Assembly: GCA_947632455.1 (NCBI GenBank)
Contig: CANRPK010000013.1
Location: 1 to 32,946 of the forward strand
DNA from: an uncultured Bacilli bacterium
GTDB lineage: Bacteria; Bacillota_I; Bacilli_A; RF39; UBA660
DNA: 32,946 nt
Direction of reading: 5' to 3'
Shown here: one piece after another, positions 1 to 32,946 of the stretch
How positions within the stretch are numbered: position 1 is the first letter of the stretch
How the letters are laid out: the number at the start of each line of letters is the position of its first letter
The notes under the pieces: generated by a model
The model's input: the letters and a program-made list of their open reading frames with translations, nothing else
Database searches by the model: none
Told to the model about the DNA's origin: nothing
Made by a program: the position numbers and the translations under genes

Positions 1-78
1 ACTATCAACTTTTAGTTGCACTTAGATTTTTATATCAATTTTACTTGATAATCTTATTCATATAAATTGTAATTTGTT

Positions 79-222
79 TTACTTTTGTTTTTTATTTTTT
101 CCCTTTTCTTCGTAGTATTCTTCAATTCCTTTTTTTACTGCCCATTTAACTGTAAAATAAACAAATATTAAAATTACAATAAATCTTCCTATTCCAATAC
201 CTAATCCTAGAAAATTGTGCAT
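79..222 (-). CDS. Small single-pass membrane protein, function unknown
   Basis: A 47-residue protein with one hydrophobic segment (about residues 7-30, rich in Gly, Ile, Phe and Val) and a strongly charged Lys/Glu tail, so it is probably a single-pass membrane peptide with the tail in the cytoplasm. The frame stays open 20 codons further upstream, but a strong Shine-Dalgarno (GGAGGAAG, 225-232) sits just before the ATG at 222 and decides the start. It lies downstream of tRNA-Met on the same strand, beyond that gene's terminator. No family is recognised. Confidence 0.55.
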   Translation of the reverse strand: MHNFLGLGIGIGRFIVILIFVYFTVKWAVKKGIEEYYEEKGKNKKQK

Positions 223-286
223 AATCTTCCTCCAATTCTGCAAATTACTATTTGTTTCACTAAATATTATAACATTTTTCATCTAA

Positions 287-312
287 TAAAAAAACTAGAT
301 ACACAATCTAGT
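287..312 (-). terminator. Rho-independent terminator of the tRNA-Met gene
   Basis: On the minus strand a 7-bp stem (ACTAGAT / ATCTAGT, 306-312 with 294-300) and a 5-nt loop are followed by a run of T. It lies 13 bases beyond the CCA end of the tRNA. Confidence 0.8.
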
Positions 313-324
313 AATATTCATTAT

Positions 325-401
325 TGGTAGCGACGGAGGGGATCGAACCCCCGACCTACCGGGTATGAACCGGTCGCTCTAGCCAGCTGAGCTACATCGC
401 C
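325..401 (-). tRNA. tRNA-Met (CAT), elongator type
   Basis: A 77-nt cloverleaf on the minus strand with a 7-bp acceptor stem (GGCGATG with CGTCGCT, two G-T pairs), a D arm, an anticodon loop TTCATAC with anticodon CAT, a five-pair T stem with loop TTCGATC, discriminator A and an encoded CCA. The first acceptor pair is G-T rather than the unpaired C-A of initiator tRNA. The body closely resembles the Bacillus elongator tRNA-Met as I remember it. A tRNA-Ile with a modified CAT anticodon is the main alternative and is less likely on overall sequence. Confidence 0.95.
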
Positions 402-422
402 ATATATTTCTTGCGCATTAAT

Positions 423-451
423 AATATATCAAACTCCATTATTAAAGTCAA
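423..451 (-). promoter_or_regulatory. SigA-type promoter of tRNA-Met
   Basis: On the minus strand TTGACT (446-451) and TATATT (423-428) are separated by 17 bases, ending about 21 bases upstream of the mature tRNA 5' end. Confidence 0.8.
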
Positions 452-472
452 TATTTTTATGATAATTTTAGA

Positions 473-1171
473 CTAGGTTGCCCAACTATCCCCTGTCTTA
501 TAATCTATTTTAACTCCTGGTTCTACATTATAAATATAAACATGAAAACTTAAACTTTTACCTTGATCTTCAAAAGATGAAGCTTCTAATTCTATGCCAC
601 TAGCAAGAAGATTTGTACCTTCATAAATAGGAGTTACACGATATAAGACATGATTAGTAGTTTCTTTAACATAACTTGCAACTTTATTTTCAAATTCTAA
701 CATAGTTTTAGCATTAGTACTTCTAGTACAGGTTATTAAATTTTTTTCATTAGCATTTTCACCAGTTAATTGATAGCCAATTAAATGACAACGATTATAT
801 AAATATTTACCATCAACAAAATCATATTTAACTGTATGCCAACCACTAGGTTTTACTCCACTTATAGAACCTCTTTCTTCAGTAGGCATAGTTTCAAGAC
901 CTACTTTAGCGTACGCTACTCCAGCCCTATTTAATAAATCTAAGTTACTATATTTTTCTAATTCTGTAATATTATAATCATTAGAAGTAAAACTAGGTTT
1001 ATTATCATTTATATAAACATAGGGATTACCATCATAAGCTGGTATATCTTCTAGTGAAGCATAAGATTCATTAAATACATATAACTCTAAAAAATTATTA
1101 ATATCATCTTTAAAATAAACAAAGATCGCTACTAAAATAATTAAAAATATAGTAAATTTATTTTTTTTCAT
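473..1171 (-). CDS. Membrane-anchored or secreted DNA/RNA non-specific endonuclease (DNA-entry nuclease type)
   Basis: A protein of about 232 residues with an N-terminal hydrophobic signal or anchor (about residues 5-20) and an extracellular beta-beta-alpha-metal nuclease domain. The core motif NRCHLIGYQL carries the presumed catalytic His (about residue 129 from this start), in place of the usual DRGH. The Asn-rich segment NLIT...TRSTN that follows fits metal coordination. The family includes streptococcal EndA and related nucleases that degrade extracellular DNA or act in DNA uptake. The ATG at 1171 is preferred over an in-frame ATG at 1195 because GGGAAG lies just before it, while the earlier codon overlaps a TTGACA-like stretch. 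Cys replaces Gly in the catalytic motif; related proteins with RCH exist, so activity is likely retained. Confidence 0.85.
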   Translation of the reverse strand: MKKNKFTIFLIILVAIFVYFKDDINNFLELYVFNESYASLEDIPAYDGNPYVYINDNKPSFTSNDYNITELEKYSNLDLLNRAGVAYAKVGLETMPTEERGSISGVKPSGWHTVKYDFVDGKYLYNRCHLIGYQLTGENANEKNLITCTRSTNAKTMLEFENKVASYVKETTNHVLYRVTPIYEGTNLLASGIELEASSFEDQGKSLSFHVYIYNVEPGVKIDYKTGDSWAT

Positions 1172-1218
1172 ATACTTCCCTACTTTATATGTCAATTATA
1201 ACATATTTTTTATTAAAG

Positions 1219-1968
1219 TTACTCTATTTTTTTAGAAACAATATTACTTTCTTTTTCAATAAGGCCATTATAAAAACTAGGAACTTTTCCTTCTAACATC
1301 ATAGAAGCTATTAAAGTATTATATTGTAAATCAATAGCTTTATAACGAAATGGAGCAATAATCGCGGTAGATAATTTAAGAGATATAAAGACCTCAACTA
1401 AAGCATTATTTAAACCATAATTAGTTACTTTAGTATCTAAGTTGGTAAGAATACTACCAATAAAATTTATTTTAACTGGTATTTTGGGTCCTAAATTATA
1501 AAAATAAGTATTATTTAGAGTATTACCAAAAGGAATATTTAAAATTACTCCATTAGTTTTATGACTTAGTTTAGGATTATAATAGCTTAAAGATATTTCA
1601 CCAGTTTCAATATTTTTTAAAGTATTTGTTAAATTATTAGAAACGGTATTTAATATGTCATAAGCTTTAGATAAATTAAAATCTATATATAGTATTTCAT
1701 TATTAGCATTTTTATTAATTATTAAAATATTATTTAAAACTTCTTGATTAAAAATATTAGGATTTATATTATTATTAACTAATTCATATGTTACCCTTTT
1801 TATTTCATCAGTACTTATTTTTTCTAAAACATGACTAGCCTTTGAATTAAAATTATAAAGTAAAAAAAATGTAAATATAATAATTAAAATAAGAGTTAAA
1901 ATAAGTATTTTGCCAAATATTTTATTATTATATTTACTTCTACTTTTAGTTTTAAATGTATATTTCAT
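1219..1968 (-). CDS. yunB: Sporulation protein YunB
   Basis: A 249-residue protein matching the YunB family. It has a positively charged N-terminus, one transmembrane helix (about residues 20-41), and the family's most conserved stretch GPKIPVKINFIGSILTNLD followed by KVTNYGLNNALVEV. YunB belongs to the mother-cell SigE regulon in Bacillus; its exact role is unknown and its loss is reported to impair spore formation. Length is close to the Bacillus protein (about 250). Just upstream is a SigE-like promoter so close that the transcript would be almost leaderless, and no Shine-Dalgarno is visible, which is unusual here. It follows the unknown gene at 1984-2871 on the same strand, 15 bases away, so readthrough expression is also possible. 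Confidence 0.9.
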   Translation of the reverse strand: MKYTFKTKSRSKYNNKIFGKILILTLILIIIFTFFLLYNFNSKASHVLEKISTDEIKRVTYELVNNNINPNIFNQEVLNNILIINKNANNEILYIDFNLSKAYDILNTVSNNLTNTLKNIETGEISLSYYNPKLSHKTNGVILNIPFGNTLNNTYFYNLGPKIPVKINFIGSILTNLDTKVTNYGLNNALVEVFISLKLSTAIIAPFRYKAIDLQYNTLIASMMLEGKVPSFYNGLIEKESNIVSKKIE

Positions 1969-1973
1969 ATTAA

Positions 1974-2002
1974 AATATATGCATTAAAATAAACCAATAT
2001 CT
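1974..2002 (-). promoter_or_regulatory. Candidate SigE promoter of yunB
   Basis: On the minus strand AGATATT (1996-2002) and CATATATT (1974-1981) are spaced by 14 bases. This compares with the SigE pattern KMATATT - 14 to 15 - CATACAMT. The expected start of transcription falls at about the ATG of yunB. The promoter overlaps the end of the upstream coding region. Confidence 0.5.
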
Positions 2003-2871
2003 AAAAATTTATTTAAAAAGATTATTAAACCAGCGATTAAAACTAAACTAACTAAAATGATAGTTACATATATTAAAGCACGGCTTGATTTTACTTCTTT
2101 CTTTAAATCATTAAAATCATCAAAATCACTTTGAGTAAAAGATAAAGTGTTAGTTAATTGAGCGGTTTCAGCTTCGGCTTCAGCTTGAGCTTGTTGTTCA
2201 ACTTCTTTTTTAGCTTGGGTTGCTTCCTCTAAAGACATGATTGGAGATGTTTCACCAATACTTTCTTCTTCATGAATACCACCAACAACGACTGTATTTT
2301 CATCCCCTTTTAAATCAGTTAAGATATCTAAAGGATTAAGATCGGCATCATTTGCTTTTGTAGGTGCTATTTCATGCATGGTAATGGTATTTATTAAATC
2401 CATTAATTCAGTATCAGGGGTTTTATTAGAAATATCTTTGGGCTCTTCAGGAATTGCCTCTTCTTCTTTTTTATCTAAATCAAGACTATTTAGGATATCA
2501 AATTGAGTATCACGAATTTTTTTTAGACGTTCTTCAGAATAGTCAACTTCCTTTTCACTTCGAGCTTTCTCTAAAATAGCATTTATATCATATTCTCTTG
2601 TTTCATCCATATCAATATCAGGGGTTTCTTCAGGATCATCAACAATAATGCTACGTCTTTTAGGTTCTTTGTTGTATTTAGTATCTAAAATCTTTTTTAT
2701 TTTTTCAACATCTATTTCTTTAGCATTATTATCAATTACTGTAGCGTTGGAATCTATACGATAATCTTCCACTTCGTAATTATTGATGTTTTCATATAAA
2801 CTTTCATTTTTTTGTTGTCTTAAAGGAGTTTCTGTATTTTCTTTGTAATATTTTTGCATACGTGTTTGCAT
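1984..2871 (-). CDS. Acidic tail-anchored membrane protein, function unknown
   Basis: A 295-residue protein not matched to a known family. The first about 255 residues are hydrophilic, very acidic and low in complexity, with clusters of Glu and Asp, a putative coiled segment around QAKKEVEQQAQAEAEAET, and charged stretches typical of disordered linkers. The end is a single hydrophobic helix (about 20 residues, ALIYVTIILVSLVLIAGLII) followed by a short tail, so it is probably tail-anchored with the body in the cytoplasm. An ATG at 2871 is chosen: AAGGA lies about 10 bases upstream, while the ATG at 2889 has no ribosome-binding site. It is transcribed towards yunB and away from the ferredoxin gene. 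Confidence 0.7.
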   Translation of the reverse strand: MQTRMQKYYKENTETPLRQQKNESLYENINNYEVEDYRIDSNATVIDNNAKEIDVEKIKKILDTKYNKEPKRRSIIVDDPEETPDIDMDETREYDINAILEKARSEKEVDYSEERLKKIRDTQFDILNSLDLDKKEEEAIPEEPKDISNKTPDTELMDLINTITMHEIAPTKANDADLNPLDILTDLKGDENTVVVGGIHEEESIGETSPIMSLEEATQAKKEVEQQAQAEAEAETAQLTNTLSFTQSDFDDFNDLKKEVKSSRALIYVTIILVSLVLIAGLIIFLNKFLDIGLF

Positions 2872-2931
2872 TTTACCACAATCCTTCATATTAATGATAT
2901 CATATTTTTTGAGCTTTTAAAAGTCTTTATC

Positions 2932-2960
2932 TTTCCAATTTAAGAAAGTTTTGTTATAAT
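2932..2960 (+). promoter_or_regulatory. SigA-type promoter of the ferredoxin gene
   Basis: TTTCCA (2932-2937) and a perfect TATAAT (2955-2960) are separated by 17 bases, with AAGGAGAG and the ATG at 2983 following closely. Confidence 0.65.
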
Positions 2961-2982
2961 TTATTTATAAGGAGAGAAAAAT

Positions 2983-3276
2983 ATGAAAAAAATTAATGTT
3001 AATCAAGAAGCTTGTATTGGATGTGGAGCTTGTGTAGCAATAGATCCTGAACATTTTGAATTTAATGATGAAGGATTATCTCATCCAATTAAACAAGAAA
3101 ATTTAGATGCAACTGAACTACATTCAGCAATAGATTCTTGTCCTACTGGCGCTATTAGTATTGAAGATGGCGATGAAGTTTTAGATGGAACTGCAGAAGA
3201 TAAATGTGAATGTGATGATGAGTGCGAATGTGAAGAAGAAGATTGTAAACATTGCTGCCATCATGAAGAAAATTAA
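2983..3276 (+). CDS. 4Fe-4S ferredoxin with a Cys/His-rich C-terminal tail
   Basis: A 97-residue cytoplasmic electron carrier. Residues 1-65 form a Bacillus-type single-cluster ferredoxin: C11-x2-C14-x2-C17 and C53-P are the four expected ligands of one [4Fe-4S] cluster, and the second cluster half has lost its cysteines, as in this subfamily. Residues 75-94 are unusual: seven cysteines (75, 77, 81, 83, 88, 91, 92) and three histidines (90, 93, 94) in an otherwise acidic tail, which looks like an added metal-binding segment. A strong AAGGAGAG precedes the ATG. The gene stands alone on the plus strand and ends at the first copy of the double-hairpin terminator. The electron partner is unknown. 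Confidence 0.9.
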   Translation: MKKINVNQEACIGCGACVAIDPEHFEFNDEGLSHPIKQENLDATELHSAIDSCPTGAISIEDGDEVLDGTAEDKCECDDECECEEEDCKHCCHHEEN

Positions 3277-3290
3277 TATTTGATATCAAA

Positions 3291-3368
3291 AAAGATAGGT
3301 TGCCCTATCTTTTGATAATATATCTTGTCTATACTTGGAATAAGAAAGCAGTATAGACAAGTTTTTTT
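3291..3368. terminator. Bidirectional double-hairpin terminator, copy 1
   Basis: Two hairpins share this gap. The first (AAAGATAGG 3291-3299 with CCTATCTTT 3304-3312) is followed by T when read on the minus strand, so it ends the 504-residue protein gene. The second (11-bp stem, 3324-3334 with 3351-3361, 16-nt loop) is followed by seven T on the plus strand, so it ends ferredoxin transcription. The same 81 bases recur at 5511-5591 with one change, in a loop. Confidence 0.8.
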
Positions 3369-3371
3369 ATG
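3291..3371 (+). repeat. 81-bp direct repeat, copy 1 of 2
   Basis: Identical to 5511-5591 except for C/T at 3303/5523. The spacing of 2220 bases is the period of the tandem module made of surface-protein gene plus regulator gene, so this repeat marks the edge of the duplicated unit. Confidence 0.9.
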
Positions 3372-4881
3372 CATTAGTATTTACTATAAATGGATTGGAT
3401 GATTTACCATTACCTCCACTAAATTCAATATCGGCATTTAGATTTATTACTGGACGCACAGCAGGAAGAGCGCTATTCACGCCCGCAGCGTTGAGGGCGC
3501 CATCATCATGCACACGGAGCACGTAAGCATACTTACCAGTGATATTATAGTGAAACGGAGACATTGTCCAATAGTATTGATTTGTGTATAACCAATAGTT
3601 AGTTCCCACTGTTCCTCCAAAGCCTCCGGCCATTACTACTTCATCACTTGTAATAAGTCCTACTGGGTTTGCAAGTACTTCATTACCTTTGCCTGAACCA
3701 CTTGTTGTAAATAAATCTCTTGCTAAGGCTTTTGGATCTATTTCATCAAAACTATCGAAACCTTCTTCTTCGGTTGGATCTGTTCCGGGCATCTTTACCC
3801 CACATTTTAATGTTGGATATTGATTTTTTCTCCAGCCACCAGCCGGAACTAATCTTGATGCTGGTGCATATCCACTTGCTGACTGTCCTGTACCATCACC
3901 ATTATATCCGCTCCAGTTTCCTTTTACCACTACTCTATCGTTACACCATCCTGTACTTCCATCTAAGTAATCGGTATAATCATTCATTGCTCCTGTTCCA
4001 CTATACCAAGTATCAACAGCTTGAGCTATTGTACTCGGATTAGAGTTTGAATGAGTTTCTTCATAACTTGGATTTGGTTTTTCTTCTGTATGTGCTGTTC
4101 CATAATAATATCCTACATATGTATTGTCATCATTTGGAAATGATTTGTAAGTAACGTTACTTACAGCATTTGTTGTTCCTCCCTCAGTGGTTTGACAATT
4201 TGGTTCTTCACATTGATAAATCAATCTTAATGTTCCATCTCCATTTATTCTGATTATCCTCCATGTGTGATTTGCAAATGTTACCCAGTTATTTACATCT
4301 TCATTATTTCCTCTAAACACATAACTTGTTCCATAATTATCTGGGCTGGTATATAATTTTTCTTTTCCTTCTGGATTTTCAGTATTCTCATCGTATATTC
4401 CAGTAATGGGGCTTGGCATTTCATCTATAGTATATTTACTTTGTTTTGATGTTTCTAATTTACCTAACATTTCTCTTGCTAAACTATCAAAATATATATA
4501 ACACTTTGTTCCTTTTTCTGTTATGTTTCCTACATATATTGCATTATTTTTATATTCTATTTCTACTTCTTCTACCCTTTTACTACCTACTTCACAATAA
4601 CTTTTATTGCTTAGTTTATATCCAGTCGTTGGTATTTTATTTATATTAGTATATTTATAATCTTCACTTACATAATCATCTTTCTCTTGATACATCGCTA
4701 TTATATTTAGATCTGCTTTATTATAATTTATATTCCCACTTGCCAGTTCTATACTTTCTGTATTCCTATATCTTGCTAAACTCGTTATATAGTTTATTAC
4801 TATAAACAATATTGCACATACTATAAAGCCATATATAAATAATTTCTTATCTTTTTCTTTACTTAACCCTTTTAATTTCAT
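3367..4881 (-). CDS. Membrane-anchored surface protein with a DGR-type variable lectin-like C-terminus, copy 1
   Basis: A 504-residue protein with a charged N-terminus, one transmembrane helix (about residues 13-32) and a long extracellular part. A conserved pair of cysteines (SYCEV and GTKCYIYFD) probably forms a disulfide in the stalk. The central region is rich in Gly, Asn, Tyr and Trp. The last about 110 residues resemble the C-type lectin / formylglycine-enzyme-like fold of DGR variable proteins: NYWLYTN, YYWTMSP, a variable stretch, then AVRPVINL and a conserved end GGNGKSSNPF. About 31 codons (3460-3555) show the codon-position bias of adenine-directed diversification against the paralog at 5587. 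The ATG at 4881 follows AAAGGAAAG. The likely role is display of a diversified ligand-binding face; the ligand is unknown. The DGR assignment is inferred from the two-copy comparison. Confidence 0.8.
   Translation of the reverse strand: MKLKGLSKEKDKKLFIYGFIVCAILFIVINYITSLARYRNTESIELASGNINYNKADLNIIAMYQEKDDYVSEDYKYTNINKIPTTGYKLSNKSYCEVGSKRVEEVEIEYKNNAIYVGNITEKGTKCYIYFDSLAREMLGKLETSKQSKYTIDEMPSPITGIYDENTENPEGKEKLYTSPDNYGTSYVFRGNNEDVNNWVTFANHTWRIIRINGDGTLRLIYQCEEPNCQTTEGGTTNAVSNVTYKSFPNDDNTYVGYYYGTAHTEEKPNPSYEETHSNSNPSTIAQAVDTWYSGTGAMNDYTDYLDGSTGWCNDRVVVKGNWSGYNGDGTGQSASGYAPASRLVPAGGWRKNQYPTLKCGVKMPGTDPTEEEGFDSFDEIDPKALARDLFTTSGSGKGNEVLANPVGLITSDEVVMAGGFGGTVGTNYWLYTNQYYWTMSPFHYNITGKYAYVLRVHDDGALNAAGVNSALPAVRPVINLNADIEFSGGNGKSSNPFIVNTNA
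3451..3570 (-). other. Predicted DGR variable region 1
   Basis: The stretch runs in coding direction from TGGACAATGTCTCCG to GTGCGTCCA. Both edges are identical in the paralog, while codons between them differ almost only at positions 1 and 2. Examples, this copy against the other: TTT/GTT, CAC/CGC, CTC/TCC, AAT/CGT, AGC/GGC, GCC/TAC. All fit template codons of the form AAC or AAT whose adenines were replaced. The 80 bases 3461-3540 hold 46 G or C by hand count, far above the surroundings. Confidence 0.75.
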
Positions 4882-4903
4882 ATCTTTCCTTTCCTCAATA
4901 TTA

Positions 4904-4917
4904 TTAGAAATTCCTAA
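4904..4917. promoter_or_regulatory. Candidate operator, copy 1
   Basis: TTAGAAATTCCTAA is an inverted repeat with one mismatched pair, lying about 5-18 bases downstream of the predicted start of transcription of the surface-protein gene. It is conserved at 7133-7146. It is a natural candidate site for the divergent XRE regulator, which could block transcription or elongation there. Confidence 0.55.
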
Positions 4918-4928
4918 TTTATATTTAA

Positions 4929-4957
4929 ATTATAATATTTGTTATTATTAAAGTCAA
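4929..4957 (-). promoter_or_regulatory. SigA promoter of surface-protein gene 1
   Basis: On the minus strand TTGACT (4952-4957), 17 bases, then TATAAT (4929-4934). The whole block from the operator to the -35 box is nearly identical in module 2, while the rest of the intergenic DNA has diverged. Confidence 0.85.
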
Positions 4958-5030
4958 GAAAAAATTAACTATTACCTACCTTTAGTGTTATATTCTTTTT
5001 TTACATGAGAAAATTAATTTGGTGATATAA

Positions 5031-5510
5031 ATGGCTGTTTTTAATTACGCTATAGACTATTCAAGAATAAAAGATATAAGAATTAAAAATAATTTAACTC
5101 AGCAACAAATGGCTAATTTTTTAAATATTCAAAAACCTACTTATACGCAATTTGAAAATATGAAAAGAGAACTATTCCCTATTACTAAATTTAGTGAAAT
5201 TGCCAATTATTTTAATGTCTCAATGGACTATCTTTTAAAGTTATCTGATAATTCAAAAATTGATCTTGATAATAAAACTATTAATGTAAATGAAGTTGGC
5301 AAAAGACTTAAAGAAATTAGGAAAGAAAATAAATTATATCAAGATACTTTAGCTAAAAGTATTGGTTCTAGTGTGGCTTTAATAAGTGAATATGAAAATG
5401 GAAAAAGACTTATTTCTTTAACTTTTGGTTATGCTATATGTAAAAAGTATAATATTTCTATGGATTATTTATATGGTAAAACTAATAAGAATAAATATTT
5501 AAATAAATAA
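5031..5510 (+). CDS. XRE-family regulator with two helix-turn-helix domains, copy 1
   Basis: A 159-residue cytoplasmic DNA-binding protein with two complete HTH_3 (Cro/CI-like) domains in tandem. The first spans about residues 10-70 (SRIKDIRIKNNLTQQQMA...SMDYLLKLS) and the second about residues 88-150 (VGKRLKEIRKENKLYQDTLA...SMDYLYGK). Each has the usual recognition-helix segment followed by the FNVSMDYLL-type end. There is no sensor or dimerisation domain beyond these, so it may bind one long site or two half-sites as a monomer. The start ATG follows GGTGAT. It is divergent from the surface-protein gene, with 149 bases between them holding a promoter and a palindrome, and most probably regulates that gene. 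Repressor is the likeliest role; the signal is unknown. Confidence 0.85.
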   Translation: MAVFNYAIDYSRIKDIRIKNNLTQQQMANFLNIQKPTYTQFENMKRELFPITKFSEIANYFNVSMDYLLKLSDNSKIDLDNKTINVNEVGKRLKEIRKENKLYQDTLAKSIGSSVALISEYENGKRLISLTFGYAICKKYNISMDYLYGKTNKNKYLNK

Positions 5511-5588
5511 AAAGATAGGTTGTCCTATCTTTTGATAATATATCTTGTCTATACTTGGAATAAGAAAGCAGTATAGACAAGTTTTTTT
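5511..5588. terminator. Bidirectional double-hairpin terminator, copy 2
   Basis: Same structure as at 3291-3368. The short hairpin (5511-5519 with 5524-5532) serves the minus-strand gene. The long one (5544-5554 with 5571-5581, then seven T) serves the plus-strand regulator gene ending at 5510. The single base that differs from copy 1 lies in the loop of the short hairpin, so both stems are preserved. Confidence 0.8.
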
Positions 5589-5591
5589 ATG
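5511..5591 (+). repeat. 81-bp direct repeat, copy 2 of 2
   Basis: Matches 3291-3371 with one substitution. It separates module 1 from module 2. After module 2 the terminator is a different sequence, so the repeat marks one edge of each module only. Confidence 0.9.
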
Positions 5592-7101
5592 TACTAGTAT
5601 TTACAACAAACGGATTATCAGATTTACCATTACCTCCACTAAATTCGATATCAGCCTTCAGATTAACTACTGGACGCACACCACGAGTGCCACGCACGGC
5701 CGCAGGGGAGAGGTAGCCATCGTCACGCACACCGGACACATCAGCAGTGGTACCATTGAGATTAAAGCGAACCGGAGACATTGTCCAATAATATCGATTT
5801 GTGTATAACCAATAATTAGTTCCAACTGTTCCTCCGAAACCTCCAGCCATAGCGACTTCATCACTAGTAATTAATCCAACAGGATTTGTAAGTATTTCGT
5901 TACCTCTACTTGAACCGGAAGTTGTGAATAAATCTCTTTTTAAAGCATTAGTATCTATTTTATCAAAAGAACTAAAACCTTCCACATCTGTTGGATCTTC
6001 TTCAGGCATTACAACACCACACTTTAATGTTGGATATTGATTTTTTCTCCATCCTCCACCTTTTGCAATCAATCTTGATGCTGGGGCATATCCACTTGCA
6101 GATTGACCAGTACCATCGCCATTGTAATTATTCCAATTTCCTTTTACTACTACTCGATCATTACACCATCCTGTACTTCCATCTAGATATTCAGTGTAAG
6201 CATTCATTGCTCCTGTTCCACTATACCATTCATCAACAGCTTTTGCTATATTACTTGGTGTTGAGTTTGAATGAGTTTCTTCATAACTTGGATTTGGTTT
6301 TTCTTCTGTATGTGCTGTTCCATAATAATATCCGACATAAGTGTTATCATTATATGGCTCTGATTTATATGCACTTGTTCCTATTTGAGTTTGTTCACCT
6401 TCAGTTGTTTGGCAATTTGGCGTTGCACATTGATATATTAATCTTAATGTACCATCTCCATTTATTCGGATTATTCTCCATGTATGATTGGCAAATGTTA
6501 CCCAGTTATTTACATCATCATTATTTCCTCTAAATACATAACTTGTTCCATAATTATCTGGACTAGTGTATAATTTCTCTTTTCCATCTGGATTTTCTGT
6601 TTCTGCATTATATTGTCCAGTGATTGGGCTTGGCATTGCATCTATGATATATTTACTTCCTTTTGATGCTTCTAGTTTCGCTAACATTTCTCTTGCCATA
6701 CTATCAAAATATATATAACATTTTGTTCCTTTTTCGGTTATGTTTGTTACACCTAATGTTCCTTCTTCATAACTTATATTTATATCTTGAATTGGTTTTC
6801 CACTTACTTCACAATAACTTTTATTGCTTAATTTATATCCAGTCGTTGGTATTTTATTTATATTAGTATATTTATCACTATCACTTACATAATCATCTTT
6901 TTCTTGATACATGGCGATTATATTTAAATCTGCTTTATTATAACTTATATTTCCACTTGCTAGTTCTATACTCTCTGTATTTCTATATCTTGCTAAACTT
7001 GTTATATAGTTTATTAATATTACTAATCCTATAGTTAGTAATATCCCTATTATTACTCCCTTTACTTTGGAGGTATTATCCTCCAACTTTTCTAATTTCA
7101 T
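5587..7101 (-). CDS. Membrane-anchored surface protein with a DGR-type variable lectin-like C-terminus, copy 2
   Basis: A 504-residue paralog of the protein at 3367-4881 with the same layout: one transmembrane helix (about residues 13-31), a stalk with paired cysteines (SYCEV, GTKCYIYFD), a Gly/Asn/Tyr-rich middle and a lectin-like end. The segment just after the anchor (SLARYRNTESIELASGNI) is identical in both. Differences cluster between the two stalk cysteines, around residues 230-250, and in the C-terminal variable stretch. In that stretch this copy reads VRFNLNG...VRDDGYLS where copy 1 reads FHYNITG...VHDDGALN, and it is one codon shorter. The last residues (GGNGKSDNPFVVN) are again conserved. 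The ATG at 7101 has AAAGGGA about 11 bases upstream. It probably binds a different ligand from copy 1, under control of its own regulator. Confidence 0.8.
   Translation of the reverse strand: MKLEKLEDNTSKVKGVIIGILLTIGLVILINYITSLARYRNTESIELASGNISYNKADLNIIAMYQEKDDYVSDSDKYTNINKIPTTGYKLSNKSYCEVSGKPIQDINISYEEGTLGVTNITEKGTKCYIYFDSMAREMLAKLEASKGSKYIIDAMPSPITGQYNAETENPDGKEKLYTSPDNYGTSYVFRGNNDDVNNWVTFANHTWRIIRINGDGTLRLIYQCATPNCQTTEGEQTQIGTSAYKSEPYNDNTYVGYYYGTAHTEEKPNPSYEETHSNSTPSNIAKAVDEWYSGTGAMNAYTEYLDGSTGWCNDRVVVKGNWNNYNGDGTGQSASGYAPASRLIAKGGGWRKNQYPTLKCGVVMPEEDPTDVEGFSSFDKIDTNALKRDLFTTSGSSRGNEILTNPVGLITSDEVAMAGGFGGTVGTNYWLYTNRYYWTMSPVRFNLNGTTADVSGVRDDGYLSPAAVRGTRGVRPVVNLKADIEFSGGNGKSDNPFVVNTST
5671..5787 (-). 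other. Predicted DGR variable region 2
   Basis: Partner of the stretch at 3451-3570, bounded by the same identical edges. It is three bases (one codon) shorter. The 80 bases 5681-5760 contain 51 G or C by hand count. Against copy 1, 12 differences fall at codon position 1, 13 at position 2 and 3 at position 3 over 31 aligned codons. Confidence 0.75.
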
Positions 7102-7132
7102 TGCTCTTATTCCCTTTCCATTATCAATATTA

Positions 7133-7146
7133 TTAGAAATTCCTAA
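7133..7146. promoter_or_regulatory. Candidate operator, copy 2
   Basis: The same 14-base near-palindrome TTAGAAATTCCTAA, in the same position relative to the promoter as at 4904-4917. It is kept although the bases nearer the start codon have diverged. Confidence 0.55.
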
Positions 7147-7157
7147 CTTATATTTAA

Positions 7158-7186
7158 ATTATAATATTTGTTATTATTAAAGTCAA
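7158..7186 (-). promoter_or_regulatory. SigA promoter of surface-protein gene 2
   Basis: On the minus strand TTGACT (7181-7186), 17 bases, TATAAT (7158-7163), identical to the promoter of copy 1. Confidence 0.85.
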
Positions 7187-7260
7187 GAAAAATGTCGCTA
7201 CTGTGCCTATTTTATTTTTAGCCATAACTATCCATGAGAAAATGTATTTGGTGAATTTAA

Positions 7261-7710
7261 ATGAAAAACAAAAACTATGAACTAGACTATTCAAGAATTA
7301 AAAGTTTACGTTTAGATAAAGGTTTAAGTCAAAAAGAAATGGCTAGTATTTTAAATATTAATCAGTCTACTTACTCAAAGTTTGAACTTAATAAAGCTAT
7401 GATATCAATTAAAGTTTTAAATAATATTGCTAATTATTTTAATGTTTCTTTAGATTATCTTTTAAATATTTCTAATAAAAAAGGTAATAATGGTAATAAA
7501 GATATTGATGTTAAAATTGTTGGTGAAAGATTAAAAAAGATAAGACAAGATAAACATTTATATCAAGAAACTTTAGCAATGGATTTGGGAACTAGTCATT
7601 CATTAATTAGTGAATATGAAAATGGAAAAAAATTAATTTCACTAGCTTATGCTTATGCAATATGTAAAAAATATAATATTTCTTTAGATTATTTATATGG
7701 AAAAAAATAA
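7261..7710 (+). CDS. XRE-family regulator with two helix-turn-helix domains, copy 2
   Basis: A 149-residue paralog of the regulator at 5031, again with two tandem Cro/CI-like domains (about residues 8-70 and 87-149) and the same ending SLDYLYGK. The second domain is the better conserved between the two (LYQ.TLA...LISEYENGK), while the first differs more in its recognition region. The two regulators may therefore share one half-site and differ in the other. The ATG follows TTTGGTGAA, and the 20 bases before it resemble those before copy 1. Divergent from surface-protein gene 2, it probably controls that gene through the palindrome at 7133-7146. Confidence 0.85.
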   Translation: MKNKNYELDYSRIKSLRLDKGLSQKEMASILNINQSTYSKFELNKAMISIKVLNNIANYFNVSLDYLLNISNKKGNNGNKDIDVKIVGERLKKIRQDKHLYQETLAMDLGTSHSLISEYENGKKLISLAYAYAICKKYNISLDYLYGKK

Positions 7711-7739
7711 AAGAAGACTTAAAAACAAAGTCCTCTTTT
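7709..7739 (+). terminator. Terminator after regulator 2
   Basis: A stem of about 12 bp with one mismatch (AAAAGAAGACTT with AAGTCCTCTTTT) and a 7-base loop, running into T. Its sequence is unrelated to the duplicated terminator, so the tandem array ends here. Confidence 0.7.
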
Positions 7740-7762
7740 TAATTATTTTAATCTTGATAAAT

Positions 7763-8623
7763 TTATATTTTTTGACAAATTCCAGTTATTTGGTAAGTAT
7801 TTATAACTTCATAAGATAATTTATTATCTTTTATTGTATATACTCTTTCTTCTAATATGCCTGTATCAGTTGCTAAACTATTTTCATCAAATATAGGAAT
7901 TAAATAATATATTTTATTATTTTCTATCTTCATAAAGAAACCATCTTGTGCGAATGTTTTTCTATTAAAAGCTTTTTTATATAAAGGATCTACATCTGAA
8001 GCAAATTTACATGGAACATTATCGGCCATTAAAATATTAAAAGCATTGGGATTTGATACATTATAAGGGCTATTATTTAAATTCTTAGTAATTAATTCTA
8101 ATTTGTCATTAAATAAATAACCATTTAAATTATCTCCATAATCAGTTGCTACATCATCTAAAATTAATAGATAATTTTTTTGATCTTCTCCTCTTATAAT
8201 ATAAAAATTATTTTCATTAAAATCTTCATTTACTTTTTCTTCTGTAAATTCATTTATACTTTCTACATAGCTAGAATAAAAATTATAATCTTTATAGTTT
8301 CCATCTATTTCACGATCAGTCCGAAACATTATATGGTCTTCATATTCATTATAATTAAACTCTAAATTCATTGTATTTTTTTTACCATTTAATACTATTT
8401 CATATTCTTGTACTATTTTATCATTTTCTTTTTTGGTATCGACTAATTTTACTTTATCTTCTAGTTGTTCATTTGCACTATTATCTTTATTAGTATCATT
8501 ATTAATTATAGTTCCATTATCATTAATCTTATTATTTTGATAATTATTATACATAAAGTATCCTTCAAATCCTAAAACTCCCAAGACTACAACTAATATT
8601 ACATATAAAAATTTATTATTCAT
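7763..8623 (-). CDS. Membrane-anchored extracellular protein, function unknown (paralog A)
   Basis: A 286-residue protein. One transmembrane helix (about residues 4-25) is followed by a disordered Asn/Asp/Lys linker (about 26-60) and a presumably extracellular domain. It is a close paralog of the protein at 8648-9472: the first about 83 residues differ at only about eight positions, and the segment IYYLIP...ERVYTIKDNKLSYEVINTYQ is shared, but the central part is largely different. The N-terminus has no lipobox cysteine, so this is a signal anchor rather than a lipoprotein. AAGGAG lies before the ATG, and the gene follows its paralog after 24 bases, so the two form one operon. No known family is recognised; an ORF on the opposite strand (8180-8365) is a shadow. 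Confidence 0.7.
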   Translation of the reverse strand: MNNKFLYVILVVVLGVLGFEGYFMYNNYQNNKINDNGTIINNDTNKDNSANEQLEDKVKLVDTKKENDKIVQEYEIVLNGKKNTMNLEFNYNEYEDHIMFRTDREIDGNYKDYNFYSSYVESINEFTEEKVNEDFNENNFYIIRGEDQKNYLLILDDVATDYGDNLNGYLFNDKLELITKNLNNSPYNVSNPNAFNILMADNVPCKFASDVDPLYKKAFNRKTFAQDGFFMKIENNKIYYLIPIFDENSLATDTGILEERVYTIKDNKLSYEVINTYQITGICQKI

Positions 8624-8647
8624 AAATCTACTCCTTTTTATTTCTAA

Positions 8648-9472
8648 TTAACACATTTCTCGCATTTGATAAGTATTTAAGATTTCATAAGATAATTTAT
8701 TATCTTTTATTGTATATACTCTTTCCTCAATTTTACCTTCTTCACAAGCTCCAGTATAAGATAAATAATATATTTTATTATCTTCTACTTTAGTTCTAAT
8801 TTGGCATACGCCTTCACTACAAAGACCAAAGTTATCTTTATACCAAAAATCCCCTAGATTTTCACAATTCTCATCTACACATAAGGATGTATAATACTCA
8901 AATCCTAAAAAGTAGGCATCTTCGGGATTTTGTGATTTAATATTTTCTAAATTATCATTTAAAACATATAGAAAGTAAGAATTACCTATTGGAGCAAAAT
9001 CTATTTTATGGATGGTTAAATAATTTTTATTATCTAGGCCTTTTATTATATCAAAATTATTTTCATTAAAGCTATTATTTATATAGTCTTTATCCATATA
9101 CTTTTCTTGATTATTATCTAAATTACAATTAGAATAGTAATCACTATTTATACAATAGCTTTCTATATCTTCTCCACCAAAACCATTTTCATAACTATTA
9201 AAACTATAAGTGAGAGTTAAATTATTTTTCTTACCATTTAATACTATTTCATATTCTTGAATTATTTTATTATTTTCTTTTTTCGTATCGACTAATTTTA
9301 CTTTATCTTCTAGTTGTTCATTTGAACTATTATCTTTATTAGTATCATTATTAATTGTAGTTTCATTATCATTAACCTTATTATTTTGATAATTATTATA
9401 CATAAAGTATCCTTCAAATCCTAATACTCCCAAGATTGCAACTAATATCACATATAAAAATTTATTATTCAT
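8648..9472 (-). CDS. Membrane-anchored extracellular protein, function unknown (paralog B)
   Basis: A 274-residue paralog of the protein at 7763-8623 with the same N-terminal anchor (MNNKFLYVILVAILGVLGFE), the same Asn/Lys/Asp linker and the same C-terminal block ending in SYEILNTYQ. Its central region is different and carries several cysteines (SYCINSDYYSNC, SLCVDENCENLG, GLCSEGVCQIRTK, GACEEG), which suggests disulfides outside the cell; paralog A has few. The ATG follows AAGGAG and leads the two-gene operon. A TATAAT lies about 40 bases upstream of the start, without a convincing -35 box. Function unknown. Confidence 0.7.
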   Translation of the reverse strand: MNNKFLYVILVAILGVLGFEGYFMYNNYQNNKVNDNETTINNDTNKDNSSNEQLEDKVKLVDTKKENNKIIQEYEIVLNGKKNNLTLTYSFNSYENGFGGEDIESYCINSDYYSNCNLDNNQEKYMDKDYINNSFNENNFDIIKGLDNKNYLTIHKIDFAPIGNSYFLYVLNDNLENIKSQNPEDAYFLGFEYYTSLCVDENCENLGDFWYKDNFGLCSEGVCQIRTKVEDNKIYYLSYTGACEEGKIEERVYTIKDNKLSYEILNTYQMREMC

Positions 9473-9567
9473 AAATCTACTCCTTCTTGTAAATATTATA
9501 TACTATTTACTTAACTAAATTAATTTTAATGTTTTTAATGGTGTAAATTATATGTATATTAATTAAA

Positions 9568-9590
9568 CAAAAAAGCCTTATTAAGGCTTA
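9568..9590 (-). terminator. Terminator of the rhomboid-rluB operon
   Basis: On the minus strand an 8-bp stem AAGCCTTA / TAAGGCTT is followed by TTTTTTG. The 5' arm includes part of the rluB stop codon. Confidence 0.8.
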
Positions 9591-10301
9591 TTTTAAACTA
9601 TATAATTTTTTTACTTCTTTTATTTTTAATGGGCGATATTCCCCTACTTTTAGGTTTTCTAAAGTTAAGAAAGCAATTTGAGTTCTTTTTAAAGTTAAAA
9701 CTGGATGATTTAGTTTAGCAAAAATTTTTTTAATAATATGATTGCGACCTTCATAAATAGTTATTTCAATTAAAGTAGTATCTTTTTCATAGTTCTTTTC
9801 TTTTATTTTAAAATTAGAGGTATCTACTAGGCGATCTTCAATTATTATTCCTCTTTTTAAATTTATGATATCTTCTTTAGTAATTATGCCTTTTACTTTA
9901 GCTAAATAAGTTTTAGGAATATTATTTTTAGGATGCATAAGAATATTAGCTAAAGTGCCATCATTAGTTAAAATTATTAGGCCAGTAGTATCATAATCTA
10001 AGCGCCCAACAGGATATATTCTTTCTTTAGTATCTATTAAAGATACAACTGTGGGTCTTCTTTTTTCATCTTTTGTACTAGTTATAACTTTACTAGGTTT
10101 ATTTAATAAATAATAAACTTTTTTTATTTCTTGATTGATAATTTCATTATTTACTTCAATTAAATCAGTATTATTTACTTTAGTTCCTAGTTCTGTAACA
10201 ATCTTGCCATTTACTTTTACTTTACCAGAAATAATTAATTCCTCAGCTTTACGTCTTGATGTAACTCCTAAATTAGCAATAATTTTTTGTAATCTTTCCA
10301 T
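9588..10301 (-). CDS. rluB: Pseudouridine synthase of the RsuA/RluB family
   Basis: A 237-residue cytoplasmic enzyme that isomerises a uridine to pseudouridine in ribosomal RNA. Residues 1-60 are an S4 RNA-binding domain (SRRKAEELI.SGKVKVNG). The catalytic domain has GRLDYDTTGLIILTNDG with the catalytic Asp at 102. The length and the motif YLLNKPS fit RluB, which in Bacillus modifies 23S rRNA at about position 2605 (E. coli numbering); RsuA (16S) or another close paralog cannot be fully excluded. It starts one base after the rhomboid gene ends, so the two are cotranscribed and probably coupled. Nothing abnormal is seen. Confidence 0.9.
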   Translation of the reverse strand: MERLQKIIANLGVTSRRKAEELIISGKVKVNGKIVTELGTKVNNTDLIEVNNEIINQEIKKVYYLLNKPSKVITSTKDEKRRPTVVSLIDTKERIYPVGRLDYDTTGLIILTNDGTLANILMHPKNNIPKTYLAKVKGIITKEDIINLKRGIIIEDRLVDTSNFKIKEKNYEKDTTLIEITIYEGRNHIIKKIFAKLNHPVLTLKRTQIAFLTLENLKVGEYRPLKIKEVKKLYSLK

Positions 10302-10302
10302 A

Positions 10303-11454
10303 TTATACCCTTACTAACATATAGCTTAAAAAAGCAATTAAAAGGATTAAGACAATCGAACCATTAATTTGATCTGATTTATTTGATTTACCAGGAATAC
10401 CTAAGGCCATAGTACATAAATAGCCACCAATTAAGCCACCAAGATGAGCAAAGTTATCAATACTAGAGAACAAAGTAAAACCGACGACTAAATTAATTAA
10501 AATTACAGGGATAATTTGGCTACGTAACACAGAGCCTAAATATAAACGATAATGGTAACCAAAATATAATAATGAACCTAATAAACCAAAGATCGCTCCA
10601 CTAGCCCCGGCTGAGACTGCATCATGCATAACCGCGGATAATAATGAACCTAATAAGCCACTTACAAGAAAGATAATTAAAAATTTAGTTTTACCTAAAA
10701 ATCCTTCTAATTGACGACCAATTACATATAGAGCATACATATTAGTTAATAAATGGATTAGACCAATATGTAAGAATATAGAAGTTATTAAGCGCCATAC
10801 TTGACCAGCTTGTATTAAGCCTCGATTATTAGCACCAAATAAAAGTAATGTTTTAGTATCTAAACTACCATTTCCAAAAATATACATAGCAATAAATACT
10901 ATAAAACAGATAGTTATTAACATAGGAGTAATAACAGCTTTTTTAGGAGTAAATATTTTACTATAAGTTTCATTTGCTTCTATAGTTTTAGCATTTATAT
11001 CATTAGTTACATTAACTATTAAGTCTAAACCTTCTAAATCTTTAATTAATTTATTTTGAATTTGAGGAAATATTTTTAAAATATTTTTATCTGATGTTAT
11101 TTGATTTACATCTTCAATTATAATAGAAGAAATATTATTATCTTCTTTATTTACTTGTAAATCTTCATCAACATTTATTAAAATATTTAAAGTATTTACT
11201 TTTAAAGATAAAGTTTTCTTTTTTATTTGTTCAATAATTTTAGAAGTACGAAAAATATCATATTTATATTGTTCTTCATTATGAATATGATTAGAATTTA
11301 TACGAATAATGCGATATGGACCATCTAAATTTTCAAGCCATATTTCATCTTTAGCACCTTTAACCATAATTGGGGTATAGTTTTCTATAGTTATAAAATA
11401 ATGAACAAGCATCATTACTAATTCATCACTTTTACTTGTTATACTATAATTCAA
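10303..11454 (-). CDS. Rhomboid-family intramembrane serine protease (YqgP/GluP-like)
   Basis: A 383-residue membrane protease that cuts transmembrane substrates. Residues 1-165 form a cytoplasmic domain resembling the N-terminal part of Bacillus YqgP (GluP). Then come several transmembrane helices (from about 172), with the catalytic serine in GASG (S285) and the catalytic histidine in NFAHLGGLIGGY (H337). The loop motif WRLITSIFLHIGLIHLLTNMYAL, split by its Trp-Arg, is also typical. It is shorter than Bacillus YqgP (about 507) because the C-terminal TPR part is missing. The start is a TTG at 11454, supported by GAGGTGAT seven bases before it. It is divergent from the small membrane protein at 11519 and cotranscribed with rluB. 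Confidence 0.9.
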   Translation of the reverse strand: MNYSITSKSDELVMMLVHYFITIENYTPIMVKGAKDEIWLENLDGPYRIIRINSNHIHNEEQYKYDIFRTSKIIEQIKKKTLSLKVNTLNILINVDEDLQVNKEDNNISSIIIEDVNQITSDKNILKIFPQIQNKLIKDLEGLDLIVNVTNDINAKTIEANETYSKIFTPKKAVITPMLITICFIVFIAMYIFGNGSLDTKTLLLFGANNRGLIQAGQVWRLITSIFLHIGLIHLLTNMYALYVIGRQLEGFLGKTKFLIIFLVSGLLGSLLSAVMHDAVSAGASGAIFGLLGSLLYFGYHYRLYLGSVLRSQIIPVILINLVVGFTLFSSIDNFAHLGGLIGGYLCTMALGIPGKSNKSDQINGSIVLILLIAFLSYMLVRV

Positions 11455-11518
11455 AATTAATCACCTCAAGTACTTTTATTTTAATACAAAACATATATTT
11501 AGTAAAGAGGTGATAACA

Positions 11519-11836
11519 TTGTCTTTACTATTTTATGGGACTTTTATTTATTTAATTTTAATGGTTATTTATTATTTTATTTATTTAAAAAATATTACTT
11601 ATGATAATTTATTTATAATTATTTTAAACTTTGTATTTTTATGTATTCTTCCCCTTTATTATGGTTATTTTAAAGATAATATTTATAGTTTAATAATAAG
11701 TATTGCTTTATTTATTAGTGCTTTTTGGTTTAATTTAAAAATAAAAGAAATATTTCATACTAATAAAATATTTCCTATTATTTATTTTTTAATTACCCTT
11801 TTTATTTTAGGATATATAACTTTTATAGTAATTTAA
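11519..11836 (+). CDS. Small multi-pass membrane protein, function unknown
   Basis: A 105-residue, extremely hydrophobic protein with about four transmembrane helices and short loops holding a few Lys. No family is recognised. The TTG at 11519 is chosen because AGAGGTG (11506-11512) lies six bases before it; a GTG at 11510 is inside that ribosome-binding site and is unlikely. It is divergent from the rhomboid gene and runs convergently into rluD, whose stop codon is one base away from its own. Real coding is likely but not proven. Confidence 0.6.
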   Translation: MSLLFYGTFIYLILMVIYYFIYLKNITYDNLFIIILNFVFLCILPLYYGYFKDNIYSLIISIALFISAFWFNLKIKEIFHTNKIFPIIYFLITLFILGYITFIVI

Positions 11837-11837
11837 T

Positions 11838-12728
11838 TTATTCTAATGTGGCTAGATAATCAGTAAATTCTTGAGGAGGTGGACAAGTAAAATCCATTTC
11901 TTTTTTAGTTATAGGATGGATAAAATGAATTTTATAAGAGTGTAAGAATTGACCAAAAGAAGTTGATGTTTTCTTACCATATACAGGATCATTATGAACA
12001 GGATAACCTATATAAGCCATATGAACTCTTATTTGATGAGTACGACCAGTATCTAGAAGGCAACTAACTAAAGTATGATTAGCATACCTTTTTAATACTT
12101 TAATATTAGTAATAGCTTTTTTACTATTAGTAGCAATGACTGTCATCTTTTCCCTATTGTTTGGATCACGACCGATAGGAGCATCAATAGTAGCACTACT
12201 ATTTTTAAAGACTCCATCTAAAAGAGCTAAATATTCTCTTTTGATACGTTTATGTTTAAAATCATCACTTAATAATTCATGGACTTTATTAGTTTTAGCA
12301 ATCATGATTATACCACTAGTATCTTTATCAATACGATGAACTATACCAGGACGGGCTTCTCCCCCAATATCACTTAAATTTTTAGTATAATAAAGTAAAC
12401 CATTTACAAGAGTATTTTGATAATTGCCAGCACCAGGATGAACAACTAAGCCACTAGGTTTATTAATAAGCATTAAATATTCATCTTCATATATAATATC
12501 TAGAGGCATAGCGGTAGGAATAATATCCGTGGTTTCTTGATAATTTTCTTCATGAATAATTATATCATCATTCATTTTTAATTTATAACTAGCTTTTTCA
12601 AATTTATTATTTACTAAGACTAATTTACTTGCTATAAGTTTTTGAATAAATTCTCGGGAATAATCTAAGTTATCACTTAAATATTTATCTAGGCGAATAT
12701 CTTCTTTATTTACTTTTATTTGTTGCAT
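11838..12728 (-). CDS. rluD: RluD-family 23S rRNA pseudouridine synthase
   Basis: A 296-residue cytoplasmic enzyme. Residues about 12-60 are an S4 domain (RLDKYLSDNLDYSREFIQKL). The catalytic domain has GIVHRIDKDTSGIIM with the catalytic Asp at 134. The family makes pseudouridines 1911/1915/1917 of 23S rRNA in E. coli RluD; several paralogs with other targets exist, so the exact uridine is not certain. Position directly after lspA is the usual Bacillota arrangement (Bacillus ylyB). The start overlaps the end of lspA by 23 bases, and AAAAGGAGAAG precedes the ATG. This link to RlmH, which methylates pseudouridine 1915, is notable because rlmH also lies in this window. Confidence 0.9.
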   Translation of the reverse strand: MQQIKVNKEDIRLDKYLSDNLDYSREFIQKLIASKLVLVNNKFEKASYKLKMNDDIIIHEENYQETTDIIPTAMPLDIIYEDEYLMLINKPSGLVVHPGAGNYQNTLVNGLLYYTKNLSDIGGEARPGIVHRIDKDTSGIIMIAKTNKVHELLSDDFKHKRIKREYLALLDGVFKNSSATIDAPIGRDPNNREKMTVIATNSKKAITNIKVLKRYANHTLVSCLLDTGRTHQIRVHMAYIGYPVHNDPVYGKKTSTSFGQFLHSYKIHFIHPITKKEMDFTCPPPQEFTDYLATLE

Positions 12729-13182
12729 TTTTATCTTCTCCTTTTAAAATAGCAATAATTAAGAGAATTACTCCCATTACAATAGCAATATCAGCAATAT
12801 TAAATATAGGATAATTATATTTAAAAATAGTAAAATCTAAAAAGTCTCTAACATAGCCTAAAAATAAGCGATCAGTTAAATTAGATAAAATACCACTTAA
12901 AGTTAGAGCAAAAGCTAAATTATTACGAAAATTATTTTTAAAATTAAGCATAAATCTTAATAAAATTAAAACGGCGATGATAGAAACAATAATAAATAGA
13001 TAATTATATTCTGAAAAAATACTCCAAGCACCTCCAGTATTATGAACTGGAGTAACAGCAAAGAAATTATGAATTAATATATAAGATTTATTAAGTTTAA
13101 AATATATTTCTATTAAACTTTTAGATAATTGATCAACAACTAATATAATAATGGCAATTATAAAAGTTTTTTTATTCATCAT
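12706..13182 (-). CDS. lspA: Lipoprotein signal peptidase (signal peptidase II)
   Basis: A 158-residue membrane aspartyl protease that removes the signal peptide of prolipoproteins after lipidation. Four transmembrane segments are visible. Key motifs: NTGGAWS (residues 48-54), SNLTDR, VRDFLDF with the catalytic Asp at 113, and FNIAD with the second catalytic Asp at 131. Two adjacent ATG codons are possible (13182 and 13179); AGGTGA ends three bases before the first, so the second has the more normal spacing. It is cotranscribed with rluD. Confidence 0.95.
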   Translation of the reverse strand: MMNKKTFIIAIIILVVDQLSKSLIEIYFKLNKSYILIHNFFAVTPVHNTGGAWSIFSEYNYLFIIVSIIAVLILLRFMLNFKNNFRNNLAFALTLSGILSNLTDRLFLGYVRDFLDFTIFKYNYPIFNIADIAIVMGVILLIIAILKGEDKNATNKSK

Positions 13183-13210
13183 AAATCACCTATATAAGTA
13201 TATCATAAAA

Positions 13211-13444
13211 TTATAAATCTACCAAGATAACATCTTCACCTATCTTAACTATTTGTTTAATAGTTACACTTACTTCATTATCGTTTTTAAATAATCTTTT
13301 AAAAAAATGTTTTTGCATAACAATAAAATAATTAATATTACCCTCAGGAGTAATATCAGCATCAGTTATTACTCCTAGATGTTTACCATCTTCAATATTA
13401 ATTACCATTTTTAGTTGTAAATCACTTAAACGCATATACTTCAC
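13211..13444 (-). CDS. YlmC/YmxH-family PRC-barrel sporulation protein
   Basis: A 77-residue protein folding as one PRC-barrel (RLSDLQLKMVINIEDGKHLGVITDADI...). The family has two members in Bacillus, YlmC and YmxH, both linked to sporulation, with no known biochemical activity. In Bacillus ylmC lies a little downstream of sigG, and here it is two genes downstream of sigG, which favours YlmC. GGGTGA lies five bases before the ATG. It lies 30 bases downstream of the unknown gene at 13475. Confidence 0.85.
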   Translation of the reverse strand: MKYMRLSDLQLKMVINIEDGKHLGVITDADITPEGNINYFIVMQKHFFKRLFKNDNEVSVTIKQIVKIGEDVILVDL

Positions 13445-13474
13445 CCTTAATTAAATATACGTTAAATAAATGAT

Positions 13475-14419
13475 TTAATGATTTTTCTTTTGTTGAAGTT
13501 TTAATTCTTGAGCTAATAATTCTTTAGTTATAGTAGGATTAGTACTTAATACTTCTTTTTCATAAAGAGTATGTTCTTTTTTTAACTTAGCTAAAATATC
13601 TTTTAGTGTTAATAAATGTTTACGCATATTATCAAAGTTTGCATTAGATGAATTATCTAAAGTAGCAGTTAAAGAATTTAGAGTACTATCTAATAGACTA
13701 AGATCAAGATCTAAATTAACTAGTTCATGAATTTTTTGGTTGCGGGCTTCTTCTTTACTAGTTAGGGTAACTATTCGGTCAAAAGTATCTTTTTTACTTA
13801 AAGTAAGTGGCAAAGTATGAGCATCAAAAACAAGTGAATTTAACGTTATTTCATGAGAAAAAGCATTATCAACCCGTTTAAAAAATATCTTATAATTAGA
13901 AGAGGTAGATTTATATTTTAATGTGCCTTCATAATTAGGAATAGCTTGTATGTTTGCTAAATAAGTAAAAGAAGCATTTAAAAGCATATTGGGATTAATA
14001 GTATATGATTTATTTTCAAAAATCATATATTGTTCAAAAAATATATTTTCAAAGCCTAATTTTTTTAAGCGATTTAAAATTTCTAAAATTTTAGAAAGAT
14101 CTTTTTTATGTTCTAATAAATAATTATAAAAATAATTAATTAAATTATTACATGAAACACTATATAAAAGACCGATAAAAATATGAAGGCTATAATATTT
14201 ATTAATCGCATTAATTATATCTTTATTCTCTTGATAAAATTTAGCCGCTTTAGATAATTTAGAAGAACTTTTCCCTAAAGATATTTCCTCTAATTTTTTA
14301 ATAAAATTAAAATTATATTTATAGTTCATGGCTTTATCTAGTCTTTTTTTAAAAGTTTCATAGCCATTAAGAATATGACATAAAGCAATAAGGCAATCTA
14401 TTTCAATTTTTTTTGTCAA
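13475..14419 (-). CDS. Conserved-position unknown protein between sigG and ylmC
   Basis: A 314-residue, mostly helical protein that I do not recognise. There is no signal peptide and no clear transmembrane helix, so it is probably cytoplasmic. The C-terminal third (about 235-310) is Leu/Lys-rich with heptad-like spacing and may be a coiled coil. Cysteines are few (near residues 9, 14 and 90). The TTG at 14419 is chosen because CAGGAGGG lies five to six bases before it. It lies between sigG and the ylmC-type gene on the same strand, the place where Bacillus carries ylmA, but it is not an ABC ATPase like YlmA. A role in the developing spore is possible from position only. Confidence 0.65.
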   Translation of the reverse strand: MTKKIEIDCLIALCHILNGYETFKKRLDKAMNYKYNFNFIKKLEEISLGKSSSKLSKAAKFYQENKDIINAINKYYSLHIFIGLLYSVSCNNLINYFYNYLLEHKKDLSKILEILNRLKKLGFENIFFEQYMIFENKSYTINPNMLLNASFTYLANIQAIPNYEGTLKYKSTSSNYKIFFKRVDNAFSHEITLNSLVFDAHTLPLTLSKKDTFDRIVTLTSKEEARNQKIHELVNLDLDLSLLDSTLNSLTATLDNSSNANFDNMRKHLLTLKDILAKLKKEHTLYEKEVLSTNPTITKELLAQELKLQQKKNH

Positions 14420-14473
14420 AAAAATCCCTCCTGAAATTGCCTATATTATAGCATTCATCAAAATTATTTACAA

Positions 14474-15250
14474 TTATTTTATCATTCTTTTTAAACTTAA
14501 GATTGCATTCTTTTCAATACGAGATACTTGAGCTTGACTAATATTTAGAGATTTTGCTATTTCCATTTGGGTTTTTCCCACTATATATCTAGCCATTAAA
14601 ATATCTTTTTCACGTTTTTTTATTTTAGATAAAGCTCTATTTAAAGAGATTAATAAATCTTTATCACTATTTAAATCTTTTTTATCAGCTAATTGATCCA
14701 TTAAATAAATAGTATCTCCCCCATCATTATAAATTGGTTCATAAATACTCATAGGTTCTTTTAAAGCATCTAGAGCTATAGCTATTTTATATTCTGGAAT
14801 ATTTAAGTCTTGGGCAATTAATTCATTAGTTGGATCTTGACCATATTTATTAAAATAAGCTTCTTTATAATTAATAATAGCGTAAGCTAAATCTTTAATA
14901 CTACGACTAACTCTTAGGGAGGTATTATCTCTAATATAACGTTTTATTTCGCCTAGAATTAGAGGTACAGCATAAGTAGATAATTTAAGATTATATGATA
15001 AATCAAAGTTTTCAATGGCTTTTATAAGACCTATAACCCCGACTTGAAATAAATCGTCCATATTAAATTTACCTTTATTAAATTTACGTAAGATACTTAA
15101 AACTAGTTTTAAATTACCATTAATTAGGGCCTCTTTAGCTTGCATATCCCCTTTTTGATATTTTTGAAAAAGTTCTATAGTTTCTTTGGAGGATAAAACA
15201 GTTAATTCATTAGTATTAATACCAGTTATATCTACTTTATATTTAGCCAT
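14474..15250 (-). CDS. sigG: RNA polymerase sporulation sigma factor SigG
   Basis: A 258-residue late forespore sigma factor. Region 2 (DDLFQVGVIGLIKAIENFDL...STYAVPLILGEIKRYIRD) binds core polymerase and the -10 element. Region 3 contains the hallmark EPIYNDGGD. Region 4 has a helix-turn-helix (KTQMEIAKSLNISQAQVSRIEK) for the -35 element. The N-terminal start KVDITGINT corresponds to KVEICGVDT of Bacillus SigG, which confirms the type and the start. Length is nearly the same as Bacillus (260). It is preceded by its own SigF/SigG-like promoter inside a hairpin that overlaps the ribosome-binding site. The upstream genes are an ABC transporter, not spoIIGA-sigE as in Bacillus. Confidence 0.97.
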   Translation of the reverse strand: MAKYKVDITGINTNELTVLSSKETIELFQKYQKGDMQAKEALINGNLKLVLSILRKFNKGKFNMDDLFQVGVIGLIKAIENFDLSYNLKLSTYAVPLILGEIKRYIRDNTSLRVSRSIKDLAYAIINYKEAYFNKYGQDPTNELIAQDLNIPEYKIAIALDALKEPMSIYEPIYNDGGDTIYLMDQLADKKDLNSDKDLLISLNRALSKIKKREKDILMARYIVGKTQMEIAKSLNISQAQVSRIEKNAILSLKRMIK

Positions 15251-15251
15251 T

Positions 15252-15298
15252 AAAAAACTTCCTTTCCTTTTTATTTATGGATTAAAAGAAGTTTTTTT
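15252..15298 (-). terminator. Terminator of the ABC operon / sigG leader hairpin
   Basis: On the minus strand AAAAAACTTC (15288-15297) can pair with GAAGTTTTTT (15252-15261), a 10-bp stem with a 26-base loop, ending in T. The 3' arm contains GAAG of the sigG ribosome-binding site GGAAG. It could act as a weak terminator and as a lid on sigG translation when RNA comes from upstream. The loop is long, so the strength is uncertain. Confidence 0.5.
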
Positions 15299-15302
15299 AT
15301 AC
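15273..15302 (-). promoter_or_regulatory. Candidate SigF/SigG promoter of sigG
   Basis: On the minus strand GTATA (15298-15302), 18 bases, CATAAAT (15273-15279). The usual SigG pattern, as I remember it, is GHATR - 18 - CATNHTA; the -35 and the spacing fit and the -10 matches in five of seven positions. RNA started here begins inside the hairpin loop and leaves out the 5' arm. Confidence 0.5.
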
Positions 15303-15307
15303 AGTGA

Positions 15308-15982
15308 TTAAATAGATTTTTTAGAAAATATTTTATAAGAAATATGAAAAGAAAGATAATAAAAGAAAATATTTAATATTAGACATAATATTGGAGCAAT
15401 ACTAAGTAATTTATCAAGAGTAATTAAATTATAAAGATTAGGAAATATTAATAAAATAATAAATGATAAAAAGCTTAATAAGAAGAAAATTAAGATGGGT
15501 ACTAAAACAGATTGCATACGACCTTTTTCAACGCCCCATTTATAAATACAGGGTATATCCGCGCACATTAAGAAAGAAACACTAGTAAAAGCAAGAAAAC
15601 ATATTTTTAAAGAATTAAAGAAAGAATTTATTTCATGAGTAACTAAGAGAGAAATGATTAAACTTAAAATAAAACCAAAAATTAATGATAAAAAAGAATT
15701 TAGAAAAGTAAATAAATATTTAGAAAAAACTATTTCTTTACGAGTTATAGGAAGAGATAACAAATATTTATCTATTTCAGAATTTTCATCATAAGAAAAA
15801 GTTGAAATACTATTCATACCAAAAAAGAAAAGAAAAATAATACTTCCATATACTAAGACATTAATTCTAATAGAGGCCATAGCAATAATAAAAGCAAAGA
15901 CAATTATACTAAAATAAATATTTTTTTTATAATTTTTAAAAACATATAAATCTTTTAACATAAGACCTTTTATAGTATTCAT
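15308..15982 (-). CDS. ABC-2 type transporter permease
   Basis: A 224-residue integral membrane protein with about six transmembrane helices, matching the ABC-2 family of export permeases. The N-terminal block MLKDLYVFKNYKKN and the segment SYDENSEIDKYLLSLPITRKEIVFSKYLF are typical of this family. It ends shortly before sigG and follows its ATPase by two bases, so it forms the membrane half of one exporter. The substrate cannot be read from the sequence; bacitracin-type antibiotics, peptides or lipids are family possibilities. Confidence 0.85.
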   Translation of the reverse strand: MNTIKGLMLKDLYVFKNYKKNIYFSIIVFAFIIAMASIRINVLVYGSIIFLFFFGMNSISTFSYDENSEIDKYLLSLPITRKEIVFSKYLFTFLNSFLSLIFGFILSLIISLLVTHEINSFFNSLKICFLAFTSVSFLMCADIPCIYKWGVEKGRMQSVLVPILIFFLLSFLSFIILLIFPNLYNLITLDKLLSIAPILCLILNIFFYYLSFHISYKIFSKKSI

Positions 15983-15984
15983 AT

Positions 15985-16836
15985 TTAAACTCCTTTAACT
16001 ATTAAAAGCATTAATTCTTCTAAGCTTGGTTTTCTTATATTTAGATGGGGATATTCTTCCATAAATTTAGTTTTATCCATGATTAATAATAAACAAGTAT
16101 CTTTATATTGTAGAATTTTAGAATAAGCATTTTTATTAATAGTAGATAGATCAGTTTTAGGTAATTCAACTAAACCATAGCTATTATCTATTACTTCTTT
16201 TTTTGTATCTAATATTATTTTACCTTCATCCATAAAGATAATTTCATCAGCGATATGTTCTAAGTCACTAGTTATATGCGTAGTAATTAAAATAGAATTA
16301 GTATTATTGCTTACAAATTTAGAAAACATATCTAATATTTCATAACGAAAAATCGGGTCTAAACCATTAGTTGGTTCATCTAAAATTAAAAGTTTGGGTT
16401 CATGAGAAATAGCGCATATAACTTTTACTTTCATTTTCATGCCATTAGAAAATTCTTTTAAAGAACGATTAGTGGGTATTTTAAATTCTTTAACATATTT
16501 ATAAAATTGTTTTTCATTCCAATTATGATAAAAATGGCGCATTAAGTTATTAATATCATGAACATTTAAGATGGGTGAAAAGAAACTATCATCTAGCACT
16601 ATACCTATTTGTTCACGTTCTATTTTAGTTAATTCATGATTATCTTCATTAAAAATTTTTATTTGACCATCATAATTAATTAAATTTAAAATAGCTTTAA
16701 TCGTGGTAGTTTTACCTGAGCCATTTTTACCTATTAGACCAATAATTTTACCGGCGGGTAATTTAAAATTTAATTTATTTAATTTAAAATCAGGATATTC
16801 TTTAGTTAAATTGTTTACTTCTAAATTATATTTCAT
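15985..16836 (-). CDS. ABC transporter ATP-binding protein
   Basis: A 283-residue ATPase. From this start it shows Walker A GKNGSGKT (about 36-43), the signature EFSNGMKMK (a divergent LSGGQ, common in BcrA-like exporters), Walker B LLILDEPTNGLDP, and the H-loop ILITTHIT. The C-terminal 80 residues have no recognised motif. The ATG at 16836 is chosen because GAGTGAT lies five bases before it; a GTG at 16845 is inside that site. Partner of the permease at 15308. The pair lies between priA and sigG. Confidence 0.9.
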   Translation of the reverse strand: MKYNLEVNNLTKEYPDFKLNKLNFKLPAGKIIGLIGKNGSGKTTTIKAILNLINYDGQIKIFNEDNHELTKIEREQIGIVLDDSFFSPILNVHDINNLMRHFYHNWNEKQFYKYVKEFKIPTNRSLKEFSNGMKMKVKVICAISHEPKLLILDEPTNGLDPIFRYEILDMFSKFVSNNTNSILITTHITSDLEHIADEIIFMDEGKIILDTKKEVIDNSYGLVELPKTDLSTINKNAYSKILQYKDTCLLLIMDKTKFMEEYPHLNIRKPSLEELMLLIVKGV

Positions 16837-16869
16837 ATTTATCACTCTATTTTAAGTATATCATGAATA

Positions 16870-19047
16870 CTATAATTGTAAAGGATTTATATCTATTTCT
16901 AAGAAAGTATCTTTATTAGTACTAAAAATATTATCTAGTTCTTTTAAAGTAGGAATTATATTTTTATCAAAACGATATTTAAGGGTAATATTAAAACGAT
17001 AAACATTATTAATACGAAAATTTAAGGCAGTGGAAGGTCCTAGGATAATAGTATTAGGATCTAAATGTTTTTTTAAATAATTTAGCGTTTTAGTCGCATT
17101 ACTAGAAGCATTTTCATAGATTTTGCTCGCGATTTTAATATTAATTAAATAATAATATGGAGGATATTTTAAAACTTTACGAATAGCCATTTCATGATAA
17201 TAAAAATCCATATAAGCATTATTTTGGGCAGATATAATGGTATAATTATCGGGATTATAAGTTTGAATTATTACTTTACCAGGATTTTTACCACGACCTG
17301 AACGTCCAGATGCTTGAGTTAAAAGAGCAAAAGTTCTTTCACTACTTCTAAAATCAGGAATGTTTAGGGTGGTATCAGCATTAACTATCCCAACTAAAGT
17401 ACAATTTGGAAAATCAAGGCCTTTACTAATCATTTGAGTACCAATTAATATATCATACTTGCCTTCTTTAAAAGCAGTAATAATTTTATTTTGACTTCCT
17501 TTATTAGTGGTAGTATCGGCGTCCATTCGAATAACTCGGGCTTGATATTTTTCGGCAATAATATTTTCTAATTTTTCAGTACCTAAACCTAAATAATTTA
17601 AAGATTTTTCATGACATTTAGGGCAAATATCATCTTTTATTTTGGTATAGCCACAGTAATGACATCTTAGAGTATTAGAAGTTTTATGATAAGTAAGCGA
17701 TATCTCACAATTTGGACATTTATAAGTATAACCACAATTACTACAAGTTATAGTTGTAGAAAAACCACGTCTATTTAAAAGTAAAATTATTTGTTCTTTT
17801 TTATTTAATGTTTCTTTAATACTTTGATCTAATAGTTCACTTATAATAAAGTTTCGTTTTTGTTGTTCTAAAGTCATATCAACAATAATACTTTGAGGTA
17901 ATTCTTGATTATTAGCGCGATTTTTTAAAGTTAAAAGTTCATAGTTACCTTTTAAAGCTCTAGCCATACTTTCAAGGCTTGGAGTGGCACTTCCTAAAAT
18001 AAGAGGAGCTTGATAATATTCACATCTTTTTTTAGCTATATCAAGAGCATTATACCTAGGAGTAGTATCTTGTTTATAGGTCTCACTATGTTCTTCATCA
18101 ACAATTATTATACCAATATTTTCTAAAGGAGCAAAAACAGCACTTCTTGTGCCAATTACAATTTGAACATCTTTATTTAATATTTTTAAGTATTCATCAT
18201 ATTTTTCAGTTTTGGATAAACCACTATGGAGAATAGCTACAGACTTACCAAAATAAGAATAAAAAATGTTGATTATTTGTTCAGTTAAACTTATTTCAGG
18301 GACTAATAACAAAGCGGTCTTTCCCCTTTTTAAAACTTCTTTAATTAAACTGATATAAATAAGAGTTTTTCCACTTCCCGTGACGCCATAAAGTAAATGA
18401 GTTTTAGAGGTATTTAAATTTTTTATAATATGATCATATACATTTTGTTGTTCGGGATTTAATTTTTGAGCAGTAATTATTTCTTGATCATTATTTAGAC
18501 GATATACTTTTTTGGCGGTTATTTTAATTAAACCTTGTTTAGTTAATTCTCTTATCGCAGGACTATCAAATTCTTTTTTATTTAGCTCTGGTTCATCTAA
18601 TAATCTTTCTAATATATTTACTTTTTTACCGCGATGAGTATGAATATATTCCATGATGATATTGGGATTAGCATTGAGTGAAATATAATATTCATATTTA
18701 TTATAATCATTTTTTTGATTTTTAATTTTTAGGGCACTCGGTAACATTGTTTGATAAGCAGTAATTAAGTTACATAAAGTTACCTCTTTTAAATATTTAC
18801 CTAAGGCTAGTAATTCAGAATTTAACACTAAAAATTCATCTTCGATACGAGCAATAGATTTTAATTCATATGTTTCATTATAAGTATTAGTTAATTCTAA
18901 AACTATACCATGAACTAAATTAGTATTAAAAGGTACTAATACTTTCATGCCTACTTTTATTTTAGCTTCTAGTTCGGGAGGAACTAAGTAAGTAAAAGAT
19001 TTATCAAGAGCTTTAATAGGATATTCAATAACACAATAAGCATACAT
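16870..19047 (-). CDS. priA: Primosomal protein N', replication-restart helicase PriA
   Basis: A 725-residue cytoplasmic 3'-5' helicase that recognises stalled forks and reloads DnaB. An N-terminal DNA-binding domain (1-100) precedes Walker A GVTGSGKT (221-228), DEEH (317-320), and a cysteine-rich zinc-binding region (CSNCGYTYKCPNCE...CHYCGY...CPKCHE, eight cysteines). Helicase motifs GTQMISKG and QASGRSGRG complete the set. The length is near 730-800 for the family. AAAGGAGG precedes the ATG, and an extended -10 promoter lies just upstream. This window also encodes DnaB, the helicase that PriA reloads. Confidence 0.97.
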   Translation of the reverse strand: MYAYCVIEYPIKALDKSFTYLVPPELEAKIKVGMKVLVPFNTNLVHGIVLELTNTYNETYELKSIARIEDEFLVLNSELLALGKYLKEVTLCNLITAYQTMLPSALKIKNQKNDYNKYEYYISLNANPNIIMEYIHTHRGKKVNILERLLDEPELNKKEFDSPAIRELTKQGLIKITAKKVYRLNNDQEIITAQKLNPEQQNVYDHIIKNLNTSKTHLLYGVTGSGKTLIYISLIKEVLKRGKTALLLVPEISLTEQIINIFYSYFGKSVAILHSGLSKTEKYDEYLKILNKDVQIVIGTRSAVFAPLENIGIIIVDEEHSETYKQDTTPRYNALDIAKKRCEYYQAPLILGSATPSLESMARALKGNYELLTLKNRANNQELPQSIIVDMTLEQQKRNFIISELLDQSIKETLNKKEQIILLLNRRGFSTTITCSNCGYTYKCPNCEISLTYHKTSNTLRCHYCGYTKIKDDICPKCHEKSLNYLGLGTEKLENIIAEKYQARVIRMDADTTTNKGSQNKIITAFKEGKYDILIGTQMISKGLDFPNCTLVGIVNADTTLNIPDFRSSERTFALLTQASGRSGRGKNPGKVIIQTYNPDNYTIISAQNNAYMDFYYHEMAIRKVLKYPPYYYLINIKIASKIYENASSNATKTLNYLKKHLDPNTIILGPSTALNFRINNVYRFNITLKYRFDKNIIPTLKELDNIFSTNKDTFLEIDINPLQL

Positions 19048-19067
19048 ATTAATACCTCCTTTTTATC

Positions 19068-19076
19068 ATTATAACA
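19068..19076 (-). promoter_or_regulatory. Extended -10 promoter of priA
   Basis: On the minus strand TGTTATAAT, with no good -35 box at 17 bases. It lies about 20 bases upstream of the priA ATG. Confidence 0.55.
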
Positions 19077-19115
19077 CGATTTTTAATAAGAAATAAAAAA
19101 GAAGTTAAGTAGATA

Positions 19116-20021
19116 TTAAAATATTTCACTTAAACTAAAGTTACGAGATTGGATAGTACCACCCTCAATATCATAACAATCATTAATTATGAAAAAGGCA
19201 TTTTTATCAATCGTACGAATTACTTCTTTAAAATAATAGTAATCGTTAGTAGGAACTACACACATAAGTATTTTCTTAGTTTTATTAGAGTAGCCCCCTT
19301 TTCCATCTAAAATGGTAACACCTAAATGAAGATCATCAATTATCAATTTTTCTATTTCGGCATATTTTTCACTTTGAATAAAGAAGAGTTTACGTTTAGA
19401 TATACCTATAATCATACGATCTACAATAATACTAAAGATATAAGTAATAATTATGGCATACATGACTTTATTGATACCCATGACTAGACCAGCAAAGAGG
19501 ATGATAACGACACTACTGGTGAAATTTGCTCTGCCTTCAGGCATATGTAAATATTTACACATAATATGCATTATTATATCAGAACCACCGGTATTATAAC
19601 CAGTTTTATAAATTAAACCATTAGCAAAGCCATAAATAATGGAAGTAAATAGAAGAGTTATTATAAAATCATCAAAACGAAAATATGGAGCTAAAAGACG
19701 ACTTAGGGGTAAAGTAAAAGTAATCATAATTGGATATAAAATACTTCCGACTAAAGATTTTTTAGTTTTATTCCGGCCTAAAGTAAAATAACTTAATAAA
19801 AGTAATAAAGCATTAGCTACATAGATAAATATTTCATCATTCCAACCAAGCCAATCACGAAAAACAATAGCAAGACCACTTACTCCCCCTGTGACTAAAT
19901 TATATTCAACAAAAAAGAGATTATAGTTTAGAGCTAATAAAAACACTCCTATAATCATATATAATGTACGTAAAAGTCTATTACGATTACTAACAATTTT
20001 TATTATTTTTTTTATATCCAT
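19116..20021 (-). CDS. YitT-family membrane protein
   Basis: A 301-residue protein with about five to six transmembrane helices (residues about 15-205, containing the conserved VTGGVSGLAIVF and NTGGSDIIMH) followed by a cytoplasmic DUF2179 domain (about 215-295, ending RTIDKNAFFIINDCYDIEGG). Families of this type are widespread in Bacillota; transport function is suspected but unproven. The ATG at 20021 follows AAAGGAT. Transcription is towards priA with no strong terminator in between. GerQ is divergent from it. Confidence 0.9.
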   Translation of the reverse strand: MDIKKIIKIVSNRNRLLRTLYMIIGVFLLALNYNLFFVEYNLVTGGVSGLAIVFRDWLGWNDEIFIYVANALLLLLSYFTLGRNKTKKSLVGSILYPIMITFTLPLSRLLAPYFRFDDFIITLLFTSIIYGFANGLIYKTGYNTGGSDIIMHIMCKYLHMPEGRANFTSSVVIILFAGLVMGINKVMYAIIITYIFSIIVDRMIIGISKRKLFFIQSEKYAEIEKLIIDDLHLGVTILDGKGGYSNKTKKILMCVVPTNDYYYFKEVIRTIDKNAFFIINDCYDIEGGTIQSRNFSLSEIF

Positions 20022-20115
20022 GTTTATCTATCCTTTCTTCCATAATAAATTTAAATCTTTTAATTGTCAACATAAAATATTTAAAAAAACATATATTTTT
20101 TTAGAGGTGAAAATT

Positions 20116-20454
20116 ATGAATGGTAATTTTTTTAGTACGCCAACTTTTCCTACAAATAATAACTTAGAAAGTCCTCCAGGAAATATTAACTATAGTAATT
20201 CAGGAAGTATGCCTATGGAACAAAGTTATATTGAAAATATTTTAAGACTTAATAAAGGGAAAAAAATAAAAGCTTATTTTTCTTATCCGGATTCAAATGA
20301 ATGGAAAGATAAAATATATGATGGAATTGTGGAAGAAGCTGGGAGAGATCATTTAATTATGAGTGATCCTAAAACGGGAGATTGGTATTTATTAAGAATG
20401 ATTTATCTTAATTATGTTACGTTTGAAGAAAAGATAAATTATAATTATTTATAA
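20116..20454 (+). CDS. gerQ: Spore coat protein GerQ
   Basis: A 112-residue inner-coat protein. In Bacillus it is needed for proper location of the lytic enzyme CwlJ and is cross-linked by transglutaminase. The N-terminal 30 residues are Asn/Pro-rich and disordered. The conserved core begins at SMPMEQSYIENILRLNKGKK and includes AGRDHLIMSDP.TG.WYLL and YLNYVTFEE. It is shorter than Bacillus GerQ (181) because the variable N-terminus is short. The frame stays open 32 codons upstream, but GAGGTG lies directly before the ATG at 20116. A CATATATT (20090-20097) upstream resembles a SigE -10, with only a weak -35. Confidence 0.92.
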   Translation: MNGNFFSTPTFPTNNNLESPPGNINYSNSGSMPMEQSYIENILRLNKGKKIKAYFSYPDSNEWKDKIYDGIVEEAGRDHLIMSDPKTGDWYLLRMIYLNYVTFEEKINYNYL

Positions 20455-20484
20455 AAAAACGTTTTTTGAAACGTTTTTTATTTT
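20454..20484. terminator. Bidirectional terminator between gerQ and the unknown gene
   Basis: An 11-bp stem (AAAAAACGTTT with AAACGTTTTTT) and a 4-base loop, with T-rich tails on both strands. It lies where the two convergent genes end. Confidence 0.8.
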
Positions 20485-21446
20485 GTTCTTTGTAAGCTAT
20501 AATCTGTTTTTTGATTTTTGATTTGAGCTTGAATAAAGTCTGGTAAATCTTTTACTTGAACATAAATATTATTTAGAAGTGGTGAGGCTTCCTGTTTTAA
20601 TACTTCTGTGGCAATCTTAGAAGAACCACTACTAAATACTCGGCCATCACTTAATTTAATTAATTCAAAATCTTTAATATGATTATCTAGGCTATAAATA
20701 TCTAGGCCATTAAAAGAAATATCAACATAAAAATCACAATTAGATGGTCTTATTTTAGTCGCAGTGGCATTTTGATATTTAGCAAATTCACTAATTTCAA
20801 GATAATAATTTAATAATTCTTCTTTAAGCGTAAACAATATTTGATTAGCATAAGGATTATTAGAACTAATAATTTTAGGCTCATTATGAACAAATTTTAT
20901 TATTATTGTTTGATCTGGATAATTCTTAAGGCCTAAAGTTAAAGTTTCATTATGAAAATCATATTTTATAATTTGTAATTCTTTATTAGATAAATGACTA
21001 ATTAAATTATTAAAGCGTAATGCATATTTAAACTTAATATTTAAATATGCATAATTAATTTCATGTAAAATATTAAATATAGTATCTAAGTTAACTAAAT
21101 CAGGTTGATTATAATTATCACTTTTTAAAGTATCAATAGCTTCTAATAAAGAAGATACGGTATTTAATTTAAAATGTCTAGTTTTAGGTTCAATAAAGTT
21201 AGTTAAACAAATTTCTTTATTAGTGTAAAAATATACTTTTTCTTGAACAGGATTATAAGCAATTTCATAAAAAGTAACATTTTTATTTAGCTTAATAATA
21301 TTCGCTACATATTCTAATAATTTAGAAGGATTAATATTAGTAATACTAGTTAAGCAATACTTTTTACTTAACTCCTCATTAATTTGACTAGTAAAAACTA
21401 TTTCATTTTTTAAAACATTTTTAGAATTATTTTGGGGTATAAACAT
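20478..21446 (-). CDS. Unknown cytoplasmic protein
   Basis: A 322-residue protein with no recognised family, no signal peptide and no transmembrane helix. It is Asn-, Leu- and Lys-rich. It has a regular alternation of short strands and helices over residues 15-130 and a DGRVFSSGS segment near 270. The ATG at 21446 is chosen because GGGAGG lies 10 bases before it; a TTG at 21455 would start only one base after that site. It is convergent with gerQ and divergent from the LemA-like gene, and stands alone as a single transcription unit. Function unknown. Confidence 0.65.
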   Translation of the reverse strand: MFIPQNNSKNVLKNEIVFTSQINEELSKKYCLTSITNINPSKLLEYVANIIKLNKNVTFYEIAYNPVQEKVYFYTNKEICLTNFIEPKTRHFKLNTVSSLLEAIDTLKSDNYNQPDLVNLDTIFNILHEINYAYLNIKFKYALRFNNLISHLSNKELQIIKYDFHNETLTLGLKNYPDQTIIIKFVHNEPKIISSNNPYANQILFTLKEELLNYYLEISEFAKYQNATATKIRPSNCDFYVDISFNGLDIYSLDNHIKDFELIKLSDGRVFSSGSSKIATEVLKQEASPLLNNIYVQVKDLPDFIQAQIKNQKTDYSLQRTK

Positions 21447-21538
21447 ATTTTCCAAACCTCCCTTTACATTGAAATTGTTTTTATTAACTTAATTGTAACA
21501 TATAAAAAGATTATTGCCTAGGAATTTTCATAAAAATA

Positions 21539-21547
21539 TGCTATAAT
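21539..21547 (+). promoter_or_regulatory. Extended -10 promoter of the LemA-like gene
   Basis: TGCTATAAT lies 20 bases upstream of the ATG. No good -35 is seen at 17 bases. Confidence 0.6.
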
Positions 21548-21566
21548 TTTTTTAAGGTGGTAGAAG

Positions 21567-22112
21567 ATGGAAATAGCTATATCTATTATTTTAATAATTA
21601 TTATTTTAGCTTCTTTAGGGGGAATATTTTATATAACATCATTTAATAAGTTAAATGATTTAAAAACCAAAATTGTAGAAGCTGAAGTTATTATTGATGA
21701 AAATTTAAGAATTAAGTATGATACTTTAATAAGAATTAGTAATACTATTAAAAAATATATGAAAAGTGATAAAAATTATTTTAAAGAATATGAAAAATTA
21801 AATACTATGAATATATCAAATTTTGATATGGATAGAAAATTAAATGAAGGTTTTACTTTAATTTTAAAGATGTGTGATGATTTAGATTTAGATAAAGATG
21901 AAGAATTAAATCAAGAATTAGAAAAAGTTAGAGAATTAGATGAAAAATTATGTGCGGCTAAAAATTATTATAATAAAAATACTAGTTTACAAAATGCAAT
22001 AATTAGAAAGTTTCCGACAAATATAATTGCTAGAATACACAAATTTAAAATAAAATTATTCTTTGATGGTAAAGATATGGATGATGAAATAATTGATGAT
22101 TTTAAAATATAA
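21567..22112 (+). CDS. LemA-family membrane protein
   Basis: A 181-residue protein with one N-terminal transmembrane helix (about residues 3-24) and a helical bundle behind it. The LemA hallmarks are degenerate but recognisable: FNKLNDLKTKIVEAEVIIDENL, where LemA has YN.LV..R..V.EA...ID..L, and near the end YYNKNTSLQNAIIRKFP...FFDGKD. It is strongly charged and Asp-rich, and is probably attached to the membrane with its body on one side. The function of the family is unknown. AAGGTGG precedes the ATG. The gene ends in the hairpin that it shares with ung. Confidence 0.7.
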   Translation: MEIAISIILIIIILASLGGIFYITSFNKLNDLKTKIVEAEVIIDENLRIKYDTLIRISNTIKKYMKSDKNYFKEYEKLNTMNISNFDMDRKLNEGFTLILKMCDDLDLDKDEELNQELEKVRELDEKLCAAKNYYNKNTSLQNAIIRKFPTNIIARIHKFKIKLFFDGKDMDDEIIDDFKI

Positions 22113-22141
22113 AATAGATTGGAATTAACTCCAATCTATTT
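22112..22141. terminator. Shared hairpin terminator of the LemA-like gene and ung
   Basis: A perfect 12-bp stem (22112-22123 with 22130-22141) and a 6-base loop. On the plus strand it is followed by TCTTTT. On the minus strand it ends in TATTTTATA. The stop codon of ung lies in the loop, so one arm encodes the last residues of Ung. Confidence 0.75.
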
Positions 22142-22781
22142 CTTTTAGACCATTCTTTTTTAAAAATTCATTAGTTTTACTAAAAGGTTTAGAACCAAAG
22201 AAACCATAGCGAGCAGAAAAAGGACTAGGATGAGGGCTGGTTATAATTAAGTGTCTAGGATTAGTGATGAAGCGAGCTTTCTCTTTAGCAAAGTTGCCCC
22301 ATAATATAAACACTACCGGTTCTTCTTTTTCATTTAGAAGCTTAATAATATAATCAGTTAATCTTTCCCAACCTAAATTACGATGAGATGCAGGAGTATC
22401 TTTGACGACAGTTAAAACGGCATTTAGAAGTAAAACTCCATTTTTAGCCCAATTAGTTAAATCGCCATCACTTTTAGGAGGTATTTTTAAATCATCATAT
22501 AGTTCTTTATAAATATTTTGTAAAGATGGTGGGATTTTAACCCCCTTTTGAACTGAAAAAGATAAACCGTGAGCTTCATTTTCACCATGATAAGGATCTT
22601 GGCCCACAATTACTACCCTAGTATCTTTATAACTGGTTAATTTTAGAGCTTCAAAAATATGATCTTTGGGTGGAAAAATTGTTTTAGTTCGATACTCTTC
22701 CTCGACTAGATGATAAAATTTTTTGAAGCCTTCACTTTCCCAAATTATTTTTAATTTTTCATCCCAATCATTACCTATCAT
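22125..22781 (-). CDS. ung: Uracil-DNA glycosylase
   Basis: A 218-residue base-excision-repair enzyme that removes uracil from DNA. The active-site motif GQDPYHGENEAHG carries the catalytic Asp (62). The C-terminal motif HPSPFSARYGFFGSKPFS contains the catalytic His. The uracil-pocket residues NGVLLLNAVLTV are also intact. Length is normal for family 1 (about 220). TAAGGAAG precedes the ATG. It follows rlmH by 15 bases on the same strand. Nothing abnormal is seen. Confidence 0.97.
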   Translation of the reverse strand: MIGNDWDEKLKIIWESEGFKKFYHLVEEEYRTKTIFPPKDHIFEALKLTSYKDTRVVIVGQDPYHGENEAHGLSFSVQKGVKIPPSLQNIYKELYDDLKIPPKSDGDLTNWAKNGVLLLNAVLTVVKDTPASHRNLGWERLTDYIIKLLNEKEEPVVFILWGNFAKEKARFITNPRHLIITSPHPSPFSARYGFFGSKPFSKTNEFLKKNGLKEIDWS

Positions 22782-22796
22782 TTGGTCACTTCCTTA

Positions 22797-23234
22797 CTAC
22801 TTATGATATGTTTCATGATTATTTATTTTAAAAGCACGATAAATTTGTTCTAACAATATTCCTCTAAATAACCCATGAGGAAATGTTAGATTAGAAAAAG
22901 ATAATTTATAATTACTTAATTCTTTGATGCTTGGTGATAAGCCTAAAGATGAACCAATGATAAAAGTAATTGTACTATAATTAATAAAGGTTTTAGAAAT
23001 TAAAGAGGCAAAATCCTCACTACTTGGGGAGGTGCCTTCTATTTCTAAAGTGATTATAAATTCATTAGAACCTATATGTTTTTTAATATTTACAGCTTCT
23101 TTTTCCAGATTATCTTCATCTTTTAATTCTATTAATTCTATTTTATGATATTTAGATAAACGTTTTAAGTAGTCATTTACTAGTTCTTCTAAATATTTTT
23201 CTTTTAATTTACCTAAACAGATGATTTTTATCAT
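22797..23234 (-). CDS. rlmH: 23S rRNA (pseudouridine-1915-N3)-methyltransferase RlmH
   Basis: A 145-residue SPOUT methyltransferase that methylates pseudouridine 1915 in helix 69 of 23S rRNA on the assembled ribosome. The SPOUT knot is present near the C-terminus with the ending LLEQIYRAFKI..HETYHK, which is diagnostic. The SAM loop reads FIIGSSLG, where the second glycine of the usual IGG is Ser; the effect is unknown. It is slightly shorter than Bacillus RlmH (159). Its start overlaps the walJ stop by ATGA, so translation is probably coupled. RluD, which prepares its substrate, lies in the same window. Confidence 0.93.
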   Translation of the reverse strand: MIKIICLGKLKEKYLEELVNDYLKRLSKYHKIELIELKDEDNLEKEAVNIKKHIGSNEFIITLEIEGTSPSSEDFASLISKTFINYSTITFIIGSSLGLSPSIKELSNYKLSFSNLTFPHGLFRGILLEQIYRAFKINNHETYHK

Positions 23235-23995
23235 ATATTTATCACTTCACTTATACTATCAGGTTTAGCACATTTAATATCATCAAAAGCAATATTATAA
23301 GTTTTAAAAATATTATGAATTTCATTTAAAGCTAATTGTTCAGTATTATTCTTTTCTGATAAATGCATTAAATAAATCTTTTTAGTATTAGTGCCAATTA
23401 ATTTAGAAAGATAAACACTGCAAGCATTATTACTTAAATGCCCATAATCAGATAAAACTCTTTTTTTAAGCCAATCAGGATATGGTCCATGCTGTAATTT
23501 TTCAATATCATGATTACTTTCAAATAAATATATTTCTTTATTACTTAAATATTTAAAATTTTTATGATTAACATAACCGGTATCGGTTACATATACAACT
23601 GAATGAGAACCATTTTCAAAGACAAAATTACGAGAATCCGTAGCGTCATGAGAAGAATGCAAACATTTTACTTGCAAATTCTTTAAGATTACTTCATCTT
23701 CATAAATTAATATATGTTCATATTCATGAATATCAGTTAGTTCATCAAACATAGCTTGAGAAATAGCAATAGTTGGATGATATTTTTTAATAAATGTTTT
23801 TAAAGCGGAAATATGATCATCATGTAAGTGACTAATAAAGATATAATCTATATCTGATGCTTCAACATTTATTTCTTTTAATTTATCAACTATATATTTA
23901 CGATTTTTACCTATATCAATAAGAATTTTATAATTTTCAGTTTCAATATAAGTAGAATTTCCCCCTGATCCACTTCCTAAAACACATACTTTCAT
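23231..23995 (-). CDS. walJ: MBL-fold hydrolase WalJ (YycJ)
   Basis: A 254-residue metallo-beta-lactamase-fold protein. HLHDDH at residues 56-61 is the main metal-binding motif. In Bacillus WalJ (YycJ) is encoded downstream of the WalRK regulators, and a role in coordinating DNA replication and cell wall synthesis has been suggested. The ATG at 23995 is chosen because GGTGGT, inside the last codons of the peptidase gene, lies just before it, and homologs begin MK.C.L.SGS; 31 extra open codons upstream belong to the other reading frame. It is overlapped by rlmH, as in the usual walJ-rlmH neighbourhood, but walRK themselves are absent here. Confidence 0.9.
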   Translation of the reverse strand: MKVCVLGSGSGGNSTYIETENYKILIDIGKNRKYIVDKLKEINVEASDIDYIFISHLHDDHISALKTFIKKYHPTIAISQAMFDELTDIHEYEHILIYEDEVILKNLQVKCLHSSHDATDSRNFVFENGSHSVVYVTDTGYVNHKNFKYLSNKEIYLFESNHDIEKLQHGPYPDWLKKRVLSDYGHLSNNACSVYLSKLIGTNTKKIYLMHLSEKNNTEQLALNEIHNIFKTYNIAFDDIKCAKPDSISEVINI

Positions 23996-23996
23996 A

Positions 23997-25499
23997 TTAA
24001 CCACCATATAAACGCATTGGATTGAAATAATTTGTTTGAGTACCTTGAGAAACAGCAAAGTGAAGATGGACACCAGTTGAAGAACCACTATTACCCATAG
24101 TACTTATTTTACTTCCTTTAGAGACTTGCTGGCCAACTTTAACATACATTGTTTGAGTTAAATGGGCATATCTAGTATAGTAGCCATCGGAATGTTCGAT
24201 AACAATAGAATTTCCCATACCTCCACCACAAGGATCACCATAACCTTTACCTCGACTTGGACAGCCATTATAAACATAAACGACTTTACCATCAGCAACG
24301 GCATATATTGGTGAGTTAAAGTTACCAGCTCCAGATATATCTATTCCTTGATGCATACGGCCCCAACGCCAGCCATAACTACTAGTGATAACATATCCTT
24401 TATTGGTTGGCCATCCCCAGTTTCCAGTAATATCTACTTTATTTTCAGGAATATATGGGTTATCATTACGAGTTCCAATAGTAGTAATTTGCGTAACTGG
24501 TTCACGCAATACTTCAGTAGTAATTTCTTTAGCTCCTTGCTCTCTTTCACCATTAGTTACTGAATATTTTTCACGAACTCTATTTAAGCCCTTTTGACCG
24601 GGAGTAGTTATTTCATTATAACTTTTAGATTTATTAGGATCTTTAACTACTTCTTTATTATAGAAAACGATTTCATCAGATACTTCATATAAATCATAAA
24701 CAAAGGTAAGTTGAGGATCGATTAAGGTAACATCAACTGTATCCCCTACTCTTAGAAGAGTATTTTCAGATTTATATGCAGTATTTGCGATTAAAAATTC
24801 TTCAGGGTGTAAATGATTATTTTCGGAAACAGAGGCAATCGTATCCCCTAATTTAACAGTATAAGTTTTAGGGGTTGGATTATTACCAAATAGTAAGAAA
24901 CGACTTAATTCTAATTCATCAGTATATATTTTATCATTAACACTTATATAATTTTCAGTGATAGTTATATTTTCTAAAAATTGCATATTTTCAATAATAC
25001 GACCGGTTTCAACAATTTCATCTTGATTATTATTAATATATTTTTCATATTCATCTTCATCTAAGAAAGCTTTTACAAATCGTTTAGCAGCTTCATAAAA
25101 AATATTTTTATCTAAGACATTTACTTTAAAATTATGATTATTACCACTTATATTGACAGTATAACCTTTAATAGTAAAATCATCTTGCTCTTCTATCTTA
25201 TTATATACTTCTTCTTCAGTATTAATTTTAGCATTATATGTATTAGTACTAATAATTTTTAAATCAGTTGGAGGATAAACGGTGTTTACTCCATATTTTT
25301 CTTTAATAGAACTTTGGTTACTATCTATTAAATTATATAGTTTATCTTTATCTTTAATAATACCTATTTTTTGACCATTTAAATAGACTTGACTAAAAGT
25401 ATTAATATTACTTATGACAACTTTTTTAGAACTACTTATAAATATTAAAGCTGTAATAAATAAACATAATATTATAGTTACAATATTTTTTTTATTCAT
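23997..25499 (-). CDS. LysM-G5-M23 peptidoglycan endopeptidase
   Basis: A 500-residue membrane-anchored cell-wall enzyme. A signal anchor (residues about 5-23) is followed by a long region of unknown fold (30-205), a LysM glycan-binding domain (about 212-260, KTYTVKLGDTIASVSENNHL), a G5 domain (about 268-345), and a C-terminal M23 zinc peptidase (about 370-495). Zinc ligands are visible: H383-x3-D387 and H478-x-H480. This is the arrangement of LasA/MepM-like peptidases that cut peptide cross-links. An insertion with two cysteines (NGCPSRGKGYGDPCGGG) lies inside the peptidase domain and is found in some members. The start overlaps dnaB by eight bases, and the stop is one base before walJ, so expression is coupled with replication genes. 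Confidence 0.92.
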   Translation of the reverse strand: MNKKNIVTIILCLFITALIFISSSKKVVISNINTFSQVYLNGQKIGIIKDKDKLYNLIDSNQSSIKEKYGVNTVYPPTDLKIISTNTYNAKINTEEEVYNKIEEQDDFTIKGYTVNISGNNHNFKVNVLDKNIFYEAAKRFVKAFLDEDEYEKYINNNQDEIVETGRIIENMQFLENITITENYISVNDKIYTDELELSRFLLFGNNPTPKTYTVKLGDTIASVSENNHLHPEEFLIANTAYKSENTLLRVGDTVDVTLIDPQLTFVYDLYEVSDEIVFYNKEVVKDPNKSKSYNEITTPGQKGLNRVREKYSVTNGEREQGAKEITTEVLREPVTQITTIGTRNDNPYIPENKVDITGNWGWPTNKGYVITSSYGWRWGRMHQGIDISGAGNFNSPIYAVADGKVVYVYNGCPSRGKGYGDPCGGGMGNSIVIEHSDGYYTRYAHLTQTMYVKVGQQVSKGSKISTMGNSGSSTGVHLHFAVSQGTQTNYFNPMRLYGG

Positions 25500-26850
25500 A
25501 ATTCACCTCATCAGCATTTTCAGGTTTTAAATAATTTTTAAAATTACTCATATTAAGTTCAAATAATAAATGATATAGACCAGTTGCTCCTTTACGATGC
25601 TTAGCAATAATTATATCAGTAGGAACAATATTAGATTTTTGGTCTGTTTTAGCTTCATAATAATCTTTACGGTTAATAAAAAGAACTAAATCAGCATCTT
25701 GTTCTAGAGATCCAGATTCTCTTAAATCGACTAAAGCCGGTTCTTTATTTTCTCTTTTATCAACATTACGAGAAAGTTGAGCTAGAGCAATAACAGGAAC
25801 ATCTAATTCTAAAGCCATAGTTTTTAAGCTTCGGGAAATTTCAGATACTTCAACTTGACGGGATTCAATACGATTAGATCCGGTAGTTACAAGTTGTAAA
25901 TAATCAATAATTACTAAGCCTAGGCCCTCTTTACTATTAGCAAGGCGACGACATTTAGCTTTGATTTCAGGGGCAGTTATACCAGCATTATCTTCAATAT
26001 AAATATTAGTACTGCCTAATTTACTCATAGCTTCATTATATCTTTTCCAATCATTATGTTCTAATTTACCAGTATTTAATTTATATAAATCAATACCACC
26101 TATACTAGAAAGCATACGATTAACTAACATTTCCGCGGACATTTCTAAGTTAAAAATAGCAATAGCTTTATCAGTAGAAAAAGCCGCATTAGTGGCAATA
26201 TTTAGAGCAAAAGAAGTTTTTCCCATTCCAGGACGAGCAGCAATAATAATTAACTCGCCTCCATGAAGACCGGCAGTCGCACGATCTAAATCATAAAAAC
26301 CGGTTCTAATTCCTGTAACATCACTTTTATTTTTAGATAATTCTTCTAAACGTTCTTGAGCTCTTCTTAATATTTCATGAATAGGAACAAATTCTGTAGA
26401 TTGTCTTTTTTTTACAACATTTAAAATATTACGTTCCGCATCATCTAATAGACCAGTTATATTCTCATCATTATAAGTATTGGTAATAATATCAGTCGCG
26501 GTATTAATTAAATTTCTTCTAAGGGCATGTTCTTTTAATATTTTAATATAATAATTTAAATTAGCCGTGGTTACTACAGAATCAATTACTTCTGTAAGAT
26601 AAGATATACCTCCGACTTCATTTAAAGCTTTCTTTTTATCTAATTCTGCTTTAACAGTAGTTAAGTCAATAGGATTATTATTTTTATATAAACTTATTAT
26701 AGCATTAAAAATTAAGCGATTTTTATCACTATAAAACATATCTTCGGTTACTTCATCATTTATTACTTCAATAGTATCTTTATTTAAAAATGCGACCCCT
26801 AAAACACTCATTTCGGCTTCTAAATCGTGAGGAAGAGTGCGACCTTTCAT
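25492..26850 (-). CDS. dnaB: Replicative DNA helicase DnaB
   Basis: A 452-residue hexameric helicase that unwinds DNA ahead of the fork (called DnaC in Bacillus). An N-terminal helical domain (1-100) binds primase. The RecA-like core has Walker A ARPGMGKT (205-212), a Walker B region LVIIDYLQLV, and the end motif QDADLVLFINRKDYY. Length is typical. No intein is seen. It begins nine bases after rplI ends, which is the normal Bacillota arrangement rplI-dnaB. The start codon ATG follows AGGTGA. Confidence 0.97.
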   Translation of the reverse strand: MKGRTLPHDLEAEMSVLGVAFLNKDTIEVINDEVTEDMFYSDKNRLIFNAIISLYKNNNPIDLTTVKAELDKKKALNEVGGISYLTEVIDSVVTTANLNYYIKILKEHALRRNLINTATDIITNTYNDENITGLLDDAERNILNVVKKRQSTEFVPIHEILRRAQERLEELSKNKSDVTGIRTGFYDLDRATAGLHGGELIIIAARPGMGKTSFALNIATNAAFSTDKAIAIFNLEMSAEMLVNRMLSSIGGIDLYKLNTGKLEHNDWKRYNEAMSKLGSTNIYIEDNAGITAPEIKAKCRRLANSKEGLGLVIIDYLQLVTTGSNRIESRQVEVSEISRSLKTMALELDVPVIALAQLSRNVDKRENKEPALVDLRESGSLEQDADLVLFINRKDYYEAKTDQKSNIVPTDIIIAKHRKGATGLYHLLFELNMSNFKNYLKPENADEVNYE

Positions 26851-26858
26851 AATATCAC

Positions 26859-27299
26859 CTACTTACTTATATTTATTTTAATTTTAAAAGTTACTTCTTT
26901 ATGTAATACGACTTCTATTTCATGAAGGCCTAAAGTATCTAAAGGATGATCTAATTGTAAGCATCTTTTATCTATATTAAAGCCCATTTTTTTTAATTCA
27001 TCAGCAATTTGTTTGGAAGATACTTGACCAAATACTTTATCTAACGCGCCAGTTTTAACTTTAAAAGTTAATGTTTTATTTACTAAAGCTTTTTTTATTT
27101 CGTTATATTCAGCAATTTTATTATTTTCAATAGTATTACGTTTATTAATTTCAATATCTAGCACTTCTTTACTTCTTTTAGTATAAGGAACTGCTAATTT
27201 ATTTTTTATAAGATAATTATTTGCATAGCCATCGCTTACTTCTATAATAGTATCTTTTTTGCCAACCTTTTTGACATCTTTAAGCAATATGACTTTCAT
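26859..27299 (-). CDS. rplI: 50S ribosomal protein L9
   Basis: A 146-residue ribosomal protein with the two-domain layout of L9. The N-terminal domain (MKVILLKDVKKVGKKDTIIEV..GYANNYL) binds 23S rRNA, a long helix follows (about 41-75), and the C-terminal domain holds the last 70 residues. The second in-frame ATG (27299) is chosen because homologs begin MKVILLKDV; the first ATG (27305) would add only Met-Asn, and a purine-rich stretch precedes both. An extended -10 promoter lies just upstream. Confidence 0.95.
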   Translation of the reverse strand: MKVILLKDVKKVGKKDTIIEVSDGYANNYLIKNKLAVPYTKRSKEVLDIEINKRNTIENNKIAEYNEIKKALVNKTLTFKVKTGALDKVFGQVSSKQIADELKKMGFNIDKRCLQLDHPLDTLGLHEIEVVLHKEVTFKIKINISK

Positions 27300-27322
27300 G
27301 TTCATCTCTCTTTTCTTTCTTT

Positions 27323-27331
27323 ATTATATCA
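27323..27331 (-). promoter_or_regulatory. Extended -10 promoter of rplI
   Basis: On the minus strand TGATATAAT lies 24 bases before the ATG, starting within the T tract of the upstream terminator. No convincing -35 is seen. Confidence 0.55.
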
Positions 27332-27356
27332 AAAAAAGACTACTAATTAAAGTAGT
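27331..27356 (-). terminator. Terminator of the thioredoxin-like gene
   Basis: On the minus strand ACTACT / AGTAGT with a 6-base loop, followed by CTTTTTTT. It separates this gene from the rplI operon. Confidence 0.75.
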
Positions 27357-27359
27357 TTA

Positions 27360-27914
27360 TTAATTCTTACGTGAGAAACCAATTAAACAGATAAAACCTA
27401 CGACTATAACACCAAATATAATTAAAACAATGGTAGTAGACGTTGAGGAATCTTTAAATAGTGTGGTAAAAGGAATGGCTTTAAATTTGATGTTATCTTC
27501 CTTTTGCATTTCTTTAATTGTGGTTGCGACTAAATCTTGATAATTTTCATCGCCATCATATTTTTGAGCTTTAGTAATTATTTCCTGAAAATCACTATAA
27601 GTTGGAGACATACCTATTATATATTCATTTCCAATAACAATAAATGGGACACTTTGTTTATACTTATCTTCAACATTAAGTTTTTCGACTAATTTAGCAT
27701 GAAGTTTTTCATTATTATCATTTTTCCAGACTTCATAAGTAATAATTTCAACATTTTTAGGTATTTCTTCCCGATGAACATTTATATATTCTAAAGCCTC
27801 TTCACAATGGGGACAATCATAGCCTCGGAAAAAATATATATTTACTTTAGCTAATACATTAACAGGACTAGCTAAAATAATAATTCCTATTAGTAATAAT
27901 AAAACTTTTTTCAT
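27360..27914 (-). CDS. Secreted membrane-tethered thioredoxin-like protein
   Basis: A 184-residue protein. A cleavable or uncleaved signal sequence (residues 1-22, ending VNVLA) is followed by a thioredoxin-like domain with CPHC (C34-C37), a cis-Pro motif (SVPFIVIGN), and a C-terminal transmembrane helix (TTIVLIIFGVIVVGFICLI, near residues 158-178). It should face outward and act as a disulfide reductase or oxidase. The ATG at 27914 is chosen because AAGGA lies eight bases before it; an ATG at 27923 lies inside that site. No CcdA-type electron supplier is encoded next to it, so its redox partner is unknown. Confidence 0.8.
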   Translation of the reverse strand: MKKVLLLLIGIIILASPVNVLAKVNIYFFRGYDCPHCEEALEYINVHREEIPKNVEIITYEVWKNDNNEKLHAKLVEKLNVEDKYKQSVPFIVIGNEYIIGMSPTYSDFQEIITKAQKYDGDENYQDLVATTIKEMQKEDNIKFKAIPFTTLFKDSSTSTTIVLIIFGVIVVGFICLIGFSRKN

Positions 27915-27934
27915 TTTACACATCCTTATTTAGA

Positions 27935-27963
27935 ATTATAGCAAATATTAATTTTATAGTAAA
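27935..27963 (-). promoter_or_regulatory. SigA promoter of the thioredoxin-like gene
   Basis: On the minus strand TTTACT (27958-27963), 17 bases, TATAAT (27935-27940), with TG one base upstream of the -10. Confidence 0.75.
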
Positions 27964-27971
27964 GTTTTTAG

Positions 27972-28000
27972 TGATATTTTTTCAGGGAAAAACATAACTT
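27972..28000 (+). promoter_or_regulatory. Candidate SigE promoter of spoIVA
   Basis: TGATATT (27972-27978), 14 bases, CATAACTT (27993-28000). The -35 fits KMATATT except for one base and the -10 begins CATA as expected. The position, about 30 bases before the start codon, and the known SigE dependence of spoIVA support it. Confidence 0.7.
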
Positions 28001-28030
28001 TAATTAGAAAGTTTGAAAGATGGTGAAATT

Positions 28031-29509
28031 TTGGAAAAAAAAGAATTACTAGGTGCAATATCCAAAAGAGGTAACGGAAGTATTTATCTTGGGGTTGTGG
28101 GGGCGGTTCGGACTGGTAAATCAACTTTTATTAAAAGATTTATTGAAAATTTAGTAGTGCCTAATATTACTGATGAATATGAAAGAAAACATTGTTTAGA
28201 TGAAATACCTCAAAGTGCTCAAGGAAAAACAATTATGACTACTGAGCCAAAGTTTGTTCCCTCCAATGGAGCGGTAGTGCAAGTTGATGAATTTAGCACA
28301 AATATTAAATTAGTTGATTGTGTTGGTTTTGTTATTCCAGGTTGTAATGGGTATGAGGATGAAGAAGGAAATCCTAGAATGGTTAAAACACCATGGTTTG
28401 AGGATTCTATTCCCTTTATTGAAGCAGCCCAAATAGGTACAGAAAAAGTAATAAGAGATCATGCGACGATTGGAATTGTCGTTACTAGTGATGGTTCTTT
28501 TGGAGAAATTCCAAGAGATAATTATAAAGATGCTGAGATTAAAGTTATTAATGAACTTAAAGAAATTGGCAAACCTTTTATTGTTATTCTAAATAGTTTA
28601 CATCCGACTAATACCGAGACAATTAGAATAGCAAAAGAGTTAGAAGAAGATTATGATGTTCCAGTTATGCCTATAAGTGCTGAGAAAATGAATGAAGTTG
28701 AAATAATGGAAATTCTTAAAAAAGCTCTTTATGAATTTCCGGTTATAGATATTAAAGTCAATGTTCCAGATTGGATAGATGCTCTTCCTAAAAGTAATGA
28801 AATTAAACAACATTATTTAGATAAAATTAGAGAAAGTGTAATAAGTGTTGAAAAAATTAAAGATATCGATTTTATTTTAGAACATTTTCAAGATAGTGAA
28901 TATATTGCTAAATCTTATATTAGTGAGTTAGACGCGGCTAGTGGAACTGTAACAATAAATTTGGAAGCCAGAGAAGATCTTTATAATGAAGTATTAAAAG
29001 AAATTATGGGCGATACAGCAATGAGTAAAGCCGGAATGATTAAAATATTTGCTAATTATAAAGAAGCTAAAGAAGAAATGGATGGAATTAAAACTGCCCT
29101 TAATGTGGCAAGACAATCAGGATATGGAATTGTTTATCCCACTATTAAAGATATGAAATTAGAAACGCCAGAAATAGTTAAACAAGGGACTAGATATGGG
29201 GTTAAACTAAAAGCAACTGCTTCTTCAGTGCATTTAATGAAAGTAGAAGTACAATCAACTTTTGAGCCTATTATTGGTTCAGAACAACAAAGTAAAGAGT
29301 TAATTAATTATTTAATGAAAGATTATGAAAAAGATCCTAATTCGATATGGCAAAGTGAAATATTTGGTCGAAGTTTAGAAGCTATAGTTCAAGAAGGTAT
29401 TCAAGCTAAACTTTCAATGATGCCAGAGGCAACAAGATATAAATTATCCCAAACTGTGACTAAAATAGTTAACAAAGGAGCTAATAATTTAATCGCGATT
29501 GTATTATAA
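28031..29509 (+). CDS. spoIVA: Stage IV sporulation protein A
   Basis: A 492-residue mother-cell ATPase that assembles into the basement layer of the spore coat on the outer forespore membrane. The N-terminal ATPase domain has a Walker A GAVRTGKS (24-31) and DCVGF. The middle domain and the C-terminal part ending NLIAIVL are very close to Bacillus SpoIVA. Starting at the TTG at 28031, with GGTGA five bases before it, gives 492 residues, exactly the Bacillus length, and the homologous beginning MEKKE. The frame is open to an earlier TTG at 28013, which has no ribosome-binding site. A SigE-like promoter lies upstream. Confidence 0.97.
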   Translation: MEKKELLGAISKRGNGSIYLGVVGAVRTGKSTFIKRFIENLVVPNITDEYERKHCLDEIPQSAQGKTIMTTEPKFVPSNGAVVQVDEFSTNIKLVDCVGFVIPGCNGYEDEEGNPRMVKTPWFEDSIPFIEAAQIGTEKVIRDHATIGIVVTSDGSFGEIPRDNYKDAEIKVINELKEIGKPFIVILNSLHPTNTETIRIAKELEEDYDVPVMPISAEKMNEVEIMEILKKALYEFPVIDIKVNVPDWIDALPKSNEIKQHYLDKIRESVISVEKIKDIDFILEHFQDSEYIAKSYISELDAASGTVTINLEAREDLYNEVLKEIMGDTAMSKAGMIKIFANYKEAKEEMDGIKTALNVARQSGYGIVYPTIKDMKLETPEIVKQGTRYGVKLKATASSVHLMKVEVQSTFEPIIGSEQQSKELINYLMKDYEKDPNSIWQSEIFGRSLEAIVQEGIQAKLSMMPEATRYKLSQTVTKIVNKGANNLIAIVL

Positions 29510-29536
29510 AAAAAGAAGAAAAATTTTCTTCTTTTT
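29510..29536. terminator. Bidirectional terminator between spoIVA and the helicase gene
   Basis: A 13-bp complementary stem (AAAAAGAAGAAAA with TTTTCTTCTTTTT) with T tails on both strands. The two genes converge here. Confidence 0.75.
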
Positions 29537-32500
29537 AATTGCGGCCTAAAGTTTCAGGTAAAGGATATTTATTTTTTATTAGTTCTTCAATATCTATATC
29601 ATAAATTTTTTTAATATCAAAACTATTTAAATAAAAGATATTTAAAAGAAGACCTTTATCATCAGTTAGGGGCATATTATTTTCTAATAAAAAATTTATT
29701 TTTAATGCAAATATAGGCGTAGAAATAAATGATAAAAATGATTTATTTAGTTCATAATCAATATTATATTTAGCACATATTAATTTATTTTCAGCATTAT
29801 TTTTTTCTTTATCCCAAATTAAGCCTATTCTATTTAATAGAAGACCATGATTACTCTCTGGTTTAATATTTCTTCTTTGATAGTATACCCACTCCCCTAG
29901 TTTAATTGTACCATCTTCTTTATAAGTATAACCATCATTAGTTTTAAATTTATATTTTAATTCTAAATTACCATGATAGGCAAAATATATTTTAGCATAC
30001 TCATACATTTCATCCCAAGACAGATTACTACGGTTAAAGCGCATGCCTATTTGACTTAAGAGTTTGCCCCTTTCACTATCGGGAGCAACTCTTTTTCTTT
30101 GAGATGCTATCCAATTACCTAAACTTACTTTACCATCTTTTTTAAAGGTATAGCCATCATCGGTTTTAAAATTTAGAGGAACTTCTAAGTTACCATGATG
30201 GGTATAATAAACTTTGGCATAATAATATATTTCTTCCCAAATTAAGTTACTACGATTAAAGCGCATACCTATCTGAGCTAATTTTTTATATTTAGGATTA
30301 TCGGGGGTAAGTAATTTTCTTTGATTAAGTATCCATACTCCTAAATTAATTTCTCCATCTTCTTTATAAGTATAACCATCATCTGTTTTAAACCGACTAG
30401 GTATTTCTAAATTGCCATGATGGTCAAAATATATTCTGGCATATTCATACATTTCGTCCCAGGAACGGCGATTTTTTATTTTATGTTCAAATTTTAAACC
30501 AAGATTAGCTAAAAGAAGGCCTCTAGAACTTTGGGGATCTAACTCTATTCTTTGAGTTCCTAACCAACGACCTAGATTAATAGAACCATTAGCGTCATAT
30601 GTATAACCATCATTAGTTTTAAATAAAGTAGGCATATCAAGATTATGATGATGGTTATAATATATTTGGACTAATTCGAACATTTCGTCCCAAGATTTAT
30701 TTTTTCTAACTTCAAAACGCATACCTATTTCCATTAATAACTTAACTCGATTGCTATTATGGTCAAGACGTAATCTTTGAAATAAAAGCCAACGACCTAA
30801 ATTAATTTTTCCATCTTCTTTATAAGTATAGCCATCATCTGTTTTAAAACGACAAGGTATTTCTAAATTGCCATGATGTTTATAATAAGCTTTAGCATAC
30901 TCATACATTTCATCCCAAGATAAATTACTTTTAATATTAAAATTACAACCAATTTGGATTAATAATTTACCACGGCTTGTTTCAGGATTTTCATTCTTTT
31001 TTTGGCGATATAACCACTCCCCTAAAAAGATAGTACCTTCTTCATCATAAGTATAACCATCGTTGGTTCTAAAATGATATGGAATATTTAAATTGCCATA
31101 ATGTTCATAATAAGCTTTAGCATATTCATAATAATCATCCCAGGTCATAGTTAAGCGATCCGTGACATAGCGAAGAGTTTCATATAAATCTTGATTGGCA
31201 ATTTCTATATCAAATGAAGCATCAGTTATTTTAATATCTAAAGGTAATAAACTAGAATTAGATGAAGTTATTTCTTTTAAGCGATTAGTTAAATTGTTTT
31301 CTAATTCTTTAATGTAACTTAAATTATTAGTTAAATCAATAATAACTGGGGCAATTAGTTTTTCTATTAATTCTTCTTTAGAAGTATTATCATTAATTTT
31401 TATATCTCTTTGTTCACACATTTTGATTAATTCGTCTAAAGATAATTTTTCTAGTCGAGCAAATTCTTGAACTGTATTTCCCCTTACATTTAAGGCGCGA
31501 CCTAATTGTTCAAAATAAATAATATCAGATGAAGTTGCTCTACCCATGATTACTCCATCAATATTAGGTGCATGATTACCTTCATTATATTGATTTATAG
31601 CAAACATAATTCGCAATTTTTGGTCAACATTATTTCCATTTAAATCCGTATCATTATAAAAGGCTTCGCGATTTTTTTTACCTAACTCGCCCATTTCACT
31701 AGTTGAAGTATAAAAAATTATTTCACTTTCTGGGGCAATTTCTTTAAACCATTCTAAAGCTTGTTTTTTAATAGTTTCAATATCATTTTCCCCTTCGATA
31801 TTGGCAGGAGGGCAAAAATATATATATTTACCAGTTGGTTTTATATTTTTCTTTAAAAGATCTTTTATATTAGAAGCCATATGAATTTTTCTTTTTACTT
31901 CTTCTAATAGTTGTTGATAGCTTTCTTTATCTTTAGAGGATAATTTCGCTACTTTTCTTTCTAGAGTTTCTTCTAATTCTTTTAAATGAATATAGGCACT
32001 TTTATAAATTGGTTTAGGTAAAGTTCCTTCAAGGATAGCAGAACATAAATCATAATAGCTAGCAATTTTACCGGAAAATAATTCTTGCGTTTCAGGATTA
32101 GCCATATCTCTTTCATAAGGAGTATGTCTATCTCTTATAGTATAAGCTGTAAGCCCAAATATTTTAATATCGGGATGTGTTTCTATAAAAGTATTTATTC
32201 TAGCTCCCCAAATAGGCGCGCCTAAATGATGAAATTCATCTAAAATTAATAAATCACAAGGAATACTAGCCATTTCTTCTTTACTTAAATTGACAAAACT
32301 TTGATAAGTTCGAAATTCAAGATTGGGAAGGAAAACATTAGTTTTAGCAAGTATTTTTTGCAAATGTTCAACTATACTTAAGCTAGGCACAACATATATA
32401 GTTTTTTTATTTTTATTATCATAAGCTAATTGTAAACCTATATATGATTTACCTGTTCCAGTCGCATGCACAATTCCGACTACATTATCTTTAGTAAAAG

Positions 32501-32570
32501 CACTTTTTACTTTTTTATAAGCTTGTAAATTATGTTCATATAAACCTAAAAAACCATATTCTTTATTCAT
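29535..32570 (-). CDS. Superfamily 2 helicase with six helicase-associated repeats
   Basis: A 1011-residue protein. The N-terminal half is a superfamily 2 motor: Walker A ATGTGKS (36-42), DEFH (111-114), FGLTAYT (motif III), and EQLGRALNVRG (motif VI). A SAP-like DNA-binding helix pair (LSLDELIKMCEQRDI...SKEELIEKL) lies around residues 376-407. From about 476 to 905 come six tandem helicase-associated (HA) repeats of about 70 residues, each with the pattern WDEMYEYAK.YY.HHGNLE.P, FKT.DGYTYKEDG, LG.W...QR and LL..IG. The last about 105 residues are unique. HA repeats bind DNA in related proteins. The ATG at 32570 overlaps the stop of the small upstream gene by eight bases, so translation is coupled; a TTG at 32594 is less likely. 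There is no methylase or nuclease next to it; a defence or repair role is possible. Confidence 0.85.
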   Translation of the reverse strand: MNKEYGFLGLYEHNLQAYKKVKSAFTKDNVVGIVHATGTGKSYIGLQLAYDNKNKKTIYVVPSLSIVEHLQKILAKTNVFLPNLEFRTYQSFVNLSKEEMASIPCDLLILDEFHHLGAPIWGARINTFIETHPDIKIFGLTAYTIRDRHTPYERDMANPETQELFSGKIASYYDLCSAILEGTLPKPIYKSAYIHLKELEETLERKVAKLSSKDKESYQQLLEEVKRKIHMASNIKDLLKKNIKPTGKYIYFCPPANIEGENDIETIKKQALEWFKEIAPESEIIFYTSTSEMGELGKKNREAFYNDTDLNGNNVDQKLRIMFAINQYNEGNHAPNIDGVIMGRATSSDIIYFEQLGRALNVRGNTVQEFARLEKLSLDELIKMCEQRDIKINDNTSKEELIEKLIAPVIIDLTNNLSYIKELENNLTNRLKEITSSNSSLLPLDIKITDASFDIEIANQDLYETLRYVTDRLTMTWDDYYEYAKAYYEHYGNLNIPYHFRTNDGYTYDEEGTIFLGEWLYRQKKNENPETSRGKLLIQIGCNFNIKSNLSWDEMYEYAKAYYKHHGNLEIPCRFKTDDGYTYKEDGKINLGRWLLFQRLRLDHNSNRVKLLMEIGMRFEVRKNKSWDEMFELVQIYYNHHHNLDMPTLFKTNDGYTYDANGSINLGRWLGTQRIELDPQSSRGLLLANLGLKFEHKIKNRRSWDEMYEYARIYFDHHGNLEIPSRFKTDDGYTYKEDGEINLGVWILNQRKLLTPDNPKYKKLAQIGMRFNRSNLIWEEIYYYAKVYYTHHGNLEVPLNFKTDDGYTFKKDGKVSLGNWIASQRKRVAPDSERGKLLSQIGMRFNRSNLSWDEMYEYAKIYFAYHGNLELKYKFKTNDGYTYKEDGTIKLGEWVYYQRRNIKPESNHGLLLNRIGLIWDKEKNNAENKLICAKYNIDYELNKSFLSFISTPIFALKINFLLENNMPLTDDKGLLLNIFYLNSFDIKKIYDIDIEELIKNKYPLPETLGRN
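29855..31145 (-). repeat. Six helicase-associated (HA) repeats within the helicase gene
   Basis: Six consecutive coding repeats of about 70 codons. Repeats 2, 4 and 6 are closest (WDEMYEYA.IYF/AYYKHHGNLE...FKTDDGYTYKEDG). Repeats 1, 3 and 5 are more divergent. The pattern shows growth by internal duplication. Confidence 0.85.
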
Positions 32571-32814
32571 AAGCTTCACATTTTCTAATATCAATAAATT
32601 CTTGATTATCTATTATTTGTTTAGTAATTATAACTAAATCATCTTTTAAAATTTGGGAATTAAATTCATCCATTTTAAAAGTATATTTGGTTAATTTATT
32701 ATTAGTTTCAATAGTAAAACCTATATTAGTTCGAAACATAATATCTAAAACTTGATTATTTTTATATTCTAAAGGAAGATATACTTCTTTTACTTTACCT
32801 ATTATTTTTTCCAT
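32563..32814 (-). CDS. Small unknown protein, coupled to the helicase
   Basis: An 83-residue protein predicted to be mainly beta strands, with no signal or membrane segment. Alternating hydrophobic and charged residues (IIGKVKEVYLPLEY, TIETNNKLTKYTFKMD, LVIITKQIIDN) would suit a small barrel. The ATG at 32814 is chosen because GGTGGT lies four bases before it; a GTG at 32823 overlaps that site. Its stop codon overlaps the helicase start (ATGAATAA), so the two are one operon with a close ratio. No family is recognised; a helicase cofactor or DNA-end-binding subunit is only a guess. Confidence 0.65.
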   Translation of the reverse strand: MEKIIGKVKEVYLPLEYKNNQVLDIMFRTNIGFTIETNNKLTKYTFKMDEFNSQILKDDLVIITKQIIDNQEFIDIRKCEAYE

Positions 32815-32946
32815 ATAAACCACCTATAGTATTTTAAGTATAACATAATATTAAGGCTTTGCCTATTAAAAAAACGGAAATTTATCAGTTTTAAAATATA
32901 AAAATTGTATAAACCATTATAAAATGGTTATTTTTTTGTCAAATTT

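Follow-up and report, generated by a model that had tools for sequence, protein, structure and literature searches.

Diversity-generating retroelements (DGRs) as usually described have one template repeat (TR) and one or few targets, and the DGR of Bordetella phage BPP-1 has a single TR adjoining its reverse transcriptase (RT) and a single target. Treponema denticola genomes with a complete DGR carry one TR and 2-7 targets (PMC4891356, Table 1), Thiohalocapsa PB-PSB1 has nine DGR loci with 15 targets and 21 variable regions (VRs) (PMC10907252), and Trichodesmium erythraeum has two DGR-RTs with 18 TR/VR-like loci (PMC8867640). The accessible portion of PMC6642488 gives examples of DGRs with two to six TRs and reports a single TR in ~80% of multi-VR DGRs; in that portion we found no arrays of self-contained template units among the multi-TR DGRs.

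The system described here shares with BPP-1 the RT family, Avd, A-specific differences between TR and VR, and a target of predicted lectin fold, but its ~26 cassettes are remote from the RT and have -10 boxes of their own, and its targets number ~34. It resembles the T. denticola DGR in having lectin-fold targets across the chromosome that are changed in trans (PMC4891356), with dozens of templates instead of one. A large multi-target repertoire with some trans action is likewise known from PB-PSB1 and Trichodesmium, whereas in the present system a single RT locus appears to act, through template arrays, on 10-69 targets in each genome; more than one TR is also found in the multi-TR DGRs covered by the accessible portion of PMC6642488. 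The system is a DGR in all mechanistic features open to a test on the sequences, and differs in layout and scale. A TR adjoining the RT, which is the usual DGR layout and not mechanistically defining, is absent, and because the cassettes are RT-remote we regard the system as a layout variant. Within an incomplete coverage of the literature, no published precedent was found for template arrays or for this many DGR targets.

The window, i.e. the whole stretch of 32,946 nucleotides that was analysed, is contig C13 of an uncultured Bacilli/Mycoplasmatota MAG (G000; 1.54 Mb in 126 contigs, 94.5% complete). Its ORF listing contains the pair of minus-strand genes of 504 aa each that a preliminary description had reported, at 3367-4881 (target gene 1) and 5587-7101 (target gene 2). 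Their variable regions, bounded by ATGTCTCCG and GTGCGTCCA in coding sense, lie on the minus strand at 3451-3564 (VR1) and 5671-5781 (VR2), which corrects the extents given previously, and show an excess of differences at codon positions 1 and 2. A recount over the 31 aligned core codons returned exactly the 28 differences claimed, distributed 12/13/3 over codon positions 1/2/3, with the amendment that one of the two cores has an extra codon. The flanks differ mostly at the third position, as had been stated (11/7/30 over 92 codons; Fisher p = 9.7e-6 for core against flank). At nearly all variable codons the two genes agree in the third base, which is C or T; mutation of AAC/AAT codons at their first and second bases would produce this pattern. 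The cores are indeed GC-rich (0.52 and 0.59, against 0.34 for the genes and 0.26 for the window), although the earlier values of 57% and 64% depend on the 80-bp samples chosen. The borders are identical in both genes, as described, and the template cassettes have their ends at the same borders.

Ordinary paralogues under positive selection could diverge at positions 1 and 2 without any DGR, and the nonsynonymous excess between the two genes would fit such a history. It is nevertheless contradicted by noncoding copies with exactly the same borders, by the A-specific direction of the differences and by an RT with Avd in the same genome, as described below; the templates refute it, and its probability seems negligible.

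A DNA query with VR1 matched ~50 places in G000. Part of them are coding VRs of one target family, which comprises 33 members by pattern and 34 by protein search; the remaining places are noncoding, match over a VR-like core without coding flanks, and are the cassettes. Some of the targets look old, as if conversion had ceased. The proteins have a hydrophobic segment at the N-terminus, seen also in target gene 1 ahead of its C-terminal lectin-like domain, and would presumably be located at the cell surface. For the C-terminal 326 aa of target gene 2, AlphaFold yields a model with a pLDDT of 96.6, compared with 40.7 for a full-length model made with 28 close paralogues. A PDB sequence search with the target found no relative, and Foldseek alone gave a single significant fold match. 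VIA-align places 9qa6 domain first (Z 13.1), followed by Legionella Lcl (Z 6.2) and, at modest scores, many C-type lectins (Z 4-5), nearly all matches listed being lectin-like. The VR domain, situated near the C-terminus as is typical of DGR targets, is thus predicted to adopt a C-type-lectin-like fold, in agreement with the lectin fold proposed before for the encoded C-terminal end. The variable residues are in strands at about model residues 260-296, and a role in ligand binding or adhesion may be supposed.

The preliminary description had called for a DGR-type RT to be sought in the full genome. Such an RT is present with Avd on contig C29 (locus L018), the sole DGR locus of G000, in a gene row of a MutS_I-like gene (PF01624, E=4e-5), Avd and RT. 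The gene for Avd, an accessory protein usual in DGRs though not present in all (L018:4870-5223), matches phrog_3206, annotated 'Avd protein of DGR' (E=1.4e-13), as well as NF033474 (E=8e-9) and PF22296 bAvd (E=3e-9), the latter two, from NCBIfam and Pfam, scoring under their curated cut-offs. The RT (C29:5207-6325) has its best PDB profile match in 8ub7_A (E=5.3e-42), a 328-aa RT which we take to be that of the BPP-1 DGR, with group II intron RTs far behind at 3e-20. It carries the motifs YMDD and GLPIGNMSSQ, in which LPIGNMSSQ replaces QGxxxSP. Since two targets lie upstream of the RT locus on C29, the locus belongs to G000; no cassette match was found on that contig. Further RT matches on contigs C36, C90, C64 and C42 were set aside because their neighbours are phage- or mobile-element-like or the RT is group II intron-like; unlike the system's own, these contigs are probably phage, mobile element or contamination.

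None of the ~26 noncoding template cassettes of G000 lies near the RT; most form head-to-tail arrays and some are single: 12 on C20, six on C35, three on C9, two on C37, and one each on C10, C38 and C6. Those on C20 follow each other head to tail at ~250-370 bp and reach the contig end, so the true number may exceed our count. The template repeat with identical flanks predicted earlier therefore exists, not as a single element but as ~26 distinct cassettes for ~34 targets. Each unit of ~300 bp is composed of a -10-like box, the leader GGTTAATCT, the core, the end GTGTGCGTCCA, ATATCC, a small hairpin and GGATACAAGATTAATC; most are closed by a terminator-like hairpin with a T run, and 5'-truncated forms occur. 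Over ten genomes, a -10 hexamer was detected in 73 of 89 cassettes, 6-7 nt ahead of the leader in 52, a spacing that makes the leader the probable start of transcription.

Leader and 3' element AGATTAATC pair in a helix, P1. In a set of 63 distinct leader/3' pairs, pairing holds for 94% of the cells, and the 36 two-sided changes observed exceed the 13.3 +/- 2.8 obtained with shuffled 3' sides (0/1000), while a slide of the alignment by one base lowers the pairing to 51-54%. In a second helix, UAUCC/GGAUA, a compensatory change is present in two cassettes. Rfam returned no family match for two cassette arrays, and the 3' motif of the cassettes has no exact copy in IMG/VR.

When each whole VR is assigned to one cassette, the A excess is weak. 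For VR1, the best single cassette (C9:30881) leaves 22 mismatches, with A in the cassette at 10, A in the VR at 4 and neither at 8; for VR2, the best (C9:30561) leaves 25, divided 10, 5 and 10; overall, 231 cassette-A mismatches stand against 179 VR-A mismatches. This weakness is attributable to the VRs looking mosaic and several of them being old. We therefore read each VR off the cassettes by a copying model that allows switches between them, using VRs pre-selected as recently converted via a conserved codon pair. The mutation rate at cassette A is then 0.33 in G000, against 0.07/0.12/0.06 at C/G/T, 0.50 in G059 (0.11/0.05/0.06) and 0.36 in G060 (0.05/0.02/0.03), i.e. 3-16 times that of the other bases. 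The excess substitution at template A that had been proposed as a check is thus seen in all three genomes. In the reverse direction, from VR to cassette, there is no A excess in G059 and G060. In 45-nt pieces, A lost against A gained from cassette to VR amounts to 167/77 in G000, 407/30 in G059 and 302/47 in G060, where the overlap of the pieces makes the p-values of the comparison too small.

The cassette cores of the relatives are AAC-rich, as in classic TRs. The cassettes of G000 have the lowest A fraction (0.198, versus 0.25-0.34 in relatives), all being partly A-depleted, and a search of this genome for a single TR with AAC/AAT codons only found none. The non-A mismatch rate is also higher in G000. 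The A-poor cassettes suggest that its DGR may be slow or partly burnt out. For the same pre-selected VRs, a mosaic of several cassettes explained the VR better than in 95% of simulated single-template copies in 13/13 VRs of G000, 15/17 of G059 and 14/14 of G060. The VRs accordingly look mosaic, a signal that could come in part from templates missing in the fragmented assemblies.

The mosaic look of the VRs, together with cassettes that are silent partial copies in arrays, would also suit gene conversion independent of an RT, with the cassettes serving as silent stores of DNA that recombine with the expressed genes, in the manner of Borrelia vls, Neisseria pilS or Treponema tprK. Donor copying of this type proceeds without base-specific mutation, whereas the differences found here are adenine-specific and directional: the mismatches centre on cassette adenines and are directional in G059 and G060. 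The AAC/AAT-rich cores, the RT-Avd locus within the same genome and the RNA helices conserved around the cores also argue against it, and we judge it very unlikely.

Close relatives of the RT (66-82% identity) occur in MAGs of uncultured Bacilli/Mycoplasmatota with genomes of 0.9-1.5 Mb, many of which are gut or animal samples according to their titles; the 17 intact RTs that were compared fall into a single clade. All 20 genomes reached via a close RT contain cassettes, 1-19 each, and the 19 scored for targets (G059, G060, G066 and 16 others, with G075 left out) have 10-69 each. Within up to 10 kb on either side of the close-RT loci searched, neither a cassette match nor a convincing AAC-rich TR beside the RT was found. 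In genomes of the same family with an RT of ~41-51% identity (sister genera), an AAC-rich TR mostly adjoins the RT, and the same query returns 0-10 targets, divergent ones possibly escaping it. Two of these cis-TR DGRs, G019 and G012 (RT 41-51% identity), have TRs of comparable build, with a leader helix and a 3' module. They differ in number: G019 has just one TR with one VR, and G012 has two TR modules with about five VRs, apparently an intermediate layout, as opposed to the many TRs and many VRs here. By eye, the leader of several cis TRs is able to pair with a 3' stretch, and weak R1 matches occur just after or near the TRs in L093 and L090; the template RNA architecture therefore looks older than the arrays. 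It appears that in a small-genome gut lineage the template RNA became separated from the RT locus and was amplified into arrays, and that the number of targets grew to 10-69 per genome.

The cis layout of the sister genera, the fragmented G000 assembly and the A-poor cassettes invite the thought that a classic single TR serves all targets and was lost from the assembly, the cassettes being dead copies or decoys. This is hard to reconcile with the close-RT loci just described and with the cassettes in every genome. Covariation shows conservation of the closing helix and of the 3' module, which indicates that the cassettes are not dead, and different parts of the VRs are explained by different cassettes. 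We consider a lost single TR highly unlikely.

It is very probable, in our estimation, that the two genes of the window are targets of a DGR acting in trans from many templates. The earlier proposal that both are DGR targets is borne out by the RT with Avd, the templates with the same flanks, the VR differences concentrated at A and the lectin-like fold. We propose that the C29 locus would supply the MutS_I-like protein, Avd and RT, and that the ~26 separate cassettes, arrayed or single, would be transcribed into small template RNAs whose 5' leader pairs with their own 3' part, with a structured 3' module after the core. The RT would copy the core into cDNA with random bases at adenines, and by retrohoming the cDNA would replace the matching ATGTCTCCG...GTGCGTCCA part of any of ~34 putatively membrane-anchored lectin-like genes. 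Because the templates differ, some are 5'-truncated and conversions would be repeated, mosaic VRs would arise. Such a repertoire resembles a combinatorial antigen-receptor or antigenic-variation system, driven by a reverse transcriptase, and the DGR RNA can be defined as a compact closed element that would work in trans. The relatives form a natural series, from one TR and one VR through two TRs and about five VRs to many of both, for studying template choice. The findings also suggest that such systems escape DGR detectors that expect a TR next to the RT.

The templates themselves are also variable. Among 45 within-genome cassette pairs, the mean difference is 3.7% in the noncoding 3' modules and 24.9% in the cores; in three cassettes of G066 with identical 3' modules, 22-25% of the core bases differ. 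The core differences of the 45 pairs are distributed 282/253/138 over codon positions 1/2/3, though cassettes are untranslated, and cassette-to-cassette differences are A-biased in 7/7 genomes tested, weakly in G059. Since the cores diverge ~sevenfold faster than their own 3' modules, templates diversify too. One account, which we consider as likely as not, is a two-tier generator in which the same machinery rewrites the cassettes, the library changes over time through A-to-N mutation and the exchange of segments, and the surface proteins are mosaics of the evolving library. Recombination from VR to cassette could give a similar picture.

In the window, an inverted repeat, CTTGTCTATACT...AGTATAGACAAG, follows directly after the stop of target 1 (3324-3361) and again after that of target 2 (5544-5581), and a motif search places it downstream of 7/33 targets. 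It is probably a terminator and possibly the downstream hairpin of a DGR; a DGR cruciform role was set aside, a terminator being likelier since the repeat lies after the stop and the motif occurs at only 7/33 targets. On the plus strand, an XRE/RstR-type HTH regulator gene (5031-5510; NF041951 RstR family, E=4e-24) is divergent from target 1, and a second XRE-type HTH gene, recognized as an ORF with a pattern match (7261-7710), is divergent from target 2. A divergent XRE-type HTH gene was pattern-matched at 17/33 targets, and ~3 further ones were recognized by eye.

The template cassettes of the genome under study, noncoding units comprising a leader, a VR-like core and a structured 3' module, form arrays at C20:22676-26118, C35:167-1584 and C9:30561-31251, the first of which reaches the end of its contig. 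The C20 units at 25033 and 25337 are identical in both cores and leaders, suggesting a recent tandem duplication or else an assembly effect.

In the 5'-truncated cassettes, found at C35:1584 and C35:1035 and in two relatives (L160-L162 in G061 and L164 in G065), the mid-core is joined directly to the leader. These forms could originate from incomplete cDNA or from deletion, and conversion by them would be limited to the 3' part of the VR. At the RT locus on C29 (L018), a MutS_I-like gene (4479-4886) adjoins Avd and the RT; its product might blunt or guide mismatch repair of the mutated cDNA.

Among the relatives, ORFs of ~800-1030 codons in G060 (C13, C5, C27 and C54) and G062 (C69) carry two target-domain matches ~1.1 kb apart, which would place two VRs within a single protein.

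A large number of the targets have an XRE-type regulator gene of their own in divergent orientation, at 5031-5510 and 7261-7710 in the window and at many sites elsewhere in the genome; a possible role is that of a switch selecting the surface protein to be expressed. The window also holds tandem paralogous genes, membrane or lipoprotein-like (7763-8623 and 8648-9472), whose products are almost the same at the N-terminus and diverge at the C-terminus.

Further RTs of the bin lie on C36 (L019), C90 (L021), C64 (L022) and C42 (L020), contigs of phage- or mobile-element-like character that possibly derive from bin contamination. Near the C90 RT is a 291-aa protein with the C-terminal end WWERSPHR...VAPAFRV, and the two perhaps constitute a phage DGR.
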